Shown in pieces: positions 1 through 42,281 of a stretch of DNA of 42,281 bases (positions within the stretch are counted from its first letter, which is position 1; every line of letters begins with the position of its first letter). The position numbers and the translations under genes were made by a program. The notes under the pieces are model-generated. The model worked only from the letters and a program-made list of their open reading frames with translations. It was not told the DNA's origin and made no database searches. The DNA comes from an uncultured Monoglobus sp. (lineage in GTDB: Bacteria; Bacillota; Clostridia; Monoglobales; Monoglobaceae): positions 1-42,281 of the forward strand of contig CANRHV010000018.1 in NCBI GenBank assembly GCA_947630505.1. The letters run 5' to 3'.

Positions 1-195
1 GACAACAGCGGCTTTGAATGGCTGGACGGCATGAAATTCACGCAGGAGCAGCTGAGAGCGGGCGAGCTTGAGAAGGCAATAGAGCTCGGTGAAAAAGAAT
101 ACAAGCGGCAGAAAGAGGAATCGGACCCCGAATACCGCGTTTCGGTTTTGGAGGATGCGCTGCTGGAGTTGGCGTCGATTATCGGAGGTGAATAG
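1..195 (+). CDS. 3' end of a phage-type hypothetical protein (partial)
   Basis: Frame 1 is open from the window edge to TAG at 193-195, giving 64 residues of an acidic, helix-rich C-terminus (ends LLELASIIGGE). The start lies outside the window. The next gene follows after 2 bases and is a small phage-type protein, so this is probably a gene near the end of a prophage structural or tail module. I do not recognise the family from the tail alone. Confidence 0.55.
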   Translation, partial: DNSGFEWLDGMKFTQEQLRAGELEKAIELGEKEYKRQKEESDPEYRVSVLEDALLELASIIGGE

Positions 196-197
196 CA

Positions 198-299
198 ATG
201 GTTAAATTGTACGTAATGAAAATTCATCAGGGAAAAATAACGCTTGATGACGTGCCCGCGTTGTGGCGGGATAAGGTAGCGGCGGAGCTTGAAAAATAG
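198..299 (+). CDS. Small phage-type protein, CD1375/XkdX-like (33 aa)
   Basis: A 33-residue ORF that starts 2 bases after the previous stop; GGAGG (185-189) lies about 8 bases upstream. The pattern is MVKLYVMKIHQGKITLDDVP followed by LWRDKVAAELEK. This resembles the very short CD1375/XkdX-type proteins found at the end of prophage tail operons (hydrophobic start, 'G-K-I-T-L-D-D-V-P', then a short amphipathic helix). The function of that family is unknown to me. A strong terminator follows at 341-370, so this would be the last gene of its operon. Confidence 0.55.
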   Translation: MVKLYVMKIHQGKITLDDVPALWRDKVAAELEK

Positions 300-340
300 G
301 CGGCGCCTTAATATGATCGAAAATCCCGAAAAATCATAAT

Positions 341-370
341 AAAAACCCCGCGGGATTACGCGGGGTTTTT
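341..370. terminator. Bidirectional intrinsic terminator
   Basis: Perfect 12-bp stem AAAAACCCCGCG / CGCGGGGTTTTT with a 6-nt loop (353-358). It ends the phage-type operon on the + strand and, read on the - strand, the tRNA transcript just beyond the tRNA-Glu CCA. Confidence 0.9.
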
Positions 371-371
371 C

Positions 372-446
372 TGGTGACTCCTAGGGGATTCGAACCCCTG
401 TAGCCGGCGTGAGAGGCCGGAGTCTTAACCACTTGACCAAGGAGCC
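372..446 (-). tRNA. tRNA-Glu (CTC)
   Basis: On the - strand a 75-nt cloverleaf folds: acceptor GGCTCCT/AGGAGTC, anticodon stem CCGGC/GCCGG around loop CTCTCAC (anticodon CTC), T-loop GTTCGAATC, discriminator A and an encoded CCA end (372-374). It lies 6 bases from tRNA-Met and shares its promoter. Confidence 0.93.
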
Positions 447-452
447 GAGTGT

Positions 453-529
453 TGGTAGCGGTAACTGGATTTGAACCAGTGACACTACGGGTATGAACCG
501 TATGCTCTAGCCAACTGAGCTATACCGCC
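453..529 (-). tRNA. tRNA-Met (CAT), elongator type
   Basis: On the - strand a 77-nt cloverleaf with acceptor GGCGGTA/TACCGCT, D-loop AGCTCAGTTGGCTAGAGC, anticodon stem TACGG/CCGTA around TTCATAC (anticodon CAT), T-loop GTTCAAATC and encoded CCA. It lacks the C1-A72 mismatch and the G-C triplets of an initiator tRNA, so it is an elongator; the TilS-modified tRNA-Ile2 also carries CAT and cannot be excluded. Confidence 0.9.
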
Positions 530-580
530 ATGTCTCAATATCCGCGAGCTTTGGCGGACAACTCATAAACAACATTGACA

Positions 581-609
581 ATTATAGCAAAATAGTTTTG
601 AGATGTCAA
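581..609 (-). promoter_or_regulatory. Sigma-A promoter of the tRNA-Met/tRNA-Glu operon
   Basis: On the - strand TTGACA (609-604), 17-bp spacer and TATAAT (586-581), both consensus. It lies about 52 bases upstream of the mature tRNA-Met 5' end. Confidence 0.9.
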
Positions 610-679
610 GACTTTTTTTGAAAAAATTTTTAAATAATTTTCACGGTATATTTTTACTCCGGGGCGCAATACTAAACAT

Positions 680-1081
680 ATGCTTATACGTTATATTATT
701 TACGGACTTCTGGGAATGAACATGGAAATTTTTTGGACGGGTCTGGCGCCGAGCGGCGAAAAGACGTTAAATTTCATCGGCCACACCTCGATCTGGATGT
801 TTTTTATCTACGGACTGGCGGTAGTCGTGCTAGAGCCCGTCCATAGGCTTATCGGAAACGAAAACTGGTTTTTGCGCGGCTGCGTCTGGGCGTCGGTGAT
901 ATTCGCGCTTGAGTTTATGAGCGGCGGACTCCTGCGGCTTTTCGGGATCGAGGCGTGGCGCTATACGGGAGGACTGTCGGTCATGGGTCTTATCCGTCTC
1001 GACTACGCTCCCGTATGGTTCGCCGTGGGGCTTATCTTCGAGCGCGTCCACGATCTGCTCATCGCCTACAATATAGGTTAG
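680..1081 (+). CDS. Putative ABC-transporter permease-like membrane protein (CmpB family)
   Basis: A 133-residue protein with about four hydrophobic segments (residues 1-20, 35-55, 65-85, 100-120). The segment F-A-L-E-F-x-x-G near residues 75-83, followed by a W-R-Y-x-G motif and a final helix with W-F-x-x-G, resembles the small family annotated as putative ABC transporter type IV / CmpB-like membrane protein, common in Clostridia and of unproven function. The Shine-Dalgarno is weak (GGGGCG about 14 bases upstream). Its stop overlaps by 4 bases the stop of the convergent sigE frame. Confidence 0.7.
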
Positions 1082-1815
1082 CTCGTCAGCATTTTTGTCA
1101 TGTCCTTGCGCAGACGCTTTATGATACGCTTTTCAAGCCTCGATATGTATGACTGCGAGATACCCAAAAGATCCGCCACTTCCTTCTGGGTCATCTCGTC
1201 GCCGTCCCGCCCGATGCCGAAACGCATCTCAACGATGCTGCGCTCCCTGCCGCCCAGCTTGCTCAGCGCGATGCTCAGCAGCTCGCGGTCGGTCTCATCC
1301 TCTATGTTCTTTTGAGTAACGTCGCCGTCGGTTCCCAGTATGTCTGACAGCAGCAGTTCCTTTCCGTCCCAGTCCACGTTGAGGGGCTCGTCGATCGACA
1401 CCTCGGTCTTAACATTACTGTTTTTGCGCAGATACATAAGTATCTCGTTTTCGATGCAGCGCGAGGCGTAGGTCGCCAGCTTGATCTTTTTTTCGGGCCT
1501 GAAGGTGTTGATCGCCTTTATAAGCCCTATCGTGCCGATCGAGATCAGGTCCTCGATACCTATGCCCGTGCTGTCGAATCGCTTGGCGATATACACCACC
1601 AGCCGCAGGTTCCGCTCGATCAGCAGCTGCCGCGCCTCCTCCGCGAAGTCGGGATCGCCCAATCTGGCCAGCCATATTTGCTCCTCTTCTCTTTCAAGGG
1701 GCGGCGGCAGGGTGTCGCTTCCTCCTATATAATGGACGCGGCCTTTTTTGAGCCGCGCCAGCTTGACAAGCGCGCGCCCGAGCACCGCTTGGATTTTGTC
1801 TGTGAGCGCTTTCAT
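1078..1815 (-). CDS. sigE: Sporulation sigma factor SigE, internal start inside the fusion
   Basis: SigE is the first mother-cell-specific sigma factor. Starting at ATG 1815 (MKALTDKIQ) gives 245 residues, the usual length, and GGGAGG lies 7 bases upstream, so independent translation is likely even though the frame is continuous with spoIIGA; ATG 1821 is too close to the SD. The pro-sequence is present: an amphipathic start, then a V-H-Y-I-G-G motif where processing occurs in this family, then LPPPL. Core regions are well conserved: [13 protein letters not shown] (region 2.1), [16 protein letters not shown] (2.2), [14 protein letters not shown] (2.4), and region 4.2 [21 protein letters not shown]. 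Confidence 0.92.
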
Positions 1816-2643
1816 TCTCATTCCTCCCAATAATAATTTTTTGTGTTTAAAATAAAACGCCTCCGGCGGCGCTACTGCGTTATACAGCCCGTCGCCCGTG
1901 AACTCCGTCTCGGTGAACGCCGCAAGGCAGCGCCCCGCGTCGATCCCGAACTCCCTGTCCCGACAGATGATCCTGTCGGTCTTTTTGGCGAACACCACGC
2001 CGTCTCCCGCGACGGTTCCGAGCGCTATCGGGACGCCGCTCTTAAACGGCTTGCCGCGAACAAGCAGCACCGGCCGCCCGCCCAGCGGCTCAAACAGCTC
2101 GCAGCCCGTGTCGATCAGAACTCTCGCCCTTGCCTTTTGGCCGCCCGAAAAAATCGTCATATTCACAATGCCGCGGCTCAGGTTTCTTGTATATATGTCC
2201 GCGGTGAGCTTTATCATCACAAAGGCAGCGGCCGAGGCGGTCAGCAATTTTTTGAGGCTCAGATCAAAACAGGGCACGCCGTTTGACACCAAGCTTCCGG
2301 GCAAACACGCCGCGGCCGCGAACGCCGCTCCGCACACGATGAGCGACAGAGCGAAAAACACCGCTGTCCGCCGAATCAGAGCGATCGGGGTCTTGGGACG
2401 ATAGAACAGCAGCACGAACAGCGCGGTGCAGAGTATCTTGCCCGAGACCGTGAGCAGCGGCCCAGCCCGCGGAAAAAACATGATCACCGAGTAGCACGAG
2501 AGGATCGCGCCGCCCAGCAGCGCCCGCGCCGCCGTCATTCGCTCGCGGAATATGATCCCGGACCACAGAACGAGCATTGAGTTTATTATCAGATTGCTCA
2601 AAAACAGCAGGTCGATATACACCGTCAATTTTATCACCGCCAT
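1078..2643 (-). CDS. spoIIGA-sigE: SpoIIGA-SigE in-frame fusion ORF (521 aa)
   Basis: One uninterrupted frame encodes SpoIIGA (about residues 1-272) followed directly by pro-SigE (from residue 275). The SpoIIGA part has about five membrane helices (residues 6-130) and an aspartic-protease half with D178-T179-G180 (family motif D-[ST]-G), ending N-A-V-A-P-P-E-A, which aligns with the usual C-terminus. No stop occurs before the sigma factor: the linker reads [12 protein letters not shown] and embeds GGGAGGA, the SD of sigE. In known spore formers spoIIGA and sigE are adjacent separate genes and SpoIIGA cleaves the pro-sequence of SigE at the septum. A TTG start at 2628 ([12 protein letters not shown]), preceded by GGCGGTGAT, fits the family N-terminus better than ATG 2643. 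A sequencing indel is the main alternative: another frame has a stop just before the sigE SD. Confidence 0.85.
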
Positions 2644-2644
2644 A

Positions 2645-2678
2645 ATTATAAACCCGCGCTTATAAAAAATCTGTCAAA
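2645..2678 (-). promoter_or_regulatory. Possible Spo0A-controlled promoter of spoIIG
   Basis: On the - strand TTGACA (2677-2672) is followed after 21 bases by TATAAT (2650-2645). An abnormally long spacer is a known feature of the Bacillus subtilis spoIIG promoter, which Spo0A~P activates. TTTGACAGA (2678-2670) is one base from a Spo0A box (TTYGACAAA). The -10 sits so close to ATG 2643 that only the TTG 2628 start would be inside the transcript, and its SD would be at the extreme 5' end. Suggestive, not proven. Confidence 0.4.
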
Positions 2679-2726
2679 ACAGCGGCGGATTTTTATTTTA
2701 TTTAGGATTTTTTTGGATAAACCCCC

Positions 2727-2755
2727 TTGAAATAATCGGATATGTATGTTATACT
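2727..2755 (+). promoter_or_regulatory. Sigma-A promoter of ilvE
   Basis: TTGAAA (2727-2732), 17-bp spacer, TATACT (2750-2755). It predicts a leader of about 45 nt before the GTG start. Confidence 0.8.
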
Positions 2756-2809
2756 AAATTAGTTTAAATTAAAAATAATATATTTCTATATCAGGAAGGA
2801 TTGATAAAA

Positions 2810-3874
2810 GTGGAAATTAAAGTAATCAAAACACAAAATCCCAAGGCTAAGCCGGACATGAAGGACCTGCCTTTCGGCGTTTATTTCTCGGACCACATGT
2901 TCGTTATGGACTACGACGAGGGCAAGGGCTGGCATGACCCGCGAATCGTGCCCTACGGCCCGATAGACCTTGATCCGTCCGCCATGGTTTTCCACTACGC
3001 ACAGGAGGTTTTCGAGGGTCTCAAGGCTTACAAATCCGCCGACGGACATGTCCGCCTTTTCAGACCCGACAAGAATTTTGAGAGACTTAACGTTTCAAAC
3101 GAGCGCTTGGCAATACCGCAGATAGACGAGAAACTTTGTCTGGAGGGCCTCAAGCAGCTGGTTGAGCTGGACCGCGACTGGATCCCCGAGCAGGAGGGCA
3201 CATCGCTCTACATCAGGCCGTTTATTATCGCGACCGATCCTTTCCTCGGCGTGAGACCGTCGCATTCGTACAAGTTCATGATCATCTGCTCCCCCAGCGG
3301 ACTTTACTATCCCGAGGGACTGGCTCCGGTCAAGATATATGTCGAGGATTCGTATGTGCGCGCGGTGCGCGGCGGCACGGGCTTCACCAAGACCGGCGGC
3401 AACTATGCGGGAAGCATCAGAGCGCAGGTTGTGGCTCACGAGAAGGGCTACTCGCAGGTGCTTTGGCTGGACGGCGTTGAGCAGAAGTATATTGAGGAAG
3501 TCGGCTCGATGAATATCTTCTTTAAGATCAACGGCGAGGTTGTGACCCCTGCGCTGAACGGCAGCATACTGAGCGGTATCACCAGAATGTCCGCAATACA
3601 GCTGCTCAAGAAGTGGGGCGTTCCGGTTTCCGAAAAGAGAATTTCGATCCAAGAGGTTGCCGACGCATATGACAACGGAACTCTCGAGGAATGCTTCGGC
3701 ACCGGCACGGCGGCTATCATCTCGCCCGTAGGCGAGCTGCGCTGGGAAGACAAGGTTATGCACATCAACAACAACGAGATCGGCGAGGTAACTCAGCGGA
3801 TCTTTGACGCGATAACCAATATTCAGACCGGCAAAGCCGAGGACGAAATGGGCTGGGTCGTAACGGTTGACTAA
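2810..3874 (+). CDS. ilvE: Branched-chain amino acid aminotransferase
   Basis: Transfers the amino group between glutamate and the keto acids of valine, leucine and isoleucine, with PLP, in the cytosol. With GTG 2810 as start (AGGAAGG 10 bases upstream) the product is 354 residues; TTG 2801 is only 1 base from that SD. It is of the longer, type II form: F-H-Y[11 protein letters not shown] (61-74), the PLP lysine K194 in [18 protein letters not shown] (230-235) and ECFGTGTAA near the C-terminus. It is a single-gene unit with its own promoter and a downstream hairpin; no other ilv or leu genes are adjacent. Confidence 0.93.
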
Positions 3875-3885
3875 ATAAAAAATAT

Positions 3886-3922
3886 GACACCTCATCAGTC
3901 CCAAAAAAACGGATGGGGTGTC
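3886..3922. terminator. Hairpin after ilvE, resembling an end of the dispersed repeat
   Basis: GACACCTCATC (3886-3896) pairs with GATGGGGTGTC (3912-3922) with one G-T pair. There is no good U-run, so termination is uncertain. The left arm plus AGTC is identical to the terminal sequence of the full dispersed repeat at 33452-33557, so this may be a residual repeat end. Confidence 0.5.
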
Positions 3923-3968
3923 TCGCTTTGTAAATTTGACTTTTTACGCAAATCGAGGGGGTTATTCT

Positions 3969-5394
3969 ATGGAACGCGGAAGCGGAATTTTAATGCACAT
4001 ATCATCATTTCCGGGGAAATACGGGATCGGGACCATGGGCAGCGAGGCTCATCGGTTCGTTGACTTTCTGCAAAAGAGCAATCAGAAATACTGGCAGATA
4101 CTGCCGATCGGCCCAACGGGCTACGGCGACTCGCCCTATCAGTCGTTTTCGACCTTCGCGGGCAATCCGTATTTTATTGACTTCGACCTGCTGCGCGAGG
4201 ACGGAGCGCTGAATTTTGAGGACTACGCCTATATCGACTGGGGCGCGGATTCGGGAAAGGTAGACTATGAAAAAATATTCCGCGGCAAGTTCCGCGTGCT
4301 GAGGATCGCTTTTGAGCGCGACAAGGCGCGCAAAAAAGAGGAAATAGAAAAGTTCCGCGTTGAGAACTCATACTGGATCGAGAACTACGCCATGTTTATG
4401 GCGCTCAAGTTCGACAGCGGCCACAAGATGTACCGCGACTGGGACAGCGACATAGTGCGCCGCGAGCCCGAGGCGATCATCAAGGTTTACAACCGCCTGG
4501 ACGATGAGATCAATTTCTGGGTCTATGTTCAGTATCGGTTCTACGAGCAGTGGAACGAGCTCAAGTCATACGCCAATAAGCAGGGCATAAAAATAATCGG
4601 CGACATACCGATATACGTGGCCGAGGACAGCGCCGACGCGTGGGCCCACAACGAGGTGCTTATGCTGAACCCCGACAGGACGCCGATCAAGGTCGCGGGC
4701 TGCCCGCCCGACGGCTACGCGCCAAAGGGCCAGCTCTGGGGCAATCCGCTCTATAACTGGGACTATCTGGCGCAGACCGGATACGAGTGGTGGATGAAAC
4801 GGCTGTCCGCGGCGCTCAATATGTACGACATCGTGAGGATCGACCATTTCCGCGGCTTTGACGCGTTCTACGCCATAGAATACGGAAAGCCCGACGCGGT
4901 TGAGGGCGAGTGGCTAAAAGGCCCCGGCAGCGATTTCTTCAACAAGGTGAAAGAGGAATTCGGCGAGACGCCGCCTCTGATCGCCGAGGACCTGGGCACC
5001 ATAACCGACGATGTGCGCGCGCTGCTGAAATTCAGCGGCATGCCCGGCATGAAGGTCATGCAGTTCGGTTTCACACCGGGAGAGGACAGCGACTATCTGC
5101 CCCACAACTTCCCCGAAAACTCTGCCCGACTACATGAGAGACTTCGCGGTCGACTACCTGCGCCTCACAAAGGACGAGGGCTATAACTGGGGCTTTATAA
5201 AAAGCCTGCTGATGAGCACCGCGGACACCGCGATAATCACAATGCAGGACATTCTGGACCTGGACAGCGAGGCGAGAATGAACACCCCGTCGACCCTCGG
5301 CGGAAACTGGGCATGGCGGCTGTCCGACATAAACGTCCTGACCGACGACCTTGCCGCCAAGCTCCTGAAGATCACAAAAACATATTCAAGATAA
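3969..5394 (+). pseudogene. malQ: 4-alpha-glucanotransferase (amylomaltase, GH77), broken by internal deletion/frameshift
   Basis: MalQ moves alpha-1,4-glucan segments between maltodextrins. The start ATG 3969 has GAGGGGG upstream and begins MERGSGILMHISSFPGKYG, typical of GH77. About 385 residues are intact, including the nucleophile region VRIDHFRGFD (about residue 288) and acid/base region IAEDLG (about 337). After LPHNFPENS (near 5122) the frame runs into unrelated sequence, while the true C-terminus resumes in another frame as LPDYMRDFAVDYLRL and runs to TAA 5394. The joint removes about 20-25 residues that in GH77 carry the T-H-D-N-D-T motif with the third catalytic aspartate, so two separate products would not restore activity. 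Either a real inactivating deletion or an assembly collapse. Confidence 0.85.
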
Positions 5395-5396
5395 AC

Positions 5397-5431
5397 ATTC
5401 CCTCCCGTCGGCGCCCGCCGCGGGAGGGAAT
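5397..5431 (+). terminator. Hairpin after malQ
   Basis: ATTCCCTCCCG (5397-5407) pairs perfectly with CGGGAGGGAAT (5421-5431), directly after the malQ stop. The following T-run is short. Confidence 0.6.
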
Positions 5432-5435
5432 ATTT

Positions 5436-5466
5436 AACAGCCTGCCGCGAAAAACGGCAGGCTGTT
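5436..5466. terminator. Intrinsic terminator between malQ and ptsI
   Basis: AACAGCCTGCCG (5436-5447) and CGGCAGGCTGTT (5455-5466), a 12-bp stem with a 7-nt loop, followed on the + strand by a T-rich run (GTTTTACTTTTTATT). On the - strand it lies just past the ptsI stop and could also end the fru/pts transcript. Confidence 0.75.
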
Positions 5467-5469
5467 GTT

Positions 5470-7188
5470 TTACTTTTTATTCTCGTCAAGTACGGCCAGA
5501 ACATCGCTTTCGGCGGCGCATTTCATGACTTTTTCGGCCACCTTGTCGGCCTCGGCCTTTGTCCACTTGCGTATCTCGGCCCTTGTGGCAAGGACCGCCG
5601 TTGGACTGACGCTGTACTCGCTGAGCCCGAAAGATATCAACAGCGGTATCAGGCGCGGATCGGCCGCGGCCTCGCCGCACATTCCGACCGGGATGCCCTT
5701 TTTGTTTCCGCATTCGATTATCCGCTTTATCGAGCGCAGCACCGCGGGCTGAAACGCCGAGTAGAGATACGCGACGTTGGCGTTGCCGCGGTCGGCGCAC
5801 ATGGTATAGCCCGTCAGGTCGTTGGTTCCGATGCTGAAGAAATCGGCCTCCTCGGCCAGCAGATCGGCTATCGCCGCGGCCGCCGGGGTCTCGACCATAA
5901 CGCCGACCTCGATATCCTTGTCGTAGGCTGTGCCCTCGCGGTCGAGCTCGCTCATCAGGTCTTTTATGACCGCCTTAACTCCGCGCACTTCCTCGACGCA
6001 GGTCACGAGCGGGATCATTATCTTGATGTTTCCGAAAGCCGACGCGCGCAGCAGAGCCCGCAGCTGATCGCGGTACAGCTCCTCGTTTTTGAGGCAGTAT
6101 CTCACCGCGCGGAAGCCCATGAACGGATTTTCCTCTTTTTCAAGGCCCAGATAAGGTATGTCCTTGTCGCCGCCCACGTCGAGAGTACGGATTATAACGG
6201 GCTTGTTTTTGAGCGTCATGGCCGCCTTTTTGTAGGCCTCAAACTGCTCGGCCTCGTCGGGCTTTTGCTTCGAGTCCATGTACAGAAACTCGGTTCTGAA
6301 CAGGCCGACGCCCTCGCCGTCCTTTTCGATGACCGCGGCGCAGTCGTCGGGCTTGCCTATGTTGCATACCAGCTCTACCCGATCTCCGTCGGCGGTCACA
6401 GTGGGCTCGCCTATCAGCTTTTCAAGCTCCTTTTTGCGTTTTGCGTAGTCCGCCTTTTGCTCGGCGTATTCGGCCTGCTGCTCGGCCGTCGGGTCCTCGA
6501 TGACCTCGCCGCGTATGCCGTCTACGATAAGCCGCACGCCGCTTTTTATCTTTGCGGTCACTCCCTCGACGCTAAGCACGGCGGGTATCTCCAGAGCTCT
6601 CGCCAGTATCGCCGAGTGGGAGGTCCTGCCTCCCATTTCGGTCACGATGCCCTCGATGTTGTCCTTGTTGATGCCCGCGGTCATCGACGGCGTGAGATCG
6701 CTGACAACTATCACGCTGCCCTTTGGGAGCGACGCGATATCGACGTCCTCGATTCCCTGCAGCGTCTTGATTATTCCGGTCTTGACGTCTCTCAGGTCAG
6801 CCGCGCGCTGCATGGTAAGCTCGTCGCCCGTGGCCTCGAACATGGCCGCGAACGTCTCAAACACCTGCTCGGCCGCCGCCTCGGAGGTGAGTCCCTGCGC
6901 GATGATACCGCGGACCTCGTCGGTCATGGCGGGGTCGCTGAGCATAAGCGAGTGGCCCATGAGTATCTCGGCCTCTTTTTCGCCCACGCTCTTTCGCATG
7001 TCCTCGGCCATCGCGTTGGTCTTTTCTATAAGCGCCTCGACCGCCGCGTCGAACCTCTTTGTCTCGTCCTCCGCGGTCAGCGCGGAGCTTTGCTCGTAGC
7101 TTATCTTCGGCTCGGTTATCAGCGCCGCGCGGCCTATGCCTATGCCGTCGGAGCCCGCGATACCCTTATAACTTTTTTCGCATTCCAT
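5470..7188 (-). CDS. ptsI: Phosphoenolpyruvate-protein phosphotransferase (PTS enzyme I)
   Basis: Takes phosphate from PEP and passes it to HPr. ATG 7188 (MECEKSYKGIAGSDGIGIGRA), preceded by GGAGTAGGA, gives 572 residues, the family length; longer upstream starts run into ptsH. Active histidine H191 lies in GGRTSHSAILARALEIP; the PEP-binding C-terminal barrel has RTLDVGGDKD, ENPFMGFRAVRYCL and the cysteine of GMCGEAA near 503. Oddity: the second EI signature reads GTNDLTGYTMCADRGN, where most enzymes have Q instead of G (N-D-L-x-Q-Y). It is the last gene of the fru operon, 5 bases after ptsH. Confidence 0.93.
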   Translation of the reverse strand: MECEKSYKGIAGSDGIGIGRAALITEPKISYEQSSALTAEDETKRFDAAVEALIEKTNAMAEDMRKSVGEKEAEILMGHSLMLSDPAMTDEVRGIIAQGLTSEAAAEQVFETFAAMFEATGDELTMQRAADLRDVKTGIIKTLQGIEDVDIASLPKGSVIVVSDLTPSMTAGINKDNIEGIVTEMGGRTSHSAILARALEIPAVLSVEGVTAKIKSGVRLIVDGIRGEVIEDPTAEQQAEYAEQKADYAKRKKELEKLIGEPTVTADGDRVELVCNIGKPDDCAAVIEKDGEGVGLFRTEFLYMDSKQKPDEAEQFEAYKKAAMTLKNKPVIIRTLDVGGDKDIPYLGLEKEENPFMGFRAVRYCLKNEELYRDQLRALLRASAFGNIKIMIPLVTCVEEVRGVKAVIKDLMSELDREGTAYDKDIEVGVMVETPAAAAIADLLAEEADFFSIGTNDLTGYTMCADRGNANVAYLYSAFQPAVLRSIKRIIECGNKKGIPVGMCGEAAADPRLIPLLISFGLSEYSVSPTAVLATRAEIRKWTKAEADKVAEKVMKCAAESDVLAVLDENKK

Positions 7189-7193
7189 GTGTC

Positions 7194-7451
7194 CTACTCC
7201 GCTGTGCTTACTATCTCTATCGCCTTGTCGAGCGCGGCCTGCTCGTCGGCGCCGTCGCACTCGATCTCGATCTCGCTGCCGCACTTGATTCCCGCGGCCA
7301 GCACGTTCATTATGCTCTTGCCGTTAAAGTCCTTGCCGCCGAACTTGATGTTCACGCTCGACGCGAAGGGCGCCATAGCCTTTGTGAACTCGCCCGCGGG
7401 ACGCATGTGCAGACCCTCGGGATTTGTTACCGTAACTTTTTTTGATACCAT
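7194..7451 (-). CDS. ptsH: Phosphocarrier protein HPr
   Basis: An 85-residue HPr that carries phosphate from enzyme I to the fructose EII. H15 lies in EGLHMRPAG (the EI-dependent site) and S46 in KSIMN (the HPr-kinase regulatory site of Bacillota), so it should take part in both transport and catabolite control. The SD AAAGGAGAG precedes ATG 7451. It lies 65 bases after fruA and 5 bases before ptsI. Confidence 0.94.
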   Translation of the reverse strand: MVSKKVTVTNPEGLHMRPAGEFTKAMAPFASSVNIKFGGKDFNGKSIMNVLAAGIKCGSEIEIECDGADEQAALDKAIEIVSTAE

Positions 7452-7516
7452 AATTTTTTCTCTCCTTTTTAAATATTTAAATATTTTATATGCTGTTTTT
7501 CTGTTATTTCTTAATC

Positions 7517-9472
7517 TTATTTCTTAAGTCCCGCTTTTTCGCCCAGCGGCTTTTTAAGCAGCGCCAGCATCAGCGCGCCCACTACCGAGCCGACAACCAA
7601 AGCGATAAGGTACCCGAGAACGTTACCCACAACCGGGAACACGAATATTCCGCCGTGAGGCGCCATCAGCGTGCAGCCGAACGCCATCGAAAGCGCTCCG
7701 GACACCGCGCTGCCCACGATGCACGAGGGGATAACGCGCAGAGGATCGGACGCCGCATAGGGTATAGCGCCCTCGCTGATAAAGCACAGACCCATTATGT
7801 AGTTGACAACGCCCGACTTTCTCTCGCTGGGCGTGAATCTGTTCTTAAAGAACGTGGTGCACAGAGCGATAGCCAGCGGAGGAACCATTCCTCCCACCAT
7901 AACAGCCGCCATTATGTCGTAGTTGCCTTCGGCGATGGCCGCGGTGCCGAACACGTAAGCCGCCTTGTTGAATGGGCCGCCCATGTCGATCGACATCATG
8001 CCGCCCAGAACTATGCCCAGGAGTATCTTGCTGGCGCCGCTCATGGCCTTAAGGCCGTTGTTGAGCGCCGTGTTGAGCGCGCCGATGATCGGGTTGAACA
8101 AAAACATGACCAGTCCCATGAGCAGTATGCCGACCAGAGGATAAATGAGCACGGGCTTGATTCCCTCAAGGGCGTCGGGCAGCTTTGAGCATGCCTTTTC
8201 AAGACCCAGCGTGATATATCCGCCGACAAAACCGGCGAACAGAGCGCCCAGGAATCCGGCCGACACAACATTCGCATCAGGATTTACAAGCGACGCGAAA
8301 GTGGTTCCGGCCACCGCCATGGCGCCGCCCACAAAGCCGACCGCCAGGCCGGGTCTGTCGGCTATGCTCATCGCGATAAAGCCCGCCAGAATGGGGAGCA
8401 TGAATCCGAACGCCGTGTCGCCTATCGTCTTGAAGAACGCCGCGAATGGCGTGTTGGTGCCGAAGCCCGCGGGGTTGATCTCATAGTCGTCAAACAAAAA
8501 CGCCAGAGCGATGAGTATACCGCCGCCAACAACGAACGGGAGCATGTGTGAAACGCCGTTCATCAGGTGCTTATAGATCGAGTGGCCTATGCCGTCTCCG
8601 CCCTCGGACTCGGTATCGGCAGCCTTGCCGCCGCCCTTGTGGGAGTATACGCCCGCCGCGCCGCTGACGATCTTTTCAATAAGCTCGCCGGGCTTGTGGA
8701 TACCGTCCGAAACCTTGGTCTGGACCATTCTCTTGCCGTCGAATCTCGCCATCTCAACGTTTTTGTCGGCCGCGATTATAACTCCGTCGGCCTCGGCGAT
8801 CTCTTTGGCCGTGAGCACGTTTTTGGCTCCGCCGCTGCCGTTGGTCTCGACCTTGATCTCATAGCCAAGCTCGGCCGCTTTCTGCTCCAGAGCCTCCGCC
8901 GCCATAAACGTGTGGGCTATGCCCGTGGGGCAGGCGGTCACCGCTACCAGCTTTACCTTTTTCGCGGGCTGAGGTTCGGGCGCGGGCTCCGCCGCGGCAT
9001 CCTCGGCTCCGTACTTTTCGATCTCCTTCTCGTCGATGTGCTTCAAAAACTCTTTGACGCTCTTTGCCGCCAGCAGCTTTTTGCGGAACGCCTCGTCCAT
9101 CAGCATGACCGTCAGTCTGGACAGCACCTCAAGATGCATGTCGCCGCCCTGCTTGGGCGCCGCGATCATAAAGATAAGGTTCGAGGGCGCGCCGTCCATC
9201 GCGTCAAGGTCGATGCCCGAAGGCACGGTCGCCGCCGCCAGACCCGGTTTCGCGACCGCCTCGCTCTTGGCGTGGGGGATAGCCACTCCGTCGCCGATCG
9301 CGGTCGGACCTTCCTCTTCGCGCTTCGCGATGTCCTTTTTGAACTGTTCCTTGTCGGAAACGTTGCCCGCTCCGCAGTGCAAGTCGATCAGTTTGTCATA
9401 AAGCTCCTGCTTGGACGACGGGCTCATGTTCAGCGCTATCGCGTTCTCTTTTAACAAATCGATAACTTTCAC
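7517..9472 (-). CDS. fruA: PTS fructose transporter subunit IIABC
   Basis: Imports fructose and delivers it as fructose 1-phosphate. With GTG 9472 as start (AAGGAG 8 bases upstream; GTG 9481 directly abuts the SD) it is 651 residues. Order: EIIA (1-150) with phospho-His67 in VAIPHAKS; an A/E/P-rich linker (155-170); EIIB with phospho-Cys181 in VTACPTGIAHTFMAAEAL; then EIIC from about 290 with many membrane helices and GGPFNKAAY and EGAIPYAASDP motifs. It sits after fruK, which uses its product. Confidence 0.94.
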   Translation of the reverse strand: MKVIDLLKENAIALNMSPSSKQELYDKLIDLHCGAGNVSDKEQFKKDIAKREEEGPTAIGDGVAIPHAKSEAVAKPGLAAATVPSGIDLDAMDGAPSNLIFMIAAPKQGGDMHLEVLSRLTVMLMDEAFRKKLLAAKSVKEFLKHIDEKEIEKYGAEDAAAEPAPEPQPAKKVKLVAVTACPTGIAHTFMAAEALEQKAAELGYEIKVETNGSGGAKNVLTAKEIAEADGVIIAADKNVEMARFDGKRMVQTKVSDGIHKPGELIEKIVSGAAGVYSHKGGGKAADTESEGGDGIGHSIYKHLMNGVSHMLPFVVGGGILIALAFLFDDYEINPAGFGTNTPFAAFFKTIGDTAFGFMLPILAGFIAMSIADRPGLAVGFVGGAMAVAGTTFASLVNPDANVVSAGFLGALFAGFVGGYITLGLEKACSKLPDALEGIKPVLIYPLVGILLMGLVMFLFNPIIGALNTALNNGLKAMSGASKILLGIVLGGMMSIDMGGPFNKAAYVFGTAAIAEGNYDIMAAVMVGGMVPPLAIALCTTFFKNRFTPSERKSGVVNYIMGLCFISEGAIPYAASDPLRVIPSCIVGSAVSGALSMAFGCTLMAPHGGIFVFPVVGNVLGYLIALVVGSVVGALMLALLKKPLGEKAGLKK

Positions 9473-9513
9473 AATTACCACTCCTTTTTTATTTTAAAAT
9501 TTTATTTGTAGTC

Positions 9514-10416
9514 TTATAATGTGTTATACAGCCGCTCGACCAGCTCTTTTTCTGCCAGACCCGCCGAGAAAGCCGTCGCGCTGCCGCAGGCCGTTCCCAG
9601 CTTCACCGCCTCCCGGTAACTGCCCGTCTCGGTGTAGCCCAGAACGAATCCCGCCACCATCGAGTCGCCCGCGCCCACAGAGTTGACCACCTTGCCGCTC
9701 GGAACTCCCATACGCACGATCTCGCCGTTCTCGGCGATCAGCACAGCGCCGTCGCCCGCCATCGACACGAGCACGTTTCTCGCGCCCATCTCGCGCAGCT
9801 TCTGGGCGTGCTCCACTATCTCGTTTCGGGTCGTGAGCTTTTTGCCGAACATCTCGCCCAGCTCGTAGTTGTTGGGCTTTATCAAAAACGGCTTGTAGCT
9901 CAGCACGTTGAGCAAAAGGTCGCGCGTGGCGTCGACCACTATGTTGATGCCGCGGCCGTTTAACCGCTCCATTATCCTCTCGTATATGTCGTCGGGGATC
10001 GACGCCGGAATGCTGCCGGCCAGGATCAGGAAATCGCCCTCCTTGAGCCTGTCGAGCTTTTTAAACAGCTCGTCGATCGCATCGGGTGGAATGTCGGGCC
10101 CGCGGCCGTTGATGTCGGTCTCGACTCTCGCCTTGATCTTGACGTTGACGCGGGTGAATCCCTGCGGGAGGGATATAAAATCCGTTATGATACCCGAATT
10201 TTTGAGGTTCGCCTCAAGCGCCTTTCCGGTGAATCCCGCGATGAATCCGAGGGCGACGCTGTTCTCGCCCAAATTTTTTAGCACGGTCGAAACGTTTATT
10301 CCTTTGCCGCCGTAGAACACCTCCTCGCTGTCGGCGCGGTTGACCTCGCCGAAATTCAGCGCGTTAAGGTGCATCACGTAGTCGATCGCGGGATTGAATG
10401 TAACTGTGTAGATCAT
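9514..10416 (-). CDS. fruK: 1-phosphofructokinase
   Basis: Phosphorylates fructose 1-phosphate (from FruA) to fructose 1,6-bisphosphate. A PfkB-family protein of 300 residues, beginning MIYTVTFNPAIDYV, with YGGKGINVSTVLKNLG (substrate and first PfkB signature), LILAGSIP and the C-terminal anion hole and catalytic base VNSVGAGDSMVAGFVLG (D of GAGD). Its ATG overlaps the fruR stop by 4 bases (translational coupling) and has GGGAGG upstream. Confidence 0.95.
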   Translation of the reverse strand: MIYTVTFNPAIDYVMHLNALNFGEVNRADSEEVFYGGKGINVSTVLKNLGENSVALGFIAGFTGKALEANLKNSGIITDFISLPQGFTRVNVKIKARVETDINGRGPDIPPDAIDELFKKLDRLKEGDFLILAGSIPASIPDDIYERIMERLNGRGINIVVDATRDLLLNVLSYKPFLIKPNNYELGEMFGKKLTTRNEIVEHAQKLREMGARNVLVSMAGDGAVLIAENGEIVRMGVPSGKVVNSVGAGDSMVAGFVLGYTETGSYREAVKLGTACGSATAFSAGLAEKELVERLYNTL

Positions 10417-11165
10417 GCTTCCGCCTCCCTTATAATTGTATGCTTTCTGAATTTATTATTTGCGGGCTCGTCGGTAATAATTATTCCCTCGCTCAGATCG
10501 CCGAAGGTCACCGAGCAGGTCAGATCAAATTTGCTGTGGTCGGCGAGAACATAGTTTCTGCGTCCCCGTTTCATGGCCTCGGCCTTGACGGCCGCCTCCT
10601 CCGCGTCGGGCGTCGTGTAGCCGCTCTCGACCGATATGCCGTTGGTTCCGATAAAAGTCTTGGTAAAATTGTATTTCCGAAGATTGGCGACGGTCTCGGT
10701 CCCCACCACGGCCTCGGTGGTGAGCTTTATCTGGCCGCCCATGATGTAGGCCTGAAAGCCCTTCTGTATCAGCTTTTTGGCATGGACGATCCCGTTTGTG
10801 ACAAATGTGGCTCTGAGGCCCTCGTTTAAATGGTCTATCATCGCCGAGGTGGTTGTTCCCGCGTCGATAAACACAAAATCGTCGTTGCCGATCAGCGCGG
10901 CCGCCGCCCTGCCTATCCTTTGTTTTTCCGCGGTGTTCATGGTCGATTTTGTCAGCACATCGTTCTCAAACACCGTATGCCGCCGCTTTATCGCCGTGGC
11001 TCCGCCATGGACCTTCCGAAGCCGCCCCATGCGGTCGAGAGCCGTCAAATCGCGGCGCACCGTGGATTCCGAAGTGTCGAGCATGTCGGCGAGGTCGCTG
11101 ACCGCCGCAGTGTTCCGCTCGGATAAATAATTGATTATCATATCGTGTCTTTCCTGAGTTAACAT
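10413..11165 (-). CDS. fruR: DeoR-family regulator of the fructose operon
   Basis: A 250-residue repressor-type protein: N-terminal winged helix-turn-helix (residues 1-57, with VSDLADMLDTSESTVRRDL), then a DeoR sensor domain with DAGTTTSAM for binding phosphosugars. In Bacillota such regulators control fruKA, and the position as first gene of fruR-fruK-fruA-ptsH-ptsI supports fructose 1-phosphate control. SD GGGAGG is 5 bases before ATG. Confidence 0.9.
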   Translation of the reverse strand: MLTQERHDMIINYLSERNTAAVSDLADMLDTSESTVRRDLTALDRMGRLRKVHGGATAIKRRHTVFENDVLTKSTMNTAEKQRIGRAAAALIGNDDFVFIDAGTTTSAMIDHLNEGLRATFVTNGIVHAKKLIQKGFQAYIMGGQIKLTTEAVVGTETVANLRKYNFTKTFIGTNGISVESGYTTPDAEEAAVKAEAMKRGRRNYVLADHSKFDLTCSVTFGDLSEGIIITDEPANNKFRKHTIIREAEA

Positions 11166-11231
11166 ATTGCCTCCCGAAAATTCATTTGCTTTACCGAAAA
11201 ATTTTGTTAAATATATCCTGTGTTTAAATCA

Positions 11232-11260
11232 ATAATATCATCATTTTCAGTCATTGTCAA
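11232..11260 (-). promoter_or_regulatory. Sigma-A promoter of the fru-pts operon
   Basis: On the - strand TTGACA (11260-11255), 17-bp spacer, TATTAT (11237-11232). It leaves a leader of about 60 nt before fruR. No further promoter was obvious inside the operon. Confidence 0.88.
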
Positions 11261-11356
11261 CCATTATTTTTCAAAAATTAGCGTTTTTGAGCAATAACAA
11301 TCAATTTTGTTTATTATATATAAATATTGTTGCTCGTTTTTGGCTATTTGTGCCAA

Positions 11357-11379
11357 TAAAAAAGCCGCCAAACAGCGGC
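11357..11379 (-). terminator. Weak terminator-like hairpin, - strand
   Basis: On the - strand GCCGC / GCGGC with a 6-nt loop, followed by TTTTTTATT. The transcript it would end is not obvious; it may stop read-through from the antitoxin RNA toward fruR. Confidence 0.35.
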
Positions 11380-11479
11380 CGTAAGATAATATCATAGAAT
11401 TACAAATCTGCCAAACAGGACAAAAATATAAATTCAGTCCGTCTTTATATAGTATGATTTTGTGTAACCGATTTTTAAC

Positions 11480-11508
11480 TTGAAAAAATTGTTGTATTGT
11501 GGTATTAT
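11480..11508 (+). promoter_or_regulatory. Promoter of type I toxin mRNA, copy 1
   Basis: TTGAAA (11480-11485), 17-bp spacer, TATTAT (11503-11508). The mRNA would have a leader of about 165 nt. The copy-2 promoter shares -10 TATTAT, the 17-bp spacing and the following ATATTTGGCAG. Confidence 0.8.
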
Positions 11509-11679
11509 ATATTTGGCAGCAAAACTGCAAGTGCGGAACATTTCGCGCGGAGAAACATTTAAGTATAAATAAAATATGCCTATCTAAAAGGCAGAGCAAA
11601 AACGTAAGGACGGTTGGCCGCTTCATTCCTTTCTAAACACTTAACTTCGTGTTTAAGACATAAAGAAAGGAGTGATGCC

Positions 11680-11766
11680 ATGATGAAAAATTATTTTTTC
11701 AGAATATTTGTTGCATTGCTTGTGATAATCGTATTGTTTGCGATTTTTGCACAGCCGGTGCAATAA
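11680..11766 (+). CDS. Probable type I toxin: 28-aa hydrophobic peptide, copy 1
   Basis: ATG 11680 to TAA 11766; begins MMKNYFFRIFVALL, continues as one membrane helix (I-I-V-L-F-A-I-F-A) and ends QPVQ. The SD AAAGGAGTGAT (11667-11677) is 7 bases upstream and very strong. Copy 2 at 24670-24756 has the same length and closely similar sequence, so the frame is conserved. In the leader, CATTCCTTTCT (11624-11634) is complementary to AGAAAGGAGTG (11664-11674), which would hide the SD, with an inner AAACAC/GTGTTT hairpin. An antisense RNA covers the 3' end. Short hydrophobic peptide, hidden SD and overlapping antisense RNA are hallmarks of type I toxins; I recognise no named family. Membrane toxicity is an inference. 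Confidence 0.72.
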   Translation: MMKNYFFRIFVALLVIIVLFAIFAQPVQ

Positions 11767-11863
11767 AAAATAACAACCGCCCAAGTTTAGTCGGCTGAGG
11801 CGGTTGCCATAAATACCGTTTGAAGCGGCCAAACCGTTTTTACGCTCTGCCGTTTCTCTTTCT
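11765..11863 (-). ncRNA. Probable antitoxin RNA, copy 1
   Basis: About 99 nt, from the promoter at 11870-11898 to the terminator CAACCGCC (11774-11781) / GGCGGTTG (11799-11806) plus T-rich tail, ending over the toxin stop codon. It is fully antisense to the toxin mRNA 3' region. Its 5' part is also a near-direct match to the toxin mRNA leader (11590-11625), so the toxin mRNA itself can pair its leader with its 3' tail. Confidence 0.7.
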
Positions 11864-11869
11864 ATAATC

Positions 11870-11898
11870 ATTATATATTATTATTTTTCTTTTGTCAA
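11870..11898 (-). promoter_or_regulatory. Promoter of antitoxin RNA, copy 1
   Basis: On the - strand TTGACA (11898-11893), 17-bp spacer, TATAAT (11875-11870): full consensus, stronger than the toxin promoter, as expected for an antitoxin RNA made in excess. Confidence 0.88.
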
Positions 11899-11967
11899 GT
11901 TTTTTATAACAAAAAGCGGAGCCGAGGCCCCGCCGCCGAATATAAACGACAATGTGTTTCATTCAAA

Positions 11968-12207
11968 TTATTCAAACAAATCATTTATATCGACATTCAA
12001 AAGTCTTGCGATAACAAATATCTCCCTATCGGTAGCGCGGCGGAACTGCCCCTCAAGCTTTGAATAGCTTGTGGGGTTCATGTCGATGCCCGCGGTTTGG
12101 ATACGCGCGATAAAGTCCTTTTGCTTTATCCCCCGTTCCTTGCGCATGCGCTCGATATTGCGGCCGACCATATTTTTGTTTCCGATTTCCAATTTTCTGG
12201 TTTTCAT
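11968..12207 (-). CDS. XRE-family helix-turn-helix regulator (79 aa)
   Basis: Small DNA-binding protein consisting essentially of one HTH_3 domain: IERMRKERGIKQKDFIARIQ, then a recognition helix region MNPTSYSKLEGQFRRATDREI and I-A-R-L-L-N-V-D-I-N-D-L-F-E. GGGAG lies 7 bases before ATG 12207. Its promoter overlaps a divergent strong promoter, which suggests autoregulation and control of the divergent transcript. No other domain; target unknown. Confidence 0.85.
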   Translation of the reverse strand: MKTRKLEIGNKNMVGRNIERMRKERGIKQKDFIARIQTAGIDMNPTSYSKLEGQFRRATDREIFVIARLLNVDINDLFE

Positions 12208-12242
12208 AATTTAACTCCCATTATTTATTACAATAAAATTTT

Positions 12243-12271
12243 ATTATAAAATATTCTTGACAAAATTCCAA
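12243..12271 (-). promoter_or_regulatory. Promoter of the XRE regulator
   Basis: On the - strand TTGGAA (12271-12266), 17-bp spacer, TATAAT (12248-12243). It overlaps the + strand promoter at 12257-12285, so the two cannot easily be occupied together. Confidence 0.65.
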
Positions 12272-12285
12272 AAAAGAATTATAAT
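12257..12285 (+). promoter_or_regulatory. Consensus promoter divergent from the XRE gene
   Basis: TTGACA (12257-12262), exactly 17 bases, TATAAT (12280-12285). An inverted repeat TTGAC-TTAG-GTCAA (12297-12310) lies just downstream of the predicted start and could be an operator. Confidence 0.88.
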
Positions 12286-12291
12286 ATATGA

Positions 12292-12366
12292 AAGACTTGA
12301 CTTAGGTCAATGGGTAATATGAAAAACTCAATAACAAAGCGGAGCGAAAAGCTCCGCTTTTTATTT
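12292..12366 (+). ncRNA. Candidate small RNA (about 75 nt) next to the XRE gene
   Basis: A full-consensus promoter and a strong terminator bracket about 75 nt with no convincing ORF: the only ATGs (12311, 12320) lack an SD and read through the terminator. It starts with the TTGAC/GTCAA hairpin. The terminator arm probably also insulates spoIIAA. Confidence 0.5.
12336..12366 (+). terminator. Intrinsic terminator
   Basis: AAAGCGGAGC (12336-12345) pairs with GCTCCGCTTT (12351-12360), 5-nt loop, then TTATTTT. Confidence 0.85.
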
Positions 12367-12374
12367 TGCCGAAA

Positions 12375-12386
12375 TTTGTCGACAAA
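12375..12386. promoter_or_regulatory. Spo0A-box-like palindrome upstream of spoIIAA
   Basis: TTTGTCGACAAA reads as TTTGTCGAC on both strands, one base from the Spo0A box TTTGTCRAA. It lies about 93 bases before the spoIIAA start. spoIIA operons are Spo0A-activated with sigma-H; I could not pick out a clear sigma-H promoter between here and 12479. Confidence 0.4.
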
Positions 12387-12478
12387 AAGTTTTTGGGAAA
12401 TAAAGGCGGAAATAAATTTATGTATAAAAAGACAGTGGGAAAACTAACCGAACCGACTAACGCAAAGGAGGAAAACAT

Positions 12479-12793
12479 ATGAACTGTGAAATTGAGCAGG
12501 TGGGCGGCGCGCTGGTGGTGAAGCTAAGCGGCGAGATAGACCAGCACTGCGCCGAGGAGCTGCGCAGCGACATAGACAGACAGCTTGACATAAAACATTC
12601 CGCGTCGCTGATCATCGACCTGGGCGGCGTGGATTTTATGGACAGCTCGGGTCTTGGCCTTATCATGGGCAGATACAGAAAAATGAAAGCGAGAGGCGGC
12701 AAAATACTTCTGGCGCGGCCGACGCCCGCCGTGGACAAGCTGCTGGAGCTGTCGGGCATCAACAAGCTCGTAGGCAGAGAGCGGACAAAATAA
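12479..12793 (+). CDS. spoIIAA: Anti-anti-sigma factor SpoIIAA
   Basis: A 104-residue STAS protein that, when unphosphorylated, frees SigF from SpoIIAB in the forespore. The phospho-acceptor loop [16 protein letters not shown] has Ser56/Ser57, matching the serine that SpoIIAB phosphorylates. SD AAAGGAGG lies 8 bases before ATG. First gene of spoIIAA-spoIIAB-sigF-spoVAC-spoVAD-spoVAE, 16 bases before spoIIAB. Confidence 0.95.
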
Positions 12794-12809
12794 AAAAGGA
12801 GAAAAAACT

Positions 12810-13259
12810 ATGCGAAACTATATGAAACTTGAAATACCGTCAAAGAGCCTCAACGAAGCCTTCGCGCGGGCGGCGGTGGGCGCTTTTGCCGCCCAGGCCG
12901 ACCCGACGGTCGAGGAGCTGGCGGACATAAAGACCTCGGTCTCCGAGGCGGTAACAAACTCGATAATCCACGGCTACAGAGACACGGTCGGCGTCATATA
13001 CATCGAGTGCGAGGCGCGAGTCGGAAAAACCTGCGTGATCGAGATAATCGTGCGCGACGAGGGCGTTGGGATACCCGACGTGGAGCGCGCCATGGAGCCG
13101 CTTTTCACCACCGCGCCCGACGAGGAGCGCAGCGGCATGGGCTTCACCGTGATGCAGAGCTTTATGGACACCCTTGATGTTATATCCGAAAAGGGCAAAG
13201 GCACCACCGTAAAAATGAGCAAAAAAATCAACGCAGGGATCAGCGACGATGGGTATTGA
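12810..13259 (+). CDS. spoIIAB: Anti-sigma-F factor / serine kinase SpoIIAB
   Basis: 149 residues; binds SigF and phosphorylates SpoIIAA. GHKL-type ATP fold: N-box [14 protein letters not shown]1 box [11 protein letters not shown]2 box [24 protein letters not shown] sits upstream. Its 3' end overlaps the sigF start by 11 bases, consistent with coupled translation of sigma and anti-sigma. Confidence 0.95.
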
Positions 13260-13986
13260 TTCTTATCGCGAAAATAATGACGCGCTGCTGCTCAGGATAA
13301 AGCGGGGCGACGAAAAGGCACGCGCCGAGCTGATAGAGAGCAATATGGGGCTTGTGCGCTCGGTGGCGAAACGCTTTCTGGGCAGAGGCCACGAGGCCGA
13401 CGATCTTTTTCAAATCGGCTGCATAGGGCTCATCAAAGCCGCCGACAGGTTTGACATGAGCGTTGGCACGGCATTCTCGACCTACGCGGTGCCGATGATA
13501 ATCGGCGAGATCAAGCGCTTTATAAGAGACGACGGCATAATAAAAGTGAGCCGCGCCTACAAAAACATCGCCTACAAGGCGGCGACCGTCAAGGAACGTC
13601 TGGCCGCCGAGACAAAGTGCGAGCCCACTCTGAGCGAGATCGCCGCGGAGCTTGACATAACGCCGCAGGAGCTGTCCACCGCGCTTGAGGCGTCGCGCCG
13701 CCCCGAATCGCTGTACGCGGCGTTTGACGACGGAAAGTCCGAGAGCCGCCCGGCGCTTGAAAAAATCAGCGACAGCGAGGACTACGAGCAAAAAATCGAG
13801 AACAGGATCATGCTCGATCAGGCGCTCAAAAACATGGACGAGCGCGAGCGCATGATAATTTTCATGCGCTATTTCAAGCGCAGGACCCAGACCGAGATCG
13901 CCGAGATGCTTGGCATATCCCAGGTGCAGGTGTCGCGCCTTGAAAAAAAGGTGCTGCTTAAAATGCGCAAAGAGCTGACGGGCTGA
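13249..13986 (+). CDS. sigF: Forespore sigma factor SigF
   Basis: A 245-residue sigma-70 family factor with regions 2 (ANMGLV-type helix as [56 protein letters not shown]), 3 ([14 protein letters not shown]) and 4 ([21 protein letters not shown]). It directs early forespore genes after release from SpoIIAB; position in the operon distinguishes it from SigG. Confidence 0.95.
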
Positions 13987-14051
13987 ATAATAATCACTTA
14001 TCCGGCAAATAATAGTCATAAAATCAAGCAGAATTACGCAAGGAGGACATT

Positions 14052-14510
14052 ATGCCGGAAAACAAAAATACAGATTATTTAAACTATATCGACAAAACAG
14101 CCCCCAAAAGCCCGATGCTCAAAAATGTGCTGCTGGCGTTTCTGATCGGCGGCCTTATCTGCGTCGTCGGCCAGCTTATCGGCGACTTTTATCAAAAAAT
14201 ATGCGGTCTTGACACCGACAGCATGCGCACCGCGGTCAGCGTTACCATGGTGTTTCTCGGCGCGCTGCTGACGGGTCTTGACCTATACCCAAAAATCGCC
14301 AAGCACGCGGGCGCGGGAACCATCGTGCCGATAACGGGATTCGCCAACTCGATAACCTCGCCCGCCATGGAGTTCAAGCGCGAGGGGCTCGTGCTCGGCA
14401 TGTCGGCCAAGATGTTCGTGGTGGCGGCGCCGGTGCTGGTTTACGGCATTTCCTCGTCGGTGGTCGTGGGGATAATCTACTTTTTATACAAAGTCCTGAT
14501 AGGAGGTTAA
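14052..14510 (+). CDS. spoVAC: Stage V sporulation protein AC
   Basis: A 152-residue membrane protein with four to five helices, part of the SpoVA channel that moves dipicolinic acid into the forming spore and out during germination. Motifs: GGLICVVGQLIGDFYQ, AGAGTIVPITGFANSI, G-L-V-L-G-M-S-A-K-M-F. SD AAGGAGG before ATG. It follows sigF by 65 bases and precedes spoVAD by 3. Confidence 0.95.
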   Translation: MPENKNTDYLNYIDKTAPKSPMLKNVLLAFLIGGLICVVGQLIGDFYQKICGLDTDSMRTAVSVTMVFLGALLTGLDLYPKIAKHAGAGTIVPITGFANSITSPAMEFKREGLVLGMSAKMFVVAAPVLVYGISSSVVVGIIYFLYKVLIGG

Positions 14511-14513
14511 GCT

Positions 14514-15539
14514 ATGGCGACGCGTCTCGGAAAACAAACAATAGCGCTCAGTAAAAGCGTTTCGATAATAAACACCGCCACGGTGGTCGGCACCAAAGAG
14601 AGCGAGGGTCCGCTTTCGCCCTTTTTCGACGTGAAAATGAAGGACGCCGAGTGGGGTGAGGAGACCTGGGAAAAGACCGAAAGCAAAATGCAAAAAGAAG
14701 CCGCCAAACTGGCGATACAAAAGTCGGGGAAAACCGCGGACGAGATTGACTGCGCCTTCGCGGGAGATCTGCTGAACCAGTGCATAAGCTCGGGCTTCAG
14801 CGCACGCGAGCTGGGCATCCCGTACTACGGTCTGTACGGCGCGTGCTCGACCATGATCGAGGGTCTGAGCCTGGGCGCGCTCTCTATCGACGGCGGCGGA
14901 ATGAACACCGCTCTGGCCGTGGCGTCAAGCCACTTCTGCACCGCCGAGCGGCAGTACCGCAATCCTCTGGAATACGGCGGTCAGCGGCCTCCAACCGCGC
15001 AATGGACGGTCACGGGCGCGGCTGCGGCAGTTTTGGAAAACGGCGGCAGCGGGCCCTACGTCACCCATGTGACAAGCGGCAAGGTGGTAGACTTCGGCGT
15101 AATCGACCAGAACAACATGGGCGGAGCAATGGCACCCGCCGCGATCGACACGCTGTGCGCCCACTTTTCGGACACGGGCCGCTCGCCCGAAAGCTACGAC
15201 CTGATCCTGACCGGGGACCTGGGAAGGATCGGGCGCGAGATCATGATAAACATGATGAACAGCAACGGATATAACATGAATGACAACTACGGCGACTCGG
15301 GCTGCATGATATACGACATCGAAAAACAGGACGTCCACGCGGGAGGCAGCGGCTGCGGCTGCATCGCGGTGACAACCTGCGGATATATTTTCAGGCAGCT
15401 TAAAGAAGGAAAGCTGAACAACGTGCTTATTCTTGGCACGGGCGCGCTGCTGAGCCCCACCTCGTCGCTCCAGGGCGAGTCGGTGCCCGGTATCGCCCAC
15501 GCGATCGCCCTATCAAACAAGCCGGGAGGTGAGGGATAA
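14514..15539 (+). CDS. spoVAD: Stage V sporulation protein AD
   Basis: A 341-residue soluble SpoVA component with a thiolase-like fold that binds dipicolinic acid. Begins MATRLGKQTI and has GLYGACSTMIEGLSLGA (the thiolase-type cysteine loop), GGQRPPTAQWTVTGAAA and GSGCGCIAVT. The stop overlaps spoVAE by one base (TAATG). Confidence 0.95.
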   Translation: MATRLGKQTIALSKSVSIINTATVVGTKESEGPLSPFFDVKMKDAEWGEETWEKTESKMQKEAAKLAIQKSGKTADEIDCAFAGDLLNQCISSGFSARELGIPYYGLYGACSTMIEGLSLGALSIDGGGMNTALAVASSHFCTAERQYRNPLEYGGQRPPTAQWTVTGAAAAVLENGGSGPYVTHVTSGKVVDFGVIDQNNMGGAMAPAAIDTLCAHFSDTGRSPESYDLILTGDLGRIGREIMINMMNSNGYNMNDNYGDSGCMIYDIEKQDVHAGGSGCGCIAVTTCGYIFRQLKEGKLNNVLILGTGALLSPTSSLQGESVPGIAHAIALSNKPGGEG

Positions 15540-15892
15540 TGCAATATCTGAACGCATTCTGGGTGGGCGGACTTATATGCGCCATCGCCCAGATACTGAT
15601 CGACAAAACCAAATTGACCCCCGCGCGCATACTCGTGCTGTACGTGGTGATCGGCGCAGCGCTGGGCGGCATAGGGATATACGACAAGATAGTTGACTAC
15701 GCGGGAGCGGGCGCGACCGTGCCGCTTATCGGATTCGGCAACGTGCTTGCAAACGGCGTAAAAGAGGCTGTCGACTCGGAAGGCCTGCTCGGCGTGATCA
15801 CCGGCGGAGCCTCGGCCGCCGCCGGAGGCATCTCCGCCGCCGTGTTCTTCGCCTTCCTGATCGCCCTGATCTTCAATCCCAAAGCCAAATAA
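15539..15892 (+). CDS. spoVAE: Stage V sporulation protein AE
   Basis: 117 residues, four membrane helices, the SpoVAEb-type third subunit of the minimal clostridial SpoVA set (AC-AD-AE). Motifs: N-A-F-W-V-G-G-L-I-C-A-I-A-Q, AGAGATVPLIGFGNVLANG, E-A-V-D-S-E-G-L-L-G. Last gene of the operon; a repeat-rich spacer follows. Confidence 0.94.
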   Translation: MQYLNAFWVGGLICAIAQILIDKTKLTPARILVLYVVIGAALGGIGIYDKIVDYAGAGATVPLIGFGNVLANGVKEAVDSEGLLGVITGGASAAAGGISAAVFFAFLIALIFNPKAK

Positions 15893-15898
15893 CTCGCC

Positions 15899-16010
15899 TT
15901 AAGCTCCCCTTCCTTTAGGATGGGGAGCTGTCAACATAGAGACCGGGAAATAGGAACTAGGCTCGCCCCTTGGGGAGAGCTGTCTGCGAAGCAGACTGAG
16001 AGGGGTAGTC
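15899..16010. repeat. Dispersed repeat cluster after spoVAE
   Basis: An AGCTCCCC/TGGGGAGCT hairpin (about 15902-15930), a 7-bp-unit tract TAGAGAC CGGGAAA TAGGAAC TAGG (15937-15961), then one palindromic unit GCTCGCCCCTTGGGGAGAG with the inner stem TCTGC-gaa-GCAGA and the end GACTGAGAGGGGT. The remaining 16011-16145 is AT-rich with no gene that I can support. Confidence 0.7.
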
Positions 16011-16145
16011 TAATTCCAACCTCCGCGCAGCGATTTGTGTTGAATAATGTTGAATAATATCGAAGAAATACCAAATTCATAATTTAAATGCTTTATTCGG
16101 CGAACAGAGTAAAATATTTTATTTTAAAAATTTTTCAAAAAAGCC

Positions 16146-16174
16146 TTGACAAACGTCTCTACTTGCTGTAGAAT
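16146..16174 (+). promoter_or_regulatory. Promoter of the blaI/blaR1-like operon
   Basis: TTGACA (16146-16151), 17-bp spacer, TAGAAT (16169-16174). Operator 1 covers the spacer and -10; operator 2 covers the transcription start. Confidence 0.85.
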
Positions 16175-16196
16175 ATATTTATCTACACAGTGTAGA
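16158..16196. promoter_or_regulatory. Two BlaI/MecI-type operators
   Basis: Two 15-bp inverted repeats, TCTACTTGCTGTAGA (16158-16172) and TCTACACAGTGTAGA (16182-16196), spaced 24 bp centre to centre (same face of the helix is not required by a simple count). They carry the TACA/TGTA-type half-sites of BlaI/MecI/CopY repressors and straddle the promoter of their own gene. Confidence 0.85.
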
Positions 16197-16216
16197 AATA
16201 GGAGGCGCAGAAAATT

Positions 16217-16570
16217 ATGAAGATTTCGGAATCTGAAATGGAGATCATGAAAATTATTTGGGACAAGGGTGAGACGGTGACGACCGCCTACATCCTCGAC
16301 AGTCTTAAAACGGAATGGAAACACACCACGGTGCTGACGTTTTTGAAGCGGCTGACCGACAAGGGCGTGCTGAAATGCGAGAGGCGCGGCAAGACCAACT
16401 TTTATTCGCCGCTGATCACCGAGAGCGAGTACAAAAACGCGCAGACGCGGGAGTTTATGAGCGAGCTTCATTCGGGCTCGGTCAAGAATTTCCTGACCGC
16501 GCTGTACGGAGAAAAACGACCCACAAAAGACGAGCTTGACGAGATAAAAGAATGGTTCGAGGGGGTGTAG
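16217..16570 (+). CDS. BlaI/MecI/CopY-family transcriptional repressor
   Basis: A 117-residue penicillinase-repressor family protein: winged helix (SESEMEIMKIIWDKGE, TAYILDSL, KHTTVLTFLKRLTDKGVLKCERRGKTNFYSPL) and a C-terminal dimerisation helix. Such repressors are cleaved when a BlaR1-type protease is activated. The next gene, 3 bases on, encodes that partner, and two operators lie upstream. Confidence 0.92.
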   Translation: MKISESEMEIMKIIWDKGETVTTAYILDSLKTEWKHTTVLTFLKRLTDKGVLKCERRGKTNFYSPLITESEYKNAQTREFMSELHSGSVKNFLTALYGEKRPTKDELDEIKEWFEGV

Positions 16571-16573
16571 CTT

Positions 16574-18232
16574 ATGGCTGCTTTGCTTCACAATATTCTG
16601 ATATGCACTGTCAGCGGAAGCATCATGTTCGGTCTGGGCACTCTGTTTAATTTAAGGTTCAGCAAGCGCAGCATGTCGCGATGGTATTACGGGATAATTA
16701 TTTTATCTCTCATCATGCTGCTTGTGCCGCTTGAGTTCGGCGGCTCGCTACCGAAGCTCATTAACGTCAGTTTGCCGGCGGAGACCGCGACGCCCGCTCC
16801 GATAAGCGGAGCCGCCGGAGGCGCGGCAAGATCGGGCCCTTCGCTCATTCAAATAATATTTACGGTCTGGACGATCGCGGCCTCTGCTCTGGCGGTTCGG
16901 AATATCGTGCTCTATATAAGGGCGAGCCGAACCATCGGGCGCATATCGCGGCCATGCGAGAATGCGGAGGCGCTGCGAATATGCGAAAAGCTGCGAAAAG
17001 AACTCGGGATACGCGGACGCGTTCGGGTCATGGTGAGCGCCGAGACGGCCTCTCCTCTGCTTTTCGGGATAATCAGACCCCGAATAATAATCCCCGACCG
17101 CGACTTTGACGCCGAGAGCTTAAGGCTGATATTCGCCCACGAGCTGACGCACCTCAGACACCGCGACCTTTTGGTAAAGCTGCTGGGAATAGCGGCGGGC
17201 TGCGTGCATTGGTTCAATCCGCTTATTTATCCGCTGCGAAGATCGCTGAACACGGTGTGCGAGCTGTGCTGCGACGAGTCGGTGCTCAAAAAACTCAGAC
17301 TTGCCGACAACAAGGACTACGGCAGGCTGATAATCTCGGTGGTCGAGGACGGCGGCGCGGGCTACGCGGCCTACTCCACCTCTATGGCGTCGGCCAAGAA
17401 CAGTATGAAAAAGCGGCTGTCGCGCATTGCGCGCTTTAAGGAGATAACGGGCGCGCTAAAGATGATAAGCGTTCTGACCGCCGCGGCTCTGGCGGTGTGC
17501 AGCATGACGGCGTTCGGCTTCACGCGGGCTGCGGAAGTCGTGCCCGAGGAGATCTCGTCGGTGTTCAGGCCAAGCGGCGGCGCGGTCGTCAGCAGATTTT
17601 CGGCGACCGCGCGCGAAACGCCCGCTCCGACTCCGACAGAAACGGCGGCGCCCGAACTCACCACGGACGAAACGGCGGACGAGACGCGGACCCCGAGCGA
17701 GCCCGAATACGCGGCAGACGACGAGCCTGTTTATGATTTGACAGACGAGAGCGCGGAGACTATATCCGAAGAAATTACAGAACCGCAATATGGCGAGACG
17801 GAGACAGGACCCGAGTATACCGAGCCGGTTCCGGTGCACGAGCCCGAAGTGCAGACCGTTGTTGTCACGCCCGCGGCCGTCACACCGCCTCCCGCGCCCA
17901 CCGAGGCTCCCAAAACTGCCGAGACCGTCAAAGTGCCGGGCGTGTCGTCTTACGTGATAAACCTTGAGTATGACGATTCGGGCAAAGCCGCGACGCCGAT
18001 ACTTGAGGCGGTAAGCACGACCAAGCTGAGCTTTAATATGACAAACATGATAAGCGGAGTTGAGATCTACGCGTGCGGAAAAAACGGCGAAAACGCGCGG
18101 AAGGTTTACGAAAGCGCGAACGGCTCCATAACGTCATTCACGCTGCCCGTGACCGAGGGCGAGTGCTGCTTCGCGGTGTTCACCGGCCACGACCGCGCCC
18201 CCGCCCAAACAAACACGTTGATCATCAATTGA
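16574..18232 (+). CDS. BlaR1/MecR1-like M56 metallopeptidase sensor with a non-penicillin-binding C-terminus
   Basis: 552 residues. Membrane helices near 8-30, 35-53, 93-112 and 300-320; zinc site HELTH (189-193) in FAHELTHLRHRD, followed by CELCCDESVLKKL with the third ligand Glu/Asp. After the last helix comes an outside stalk of about 130 residues rich in E, T, P (roughly 335-460), then a beta-rich C-terminal domain of about 90 residues. A penicillin-binding domain with S-x-x-K is absent, so the signal is unlikely to be a beta-lactam bound as in BlaR1. Inference: signal at the wall, protease activated, repressor cut. No beta-lactamase gene is nearby; the three SLH genes follow. Confidence 0.85.
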   Translation: MAALLHNILICTVSGSIMFGLGTLFNLRFSKRSMSRWYYGIIILSLIMLLVPLEFGGSLPKLINVSLPAETATPAPISGAAGGAARSGPSLIQIIFTVWTIAASALAVRNIVLYIRASRTIGRISRPCENAEALRICEKLRKELGIRGRVRVMVSAETASPLLFGIIRPRIIIPDRDFDAESLRLIFAHELTHLRHRDLLVKLLGIAAGCVHWFNPLIYPLRRSLNTVCELCCDESVLKKLRLADNKDYGRLIISVVEDGGAGYAAYSTSMASAKNSMKKRLSRIARFKEITGALKMISVLTAAALAVCSMTAFGFTRAAEVVPEEISSVFRPSGGAVVSRFSATARETPAPTPTETAAPELTTDETADETRTPSEPEYAADDEPVYDLTDESAETISEEITEPQYGETETGPEYTEPVPVHEPEVQTVVVTPAAVTPPPAPTEAPKTAETVKVPGVSSYVINLEYDDSGKAATPILEAVSTTKLSFNMTNMISGVEIYACGKNGENARKVYESANGSITSFTLPVTEGECCFAVFTGHDRAPAQTNTLIIN

Positions 18233-18282
18233 TCCGCGCGGCGTCGGCAGAGCCCGCAAACGGACGGATATTATCCGCCAGT

Positions 18283-18651
18283 CTGCCTCGCCCCTTGGGG
18301 AGAGGTGGATTTCCGCCAAAGGCGGAAAGACGGAGAGGGGTTAACATAGAGACTAGTAATTAGTAACTAGTAACTAGGAACCCCTCTCAGTCACCTACGG
18401 TGACAGCTCTCCCCAAGGGGCGAGCCAACCTTAAAGCGCGGGAAATACGCGAACGATTTTTGCCAAACTATCTCCGCGTATTCGCTATTCTCTAATTACT
18501 AATCACTACGTTGCCACCTCATCCGAGCGCCTTCGCACCTTCCCCTCAAGGGGAAGGCAAAAAAAGGCTTCCCCTTGAGGGAAAGCTGTCAAGCAGAGCT
18601 TGACTGATGAGGTGTTCTAATCACTATTCGCTAATATCTAATCACTACATT
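18283..18651. repeat. Mosaic repeat block between the sensor gene and SLH gene 1
   Basis: In order: palindrome type A (18288-18340, GCCCCTTGGGGAGAG), five 7-bp units TAGAGAC TAGTAAT TAGTAAC TAGTAAC TAGGAAC (18347-18381), type A inverted (about 18380-18427, inner stem GTCACC/GGTGAC), four to five units CTATTCT to CTACGTT (18485-18512), palindrome type B (18515-18614, CACCTCATC ... GATGAGGTG), and five units CTAATCA to CTACATT (18617-18651). The last unit touches the AGGAGG of the SLH gene. No gene is seen in this 430-base gap. Confidence 0.85.
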
Positions 18652-18666
18652 AGGAGGATGTTTTAT

Positions 18667-20367
18667 ATGAAAAATTACACTATATTTAGATTATTATTTT
18701 TATTGTTAATCACATTCAGCATTTCACTTTGCTGTTTGGCGGTATCGGCGGCGGAGACGCCGGTCACGGGAGACATGCTCAAGCAAATGGCGGAAAGCCG
18801 AAAACTGAGCGCAAACCCCGACGCTGATCGGATACTGAACACCGATCACATCGAGCAAAATCCGGACCTGAGCCTCAATGCGTCAAACGCCGAGCCCAAA
18901 AAAATCGGCGATTATATTGATCCCGACAAGGCCTTTTGTATGTATTTAAGGCCCGCGCAGGGTCTCACGCGGTATTTCAGAGAAGGCGCGGGGAGCGCCG
19001 AATCGTTCGCCGAGGCGTTTGAGCTGTTCAAAAATTCCGAATACTGCGATACGGAATACTGGCAGCCGGTCGAACCGTTTTATGACGCGAACGGGGAGCT
19101 TATGAACGCGCGTTGCGTTCAGGCGCAGTACGATCTGGGCAGGCTCAATAATGTTACGCTCGGGACCGCGGCCGACTTTTGGTTCGAGGACAAGTACTAC
19201 GACTTGGCGGCTGAGGCCGTAAACAAGAGCGGCATAAGCCGAATCGACGCGGTATACACCTTCGGAAGCGAGATCGCTCCGGACACCGACAAGGGCAGCT
19301 TTGTTATGCCCTGCGAGACCGTGAAGGACGGCTGCGCGGAGTATGCCGGATACGGCGAAAGGTCGCTTGAGGGCGGAGCGCTGTATACCGCTTTGGAGTA
19401 CGACAGCTTTTACAGTCTTATGTCGCAATATGCGGCGGTCGCCTCGGAGCTTTTCGAAAATCGCGTGAGAGAGGCGATAGGCGGCACAATGATATCGCAG
19501 GCGGAAATGGAAACGACGGCGCAAAGGCCGCCCGAGGACAGCGACAGCTTTTCGGAATATATCGGCACCGAGCCGCGCTACGCCGACATAACAAAGGCGC
19601 AGGCGGCGGTGACAAATCAGCTAAGCGACCTCGGCGTTATTACCGGAGAGGGCGGCATGTTCTATCCCGACAAAACCGTGACGCGGGCGGAGATCGCGGC
19701 TATGCTGTGCAGGCTGTTTGATATAGGGCTGGCCGAGGCAAGCGGATTTTCGGATGTTCCGAGCGGTCATTGGGCGGCGGGATATATAGGCGCTCTGGCC
19801 CAAAAGGGCGTGATAAGCGGACTCGGGAACGGCGTTTTCGGGCCCGACGAGGCTGTGACCTGCGAGCAGGCGGCAAAAATGATCGAAAACCTGCTTGGCT
19901 ACACCGACCATGCCGCGCTTACATACGGCGGCTATCCGCAGGGCAATGTCGTGATCGCCGCAATGCTGGGTCTGACCGACGATCTGGGCAATTTTGATTC
20001 GGGAGATCCGCTTTCCCGTATCGGCGCCGCGTGCATGTTGAGCCGCGCGCTTGACACCCACATACTCACCGAAAGCTATTATTTCGCAAGCCCCTCTTTA
20101 GGTTTCGGCTCGGCGGCCATGGCGGACGGGACCCTCGCCCAATACAGAGACGGCGCGGAGCTCAAGGGCGTTTACCACACCGGCGAAGCGGAGCGGGAGG
20201 CCTACGACGAGGCTGCGGCCGAGGAGCTTGATGAAAAATGCGGCGATATATTCCGCGAGTACCGCGATATCACGGGCAACGGCCCCGCGTCGGGCAAGCC
20301 GGGATTCGGCATCAGAAACATTTCCGCCCCGAGCAAGTCCAATCCCATCCCCAGAATAACAACGTAG
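18667..20367 (+). CDS. Secreted SLH-domain surface protein, paralogue 1
   Basis: 566 residues from ATG 18667 (AGGAGG 9 bases upstream). Signal peptide 1-29 ending V-S-A-A. An N-terminal domain of about 270 residues, shared with the next two genes and unknown to me, begins with a T-G-D-M-L-K-Q-M-A-E-S-R helix. SLH repeats follow: YADITKAQAAVTNQLSDLGV with TVTRAEIAAMLCRLF; FSDVPSGHWAAGYIGALAQK with TCEQAAKMIENLLGY; a degenerate third with SRIGAACMLSRALD. After the SLH block comes a charged helix and the tail NPIPRITT. SLH domains bind pyruvylated wall polymers, so it should sit on the cell surface. The stop TAG is the first unit of a repeat tract. Confidence 0.88.
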   Translation: MKNYTIFRLLFLLLITFSISLCCLAVSAAETPVTGDMLKQMAESRKLSANPDADRILNTDHIEQNPDLSLNASNAEPKKIGDYIDPDKAFCMYLRPAQGLTRYFREGAGSAESFAEAFELFKNSEYCDTEYWQPVEPFYDANGELMNARCVQAQYDLGRLNNVTLGTAADFWFEDKYYDLAAEAVNKSGISRIDAVYTFGSEIAPDTDKGSFVMPCETVKDGCAEYAGYGERSLEGGALYTALEYDSFYSLMSQYAAVASELFENRVREAIGGTMISQAEMETTAQRPPEDSDSFSEYIGTEPRYADITKAQAAVTNQLSDLGVITGEGGMFYPDKTVTRAEIAAMLCRLFDIGLAEASGFSDVPSGHWAAGYIGALAQKGVISGLGNGVFGPDEAVTCEQAAKMIENLLGYTDHAALTYGGYPQGNVVIAAMLGLTDDLGNFDSGDPLSRIGAACMLSRALDTHILTESYYFASPSLGFGSAAMADGTLAQYRDGAELKGVYHTGEAEREAYDEAAAEELDEKCGDIFREYRDITGNGPASGKPGFGIRNISAPSKSNPIPRITT

Positions 20368-20687
20368 GGACTAGGAGATAGAGACTAGGACCTAGGTTCC
20401 CACCTCCGTCTGCGGCAAGCCGCAGCCATCTCCTCCCCGGCGTCCCCTACGACCATAGTGCGCAAAATGCCGTAGGGGCGAACGACCCCGGCCGCCCGCC
20501 TGCCTCGCCCCTTGGGGAGAGGTGGATTTCCGCCAACGGCGGAAAGACGGAGAGGGGTTTACCATGCGGCTCGGAATACAAACCCCTCTCAGTCTGCGGA
20601 CAAGCCGCAGCCAGCTCTCCCCAAGGGGCGAGCCTAATGTTTGCCGCCCGTCCTATTCGCTATTCGCTAATCGCTAATCACTATGTT
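20365..20687. repeat. Mosaic repeat block between SLH genes 1 and 2
   Basis: Five units TAGGGAC TAGGAGA TAGAGAC TAGGACC TAGGTTC (20365-20399) start with the stop codon of gene 1. Then a partial palindrome with CTGCGGCAAGCCGCAG, a separate hairpin CCCCTACG ... CGTAGGGG (about 20444-20479), type A in both orientations (about 20511-20560 and 20582-20634), and five units CTATTCG to CTATGTT (20653-20687) that run into the GGAGG of gene 2. No gene is seen. Confidence 0.85.
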
Positions 20688-20702
20688 GGAGGAATGATAT
20701 AT

Positions 20703-22463
20703 ATGAAAAAACTAAAAAAATTATTATCGGCAATTTTATCCGCAGCGGTGGCATTGACCGCGGTTTCGGGGCTTACTGCCTCGGCCGAGGGAAACATCAC
20801 CGGCGCGCAGCTCAGGGAGCTGGCGGAGAGCCGCATGCTCATCGACAGGCCCGACGCGAAGCAGGTACTTGACTGCGAGTATAACGAAATGCAACACTCA
20901 TTCACGCTTGAGGACTTAGACAAGATGGACCCGATTACGCGCGAATATGTCTATGACATCACCGAGGAGCCTCTCGCGCCCTTGAGGTTGGGCGATGTGC
21001 CGGGCATCGAGACGGCGTTCGGCTGCGGCCCGTCGGCGGAGGTCATTGCCGAGGGGCTCGCGTCCGGCAAGAGCTTTGACGAGATCATGAGCGAACATGA
21101 TAATCTGTACTATATCGTCACCGACGAAAAATGTTACGAGCTGTTTGATCCGCCCGAAGGCCCGTATACCGGCGCGCTCACCAAAGTGATAGACGTCAAT
21201 TATTACGCACCCGACAAAAACGGAGAACTCCGCGAAGCCGATAGTTCCGAAAGCAGCCTTCGGGTAAACTGCCACGACGCCGGCCTTTTTGACTTCAGGA
21301 ACGCGTATGACAGAATAGCCGACGCCTTGAACGACGCGGGCTGCAAGTCGATCGACGGGGCTTGTATCGAGCCCTCTATGGGAATAAGCGTTTCTGCCGA
21401 CATCGGCTGTCTGTATGTGCCCGTTCGGGATGTGAGCGGAAAAGAGGCCGAGTATTTAGGCGAAAACATCGGAAGCCTCAACGCTTTTGAGGCGTATAAA
21501 ATAGACGACTATGTAAAATTCATGGAGCTGCGCGACGAGGCGGCCGCGAAAGCGTCCGCGCTGCTCGGCGAGAAGCTGCGCGCAAAAATGCCCGGCTCGC
21601 TTGACACCGAAAGTTATAAACTAAATGCGACGTTCGGCGAGGCGACCGACTGCTTCTCGCAATATATCGGCACCGAGCCAAAGTATTCCGACATAACCGA
21701 CGGACAGGCGGCGGTCACCAATCAGCTGACCGATATGGGGATCGTCAACGGCGCGGACGGAATGTTTTATCCCGACAGCAACGTGACACGAGCGGAGAAC
21801 GCGGCGATGATATGCAGACTGCTGAAAATCGAGCCGAGCATAACAGACAGATTCGCCGACGTTCCCGATGACTATTGGGCGGCGGGATATATCGGCGCGC
21901 TTTCCGAACAAGGTCTGATCGACGGCACGAGTAACTCGCAGTTCTCACCCGAGGAAAGCGTGACATACGAGCAGGCGCTGAAAATCATTATAACCATGCT
22001 GGGCTACGCGGGAAACCAAACCGACTATTATGGCGGGTTCCCGACCGGATTTATAAAGCTCGGCCTCGATCTGGGCCTGATAGACGACTGCGGCAGCTTT
22101 GACTCGGGAACGCCCGTATCCAGGATACGCTTCGCCTGCATGATAAGCCGCGCGCTGGACACAAGGCTTTCAACAACGACTGTCGGGATCGGCGGCATGG
22201 GCGCCCAGATCTACGAGATAGCGGACGCCACGCTGTACGGATATTTAAACGGCGCCGAGCTGTGCGGCTCTCTGCTGCGCGGCAAAGTCGAAAAAGAAGC
22301 GTTTAAAGAGCAAAAATCAGCCGAGTACGCCGAAAAATGCGGCGATATCATCGACGAGTATAAAGAGATCACACAGTCAAACACCACGCTTGTCAAAGAG
22401 ATAAACGGGATCTACGTCGCGCCCCTGATTAAGAGCAACCCGATACCGAGGATAACAACGTAG
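20703..22463 (+). CDS. Secreted SLH-domain surface protein, paralogue 2
   Basis: 586 residues from ATG 20703 (GGAGG 10 bases upstream; the frame is open further upstream but that part is repeat DNA). Signal peptide MKKLKKLLSAILSAAVALTA to S-A-E (about 1-26). The unknown N-terminal domain starts ITGAQLRELAESRML. SLH block: YSDITDGQAAVTNQLTDMGI / NVTRAENAAMICRLL, FADVPDDYWAAGYIGALSEQ / TYEQALKIIITMLGY, and a weak third with SRIRFACMISRALD. The C-terminal helix and tail SNPIPRITT match paralogue 1. The stop TAG again lies inside a repeat tract. Confidence 0.88.
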   Translation: MKKLKKLLSAILSAAVALTAVSGLTASAEGNITGAQLRELAESRMLIDRPDAKQVLDCEYNEMQHSFTLEDLDKMDPITREYVYDITEEPLAPLRLGDVPGIETAFGCGPSAEVIAEGLASGKSFDEIMSEHDNLYYIVTDEKCYELFDPPEGPYTGALTKVIDVNYYAPDKNGELREADSSESSLRVNCHDAGLFDFRNAYDRIADALNDAGCKSIDGACIEPSMGISVSADIGCLYVPVRDVSGKEAEYLGENIGSLNAFEAYKIDDYVKFMELRDEAAAKASALLGEKLRAKMPGSLDTESYKLNATFGEATDCFSQYIGTEPKYSDITDGQAAVTNQLTDMGIVNGADGMFYPDSNVTRAENAAMICRLLKIEPSITDRFADVPDDYWAAGYIGALSEQGLIDGTSNSQFSPEESVTYEQALKIIITMLGYAGNQTDYYGGFPTGFIKLGLDLGLIDDCGSFDSGTPVSRIRFACMISRALDTRLSTTTVGIGGMGAQIYEIADATLYGYLNGAELCGSLLRGKVEKEAFKEQKSAEYAEKCGDIIDEYKEITQSNTTLVKEINGIYVAPLIKSNPIPRITT

Positions 22464-22791
22464 GGACTAGGGAATAGAGACTAGGAACTAGGTTCCCCTC
22501 TCAGTCGCCTTCGGCGACAGCATTAAGGAAGCTCTTGGTCAAAATTGCAAGCAATTTTGAAAGATAGCTTTGAACCCGCAAGCAAGCTTGCTGATTATCC
22601 CCAAGGGGCGAGCCTAGTCCCTAGATCCTATTTCCTAGTCCCTACGTTGCCACCTCATCCGAGCGCCTTCGGCGCCCACCTTCCCCTCAAGGGGAAGGCA
22701 ATAGAGGCTTCCCCTTAAGGGGAAGCTGTCAAGCGGAGCTTGACTGATGAGGTGTTCTAATCACTATTCGCTAATTTCTAATCACTATGTT
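22461..22791. repeat. Mosaic repeat block between SLH genes 2 and 3
   Basis: Five units TAGGGAC TAGGGAA TAGAGAC TAGGAAC TAGGTTC (22461-22495) beginning at the stop of gene 2; a type A element (about 22491-22613) whose stem-loop is expanded by nested hairpins (AAAATTGC/GCAATTTT; GCAAGC/GCTTGC); five units CTAGTCC to CTACGTT (22614-22648); type B (22651-22754); five units CTAATCA to CTATGTT (22757-22791) touching the GGAGG of gene 3. No gene is seen. Confidence 0.85.
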
Positions 22792-22806
22792 GGAGGAATT
22801 ATATAT

Positions 22807-24501
22807 ATGAAAAAACTAAAAAAACTATTATCGTTATTATTATCGGTTGCGATTACGTTTACCGTGGTTTCGGGGGTCACGGTCTCGGCGGCGGAGCGGG
22901 TGACCGCGAAGGATATAAAGGAGCTCGCCGAGGTCACTCTGCGCGAGGAGCCTGATTATAAAGCCATACTCGGCACGGCCTATATCCCCGAGGACGGGGA
23001 CATCACAAACACCGCGATTTACGGCGATGTTATCGATCCGAATTCCGCGTTTTTGGTTTACTCAAGCGCGGAGGCCTACACGCGGCTGATAGGAAACGGA
23101 GCCGACACGCTTGCGGAGGCGATCGAGCTCTGTGAAAACGGCGCGAACAGCGGCATCCGCTATGACAGCTCGGGCGACAGGTGCTACTATCAGCCTATGC
23201 CCGGCTACCCGAACTGCGCCGACTATCCGCAGCTCAGCGGCGAGGCGGCCTACAGGCTGCGAATAAGAGACGGAGAGCCCGTCGAGCTGGCGGCGCAGCC
23301 GCTCTACAACTTCGCGGCCGAATATCAGAAAGTCGCCGACGTCATGAACGAATACGGCTTGGAAAAGCCTGATGCGGTATATCTGTTTTCGGGGAGCGCG
23401 TCATTCGGAGGCCCGCTCAAATCGGCGTCATTCGGCATCTCGGTCAGCGGCGAGGAATACATTATCCCCGTCGGCCAAGACATTGAGGACAAGCAGGGCG
23501 ACTCGGGCCTTGAAGCCTATCGGCTCTATGACATGATTGACTATAACGCGTATTTTAACACCCACCGCGCGAGCGCCGAGAAAATACTCGAAAACGCTGA
23601 AAGCGAGCGCCTTGAGCGGCTGTCCGGGGTCCGCGCGCGCGAGGAGATCGAGGTGACGGCAAAAACAGTCGGCACAAACGACACCGACAGCTTTTCGAAA
23701 TACATCGGCACCGCGCCGAAATATTCCGACATAACCGCGGGTCAGGCGGCGGTGACGAACCAGCTGACCGAACTGGGCGTCATAAGCGGCTTTGACGGAA
23801 AGTTTTATCCGAACGACAATGTGACAAGAGCCGAGACCGCGGCCATGCTGTGCAGGCTGTTTGATATCAAAAGCGAGTCCGAGGGAACAGCCGCGTTTTC
23901 GGACGTGCCGCAGGATCACTGGGCGGCGGGCTGTATCGGCGCCCTCGCGCAAAAGGGCGTGATAAGCGGGCTCGGAAACGGCGCGTTCGGGCCGGAGCAA
24001 AGCGTGACCTATGAGCAGGTGTTCAAGATGATAGAGCAGCTTCTGGGCTACACCGGACAAATGCTCGTAAGCTGCGGCGGCACCTATCCCGAGGCCAACG
24101 TGCTGGCGGCCGTGAAACTGGATCTGACGAACGACCTTAAAAGCTATGACTCGGCCGACCCGATAACAAGGATCGAGCTGGCCTGCGTGCTGAGCCGCGC
24201 GCTCGACGCTCACACCGCGACCGTTGAAGTGTATATCGAAAACCTGACCGAGGGAGTTTATTACTACACCGACGCGACCCTGAGCGACATTAAATGCGGC
24301 GCGGAACCCGCCGGAAAGCTGTGCGAAAGCGACGACGAGTTTTGGGAGTACACCCGGGCGCTTAAGTCGGAATACGCCGAAAAGACGCAGGATATCATCG
24401 ACGCGGCGGTGTCGCGGACCGGCGGCATGGGCATTGATTTGGGCGGCGGCATAACGATACGCGCCAACCCCAAAGCCGATATCCCCAGGATCACAAGCTG
24501 A
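22807..24501 (+). CDS. Secreted SLH-domain surface protein, paralogue 3
   Basis: 564 residues from ATG 22807 (GGAGG upstream). Signal peptide MKKLKKLLSLLLSVAITFTV to V-S-A-A. Same plan: unknown N-terminal domain (about 27-295), SLH repeats YSDITAGQAAVTNQLTELGV / NVTRAETAAMLCRLF, FSDVPQDHWAAGCIGALAQK / TYEQVFKMIEQLLGY, third with TRIELACVLSRALD, charged helix, tail ADIPRITS. Unlike the first two, its stop is TGA and no 7-bp tract follows, so it marks the end of the cassette row. The three genes may be separately or jointly transcribed; no consensus promoter was found in the spacers. Confidence 0.88.
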   Translation: MKKLKKLLSLLLSVAITFTVVSGVTVSAAERVTAKDIKELAEVTLREEPDYKAILGTAYIPEDGDITNTAIYGDVIDPNSAFLVYSSAEAYTRLIGNGADTLAEAIELCENGANSGIRYDSSGDRCYYQPMPGYPNCADYPQLSGEAAYRLRIRDGEPVELAAQPLYNFAAEYQKVADVMNEYGLEKPDAVYLFSGSASFGGPLKSASFGISVSGEEYIIPVGQDIEDKQGDSGLEAYRLYDMIDYNAYFNTHRASAEKILENAESERLERLSGVRAREEIEVTAKTVGTNDTDSFSKYIGTAPKYSDITAGQAAVTNQLTELGVISGFDGKFYPNDNVTRAETAAMLCRLFDIKSESEGTAAFSDVPQDHWAAGCIGALAQKGVISGLGNGAFGPEQSVTYEQVFKMIEQLLGYTGQMLVSCGGTYPEANVLAAVKLDLTNDLKSYDSADPITRIELACVLSRALDAHTATVEVYIENLTEGVYYYTDATLSDIKCGAEPAGKLCESDDEFWEYTRALKSEYAEKTQDIIDAAVSRTGGMGIDLGGGITIRANPKADIPRITS

Positions 24502-24541
24502 AAGATCCGCTTATTAGATAAACATTGATTTAATAAAAGTC

Positions 24542-24570
24542 TTGACAAAAATATAAAAGTAATATATAAT
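24542..24570 (+). promoter_or_regulatory. Promoter of antitoxin RNA, copy 2
   Basis: TTGACA (24542-24547), 17-bp spacer, TATAAT (24565-24570), full consensus. Sequence from the -10 to about 45 bases downstream matches the copy-1 antitoxin start. Confidence 0.88.
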
Positions 24571-24576
24571 AATCAT

Positions 24577-24671
24577 AGAAAGAGAAACGGCAGAGCGTAA
24601 AAACGGTCAGCCGCTTCGGTTAGATTTATAACAACCGCACCTGTCGGCTAAACTGGGGGCGGTTGTTTTTT
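24577..24671 (+). ncRNA. Probable antitoxin RNA, copy 2
   Basis: About 95 nt ending in the terminator AACAACCGC (24630-24638) / GCGGTTGTT (24659-24667) and T-run, just over the toxin stop codon. It is antisense to the 3' part of the toxin mRNA. Its GGCAGAGC-GTAAAAACGG segment repeats, in the opposite orientation, the toxin mRNA leader. Confidence 0.7.
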
Positions 24672-24756
24672 ATTGCACCACTGTTGCAAAAATTGCAAAT
24701 AACACAATTATTGCGAGCAATGCAACGAATACCTTAAAAAATAAATTTCTCATCAT
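24670..24756 (-). CDS. Probable type I toxin: 28-aa hydrophobic peptide, copy 2
   Basis: On the - strand ATG 24756 to TAA 24670: begins MMRNLFFKVFVALLA, then I-I-V-L-F-A-I-F-A and ends VVQ. Same length as copy 1 with mostly conservative changes. AAGGAG is 8 bases upstream; ATG 24762 is too close to it. The leader again holds an SD-hiding arm: CACTCCTTCT (24811-24802) against AGAAAGGAGTG (24773-24763). The locus is inverted relative to copy 1 and lies between SLH gene 3 and oadA. Confidence 0.72.
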   Translation of the reverse strand: MMRNLFFKVFVALLAIIVLFAIFATVVQ

Positions 24757-24928
24757 CGACATCACTCCTTTCTTTTGTCTTTAACACGGTGATATGTGTT
24801 TAGAAGGAGTGAAGCGACCAACCGTCCTTACGTTTCTATCTCTGCCCTTTACGATCACGCGTTTTATTCGCGCAAAGGTGTTTCTCCGCGCGGAATACTC
24901 CGCACTTGCAGTTTTTGCTGCCAAATAT

Positions 24929-24957
24929 ATAATACCATATTTTTACAAAATACTCAA
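24929..24957 (-). promoter_or_regulatory. Promoter of type I toxin mRNA, copy 2
   Basis: On the - strand TTGAGT (24957-24952), 17-bp spacer, TATTAT (24934-24929), followed by ATATTTGGCAG as in copy 1. It predicts a leader of about 165 nt. Confidence 0.75.
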
Positions 24958-24990
24958 GTAACATTTGCGTTACAAAAAAATCGTCAACAC

Positions 24991-25023
24991 AAAAACGGAC
25001 AGAAAAACTTCCTGTCCGTTTTT
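24991..25023. terminator. Intrinsic terminator after oadA
   Basis: AAAAACGGACAG (24991-25002) pairs perfectly with CTGTCCGTTTTT (25012-25023), loop 9. On the - strand it ends the decarboxylase operon 20 bases after the last stop. Confidence 0.88.
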
Positions 25024-25044
25024 AATATTTTATTATGAGAAATT

Positions 25045-26442
25045 TTATATCGGATGGGTCATGTCGCTGTAGTCCACCATGTCTTTGTCGATTTTATATT
25101 TATCGGCTTTTCTCTGCTCAAAGAACTTTACCGCCACCTGCTCAAACAGCGCGTAGGACAGCACGTCCTCGGGCTGCTCGGTCCACTCGGCGCACTCCTT
25201 TTTGAGCTTTTTGAGCTCGGGCTTTATAAGGTCGGCCGGGCGGCATTTGATGGCCTTCTCGTTTCCGATGATCTTTTTTCTGAATGTCTCGTCGATGGGC
25301 ACCGGCGTTCTGCCGTACTCGCCCTTGCATATGCCTTTGGTCTCTTTGGTGACCATTTTGTATCTCTCGCCCATCAGCACGTTGAGCACCGCCTGAGTGC
25401 CGACGATCTGGCTCGTTGGGGTTACCAGCGGGGGATAGCCCAGGTCCTTGCGCACTTCGGGCACCTCTTTTAATACCTCGTCGAGCTTATCCTCTTTGCC
25501 CTGCTGCTTGAGCTGGGAAACCAGATTCGACAGCATTCCGCCGGGAACCTGATACTTGAGCGTGTTGATGTCAACGCCCAGCACCTTGGTGTCGAGCAGA
25601 CCGCTTGCGAGATATTTTTCGCGCAGGGGCTTGAAATACTCGGCGATCTCGGTCAGCAGGCTTAGGTCTATGCCCGTGTCGTACTGAGTGCCCTGCAGCG
25701 TGGCTACCAGAGGCTCGGTGGGCGGCTGCGACGTGCCCAGAGCCAGCGGAGACAGCGCGGTGTCGACCACGTCGACTCCCGCCTCGATCGCCTTTAGATA
25801 AGTCATCGAGGCCACGCCGCTGGTGTAGTGGGTGTGGAGCTGTATCGGCACCTTGACCGCCTTTTTGAGCTTTTTGACAAGTTCGTACGCGGTGTAGGGC
25901 GTCAGCAGTCCGGCCATGTCCTTTATGCAGATCGAGTCGGCTCCGCAGTTCGCGTACTCCTTCGCAAGCTTTACGAAATAGTCTGTGTTGTGCACCGGGC
26001 TGATCGTGTATGAGATAGCCGCCTGAACGTGGCCCTTCTCCTTTTTGGTGGCGTTGATCGCCGTCTGGAGATTACGCACGTCGTTTAAGGCGTCGAATAT
26101 TCTGATTATATCTATGCCGTTTGCGATCGACTTTTGAACGAAGTATTCCACCACGTCGTCGGCGTAGTGGCGGTAGCCCAGCACGTTCTGGCCGCGGAAA
26201 AGCATTTGCAGCTTGCTGTTGGGCGCGGCTTTTCTGATTTTTCTCAGGCGCTCCCACGGGTCCTCGTTGAGAAAGCGCAGGCACGCGTCGAACGTGGCGC
26301 CGCCCCAGACCTCGAGCGAGTGGTAGCCCGCCTTGTCCATCAGAGGCAGAGCCGGAAGCATCTCGTCGGTAGTCATTCGGGTCGCGATGAGCGACTGGTG
26401 CGCGTCGCGGCATATAGTTTCGGTAATTCCAACTTTTGCCAT
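25045..26442 (-). CDS. oadA: Oxaloacetate decarboxylase alpha / pyruvate carboxyltransferase subunit without biotin domain
   Basis: 465 residues: HMGL-like carboxyltransferase barrel (1-300) with TETICRDAHQSLIATRM, LEVWGGATFDACLRFLNEDPW, FRGQNVLGYRHY and IKDMAGLLTP including the metal and substrate residues, then the conserved helical C-domain (NTLKYQVPGGMLSNLV, GYPPLVTPTSQIVG). It lacks the C-terminal biotinyl domain of many OadA proteins; that function is on a separate protein (27798-28187). It can exchange carboxyl between biotin and pyruvate/oxaloacetate. Last gene of the operon, after oadB. Confidence 0.9.
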   Translation of the reverse strand: MAKVGITETICRDAHQSLIATRMTTDEMLPALPLMDKAGYHSLEVWGGATFDACLRFLNEDPWERLRKIRKAAPNSKLQMLFRGQNVLGYRHYADDVVEYFVQKSIANGIDIIRIFDALNDVRNLQTAINATKKEKGHVQAAISYTISPVHNTDYFVKLAKEYANCGADSICIKDMAGLLTPYTAYELVKKLKKAVKVPIQLHTHYTSGVASMTYLKAIEAGVDVVDTALSPLALGTSQPPTEPLVATLQGTQYDTGIDLSLLTEIAEYFKPLREKYLASGLLDTKVLGVDINTLKYQVPGGMLSNLVSQLKQQGKEDKLDEVLKEVPEVRKDLGYPPLVTPTSQIVGTQAVLNVLMGERYKMVTKETKGICKGEYGRTPVPIDETFRKKIIGNEKAIKCRPADLIKPELKKLKKECAEWTEQPEDVLSYALFEQVAVKFFEQRKADKYKIDKDMVDYSDMTHPI

Positions 26443-26476
26443 AATATTATCCTCCTAATCGGTTGGTATTCTGAAT

Positions 26477-27739
26477 TTAAGCGAACATCGCGAGGAAAAC
26501 TCCCGCCGCCACCGCGCTGCCTATAACGCCGGCAACGTTGGGGCCCATAGCGTGCATGAGCAGGAAGTTCGAGGGGTTCTCCTTTTGGCCGACCTGCTGC
26601 GAAACTCTCGCGGCCATCGGCACCGCGGAAACGCCCGCCGAGCCGATGAGCGGATTGACCTTGCCGCCCGTGAGCTTGCACATCAGCTTGCCGAGCAGCA
26701 GTCCGCCCGCCGTGCTGAAACAGAAGGCGATAAGGCCCAGAAGCACAATTCCCAGAGTGGCGGGGGTCAGGAATGTCTCAGCCTTGGCCGTGGCTCCGAC
26801 CGTGAGCCCCAGAAATATCGTGATGGTGTTCATAAGTCCGTTTTGCGCGGTCTTTGCCAGTCTGTCGGCAACGCCGCTCTCTTTTATCAAATTGCCCAAC
26901 ATGAGCATTCCCACCAGAGCGACCGCGTCGGGCACGATAAGCGCCACAACGATTGTAACGATTATCGGGAACAGGATGCGCTCGGTCTTGGTGACCGGCC
27001 TCAACTGCTCCATAACGATCGAGCGTTCCTCTTTGGTCGTCATGAGCTTCATTATCGGGGGCTGGATAACCGGGATAAGCGCCATGTAGGAGTACGCCGC
27101 GATGGCTATCGCGGGGAGCAAAGCGGGCGCCAGAGTCTTTGTCACGTATATCGCGGTGGGGCCGTCGGCTCCGCCGATTATGCCTGTCGACGCGGCCTCG
27201 TTGACGCCGAACCCTATCGAGGGTATCAGCGCGCCCATTGCCAACGCGCCCAGGAACGTGATAAACACGCCGAACTGCGCCGCCGCGCCCAGAAGTATGC
27301 TCTTGGGGTTGGCGATAAGCGGGCCGAAGTCGGTCATGATTCCGATGCCGAGGAATATCAGCGGCGGATAAATTCCGAGCTTCACGCCTAAGTACAACAG
27401 ATCCAGCAGTCCGCCCTCGGCGAAAATACGCTGTATGTCAAGGTGCCCGTCGATCATATACTGCGGGTCGGTGAAGAACTCGGTGTGCATAAGTATTGCG
27501 CTTGAGTTCCAGAACATCGGCAGATTTGTCAGAAGCACGCCAAAGGCGATGGGGAGCAGCAGCAGCGGCTCGAACTTCTTGACTATCGCCAGATAAAGAA
27601 GCAGGCACGCGATGGCTATCATCAGCGGCGTTCCTATTACCTCAAGAAAATTCTTTCCCGAGGCGACCGCTGTCGTCATGTTGTTTATCAGCGCCGCGAT
27701 GCCGGTACTTCCTAAAAAGCTTGAAAAAGCGTCTAACAC
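26477..27739 (-). CDS. oadB: Sodium-pumping decarboxylase beta subunit
   Basis: 420 residues, about ten membrane helices. Decarboxylates carboxybiotin and pumps Na+ outward. Family motifs: FLGIGIMTDFGPLIANPK, GIIGGADGPTAIYVT with the Na+-binding aspartate, GLTVGATA, LIGSAGVSAVPMAARV and the end MHAMGPNVAGVIGSAVAAG. Start GTG 27739 with AGGGTGAT 5 bases upstream. Confidence 0.94.
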   Translation of the reverse strand: MLDAFSSFLGSTGIAALINNMTTAVASGKNFLEVIGTPLMIAIACLLLYLAIVKKFEPLLLLPIAFGVLLTNLPMFWNSSAILMHTEFFTDPQYMIDGHLDIQRIFAEGGLLDLLYLGVKLGIYPPLIFLGIGIMTDFGPLIANPKSILLGAAAQFGVFITFLGALAMGALIPSIGFGVNEAASTGIIGGADGPTAIYVTKTLAPALLPAIAIAAYSYMALIPVIQPPIMKLMTTKEERSIVMEQLRPVTKTERILFPIIVTIVVALIVPDAVALVGMLMLGNLIKESGVADRLAKTAQNGLMNTITIFLGLTVGATAKAETFLTPATLGIVLLGLIAFCFSTAGGLLLGKLMCKLTGGKVNPLIGSAGVSAVPMAARVSQQVGQKENPSNFLLMHAMGPNVAGVIGSAVAAGVFLAMFA

Positions 27740-27797
27740 AAAATCACCCTTTCGTTGTTTCGATTTGATTTAAGTATGTTTCTCGCAGGAATTTTGT

Positions 27798-28187
27798 TTA
27801 GCCGATCGAGATCAGCGGATCGCCGGTGTTGACGGCAGCACCCTGAGAGGTACATACCGCGGCGATCTTGCCCGCCTTGGGCGCCACGATCTCGTTTTCC
27901 ATCTTCATTGCCTCTAAGATGCAGACCACGTCGCCCTCGTTTACGGTGTCGCCCGTGTTTACCTTTACCGCGACGATAGTGCCGGGCATGGGCGCCTCGA
28001 CCGTGGTCGCGCCCGCGACGGGAGCCGCGGCTGCCTGAGCGGCGGGGGCGGGCGTCGGAGCGGGCGCGGCGGGCTTGGGAGCCGGAGCCGCGGATCTGGG
28101 AGCGGGAGTCTGAGCCGCCGCCTCGGCGACCTCCTCCACCTCTACTTCGTATGTTGTTCCGTTAACGGTCACATTAAATTTTCTCAT
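27798..28187 (-). CDS. Biotin carrier protein of the decarboxylase complex
   Basis: 129 residues: short N-terminal strand domain, an Ala/Pro-rich flexible linker (about 25-60), and a biotinyl domain with the modified lysine K95 in EAMKMENEI. It shuttles CO2 between the carboxyltransferases and the membrane beta subunit (gamma/MmdC-type). 28 bases after oadG. Confidence 0.94.
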   Translation of the reverse strand: MRKFNVTVNGTTYEVEVEEVAEAAAQTPAPRSAAPAPKPAAPAPTPAPAAQAAAAPVAGATTVEAPMPGTIVAVKVNTGDTVNEGDVVCILEAMKMENEIVAPKAGKIAAVCTSQGAAVNTGDPLISIG

Positions 28188-28215
28188 AATATTTTCCTCC
28201 TAACATAGTTATTAG

Positions 28216-28596
28216 TTAATACGTCGAGTTTATTACGTCCTCAAGGCCGGCTTTGTTCCATTCGGGGGACGCGTTTCCTACCCTGCGGTAGGATTTTATG
28301 TTCAAATGATATGTCGATGTGCTGTAGGCTGCGGCGATCGCTGCGGTCAGCACGGCCACAAGCTCGCCCTCGTCGATCGGCGCGGGCTCCGCCTTATTTT
28401 TATCCGTCTTACGCGCGGCGGGCAATGCCTTGCTCTCAGCCGCGGGCAACGCCTTGGCAGCCTTGGCCGGCTCTTTGTAAAATATCGCCTTGAACGCCAT
28501 GAGCACCAGCATAAGTATAACCAGAACGCCGAACACTATGGCAAGGCCCACTACTGTGACCTGAAGGCCCTCGGCCAGCGCTTCACCGATAGTCAT
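28216..28596 (-). CDS. OadG/MmdD-family small membrane subunit
   Basis: 126 residues: one membrane helix (about 15-38, VVGLAIVFGVLVILMLVLM), then an A/K/P-rich linker and a short C-terminal domain (AVLTAAIAAAY ... YRRVGNASPEWNKAGLEDVI). This matches the delta/gamma assembly subunit that holds carboxyltransferase and carrier on the beta subunit. It lies between mmdA and the carrier gene. Confidence 0.88.
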   Translation of the reverse strand: MTIGEALAEGLQVTVVGLAIVFGVLVILMLVLMAFKAIFYKEPAKAAKALPAAESKALPAARKTDKNKAEPAPIDEGELVAVLTAAIAAAYSTSTYHLNIKSYRRVGNASPEWNKAGLEDVINSTY

Positions 28597-28644
28597 AACT
28601 CAAGTCTCCTTTCGGTTTGATCTCTGTTTATTGTAAATCTCTGT

Positions 28645-30186
28645 TTACAGCGGAATATTTCCGTGCTTTTTGGCGGGTCTTGTCTCGCGCTTGCCGGCGA
28701 GCATTTCAAGAGCGCTTATTATGCGCGGGCGGGTCGAGTCTGGCTCGATCACGTCGTCCACATATCCGCGGGCGGCCGCCACATAGGGATTCGCAAACTT
28801 GTCGGTATATTCCCGTATCTTCTCGGCGCGGGTCGTTATCGGGTCGTCGGAATTGGCTATGTCTCTTTTGAATATAATGTTCGCCGCTCCCGATGGGCCC
28901 ATGACCGCGATCTCCGCAGTGGGCCACGCGAACACCATGTCCGCGCCCAGGTGCTTGCTGTTCATAGCGATATACGCGCCGCCGTAGGCCTTTCTGAGTA
29001 TAACGTTGATCTTTGGCACGGTCGCCTCCGAGAAGGCGTAGAGCAGCTTGGCTCCGTGGCGGATAACGCCGTTGTGCTCCTGATTGACGCCGGGCAGATA
29101 GCCGGGAACGTCGGTAAAGGTGACGAGCGGGATATTAAAACTGTCGCAGAAGCGGACAAACCTGGCCGCCTTGTCGGACGAGTCGCAGTCCAGCGAGCCC
29201 GCCATGAACTTGGGCTGATTGGCGATTATGCCTATTGTCTTTCCGTTCATTCTGGCAAAGCCGATCACTATATTCTGCGCGAACTTTTCGAAAACCTCAA
29301 AAAAGTCGCCGCTGTCGACCACCTCGCGTATCACGTCGCGCACGTCGTAGCCCTTGTTCTCGTCCTCGGGGACTATCTCCTCAAGTTTGTCCGAAAGCCT
29401 GTTGAGGTCGTCGGCGCAGGCGTATACCGGAGCGGTCTCAAGATTGTTGCCCGGCAGGAACGAGAGCAGACGCTTGAGCTCCGCGAAGCACTCGGCCTCG
29501 GTCTTAAAAGCCTTGGCCGCCACACCGCTCTTGGTCGCGTGGGTCGCGGCTCCGCCCAGCTCCTCAAAGCTTACGTCCTCGCCCGTGACCGACTTTACGA
29601 CCGCAGGGCCCGTGATGAACATCTGGGCCGTGTTTTCAACCATAAATATAAAATCACAGATAGCGGGAGAATACACCGCGCCGCCCGCACAGGGGCCCAG
29701 AATCAGCGAGATCTGGGGCACGACGCCCGAGGTCAGCGTGTTTCTCAAAAAGATGTCTCCGAATCCCTTGAGCGCGTCTATGCCCTCCTGGATCCTGGCG
29801 CCGCCCGAATCGTTGATGCCGACGATCGGAGCGCCCATCTTTGCCGCCATTTCCATGACCTTGCAGATCTTGGCCGCGTGCATCTCGCCGAGCGAGCCGC
29901 CGATGACCGTGAAGTCCTGGGCGTAGGCGTAGATCAATCTGCCGTCCACCGTGCCGTAGCCCGTCACGACGCCCTCTCCGGGGGCGTCTGTATTCGCCAT
30001 GTTGAACTCGCTGCATCTGTGCTTAACAAACGCGTCGATCTCCACAAAGCTGCCCTCGTCAAAAAGCATGTCAAGCCTTTCGCGGGCTGTCATTTTGCCG
30101 CTGTCGTGCTGCTTTTTGATCTTGCCGTAGCCGCCGCCCTGCTCGATCGCCGCGCGCAGGCTCTGCAAATCCTCTGTCTTACTCAT
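28645..30186 (-). CDS. mmdA: Acyl-CoA carboxyltransferase (methylmalonyl-CoA decarboxylase alpha type)
   Basis: 513 residues from ATG 30186 (GGAGG 8 bases upstream; the longer frame runs to 30219 into the rluB end). Crotonase-fold carboxyltransferase halves: MTARERLDMLFDEGSFVE, GGSLGEMHAAKICKVMEMA, GINDSGGARIQEGIDAL and, in the C-half, FTDVPGYLPGVNQEHNGVIRHGAK and KAYGGAYIAMNSK. It transfers the carboxyl of methylmalonyl- or similar acyl-CoA to biotin. With the carrier, OadG and OadB it makes a Na+-pumping decarboxylase; with OadA it could also make a transcarboxylase-like route. Confidence 0.92.
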   Translation of the reverse strand: MSKTEDLQSLRAAIEQGGGYGKIKKQHDSGKMTARERLDMLFDEGSFVEIDAFVKHRCSEFNMANTDAPGEGVVTGYGTVDGRLIYAYAQDFTVIGGSLGEMHAAKICKVMEMAAKMGAPIVGINDSGGARIQEGIDALKGFGDIFLRNTLTSGVVPQISLILGPCAGGAVYSPAICDFIFMVENTAQMFITGPAVVKSVTGEDVSFEELGGAATHATKSGVAAKAFKTEAECFAELKRLLSFLPGNNLETAPVYACADDLNRLSDKLEEIVPEDENKGYDVRDVIREVVDSGDFFEVFEKFAQNIVIGFARMNGKTIGIIANQPKFMAGSLDCDSSDKAARFVRFCDSFNIPLVTFTDVPGYLPGVNQEHNGVIRHGAKLLYAFSEATVPKINVILRKAYGGAYIAMNSKHLGADMVFAWPTAEIAVMGPSGAANIIFKRDIANSDDPITTRAEKIREYTDKFANPYVAAARGYVDDVIEPDSTRPRIISALEMLAGKRETRPAKKHGNIPL

Positions 30187-30215
30187 AAAATATGCCTCCT
30201 TCGGAAAATCGTTTT

Positions 30216-31064
30216 TCAACGGTGGGTTTTCTTTATTCCGTTGCCGCTGTAGCGCGGTTTCTTTTTCGGGCGGGCCTGCGCGGGTCTGCGCCGCTTGGCC
30301 GCCTTTTCGCCGTACATGTCATGGCTCTTCTCGCGGGACGACACCTTGCCGGTGCCTATCTTTTTGAGCATGTTGACCTCAGACTCCGAAAGTCTGCGCC
30401 ACTTGCCGAGCGGCAGGTGACCGAGCGCCAGCCCCGCCTCGCGGGTGCGCTTTAGGCGCTTGACTATGCAGCCCGTCGCCTCGAACATCTTTCTCACCTG
30501 GCGGTTCCTGCCCTCGTGGATCGTGATCTCGATCTTGGTGCCAAGCTGCGTCGCGCCGAGCACCGACACCTCGGCGGGGGCGGTGCGGCGGCCGTCTACC
30601 ACAACTCCGTTTCTGAGCCGCGTTATGGTCTGCATGTCGATCTTGCCGGTCACCTCGGCGATGTACGTCTTTTCCACATTGTTTTTCGGGTGTGTGATCC
30701 TGTAGGTCAAATCGCCGTCGTTGGTCAAAAGCAGCAGTCCCTCGGTCTCGTAGTCCAGTCTGCCGACAGGGTATATCCTGTCCGGAATGTCGCTGACAAG
30801 GTCCATCACGGTGTCGCGCTCCTTGTCGTCGCTGACCGTGGTGACGAATCCCGCCGGCTTGTTGAGCATGATATAAACGAGCTTACGCGCAGGGCGGACT
30901 TCCTCTCCGTCCACCGTCACGACGTCCCGGTCCTCCTCGACCTTGACGCCCATCTCGGCGACGGTCTCGCCGTTTACCGCGACTCTGCCGCTTTTTATGA
31001 TTTCCTCGCTGCCGCGCCGCGAAGCCACGCCGCAGTCCGCGAGATACTTTTGCAGTCTGACCAT
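30216..31064 (-). CDS. rluB: Ribosomal large-subunit pseudouridine synthase (RsuA/RluB family)
   Basis: 282 residues: S4 domain (1-60, RLQKYLADCGVASRRGSEEII), catalytic domain with GRLDYETEGLLLLTNDGDL (catalytic Asp in GRLD) and HEGRNRQVRKM, then a basic disordered tail (about 240-282, K/R/P-rich). It modifies 23S rRNA. It heads the decarboxylase operon, 29 bases before mmdA, with no obvious functional link. Confidence 0.92.
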   Translation of the reverse strand: MVRLQKYLADCGVASRRGSEEIIKSGRVAVNGETVAEMGVKVEEDRDVVTVDGEEVRPARKLVYIMLNKPAGFVTTVSDDKERDTVMDLVSDIPDRIYPVGRLDYETEGLLLLTNDGDLTYRITHPKNNVEKTYIAEVTGKIDMQTITRLRNGVVVDGRRTAPAEVSVLGATQLGTKIEITIHEGRNRQVRKMFEATGCIVKRLKRTREAGLALGHLPLGKWRRLSESEVNMLKKIGTGKVSSREKSHDMYGEKAAKRRRPAQARPKKKPRYSGNGIKKTHR

Positions 31065-31079
31065 AAAAATCCCCGTTCC

Positions 31080-31107
31080 GCGCTTTTGACGCGAAGATCA
31101 AAAGCGC
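31080..31107 (-). other. Leader hairpin of rluB
   Basis: GCGCTTTTGA (31080-31089) pairs with TCAAAAGCGC (31098-31107), a 10-bp stem in the 5' leader, 16 bases before the rluB start. No T-run follows, so it may affect stability or translation rather than termination. Confidence 0.55.
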
Positions 31108-31129
31108 CTTAAAAACACATTTGCGATAT

Positions 31130-31158
31130 ATTATAACTCATTTTCGCCTCAAATTCAA
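31130..31158 (-). promoter_or_regulatory. Sigma-A promoter of the rluB-decarboxylase operon
   Basis: On the - strand TTGAAT (31158-31153), 17-bp spacer, TATAAT (31135-31130). Leader about 58 nt. Confidence 0.8.
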
Positions 31159-31181
31159 CACGAACCGAGGCAAAAAAATAA

Positions 31182-31204
31182 CCGATTATATTTCATAAAA
31201 TCGG
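31182..31204 (-). terminator. Possible terminator of the MATE gene
   Basis: On the - strand CCGATT / AATCGG with an 11-nt loop followed by TTATTTTTTT. The stem is short. Confidence 0.5.
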
Positions 31205-31270
31205 CTATCTATTAGTATTTTTGTATAATTTTTAACAAGACGGCTTCTTATTCCTTAACAAGACTGTTTT

Positions 31271-32638
31271 TTATTCTTTAAAAGGAATACCGAGCTTTTT
31301 GAAGGTCCTGGCAAGGAACACCAGGCACAGCACTACGGCGGCTATCTCGGCGATCGGGAGCGACCACCATATAAGCTCGAGCCTGCCGAGCAGCGACAGC
31401 AGATACGCCGCTGGCGCCAGGATAACCAGCTGTCTTGAGACCGAGACCATCAGCGAGTACAGACCCTGACCCAGAGCCTGCAGCACCGACAGGGAGACAA
31501 TGCTGAAGCCCGCCGCCAGAAAGCTGATGCTGATTATGCGCAGCGCGGGAATTCCCATAGCGGTCATCTCGGGCGAGGCGTTGAACATCCACAAAAGCTG
31601 CCTCGGGAAGATCTGGAATATCAGAAATCCGACAAGCATCGCGGCCATGGCGTATGTAATGCTCAGGCGCATGGTCTTTATTATCCTGGGATATTTTTTC
31701 GCGCCGTAGTTGTAGGCTATGATCGGCACCATGCCGTTGTTTAATCCGAATATCGGCATGAATATAAAGCTGTTGAGCTTGAAGTACACGCCGTACACCG
31801 CGGTGGCGGTCGAGGTGAACGCGATGAGTATCTTGTTCATAATAAACGTCGTGAGCGAGGATATCGCCATCATCAGTATAGAGGGCAGGCCCACCTTGTA
31901 GATATTGGCGATAATGTCGAGCCGCGGCAGCATTTTCTTCAGGCTGAACCTCAGCTCCTTGTTGACCTTTATGTTGAAAACGATCGTCAGCAGCATGGCG
32001 ACTATCTGGCCCATAACGGTGGCGGCGGCCGCTCCGGTGACGCCCATTGCGGGCAGACCGAACTTGCCGAAAATGAATATCGGGTCGAATATTATGTTTA
32101 TGACCGCGCCGATACCCTGGGTTATCATGGTGTATATCGTCTTGCCCGTCGCCTGAAGCAGTCTCTCGCCCATTATCTGGCCGAACAGTCCGAACGAGAA
32201 TATCGCGACGACGCTCATGTATTGATAGCCGTACTGCACGATCTGAGGATCGCTCGTCTGTATGGTGAAAAACCTATGCGACATCGTAAGCCCGATAACA
32301 AGCATTACAAGCCAGTTGACGAGCGCCAGAAAAATGCTGACGCTTGCGGCCTTGTTCGCGGTCTTGAAATCCTTGGCTCCCAAGGATTTGGACACAAACG
32401 AGTTGACGCCCACTCCGGTGCCGCTCGCGATCGAGATCATGAGGTTCTGGACCGGGAACGCCAGCGAAACGGCGGTCAGAGCGTTCTCGTTGATCTGCGC
32501 CACAAATATGCTGTCGACTATGTTATAGAGCGCCTGAACGAGCATCGAAATAATGATAGGGAGCGACATGGTGATGAGCAGCCGATTGACCGGCATAACG
32601 CCCATCTTGTTCTCCCGCGCGGTGTTGTCTTTTGTCAT
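31271..32638 (-). CDS. MATE-family efflux transporter
   Basis: 455 residues from ATG 32638 (AAGGAGAG upstream), about twelve membrane helices in two MatE halves: PVNRLLITMSLPIIISMLVQ, YNIVDSIFVAQINENALTAVSL, and GINSFVSKSLGA-type loop as GVNSFVSKSLGAKD. Such proteins export drugs or metabolites with Na+ or H+ coupling; the substrate is unknown. Confidence 0.92.
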   Translation of the reverse strand: MTKDNTARENKMGVMPVNRLLITMSLPIIISMLVQALYNIVDSIFVAQINENALTAVSLAFPVQNLMISIASGTGVGVNSFVSKSLGAKDFKTANKAASVSIFLALVNWLVMLVIGLTMSHRFFTIQTSDPQIVQYGYQYMSVVAIFSFGLFGQIMGERLLQATGKTIYTMITQGIGAVINIIFDPIFIFGKFGLPAMGVTGAAAATVMGQIVAMLLTIVFNIKVNKELRFSLKKMLPRLDIIANIYKVGLPSILMMAISSLTTFIMNKILIAFTSTATAVYGVYFKLNSFIFMPIFGLNNGMVPIIAYNYGAKKYPRIIKTMRLSITYAMAAMLVGFLIFQIFPRQLLWMFNASPEMTAMGIPALRIISISFLAAGFSIVSLSVLQALGQGLYSLMVSVSRQLVILAPAAYLLSLLGRLELIWWSLPIAEIAAVVLCLVFLARTFKKLGIPFKE

Positions 32639-32667
32639 AAAATCTCTCCTTACTAAACTCCTATATG

Positions 32668-32696
32668 TATATAACACAATATATAATTTTTGTCAA
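32668..32696 (-). promoter_or_regulatory. Sigma-A promoter of the MATE gene
   Basis: On the - strand TTGACA (32696-32691), 17-bp spacer, TATATA (32673-32668). Back to back with the promoter of the MNT-HEPN gene. Confidence 0.8.
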
Positions 32697-32717
32697 CAGC
32701 CGAAAAAGACAAAAATA

Positions 32718-32746
32718 TTGACGGAGCGATTAAATTATGATAAAAT
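32718..32746 (+). promoter_or_regulatory. Sigma-A promoter of the MNT-HEPN gene
   Basis: TTGACG (32718-32723), 17-bp spacer, TAAAAT (32741-32746). The first ATG of the long frame (32737) lies inside this promoter, so the start at 32776 is preferred. Confidence 0.75.
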
Positions 32747-32775
32747 ATAGCCATAATGACATGGATGTGATAATT

Positions 32776-33447
32776 ATGGACAAAGTTCTGCGCGAGCTTA
32801 AAAACATCGCGGCGCGCCGCGGCTTTGTAAACAGACTTGTTCTGTTTGGTTCAAGGGCCCGGGGCGATAACGAAAAGAACTCCGACTACGACATTGCTGT
32901 GTTCTCGACCAAAATAACCGATGCCGAAAAGACCGCGCTTTTGGAAGAGATCGACGCTGTGGAGACCCTGAGCAAAATCGACGTTGTGTTTATCAAGCCC
33001 GGTGATACCGACACTGAGCTGTACCAAAATATAATCCGCGACGGAGTTGATATTATGAATAAATTTGCCGCAAAACTTGAAAATTATAAAAACGCGCTGG
33101 GAAGACTGCGCGAGTCTATCGCCGAGGCCGCCGAAAGCAGCAGTCTCACAATGCGCGACGGCGTTATTCAAAGATTCGAATTCACCGCCGAGCTCTCGTG
33201 GAAAACCATGCGCGAATATCTGCTCGCGCTTGAGGTGAGCGATATCAACAATCCCCGCAATGTGCTCAGAGAGGCGCTGAGCAACGGCCTGATAAGCGAC
33301 GGGGAAGGATGGCTGACGCTGATCAGGGACAGAAACGCGACCTCGCACGTGTATGACGAAAAGGACGCGGACGAAATATATATGAGGATAAAGACCCGTC
33401 ATATAAAATTGTTTGATGATTTACTTGTTATACTTTTAAAGAAATAA
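32776..33447 (+). CDS. Fused minimal nucleotidyltransferase-HEPN (HI0074-like) protein
   Basis: 223 residues. N-terminal minimal nucleotidyltransferase (1-93): GSRARGD (25-31), SDYD (36-39) and a third acidic residue D69 in SKIDVVF. From M94 (MNKFAAKLENYKNALGRL) it is an HI0074-type nucleotidyltransferase-substrate-binding helical domain with R186-N-A-T-S-H191, an R-x4-H HEPN motif. These two are normally separate adjacent genes, in several cases a toxin-antitoxin pair where MNT AMPylates the HEPN RNase. Here no stop separates them, yet GGAG lies 8 bases before the M94 ATG (33055), so the HEPN part could also be made alone. Start ATG 32776 follows GGATGTGAT. Confidence 0.88.
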   Translation: MDKVLRELKNIAARRGFVNRLVLFGSRARGDNEKNSDYDIAVFSTKITDAEKTALLEEIDAVETLSKIDVVFIKPGDTDTELYQNIIRDGVDIMNKFAAKLENYKNALGRLRESIAEAAESSSLTMRDGVIQRFEFTAELSWKTMREYLLALEVSDINNPRNVLREALSNGLISDGEGWLTLIRDRNATSHVYDEKDADEIYMRIKTRHIKLFDDLLVILLKK

Positions 33448-33451
33448 AAAA

Positions 33452-33557
33452 GACACCTCATCCGAGCGCCTTCGGCGCCCACCTTCCCCTCAAGGGGAAG
33501 GCAAAAAAGGCTTCCCCTTGAGGGGAAGCTGTCTGCGAAGCAGACTGATGAGGTGTC
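33452..33557. repeat. Complete type B dispersed repeat / terminator
   Basis: Ends are perfect inverted repeats GACACCTCATC (33452-33462) and GATGAGGTGTC (33547-33557). Inside: GAGCGCCTTCGGCGC hairpin, TTCCCCTCAAGGGGAA palindrome, its repeat TTCCCCTTGAGGGGAA, and stem GTCTGC-gaa-GCAGAC. It separates two convergent genes and is flanked by A- and T-runs, so it probably terminates both. Confidence 0.85.
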
Positions 33558-33567
33558 ACATCGTTTT

Positions 33568-34152
33568 TTATCTTCCTCTGTATTTTTTCGGGGTGAGTTT
33601 ATACATAATGACCGCCAGGATCACCGAGGCGATCGTGTCTGGCACCTTTATCACAAACGTGCCGAACATTCCGGACAGAAACGTTCCGAATCCGCGCGAC
33701 GCCGCGATCTCGGAAAAATAATTCTCCCAATAAAGATTAGACACGCCGCCGATCCGCCAGTATTTCAAAAGCCCCGAAAGCAGCGTGGACGCAACGATTA
33801 TCAGCACAGTCGAGATCACGACCCTGCCGAACCTCAGGCGGTTCTCGCGGTCGAGCATGATCGCCGCAAGCAGCGCCGCCGCGGCCGACACGCTGTAGTA
33901 CACCAGCGTTGTGGGGCCGTTGATGAATATTGCGCGGAAAAAGTTGTTGATAAGTCCCACGATCAAGCCCGCCGCGGGCTCAAGTATTATCGTGGCTGCT
34001 ATCGTTCCCGTGACGTCCATCCACAGAGGCGCCGAGACCCGTGTCATTATCTCCTCCGGTATCATATTGACCGCCACGCAGATCATCATGATAACCGCGT
34101 AGCGTTTTTGCTTAAATGTCATGCCGGAGAGAAATCCTTTTATTTTTTTCAT
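33568..34152 (-). CDS. Integral membrane protein, ECF-transporter S-component-like
   Basis: 194 residues, about six helices. After the second helix comes PLWMDVTGTIAATIILEPAAGLIVGLINN, a D-x-x-G-T ... GP/P-A-x-G-x-x-V-G-x-x-x-N layout like S-components of ECF transporters and related sensor membrane regions. Substrate unknown; no ECF ATPases are near. Its ATG overlaps the stop of the K+ channel gene by 4 bases, so they are co-translated. Confidence 0.65.
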   Translation of the reverse strand: MKKIKGFLSGMTFKQKRYAVIMMICVAVNMIPEEIMTRVSAPLWMDVTGTIAATIILEPAAGLIVGLINNFFRAIFINGPTTLVYYSVSAAAALLAAIMLDRENRLRFGRVVISTVLIIVASTLLSGLLKYWRIGGVSNLYWENYFSEIAASRGFGTFLSGMFGTFVIKVPDTIASVILAVIMYKLTPKKYRGR

Positions 34153-34910
34153 TTTTTATCTCCCTCCGTTTCTTCGGCCTTATTGGGGCCGTCCGCCTTT
34201 TCCTCTTCTTTTTTGTCGCTTTCCTTGACAGCGCCGTTGATCTCCTCCATAAATCCCGCGGTCACGATACCGGAGGGCAGGGCGATGACCGCGATACCGA
34301 AGATCGAGGACACCATGCTTATCATCTTTCCTATGTTCGTCACCGGGTAAATATCGCCGTAGCCCACGGTGGTGAGGGCGGTCGTCGCCCAGTATATCGC
34401 GTCGTAGAACGTGTCGAACGTATCGGGTTCGTTGATGAACATAGCAAGCGCCGACAGGAATATATAGCCGATAGCTATGAACAGCACCGAGAGCAGCGCC
34501 TTTTTCTCCCTCTCGAACACGCGCGCGACCATTCCGAACGATCTCGAATACTGCAGCACCTTGAATATCCTGAACATACGCAGGATCCTGAAGGTCTGAA
34601 CCAAAATGCCGAGAGACGGCAGTATGCACAAAAGTCCCACGATCGCCATCGGCGTGAACGGATACACGATAAACGCCCACGGCTTGCCGTACTTGCTTCG
34701 GAAGTCGTGGACCATCCAGCGCATGATGTAGTCAAGGAACAGTATGTACAGGGTGAAGGTTTCGATAGTGTTGAATATCGGGTACCAGGTCTTGAACATC
34801 AGCGGTATGATACTGATGACCGCCGCCATGCTGACCATCAACTCGTAGGCCCTGCCCACCCGGTTTCGGCTGTCCTTATTGAATATAAGCGAATATATGG
34901 TGTGTCTCAT
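34149..34910 (-). CDS. Voltage-gated potassium channel (Kv-type, six helices)
   Basis: 253 residues. S1-S4 in residues 20-120 with an arginine-bearing S4-like helix FRILRMFRIFKVL (about 107-119), pore helix and filter TVGYGD (181-186) in YWATTALTTVGYGDIYP, S6 up to about 215, and a charged E/K-rich cytoplasmic tail. Selectivity for K+ follows from the filter. SD GAGGTGA lies upstream of ATG 34910. First gene of a two-gene unit. Confidence 0.92.
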   Translation of the reverse strand: MRHTIYSLIFNKDSRNRVGRAYELMVSMAAVISIIPLMFKTWYPIFNTIETFTLYILFLDYIMRWMVHDFRSKYGKPWAFIVYPFTPMAIVGLLCILPSLGILVQTFRILRMFRIFKVLQYSRSFGMVARVFEREKKALLSVLFIAIGYIFLSALAMFINEPDTFDTFYDAIYWATTALTTVGYGDIYPVTNIGKMISMVSSIFGIAVIALPSGIVTAGFMEEINGAVKESDKKEEEKADGPNKAEETEGDKK

Positions 34911-34959
34911 CGTCTCACCTCAAACAGAGATTACTTTGTGTTATGTGTAAAAAAAATCA

Positions 34960-34988
34960 TTGACTTTTTACGGGAAATGTGTTACCAT
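34960..34988 (+). promoter_or_regulatory. Promoter of antisense RNA with overlapping inverted repeat
   Basis: TTGACT (34960-34965), 17-bp spacer, TACCAT (34983-34988). The perfect inverted repeat TGTTAC-CATA-GTAACA (34980-34995) covers the -10 and start point and may be a repressor operator. Confidence 0.65.
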
Positions 34989-34994
34989 AGTAAC

Positions 34995-35169
34995 AGGCAG
35001 TCATGCGATAATCGCTTTGATTGAATCAATAATAGCGGGGTAAATTCCAGCCCGTCTCATGCGATAATCACTTTGGTTAAATCAATGATTGCATGACGTT
35101 GATAACTGCAACTGCAAGCAACAGTTTTTCACTTGGCGTGAGTGTGTGCTTGCGGTTGCTTTTTCTTTT
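34995..35169 (+). ncRNA. Structured RNA of about 175 nt, antisense to a 33-aa ORF
   Basis: It runs from the promoter above to a strong terminator at 35108-35169. It holds two direct repeats of 36 nt (35001-35036 and 35057-35092, 31 of 36 identical, both starting TCATGCGATAATC) separated by a GGGGTAAATTCCAGCCC hairpin region. No ORF longer than a few codons lies on this strand. The opposite strand carries a promoter, SD and small ORF wholly inside the overlap, so a regulatory antisense role is likely. Confidence 0.6.
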
Positions 35170-35178
35170 GGCAGCCAT
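35077..35178 (-). CDS. Small basic-hydrophobic peptide (33 aa), candidate type I toxin
   Basis: On the - strand ATG 35178 to TAA 35077. Basic start MAAKRKSNRKHTLTPSEK, then a hydrophobic stretch L-L-L-A-V-A-V-I-N-V-M-Q-S-L-I. GAGG lies about 9 bases upstream and a consensus promoter sits about 30 bases before that. The antisense RNA on the other strand covers the whole ORF. No relation to the 28-aa peptides is visible. The hydrophobic part is short for a membrane span, so a non-toxin role or a chance ORF remains possible. Confidence 0.5.
   Translation of the reverse strand: MAAKRKSNRKHTLTPSEKLLLAVAVINVMQSLI
35108..35169 (+). terminator. Terminator of the antisense RNA
   Basis: GCAACTGCAAGCA (35108-35120) pairs with TGCTTGCGGTTGC (35147-35159) with one G-T pair, followed by TTTTTCTTTT. 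Confidence 0.85.
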
Positions 35179-35209
35179 TCCCGCCTCTTTTGAAATCAGC
35201 CCTGCGCAA

Positions 35210-35239
35210 ATTATATAATACAATATCGATATTTGTCAA
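35210..35239 (-). promoter_or_regulatory. Promoter of the 33-aa peptide mRNA
   Basis: On the - strand TTGACA (35239-35234), 18-bp spacer, TATAAT (35215-35210), both hexamers perfect. Confidence 0.82.
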
Positions 35240-35318
35240 TCAAGAAAACAAAATTTTTTATTAAAAATTGCTAAAAATTAATTTTAATAAAAACAGAAAA
35301 ACGGGTCAAAATAAAAGC

Positions 35319-35339
35319 GTTCCGAAATCGCTTCGGAAC
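35319..35339. promoter_or_regulatory. Inverted repeat just before the SD of the 42-aa ORF
   Basis: GTTCCGAA (35319-35326) and TTCGGAAC (35332-35339) with a 5-base centre, ending one base before the GGAGGT SD. It could be an operator or an RNA hairpin that affects translation. Confidence 0.45.
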
Positions 35340-35350
35340 CGGAGGTAAAA

Positions 35351-35479
35351 ATGAAAAACGCCGTAATATCAGCATTGATTATAGCGTCTGTTTTAACCGC
35401 GAAAACCTACGTTCCCATTCTTTCTTTTGTCAGCGGAGAGGATGGGCGCGCTTATATCACCTCAAATAAGACGCTTTAG
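35351..35479 (+). CDS. Possible small membrane/secreted peptide (42 aa) upstream of murA
   Basis: ATG 35351 to TAG 35479, with GGAGGT 4 bases upstream. MKNAVISALIIASVLTAKTY is a signal-peptide-like start with one hydrophobic helix; the rest is short and polar. It ends 67 bases before murA. No family is recognised; the evidence is the good SD and the N-terminus only. Confidence 0.4.
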   Translation: MKNAVISALIIASVLTAKTYVPILSFVSGEDGRAYITSNKTL

Positions 35480-35495
35480 ATCCCATCGGCCTTTT

Positions 35496-35531
35496 GTCCG
35501 CCCGCGGCCCATGGCTCGGGCGCGGGCGGAC
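35496..35531 (+). other. Hairpin before the murA start
   Basis: GTCCGCCCGCG (35496-35506) pairs with CGCGGGCGGAC (35521-35531). It has no T-run and ends 15 bases before the murA ATG, so it may shape murA translation or act as a weak attenuator. Confidence 0.45.
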
Positions 35532-35546
35532 GGAAAGGCAGGAAAA

Positions 35547-36806
35547 ATGGCAAGCTACATCATAAACGGCCCGGCGAAAAACTTCGGGGGCAGCGTGAAA
35601 ATAAGCGGCTCGAAAAACGCGGCGCTGCCGATAATGGCGGCCGCCATGCTGAGCGGCGAAAAATGCGTTCTCAAAAATCTGCCGCGCCTGTCGGACACCG
35701 ACGCCATGGCGGAGATCATGACCTCCCTCGGCTGCTCGGTCGAGCGAAATGACGGCGTTCTTGAGATCACCGCGGACATAAAAAAACCGCGGCGCAAATG
35801 CGGCTATGAGCTGTTTTCCCGTCTGCGCGCGTCGGTGCTCATCATGGCGCCGCTGCTGGCGCGGTTCGGCAGGGCGAAGATACCCATGCCGGGCGGCTGC
35901 AAGATAGGAGCGCGGCCCATCGACCTGCACCTTAAAGGCTTTTCGGCGATGGGCGCAAAGATCAGACAGGGTCACGGCATGATCGACGCGTCGGCCCCTG
36001 ACGGACTTTCGGGCTGCCGGATCTATCTGGACTTCCCAAGCGTCGGCGCCACCGAGAACCTGATGACGGCCGCGTGCTTTGCAAAAGGCGCCACGGTGAT
36101 AACCAACGCAGCCAACGAGCCCGAGATAGTCGACCTGGCCGAATTTTTGAATAAAATGGGAGCCAAAGTCTCGGGCGCGGGCAGCGACACCGTGACGATC
36201 GAGGGCGTGAGCGAGCTCCGCGGCTGCGAGCATAAAATTATCCCCGACCGTATCGAGGCGGGGACGTTTCTTGTGTGCGCGGCGGGGCTCGGCGCGGGCG
36301 TCAGGCTTGAGGACGCGCGGCCCCCGCACCTGAAATCGCTGCTGGCAAAGCTGAGCGAGATGGGAACGGACTGCGAGGCGGGAGCCGACTTTATCGAGCT
36401 GCGCCCGTCGGGCAGACCCAAGACCGCGGACATAAAAACCATGCCGTATCCCGGCTTTCCAACCGACCTGCAGGCGCAGGCCACGGCGCTGCTGGCCACC
36501 TGCGAGGGCAGCAGCATGGTAGTCGAGACCATATTCGAGAACCGCTTCGCGCACATACCCGAACTGAGGCGCATGGGCGCGGGGATCAAGACCGAGGGCA
36601 ACGCCGCGTTTATAAACGGCGTGCGGCATCTGAGCGGCGCCGAGGTGAGCGCCACCGACCTGAGAGCCGGTGCCGCGCTGGTGACCGCGGCGCTCAAGGC
36701 GAGCGGCAAAAGCGTTATCCACAACATAGAGCACATCGAGCGGGGCTACGAAAACTTCACCGAAAAGCTCCGCGCCCTCGGCGCCGATATAGAGCGCCGC
36801 CCATAG
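35547..36806 (+). CDS. murA: UDP-N-acetylglucosamine 1-carboxyvinyltransferase
   Basis: First committed step of peptidoglycan synthesis: adds enolpyruvate from PEP to UDP-GlcNAc. From ATG 35547 it is 419 residues, the family length; the frame is open back to 35427 but that part is not MurA-like. Motifs: ISGSKNAALPIMAAAML, RASVLIMAPLLARFGRAKI, the catalytic Cys118 in MPGGCKIGARPIDLHLKGF (fosfomycin target), YPGFPTDLQAQATALL and ENRFAHIPELRRMGA. An AAGGCAGGA SD region precedes the start. Confidence 0.94.
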   Translation: MASYIINGPAKNFGGSVKISGSKNAALPIMAAAMLSGEKCVLKNLPRLSDTDAMAEIMTSLGCSVERNDGVLEITADIKKPRRKCGYELFSRLRASVLIMAPLLARFGRAKIPMPGGCKIGARPIDLHLKGFSAMGAKIRQGHGMIDASAPDGLSGCRIYLDFPSVGATENLMTAACFAKGATVITNAANEPEIVDLAEFLNKMGAKVSGAGSDTVTIEGVSELRGCEHKIIPDRIEAGTFLVCAAGLGAGVRLEDARPPHLKSLLAKLSEMGTDCEAGADFIELRPSGRPKTADIKTMPYPGFPTDLQAQATALLATCEGSSMVVETIFENRFAHIPELRRMGAGIKTEGNAAFINGVRHLSGAEVSATDLRAGAALVTAALKASGKSVIHNIEHIERGYENFTEKLRALGADIERRP

Positions 36807-36821
36807 CGGGCGAAATCAGGC

Positions 36822-37304
36822 CCGCCCCTTGAGGGGAAGCTGTCGGCGAAGCCGACTGATGAGGTGGCAACGTAGTGATTAGTAATTAGCGAATAGTGTC
36901 TACGCGGAGATAGCTTGGCAAAAAATTGTTCGCATGTTCCCGCGTCTCAAGATTGGCTCGCCCCTTGGGGAGAGCTGGCAACGTAGCGACTAGGAAATAG
37001 GGACTAGAAACTAGGAATATTTCATGGTTATATTAGGCTCGCCCCTTGGGGAGAGCTGTCGCCGAAGGCGACTGAGAGGGGTTAACGTAGGAACTAGGAA
37101 ATAGGATCTAGCGACTAGAAATATCTTTCGATGATATTCAATAGTTTCCGTCCTAGTCCCTAGTTACTAATCACTAGTACCTATGTTGACCCCTCTCCGC
37201 CCGCAAACGGGCACCTCTCCCCAAGGGGCGAGGCAGATATAGGCTTCCCCTTGAGGGGAAGCTGTCGGCGAAGCCGACTGATGAGGTGGCCTAGTCCCTA
37301 CGTT
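36822..37304. repeat. Large mosaic repeat block between murA and the giant surface protein
   Basis: Partial type B with stem GTCGGC-gaa-GCCGAC (to about 36868); units TAGTGAT to TAGTGTC (36873-36900); a partial type A core GGCTCGCCCCTTGGGGAGAG (about 36956-36976); five units TAGCGAC to TAGGAAT (36984-37018); type A with stem GTCGCC-gaa-GGCGAC (about 37035-37082); five units TAGGAAC to TAGAAAT (37088-37122); five units CTAGTCC to CTATGTT (37153-37187); type A inverted (about 37188-37232); partial type B (about 37234-37290); two units CTAGTCC CTACGTT (37291-37304). No gene is seen between 36807 and 37422. Confidence 0.85.
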
Positions 37305-37350
37305 GCCCTCCGCTTATCGGCATAATTCATTATAAAATATGGTTTATATA

Positions 37351-37379
37351 TTGACAATTCTTAATAAACAACTTATAAT
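37351..37379 (+). promoter_or_regulatory. Perfect sigma-A promoter of the giant surface protein
   Basis: TTGACA (37351-37356), 17-bp spacer, TATAAT (37374-37379), both hexamers exact. With the GGAGGT SD (37411-37416) this predicts strong expression. Confidence 0.9.
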
Positions 37380-37422
37380 ATAATATTAGAAATTATAAGT
37401 TTTTAACAATGGAGGTAATGTT

Positions 37423-40400
37423 ATGAAAGCTTCAAAATTCTTATCGCTGTTTCTGTGTATTGTGATGATAATGCCGATGACGGCGATCAATACATACGCG
37501 GAAATCACTTTGCAAGCCGACCCCAACACGGGCGCGTTTAACTTCGGTATTGATACCAATCCCGAAGAAGATCCAAACGCCAACTATCTGCAGAAAGAAT
37601 GCAAAGAAGACGGCAGCGTGGTTTATAAGGTAGTTTGGGAAGACGGCGCAGACATAGGCGCGGCTATTAATGAGCCCGCGATCGATACCGGCAACGATAT
37701 TTTTATTGACGGCGGTCACTTCGCTTACTTTGAGAATAACGGCAATGATGATAAGTTTACAGGTCCCAAATATACATGGGGCGGTTATAAGCCCGAGGGC
37801 GTTAAGGTAGAAGGCGCCATCTATCCGCGCGGTTCTTCCGTTGGTTCCACCGAGCCTGATATGCACGGTGCTTTCGGCGTTGTTATGCCCTTTACCGGCA
37901 GAGTTTCTCTCGTTGCCGGCAAAGGCGGCTCCACTACCGGTGAAACCAATCTCTACGCCCGCGTCGGTTACGACGGCGCGGAAATGCTTCTCGGCGACAT
38001 TAATGCTATGACCGACGATAATGGAGAATATGTTAACAGCTCATTTTCGTTCAACGTATATCCCCTCGATACCGTTATAGCCGAGGGTACTCGCGTATTC
38101 TTCTACGGCAGCGGCGCTTCCAATAACCGCATTCTGCTCTCGCAGGTTATAATAACACCCGCGGGCGCTGGCGAAACTCCCGCTCCGCATGTTACTGTTG
38201 CTCCCGATTTTACCTCTAAGGTTGTTCCCGCAGTTCAGGTCGGTAAGGAAGAAGATCCGGACTCCGTTACTTCTTCGGATGGTAAACTTATTGTTGATCC
38301 GCTTCCCGCCGGCACCGACAAGAACGGCACAGCTCAAACTTGGGCAGCTAAGAACGGTTTGATTTCCGCCGGCAACAATGCTACAGGCCCCGATTTCGTT
38401 AAGGCTTCCGTCGATCAGGCTCCCACTCAGGGTTCCGCTATTAAAATCAATGTTACCGAGCCGGGTATGGTTAAGGTTGTTACGGAGATAGGCGCTCCCA
38501 GCTCAAGCGGCGACAACAGACACGCTTACGTTCTCAAGTTCCCCGCGGGTCAGACCTACGGCGGCGAGCAGCTGCTCGACTTTGAGAACACCACAGGCGC
38601 TAAATACACCGATGATGAGAATATTAACTTTAGCGCTGAGCCCGGCTTCGACTACTATGTATATGTAGACGGTTCAAAGGCAGGCTTCGGCACTGTTGCA
38701 TTTACTCCCGACACTGCCGTTCCCGAGCAGCCCACACGAATTCCCGACATAACCGAACCTACTCAGGCTCCGGCTCGTCCAACCAAAGTTCCGACGATTC
38801 ATCACGTCTTTAACTTCGGTTTCGACACCGATCCCGCTGTTGACCCCAACGCCAACTATCTGCAGAGAGAAGACAAGAAAGACGGCAGCGTAGTTTACAA
38901 AGTGGTTTATGAAGACGGTACAGATACAGGCGAGGCCCTTAATGAGCCCGCTATTGATACCGACGCCGATATCATCATTGACGGCGGTCACTTCGCTTAT
39001 TTCGAAAACTCGGGTAATGACGACAAATTCACGGGCCCCAGAAACACCACCGACGGTTATAAGCCGGATGGCGTTAAGGTCGAGGGCGCCATCTATTCAC
39101 GCGGTTCCTCCGTTGGCGCTTCTGAAGCAGATGTTCACGGCGCTTTCGGCGTTGTTATGCCCTTTGACGGCAAAATTTCTCTCGTCGCGGGCAAAGGCGG
39201 CACAACCACCGCTGAAACCAACCTCTACGCCCGCATTGGTTATGACGGCGCGGAAACGCTACTCGGTGACATTAACGCCATGACTGACGATCAAGGCGAG
39301 CCGGTTACCGCCCCATTTTCATTCAACATTTATCCTCTCGATACCGTTATAGAAGAGGGCACACCCGTATTCTTATACGGCAGCGGCGCTTCCAATAACC
39401 GCATTCTGCTTTCGCAAGTCATAATCACACCCGAGAACGCGGCAGAGACTCCGGATCCTCACGCTACAGATGTTCCCGGCCTTACTTCAAAGGTCGTTCC
39501 CGTTGTTCAAACGGGAAGAGAATTTGATCCCGACGCTGTTACATCAGAAGACGGTAAGCTTACGGTTGATCCTATTATGGGCGGCTTCGATAGAAACGGC
39601 ACCGAAAGCTCTTGGTCTTTCAGAAATGGTCTCATTTCAGCGCTCAACAATCCATACGGTCCCGATTATGTCAAGCCTTCAGCCGATCAGGCTCCTATCC
39701 AGGGCTCAGCCATCAAGATCAACGTAACAGAGCCAGGCTCGGTTAACGTTGTTATGGAAATCGGCGCTCCCGGTTCCGGCGGCAACAAGCACGCTTACGT
39801 TCTCAAGTTCCCCGCGGGTCAGACCTACGGCGGCGAGCAGCTGCTCGACTTTGAAAATACAACGGGCGTTAAATACATTGATGATGAGAATATTAACTTT
39901 AGCGTTGATCCCGGCTTCGACTACTATGTATATGTAGACGGTTCAAAGGCGGGCTTTGGCACCGTTACATTTACTTCCGCAATAGCGAAACCTACTCAGG
40001 CTCCAGCTGAGACTCCAAAGCCCGTGGTGACACAAGCGCCTATCATTCCGACGGCAACGCCCGAGCGGCCGAGTGTTTTCGATAGCGCAAAGGGTCCATT
40101 TAACTTCGGTATGGACACCGACCCCGACTATGACCCCAACGCCAACTATCTGCAGAGAGAAGACAAAGAAGACGGCAGCGTAGTTTACAAAGTTGTTTAT
40201 GAAGACGGTTATGATACTACAGGTATTATTGACGAGCCCGCGATCGAAACTGACAATGATATCTTCGTTGACGGCGGTCACTTCGCATATTTCGAAAACG
40301 CGGGTAATGACGATAAATTCACAGGGCCCAGAAATAATTTCGACGGTTATAAGCCGGAAGGCGTTAAGGTTGAGGGCGCTATCTATCCGCGCGGCTCTTC

Positions 40401-42281
40401 GGTCGGTTTTTTCGAGCCCGATGTACACGGCGCTCTCGGCGTTGTTATGCCCTTTGACGGCAGAGTTTCTCTCGTTGCCGGCAAAGGCGGCGCCACAACA
40501 GGCAAGACCAATCTCTATGCCCGCGCGGGTTATGACGGAGATGAAATTCTTCTCGGCGATATTAACGCTATGACCGATCCTGAGGGTAATGCCGTTGAAC
40601 CCTATTCGTTCAACGTATATCCCCTTGATACCGTTATAGCCAAAGACACGCGCGTATTCTTCTACGGCCAAGGCGCTTCCAATAACCGTATTCTGCTTTC
40701 GCAGATTATTATAACACCCGCCGGCGCGGATGAAACTCCGGCGCCTCATGTTACTGCGACTCCGGATTTTACCTCTAAGGTTACTCCCGTTGTTCAGACA
40801 GAAAGAGAATTTGATCCCGACGCCGTTACCTCAGAAGACGGTAAGCTCACCGTTGATCCTATTATGGGCGGCTCAGATAAAAACGGCACTGTTGGCGCTT
40901 GGGCAACCAAGAACGGCCTCATTTCAGCCAACACCAACCCATCGGGTTCCGATTTTGCCAGAGTTTCCGCCGAGCAAGCTCCTATCCAGGGTTCCGCTAT
41001 CAAAATCAACGTAACAGAGGCAGGCATGGTTAACGTTGTTATGGAAATCGGCGCTCCCGGTTCCGCGGGCAACAAGCACGCTTACGTTCTAAGGTTCCCC
41101 GAGGGTCAGACCACCGGCGGCGAGTATGTGCTCGACTTCGAGAATATAAGGGGCGAGAAATATACCGATGATGAGAATATCAACTTTAGCGCAGAGCCCG
41201 GCTTCGACTACTATGTATATGTGGACAATTCAAAGGCCAGCTTCGGCACTGTTACGTTTACTCCCGAGAATCCCATTCAGACTCCCGCGACGGAACCGCC
41301 CGCGACAGACGTGCCCGCGACGGATGCGCCCGCGACGGATGCGCCCGCGACGGATGTACCCGTGACCGCGAATCCAACACCTACGCGCAGACCCACAGCT
41401 CCACCGGAAGCGACTCCCACAGTCACACCAACGGCGGCGCCCACAGCTACGCCGACGGCGATACCTACCGCGGTTCCGACGGACACGCCCGAGCCGACCA
41501 AAGTTCCCGTTGTTTTAAGCGGCATAAGGATCAAGTCAATGCCGAAAAATTTGACGGTTACCGAAGGAACCGCTCTTAACATCGACGGCTTGGTCGTTGA
41601 GGGAATATACAGCGACGGCACGTTTAAAGAGATCACCGACTACACGCTGAGCGGCTTTGACCCGTCAAAGCTCGGTATGCAGAGCGTGACGGTCGAGTAT
41701 AACGGATTTACCACAAGTTTTTCGGTGTACGTCGAGGCCAAGAAGCTGACGGGAATCGAGATAACCAAGAAGCCCGACAAGCGCTCGTACATACAGGGCG
41801 AGGCGCTTGACACAAGCGGCATGATCGTGAGCGCGATGTACAACAACGACACGAGCGAGGAGATCAAAGATTACACTGTTTCGGGCTATGACCCGAACTA
41901 TGCGGGCAGTCAGACGATAAGCGTTTCGTACGGCGGATTTTCGGCGGCATTCAGCGTGACGGTGTCGGCGAAAGAACAGACGAGCGGCACGGCCGAGACG
42001 CCGAAGATAAGCATATCGAGCTTTATCGGAGGCAAGACGGTGACGCTGACTTGCGCGACCGAGGACGCGGCGATATACTACACGCTTGACGGCAGCGCGC
42101 CGAGCGAAACCTCCACGCTCTACACCGAACCGATAAAATTGAGCGAGACAAAGACAATAAAGGCGATAGCCGTGAAGAGCGGAGCCGAAAACAGCAAGAT
42201 CGCAAGCGGAAAGATAACCGTGGCAGAGACCAAAGCTCCTAACGCCAGCCACATGTCCGGCAAGGTGGAGACGGGCACGGT
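37423..42281 (+). CDS. Giant secreted repeat protein with Ig-like and chitobiase-type C-terminal domains (partial, runs off window)
   Basis: Open from ATG 37423 to the window end, at least 1,619 residues. Signal peptide about 1-26 (MKASKFLSLFLCIVMIMPMT ... Y-A). Then three tandem repeats of about 424-430 residues, each with domain A (F-N-F-G-x-D-T-[ND] to I-L-L-S-Q-[VI]-I-I-T-P, about 210 residues) and domain B (T-S-K-V to F-G-T-V-x-F-T, about 165 residues), joined by P/T-rich linkers. A Thr/Pro stalk with P-A-T-D-[AV] repeats follows (41270-41515), then two bacterial Ig-like modules (G-I-x-I-x-x-x-P) to about 41960, then a chitobiase C-terminal-type module with YYTLDGSAPSETS (42000-42225). 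Domains A and B are not recognised. A wall anchor (SLH or other) would lie beyond the window. Confidence 0.9.
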   Translation, partial: MKASKFLSLFLCIVMIMPMTAINTYAEITLQADPNTGAFNFGIDTNPEEDPNANYLQKECKEDGSVVYKVVWEDGADIGAAINEPAIDTGNDIFIDGGHFAYFENNGNDDKFTGPKYTWGGYKPEGVKVEGAIYPRGSSVGSTEPDMHGAFGVVMPFTGRVSLVAGKGGSTTGETNLYARVGYDGAEMLLGDINAMTDDNGEYVNSSFSFNVYPLDTVIAEGTRVFFYGSGASNNRILLSQVIITPAGAGETPAPHVTVAPDFTSKVVPAVQVGKEEDPDSVTSSDGKLIVDPLPAGTDKNGTAQTWAAKNGLISAGNNATGPDFVKASVDQAPTQGSAIKINVTEPGMVKVVTEIGAPSSSGDNRHAYVLKFPAGQTYGGEQLLDFENTTGAKYTDDENINFSAEPGFDYYVYVDGSKAGFGTVAFTPDTAVPEQPTRIPDITEPTQAPARPTKVPTIHHVFNFGFDTDPAVDPNANYLQREDKKDGSVVYKVVYEDGTDTGEALNEPAIDTDADIIIDGGHFAYFENSGNDDKFTGPRNTTDGYKPDGVKVEGAIYSRGSSVGASEADVHGAFGVVMPFDGKISLVAGKGGTTTAETNLYARIGYDGAETLLGDINAMTDDQGEPVTAPFSFNIYPLDTVIEEGTPVFLYGSGASNNRILLSQVIITPENAAETPDPHATDVPGLTSKVVPVVQTGREFDPDAVTSEDGKLTVDPIMGGFDRNGTESSWSFRNGLISALNNPYGPDYVKPSADQAPIQGSAIKINVTEPGSVNVVMEIGAPGSGGNKHAYVLKFPAGQTYGGEQLLDFENTTGVKYIDDENINFSVDPGFDYYVYVDGSKAGFGTVTFTSAIAKPTQAPAETPKPVVTQAPIIPTATPERPSVFDSAKGPFNFGMDTDPDYDPNANYLQREDKEDGSVVYKVVYEDGYDTTGIIDEPAIETDNDIFVDGGHFAYFENAGNDDKFTGPRNNFDGYKPEGVKVEGAIYPRGSSVGFFEPDVHGALGVVMPFDGRVSLVAGKGGATTGKTNLYARAGYDGDEILLGDINAMTDPEGNAVEPYSFNVYPLDTVIAKDTRVFFYGQGASNNRILLSQIIITPAGADETPAPHVTATPDFTSKVTPVVQTEREFDPDAVTSEDGKLTVDPIMGGSDKNGTVGAWATKNGLISANTNPSGSDFARVSAEQAPIQGSAIKINVTEAGMVNVVMEIGAPGSAGNKHAYVLRFPEGQTTGGEYVLDFENIRGEKYTDDENINFSAEPGFDYYVYVDNSKASFGTVTFTPENPIQTPATEPPATDVPATDAPATDAPATDVPVTANPTPTRRPTAPPEATPTVTPTAAPTATPTAIPTAVPTDTPEPTKVPVVLSGIRIKSMPKNLTVTEGTALNIDGLVVEGIYSDGTFKEITDYTLSGFDPSKLGMQSVTVEYNGFTTSFSVYVEAKKLTGIEITKKPDKRSYIQGEALDTSGMIVSAMYNNDTSEEIKDYTVSGYDPNYAGSQTISVSYGGFSAAFSVTVSAKEQTSGTAETPKISISSFIGGKTVTLTCATEDAAIYYTLDGSAPSETSTLYTEPIKLSETKTIKAIAVKSGAENSKIASGKITVAETKAPNASHMSGKVETGT
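37537..41265 (+). repeat. Three in-frame tandem repeats of about 1.28 kb
   Basis: Anchor TTTAACTTCGGT occurs at 37537, 38809 and 40099, offsets 1272 and 1290 bp, both multiples of three. Long stretches are nearly identical between copies (for example the GGTTCAAAGGC and CTCGACTT regions near each domain B end), pointing to recent duplication or gene conversion. This may also cause length variation or assembly error. Confidence 0.9.

Follow-up and report, generated by a model that had tools for sequence, protein, structure and literature searches.

The window analysed here, a stretch of 42,281 nucleotides from an uncultured gut bacterium (Monoglobus sp.), harbors a cluster of three genes whose products all contain SLH domains (PF00395) per domain search. 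The cluster lies downstream of gene X, which serves as its anchor in related genomes, and the junctions between these genes contain tracts of 7-bp units, paired-tract units, and hairpin modules (Table 1). An earlier note on this DNA described the tracts as directly contacting the gene signals, and we found this to hold to the base. The tracts ending at 18651, 20687, and 22791 are each directly followed by the SD of an SLH gene, and genes 1 and 2 both end in ACA ACG TAG (stops at 20365-20367 and 22461-22463), with that TAG serving as the following tract's first TAG unit. Gene X (stop TGA, 18230-18232) and gene 3 (ending in ACA AGC TGA at 24501) have no tract at their stops.

Table 1. Genes, tracts, and associated elements of the window.
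Feature	Position	Strand
Gene X, BlaR1 peptidase M56 (PF05569), upstream of the array (ORF, domain match, orthologues in seven relatives)	16574..18232	+
Heptad tract, edge AACATAG, forming the left end of unit 18343-18512; lies in a GGGGTT/AACCCC hairpin module	18343..18377	-
Type I tract with edge CTACGTT, bounding unit 18343-18512 on the right	18485..18512	+
Hairpin module CCACCTCATC...GATGAGGTG	18513..18616	
Type I tract, edge CTACATT abutting SD of SLH gene 1	18617..18651	+
SD AGGAGG of SLH gene 1	18652..18657	+
SLH gene 1 (g1 group), 566 aa, ATG 18667, stop TAG in next tract	18667..20367	+
Type II tract, edge AACGTAG providing the end of gene 1 (codon ACG, stop TAG)	20361..20395	-
Gap between g1 and g2, filled with nested hairpin modules	20396..20652	
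Type I tract with edge CTATGTT in contact with the gene 2 GGAGG	20653..20687	+
SD GGAGG of gene 2	20688..20692	+
SLH gene 2 (g2 group), 586 aa, ATG 20703, stop TAG in next tract	20703..22463	+
192-bp unit between two outward-facing type II tracts (22457-22491, 22614-22648)	22457..22648	
Hairpin module CCACCTCATC...GATGAGGTG	22649..22756	
Type I tract with edge CTATGTT in contact with the gene 3 GGAGG	22757..22791	+
SD GGAGG of gene 3	22792..22796	+
SLH gene 3 (g3 group), 564 aa, ATG 22807, ends TGA	22807..24501	+
Two-unit remnant CTAATAACTATGTT abutting AGGAGG of minus-strand gene 27798-28187	28202..28215	-
104-bp paired-tract unit in the middle of a hairpin module; belongs to the family seen at the SLH genes	37084..37187	

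Each tract is composed of four or five heptads (CTANNNN), typically spans 28-35 bp, and is closed by a 7-bp outer edge, CTAYGTT, or AACRTAG on the opposite strand. The heptad consensus differs at every unit position, so slippage of a single unit does not account for the heptads; Tandem Repeats Finder called no array at the tracts, and the near-identical tandem copies of one heptad typical of STRRs such as TAACTGA were not found in them. The pattern CTANNNNCTANNNNCTAYRTT has 176 matches in the 2.70-Mb genome and none when read backwards as a control, and the tracts are thus not a chance product. The pattern is common across most of the genus Monoglobus, thinner in some members, and found no more than once in genome G008 and in nine further genera belonging to the order. 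No exact match to a type I tract was found in viral contigs. Rfam returned only two tRNAs across the whole window, and the SLH junctions gave no match even with the E value relaxed to 1.

Position statistics come from two Monoglobus genomes, sampled over 1.6 Mb. The sample holds 154 tracts, none of which lies within a called gene. On the strand reading TAG, this triplet recurs every 7 nt and closes all three frames in every tract (154/154, vs 26/154 when shuffled). Most tracts adjoin neither an SD nor a stop codon. Nevertheless, a start codon lies 13-16 nt from 10 of the 67 start-facing edges, all ten of which adjoin the SD directly, where random intergenic points would give 1.3 (P about 1e-6). 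Among the 87 stop-facing edges, 23 overlap or provide the stop codon; in 9 of these the stop is a TAA at a single precise offset, where 0.2 would be expected per nt (P 3e-12). Tracts elsewhere, which the earlier note had named as the place where its idea could fail, therefore show the same preference, and the base-precise contact is genome-wide across the sampled tracts. The accompanying claim that the repeats supply the stop codon stands only in part: other genes do gain a short tail from a tract (e.g., NVETRE*), but at two loci (A and D) the TAA coincides with the own stop of tract-free relatives, and tract-free SLH paralogues terminate at the same residue.

Tracts also come in pairs. We identified 24 outward-facing pairs forming units of 77-216 bp, which are nested in hairpin modules and, being short, non-coding, and bounded by terminal inverted repeats, are MITE-like; in the 22457-22648 unit, for instance, the 46-nt arms are 83% complementary. 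Eleven nested insertions were found; in ten the distance to the old edge is exactly 16 nt, and in the remaining one it is 15 nt. One event, an additional element in G004 inserted at the site of the 28202-28215 remnant (window 28.2 kb), carries a candidate target-site duplication, the 5-nt repeat AACTA (TAGTT on the other strand); none was apparent by eye at other paired units. Clean empty/filled pairs are few because most junctions are mosaics. Carriage of genes between tracts was considered and rejected, as the few genes between more widely spaced pairs in the 1.6-Mb sample are all ordinary, with no transposase among them upon reading of the proteins. Likewise, an IS630-type insertion at TA/CTAG with TA duplication would fit both the stops (CTAACGTAG) and the SDs (TTAGGAGG), but G outnumbers A as the base following the edge (71 G, 47 A, 31 C, 5 T), the s-SLH junctions that offer a free TAGGAGG are empty in every species where seen, and the genome has no IS630 gene, neither the IS630 DDE (PF13358) nor the Y1/RAYT (PF01797) transposase being found when these two families were searched.

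Comparison between species separates the edges from the interiors. At three loci, each compared in 5-8 species, the 24 nt at the edge are 81-92% identical, whereas positions 40-240 of the interior show 38-45% identity, equal to that of random sequence (39%). At the loci examined outside the SLH swap described below, the flanking genes stay put and only the repeat interiors differ. Tract-free states are seen at panB-panC in G007, where stop and SD overlap (AAATAAGGGGGATCAGCATTATG), in G002 (TGACCGATCTCAGGAGG), and in G002 and G010 (TGCTGACGCGG). Two SLH junctions of G011 have a 246-bp block in common that is 99.2% identical.

One way to account for the contacts is that selection acts on the tract as a translation or RNA signal, i.e., a 5' UTR or stop element, a role for which there is a precedent in a proposal on the TAACTGA heptads beside start codons in Beggiatoaceae. 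TAACTGA repeats are found in Beggiatoaceae and cyanobacteria, with about 170 sets in a genome; those of the largest class end 1 nt before a start codon, and the repeats are identical direct copies, mostly without a canonical SD (PMC4679880). The Monoglobus tracts are similarly 7-nt periodic and intergenic; in contrast, their heptads are position-specific, found at both unit ends, and located beside canonical SDs. The exact SD contact speaks for a signal, as does the fact that the ten SDs nearest to a tract all follow type I tracts (10/10) while those farther away are divided between type I (32) and type II (23), and the panC edge is kept in 8-9 species with all else changed. However, the majority of tracts lie away from any SD or stop, and Rfam has no match. 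Predicted SD accessibility is 0.29 with the tract, 0.35 with it shuffled, and 0.51 with it deleted; the tract does not raise accessibility because weak pairing is predicted between the SD and the two tract units nearest to it, the opposite of what an insulator keeping the SD unpaired would do. Edge identity also does not surpass that of the flanking genes. As such, we regard a signal function as unlikely.

The earlier note had further proposed that genes move as cassettes between tracts, in which case the tract would be a recombination site and genes, SLH genes foremost, would be cut at CTAYGTT/AACRTAG and move in the manner of integron cassettes. Integron attC sites have YAAC...GTTR outer borders, with a stop within the left border and the next SD past the right border. 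The Monoglobus tracts share this layout, with stops overlapping YAAC and SDs straight after GTT, and a tract is located at nearly every junction of the SLH array. The differences in SLH gene content and order between species are real: the order is X-g1-g2-g3 in G000, X-s.g4-g2-g3 in G011, X-g1-g3-s.g2-g4 in G010, and X-g1-g3-s.g4-g2 in G002, while G004 (X-g3) is without everything between gene X and g3. However, the only swap that can be resolved, that of g2 and g4 between G010 and G002, breaks inside the coding ends rather than at the tracts. Identity tracks the gene body from the signal peptide onward and up to NPVPR, whereas the stop, tract, and SD track the position and thus stay with it. 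In this one case, surface-protein genes were exchanged via their own conserved ends, and the repeats mark positions rather than genes. The g1-s junction of G009 was considered as an empty site, but a deletion that took away both its stop and the PRITT end is the better reading. Further against an integron-like system, only 4 of the 82 non-module edges carry the R' core GTTRRRY, where chance would give 5.1, a search for the integron integrase IntI (TIGR02249) gave nothing above the model cut-off and matches only at the strength of generic tyrosine recombinases, and genes outside the SLH array keep their place at the loci examined. Of the cassette proposal, the gain, loss, and reordering of SLH genes between species is supported, but the movement of genes as units cut at the tracts is not, and we consider it improbable. 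Finally, the notion that the SLH junctions resemble each other solely through duplication of paralogues with their flanks, with no broader rule, fits the likeness of the g1-g4 junctions in all species and the fact that the three SLH cases, inherited by descent, are not mutually independent, but has next to no chance of being correct and is refuted by the genome-wide sample, since with the SLH cluster left out the own genome still shows the same contacts at 6 of 37 start-facing (SD, P 9e-5) and 8 of 59 stop-facing edges (one-offset stops, P 7e-12).

With these alternatives weighed, the tracts are probably the termini of mosaic intergenic elements similar to MITEs and BOX elements, with anchored edges and exchanged interiors, rather than sites of gene recombination. 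Such elements, having presumably transposed in the past, would settle where genes are tightly packed, in the short space from one stop codon to the SD that follows, which would leave the outermost heptad flush with both signals. With a TAG every 7 nt closing each frame, an insertion at or just before a gene end would still stop cleanly, and the edge on the opposite side would leave the GGAGG of the next gene intact. We propose that selection holds the edges fixed since the adjoining stop and SD cannot be lost, although neutral descent could also keep them, given that they are no more identical than the flanking genes. Interiors may be replaced by copying between junctions and through insertion, for which a point 16 nt from the edge is preferred. 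SLH gene bodies, which are exchanged less than the repeat interiors, would be exchanged mainly through homologous recombination in the conserved signal-peptide and C-terminal coding segments. The junctions would thus be a clear natural case of parasitic-looking repeats inhabiting gene-dense DNA without cost, owing to the guaranteed stop in any frame and the spared ribosome-binding site.

In the literature we found precedents among BOX, MITE, REP, and TAACTGA repeats, and no description of these Monoglobus repeats. Set beside BOX elements by architecture and stop-codon behaviour only, they are likewise modular, folded, clustered, and nested intergenic repeats that provide stop codons; in Streptococcus pneumoniae, 36 CDS have a BOX-encoded stop without clear truncation of their proteins (PMC3049150). 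They differ in that their termini are heptad tracts, whose fixed edge abuts SDs as well. MITEs are under 250 bp, free of ORFs, intergenic, high in copy number, bounded by terminal inverted repeats, and prone to inserting into one another (PMC10969869), all of which the Monoglobus units share, except that their termini are built of heptads with TAG in each frame, no general target-site duplication was seen, and no parent transposase was found (PF13358 and PF01797 in the genome, and genes between tract pairs). GTAG-tagged REPs of the REP/RAYT type resemble them in having many copies, palindromic modules, and a GTAG, here at the outer end of AACGTAG (PMC3733652). In Monoglobus, however, it is heptads that succeed the GTAG rather than a short palindrome with GTAG at its foot, and with the Y1 transposase absent from the genome a RAYT-type REP was rejected.

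An element family that recognizes the stop/SD border or a linked motif, inserts without target duplication, and swaps its interior around a fixed 7-bp edge is a tentative further idea that we hold to be rather unlikely; if true, such a "socket" would preserve gene signals while the plugged-in DNA varies among close species. With edges fixed and interiors wholly replaced among species about 93% identical, interior turnover is directly measurable. Separately, the stops show an exact -2 offset, sharper than would be predicted if intergenic insertions were simply tolerated, and this hints at a target preference.

The window is contig C18 from a draft genome of 2.70 Mb and carries three SLH genes. 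Closely related MAGs bear the name uncultured Monoglobus and the isolate label 'Lapin', so they presumably come from the rabbit gut. Reading the sequence directly confirmed the coordinates and base-level contacts described in the earlier note: upstream of each gene, five CTANNNN heptads form a 35-bp tract, the last of them in contact with (A)GGAGG, and the stop codons of genes 1 and 2 are the first TAG of the following tract.

SLH genes of the window, couplings of the small gene s, and SLH gene orders (G000, window genome; other G numbers, relatives; L numbers, sequence stretches; g1-g4, SLH orthologue groups; X, upstream BlaR1 peptidase M56 gene)
Feature	Sequence	Coordinates	Description
SLH gene 1	window	18667-20367	PF00395
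SLH gene 2	window	20703-22463	PF00395
SLH gene 3	window	22807-24501	PF00395
s-SLH coupling	L106; L107; L108	6687-8819; 8127-10275; 10859-12936	reverse-complement coordinates for L108
Gene order	G000		X-g1-g2-g3
Gene order	G009		X-g1-s.g4 (contig end)
Gene order	G003		X-s.g4 (contig end)
Gene order	G011		X-s.g4-g2-g3
Gene order	G004		X-g3
Gene order	G010		X-g1-g3-s.g2-g4
Gene order	G002		X-g1-g3-s.g4-g2

A search pattern of three CTA heptads plus an edge heptad CTAYRTT gave 176 matches in the window genome and 0 in the reversed control; most members of the genus have many matches, and the pattern is almost missing from G008 (a single 2.8-Mb contig) and from the other genera tested. The tracts form outward-facing pairs bounding units of 77-216 bp and are mainly of two sorts, type I (CTATTCG CTAATCA CTAATCA CTACGTT) and type II (CTAGTCC CTAGTTC CTATTTC CTAGTCC CTACGTT, with a variant at the other end). 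The consensus is specific to each heptad position, so the tracts represent the terminal repeats of a defined element rather than slipped copies; Tandem Repeats Finder did not report them. Some units are central in palindromic modules (GAGAGGGGTT/AACCCCTCTC), and others adjoin a second module family (CCACCTCATC...GATGAGGTG). Read in the direction of the upstream gene, every heptad contains TAG and, since 7 is not divisible by 3, stops fall in all three frames of every tract (154 of 154, versus 26 of 154 after shuffling).

Positions relative to genes were taken from draft MAGs, namely 805 kb of the window genome (a 30% sample, in stretches picked for holding tracts, whatever the tracts' place among the genes) together with 821 kb of G004; genes were called with a simple dicodon caller and edge-to-gene distances then measured. 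No tract lay inside a called gene (0/154). With a caller this crude, so that counts could move by a few, 10 of the 67 start-facing edges had the start codon 13-16 nt away and so touched the SD, against 1.3 expected, and 9 of the 87 stop-facing edges were overlapped by a TAA (..TAACGTAG) at a single exact offset. A further 14 stop-facing cases have the stop in or at the tract (first TAG five, second TAG one, third TAG seven, TAA one base off one). The caller missed the three SD contacts of the window, probably by choosing upstream in-frame starts. The contacts extend beyond the SLH genes: with these excluded, the window genome alone retains 6/37 SD contacts (P 9e-5) and 8/59 exact-offset stops (P 7e-12).

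The tract does not keep the SD free: predicted SD accessibility was 0.29 with the tract, 0.35 with it shuffled and 0.51 without it, in rows that include SLH homologues and hence are not independent; the lower value comes from weak pairing of the SD with the last two heptads. The ten closest SDs all adjoin type I tracts (10/10), compared with 32 type I and 23 type II beyond 25 nt, making a regulatory role of the tract possible.

Clean empty sites are few among the relatives. At locus A, a stop-type site, TAC TAACGTAG plus a tract occurs in eight species, and the tract-free G008, G007 and G001 have the same codon followed by TGA or TAA, which indicates that the stop is native and that the repeat abuts it. 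Locus D has TAACGTAG plus a tract in five species, of which one carries type I and four carry type II, and, at the same codon, TGC TGA CGCG without a tract in G002, G010 and G006. At locus F, which reads as panB-panC, eight species retain the CTAYGTT-AGGAGG contact with minor changes and G005 has it in degenerate form, and everything upstream of it differs among species; G007 has no element there, and the stop of panB and the SD of panC overlap (AAATAAGGGGG). The L042 locus is a tract-free junction in G002 (TGACCGATCTCAGGAGG); in the window genome and G004 the protein gains a few residues from the tract (NVETRE*, NVGIRE*), and AGGAGG lies directly against the other edge. In G009 (L168 compared with L166 and L169) the whole element and the SD are lost from this locus and the genes overlap, possibly through deletion between short ATAAAAA repeats.

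Between species, the first 24 nt of the edges are 81-92% identical and the sequence 40 to 240 nt inward 38-45%, the latter at the level of random sequence in the same aligner (39%); the edges are thus anchored while the interiors are replaced. In eleven cases a second edge, of a type I or type II insert, was inserted before the old one; the spacing was exactly 16 nt in ten of them and 15 nt in the other, with two heptads retained. G004 has such a unit, with a candidate 5-nt duplication, where the window holds only a two-heptad remnant (28202-28215). In G011, two SLH junctions share, at 99.2% identity, a 246-bp block that begins inside a tract, suggestive of copying from junction to junction. 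Profile searches of the window genome with IS630, Y1 and integron integrase models gave no accepted match.

The nearest known kinds are BOX elements, MITEs (PMC10969869), TAACTGA heptads and GTAG-tagged REPs (PMC3733652). BOX elements provide 36 pneumococcal CDS with their stop codon, with no clear truncation (PMC3049150), TAACTGA heptads finish a single base ahead of start codons (PMC4679880), and stop/SD overlap in compact junctions is a general phenomenon (PMC2784483). We do not assign the Monoglobus repeats to any one family, but in the way they work they resemble BOX/MITE mosaics.

A tree of 24 SLH proteins resolves four orthologue groups, and the gain, loss and shuffling of SLH genes predicted between strains are present in the relatives' gene orders (G006 fragments fit the G002 order). 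The idea that genes moved as cassettes with their tracts fails at the g2/g4 exchange between G010 and G002, where the breakpoints map to the conserved signal peptide and to the NPVPR-bearing C-terminus. Whichever gene is present, the 3' part ACAACATAGGGACTAGG keeps to position 3 and ..GATTA.-AAATTCCCG to position 4; at the 5' end, TAGGAGG..GGATAATATG keeps to position 3. Here g2 and g4 were swapped between fixed sockets, not carried with the tracts.

The small gene s encodes a 124-aa secreted-looking protein, and in every case TAGGAGG couples it to an SLH gene. Its junction never holds the element, unlike nearly all other SLH junctions, and its SLH partner differs between G010 and G002. In G009 (L104 5800-5850, reverse-complement coordinates) the g1 C-terminus is joined to the next gene's GTTGGAAGGA; a deletion seems to have taken out the whole element and the g1 stop, and g1 ends VGRIIYEN*, overlapping the start of s.

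Elsewhere in the window, two intergenic blocks (11433-11907 and 24533-25004) are inverted copies, 72-88% alike. In the first block, a short hydrophobic ORF (MMKNYFFRIFVALLVIIVLFAIFAQPVQ) faces promoter-like sequence of the opposite strand, and a stem (GGCGGTTG/CAACCGCC) separates the two. The blocks look like two copies of a type I toxin-antitoxin pair, and neither has an accepted Rfam match. Directly downstream of a tract cluster at 36.87-37.3 kb, an open frame of at least 1627 codons (37399-42279) encodes a large repeat protein and runs off the window; it contains three internal repeats of ~1.28 kb and, near 41.3 kb, a 15-bp array (CCCGCGACGGATGCG).

Follow-up and report, generated by a model that had tools for sequence, protein, structure and literature searches.

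Codon usage switches at a module junction in a repeat-bearing surface protein gene of Monoglobus, a probable mosaic of S-layer-derived units and a common cassette

In a large surface protein gene of an uncultured Monoglobus sp., codon usage changes abruptly where three tandem copies of a two-domain (A-B) unit give way to a C-terminal cassette that is common to several surface proteins of the same genome. We consider it probable (roughly 70%) that this switch reflects a mosaic origin, in which A-B units derived from an S-layer-type gene were joined to the common cassette. Computation established the homology of the parts, the position of the codon break at their junction and, in two other genes, islands of codon bias where modules were copied, while the direction of copying, from the SLH gene to the gene described here, is the one that sequence comparison suggests.

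Layout of the gene and its codon break

The stretch of DNA analysed (the window) is an entire contig (C18) of 42281 bases from a 2.70-Mb assembly in 119 contigs, and the protein is therefore cut (Table 1). As noticed in a preliminary description of this DNA, domains A and B are repeated three times; the pairwise protein identity among the three units amounts to 76-77%.

Table 1. Features of the gene and its surroundings (window coordinates)
Feature	Position	Strand	Remarks
Sigma-70-type promoter-like site TTGACA-17-TATAAT	37351..37379	+	12/12 consensus positions
GGAGG, likely ribosome-binding site before ATG	37411..37415	+	by eye from sequence
Coding sequence	37423..42281	+	ATG start; open for 1619 codons to contig end; 3' end missing
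Probable signal peptide MKASKFLSLFLCIVMIMPMTAINTYA	37423..37500	+	by eye; a closely similar leader starts a gene in genome G004
A-B unit 1	37528..38706	+	nearest to C76 unit in tree
Domain B of unit 1	38206..38709	+	AlphaFold2 model (pLDDT 90.6) and fold matches
A-B unit 2	38800..39975	+	sequence comparison of units
A-B unit 3	40090..41262	+	sequence comparison of units
Domain B of units 2 and 3	39481-39978 and 40765-41265	+	same domain as modelled B
15-base tandem array, Pro-Ala-Thr-Asp linker	41284..41356	+	codon break at array start (change point 41287)
First 240 residues of 558-residue common cassette	41563..42279	+	74% identity to C12 cassette residues 2-240
Big_3 (PF07523), second of two	41770..41964	+	best stretch residues 1450-1514; first from about 41563
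CHB_HEX_C_1 / Fn3_assoc (PF13290)	42028..42204	+	residues 1536-1594

The best change point in the codon usage of the reading frame has a log-likelihood ratio of 102, as compared with 31.5 on average and 51.1 at most when codons were shuffled within amino acids 1000 times, no shuffle reaching the observed break (0/1000); it should be noted that the shuffle test assumes independent codons, which tandem copies are not. The codon statistics near 41280, where by its own account the preliminary description could fail, thus display a strong break. The codons it listed largely hold as well: in the A-B repeats Val is mostly GTT (76/109) and Ala mostly GCT or GCC (73/108), but TCC, although the commonest Ser codon (18/69), does not make up most of the Ser codons; from 41281 on, GTG (11/24 of Val), GCG (23/35 of Ala) and ACG (27/54 of Thr) come to the fore. 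The coincidence of the switch with a domain border was also borne out, as the homology to other proteins encoded in this genome sets in near residue 1288 (position 41284, C87 alignment).

Upstream of the gene, a fully consensus promoter had been emphasised, and the match is indeed complete. However, the window contains five exact copies of TTGACA-17-TATAAT and eight with at most one mismatch, so that a perfect promoter does not single out this gene, and it was dropped as a mark of it. An opposite-strand promoter-like site (37329-37357, minus strand, 11/12) overlaps the gene promoter head to head. The noncoding DNA at 36955-37330 is made of palindromic repeats scattered through the genome: the region 37000-37330 has 112 matches in G000 (the genome itself), many of them nested or on both strands of one place, and one such dispersed repeat, with 99% identity, lies upstream of the C80 gene. 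The region 36700-37600 gave no match in Rfam. The gene with the similar leader in G004 likewise has an exact promoter site, which lies some 320 bases ahead of the gene and is separated from it by a terminator-like site, and no strong promoter site was found around the start of the C76 gene (L011, 2000-2520). Elsewhere in the window, the AT-rich region 11000-12500 (about 37% GC) carries divergent exact consensus promoters at 11870-11898 (minus strand) and 12257-12285 (plus strand), and three similar-looking secreted proteins of about 590 amino acids are encoded in tandem at 18607-24498, two of these ORF starts running back into apparent repeat DNA.

Relatives of the A-B unit and the history of its codon bias

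The A-B unit is present as one copy in an SLH (S-layer-type) protein encoded on contig C76 of the same genome, the SLH domains of which were verified by Pfam. The C76 unit and the window units are homologous over their full length, with 76-82% identity in protein and 78-82% in DNA (over 1171-1295 bases, the borders lying in linkers), and both genes have signal-peptide-like starts as well as Pro-Ala-Thr-Asp linkers after an A-B unit. In comparison to SLH S-layer-type proteins (PF00395), the window protein thus has the same module as C76, but in three units instead of one; its C-terminal part is different and no SLH domain was found in residues 1-1619, the readable part. A tree of 10 units places the window units together with the C76 unit and apart from those of other genomes, unit 1 being nearest to C76; this tree does not fully fix the direction of copying, and a G004 fragment, comprising part of domain A only, was included in a separate tree. 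The suggestion of the preliminary description that the repeat region might be of separate origin is supported, with the SLH gene on C76 as the likely source.

Copying or conversion between the SLH gene and the window gene appears to recur, as two lines of sequence comparison indicate. The A domain of the G004 gene with the similar leader (L069, at a contig end) is 94% identical in DNA to G004's own SLH-type gene and 75% identical to window unit 1. Longest-run tests furthermore gave an excess run of 20 polymorphic sites between unit 1 and C76 (0/5000), one of 12 sites between units 1 and 2 (p 0.0018), a p of 0.024 for units 2 and 3 and nothing significant for the other three pairs, these six tests being uncorrected and open to a contribution of uneven constraint along the unit.

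The codon index was based on an H set (20 ribosomal protein genes, EF-G and EF-Tu) and a background set of 31 other genes, the latter hand-chosen (20 window genes and 11 from other contigs) and including the secreted tandem genes at 18607-24498. Its mean is +0.151 for ribosomal proteins, +0.254 for EF-Tu and -0.157 for the background; in the window gene, the A-B repeats reach +0.151 and the C-terminal part -0.121. C76, with +0.290 over its readable length, has the highest index of 16 genes profiled. Single A-B units of seven genomes (C76 included) range from +0.198 to +0.280, and the window units lie lower (+0.178, +0.161 and +0.143). When the A-B codons were fitted with the usage of C76's other regions, the fit exceeded that with background usage by 231.8 log units and that with ribosomal usage by 41.9, while the cassette codons are best fitted by background usage. 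In the window units, most derived synonymous changes are downward: 31 down and 7 up for unit 2 against C76 and G002. The multi-reference polarity test favours downward change by construction, and a mirrored control was therefore run alongside, which was balanced (C76 against unit 2 and G002, 13 down and 14 up). Given the C76-like usage and the mostly downward changes with a balanced control, the A-B codon bias appears to have been inherited and to have decayed in part. Ile ATT does not fit, accounting for 50% in A-B as compared with 27% in C76's other regions and 17% in the H set. The bias has, moreover, survived roughly 20% divergence, which requires a measure of ongoing selection or recurrent conversion.

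Two further genes of the genome, C87 and C80, carry another module of C76 (within its nucleotides 1468-2011) with 85% and 81% identity, respectively. In C87 the index is +0.231 inside the module and -0.022 outside, in C80 +0.172 and -0.008 (0/5000 permutations in either case), and the best-scoring stretch of module length starts 4 (C87) and 18 (C80) codons from the module. Codon islands at copied modules in these genes imply that the switch marks a module junction rather than gene-specific optimisation.

The preliminary description had also proposed a very abundant protein whose repeats were optimised. According to this explanation, selection for translation would have raised the bias of the repeats, and the ordinary usage of the cassette would stem from conversion with its paralogs. 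The A-B index does equal that of the ribosomal protein genes, and the promoter is a consensus one, though shared in its exact form by four other sites in the window. However, the bias matches C76 better than ribosomal genes, falls short of that in C76 and in six other genomes' units, and has changed mostly downward where the mirrored control is balanced; the islands in C87 and C80, moreover, are confined within the body to the copied module. Optimisation is thus not needed to explain the repeats and we regard it as unlikely, high abundance of the protein being nevertheless possible.

An assembly chimera, in which the A-B array and the cassette of two genes were joined at the 15-base linker repeat (41284-41356), has to be weighed as well, since the short-read-type assembly is broken into 119 contigs, in four genes the cassette itself is interrupted by a contig end, and Pro-Ala-Thr-Asp linkers follow an A-B unit in both C76 and the window gene. 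Such a join is nonetheless improbable: the 15-base array units differ from one another (87% matches), unit 3 and C76 have a DNA identity of 79%, too low for the A-B array to be C76 put in the wrong place, the cassette copy of the window differs from the other copies by at least 8%, and C87 and C80 show a like combination of S-layer module and cassette in one frame.

A search of 40 genomes with the A-B unit gave 12 genomes with a match at E <= 0.001, 11 of which belong to the genus (the own genome included), the sole match outside it being a weak B-like one in G017, from another genus of the same family; scanning genome contigs with the A-B alignment yielded two confirmed loci, both in uncultured Monoglobus sp. 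MAGs. A horizontal origin of the repeat block from an organism with other codon usage, for which the unlikeness of the A-B codons to the genome background might be cited, was rejected as hardly credible, as the nearest relative (C76) lies in the same genome, the matches fall nearly all within the genus and the bias resembles that of native highly biased genes. Among the loci fetched, domain A was found in those of G000, G002, G003, G004, G006, G009 and G010. In G002, G003, G004, G006 and G010 it occurs as one copy in a protein with a C76-like SLH start, and these five genes lie near a UTP-glucose uridylyltransferase-like and/or an ABC-2-type transporter-like gene (names given by eye). The A-B match in G005 (L070, G005:C19) contains one TAG, the gene being seemingly split into two long ORFs; this may be an SLH-type gene that has been broken, or else an error of assembly.

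In the mosaic origin that we prefer, the three A-B units would derive from an SLH (S-layer-type) gene, would have been multiplied in tandem and partly exchanged by gene conversion, and the block would have been joined via a Pro/Thr/Ala linker to the C-terminal cassette of a surface protein family. The A-B part would thereby keep the eroded codon bias of a highly biased S-layer-type gene, next to a cassette of ordinary usage. The weakest points of this account are the lack of the 3' end and the fragmentation of the assembly.

The common cassette, its cohesin and a candidate anchor

A close cassette is common to eight surface protein genes of the genome (C18, C114, C80, C87, C24, C12, C47 and C14). 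Its codon index is below that of the body in 8/8 genes, the difference ranging from 0.054 to 0.255 and the body-cassette z from 2.0 (C12, where the difference is small) to 7.6 (window gene); for this comparison the cassette starts were hand-set from blastn borders, and the eight are the close-cassette genes among the 16 profiled, C17 with its distant cassette being excluded. In other genomes the cassette likewise lies below the body in 7/7 genes, very weakly so in G005:C11 (-0.006 versus -0.024), these seven having been chosen from a longer list as genes of which the contigs hold a large part. Where the body has a Pfam match, it is mostly of the leucine-rich-repeat or Big/GLUG type. In C24 (L015:1-573), the cut 5' part matches a stretch of the C32b pectate lyase gene (Pectate_lyase_4) with 94% identity, and judging from this one cassette cargo may be a pectate lyase.

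Complete cassettes comprise 558 amino acids and consist of two Big_3 domains, CHB_HEX_C, a second CHB_HEX_C, a cohesin and a tail. The cohesin (PF00963) is C-terminal and present in 4/4 cassette genes of G000 that reach the 3' end; the other four of the eight are cut at contig ends inside the cassette, the window contig ending before the cohesin position. By analogy with the complete relatives, the missing 3' end of the window gene would carry a cohesin. Another ending is possible, as in C17, where SLH domains come after a cassette that is less closely related (46% identity). The cut ends of C114 and C87 have 77 identical bases in common, and the window shares 47 with each of them; at the far end of C80 lie the final 19 residues of one more cassette gene, a tail that can, by elimination, probably be assigned to C18, C114 or C87.

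As a candidate anchor for such cohesins, one protein of G000 (C30, L040:3068-5500) combines a Pfam cohesin, three SLH domains and a dockerin. Its orthologs align in 11/11 other genomes of the genus with 41-87% identity, ten of them near full length and that of G005 over the last two thirds only; a dockerin match was obtained in 12/12 genomes and a cohesin match in 10/12 (not in G001 and G005), while the SLH region of the orthologs is covered by the alignments, the Pfam SLH count having been made for C30 alone. As regards a cellulosome, which would call for a scaffoldin with several tandem cohesins and for dockerins on enzymes, G000 has in total seven cohesin matches in seven genes, with four cassette genes cut and C32a showing two stretches, and four dockerins: one in a peptidase-M23/ricin-lectin protein, one together with SLH and cohesin, one together with cohesin and Big_2, and one alone. 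On C10 (L039:3152-6617), a gene for a 296-residue dockerin protein directly precedes that of an 842-residue SLH protein.

Once secreted, the window protein might bind through its cohesin to the dockerin of an SLH protein; that the cassette cohesins dock on the genus-wide SLH-cohesin-dockerin protein is a possibility which we rate somewhat short of even odds. Single cohesins on cargo proteins are known in Clostridium perfringens ATCC 13124, where, in the portion of the source considered here (PMC12997984), X82 cohesins likewise occur one per large secreted modular protein. In the complete cassette relatives of the window gene, the cohesin is C-terminal. While the same portion of the source describes pairwise cohesin-dockerin contacts between GH proteins (PMC12997984), the candidate partner here is a cell-wall dockerin protein with SLH domains. 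The differences from known single-cohesin cargo are therefore the dockerin candidate on an SLH protein and the sharing of S-layer-type modules.

Predicted role of domain B and meaning of the codon islands

An AlphaFold2 model of domain B, built from six sequences, reached a pLDDT of 90.6, and its best structural matches are carbohydrate-binding domains of a putative pectate lyase (8x8h, Z 10.9; 8wc1, Z 10.8), with an rmsd of 3.0-3.2 over 127-131 aligned residues and 15-16% identity. Many CBM-type sandwiches and unrelated proteins follow at Z 6.5-8.3. Foldseek placed 8wc1 at rank 1 (E 3.3e-5), but listed jelly rolls of the TNF family too, and the fold class alone therefore does not reveal a function. 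The predicted fold of B thus resembles that of the pectate lyase binding domain, yet a sequence match is not detectable, the domain B profile finding nothing better than E 0.13 among PDB sequences. Weak Pfam matches in B-like members were to FctA (2/12, best E 0.00031) and Polyoma_coat (2/12, best E 0.0048). For domain A, no Pfam family was found in seven members at E <= 5 and no credible PDB match in a whole-protein search. The structure search proposed for one A-B unit was carried out with domain B, the model of the entire unit (five sequences) having a pLDDT of 44.

Monoglobus is known for pectin degradation. The predicted fold of domain B is a beta-sandwich of carbohydrate-binding type, the ligand of which may be a plant glycan; the three B domains, together with A, would then bind plant glycan, and the window protein is best read as a putative multivalent glycan-binding surface protein, docked non-covalently. 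A broader proposal, for which we claim even less than for the docking step and which should be taken as tentative, is an inverted cohesin-dockerin display in Monoglobus: the SLH-cohesin-dockerin protein would hold many cohesin-tailed cargoes, the repertoire of which would be renewed by copying S-layer modules in front of the cassette, with the codon bias recording the source of the module.

Codon breaks within a gene can arise when modules are copied between genes that differ in expression, and general caution should therefore be taken before reading them as optimisation or horizontal transfer. With three cases in one genome, in each of which the other module-bearing gene is known, the decay of bias becomes measurable. 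The findings also point to a possible surface docking, with the cohesin on the cargo and the dockerin on an SLH anchor; the most interesting point, however, is the use of codon islands to mark where a module came from.
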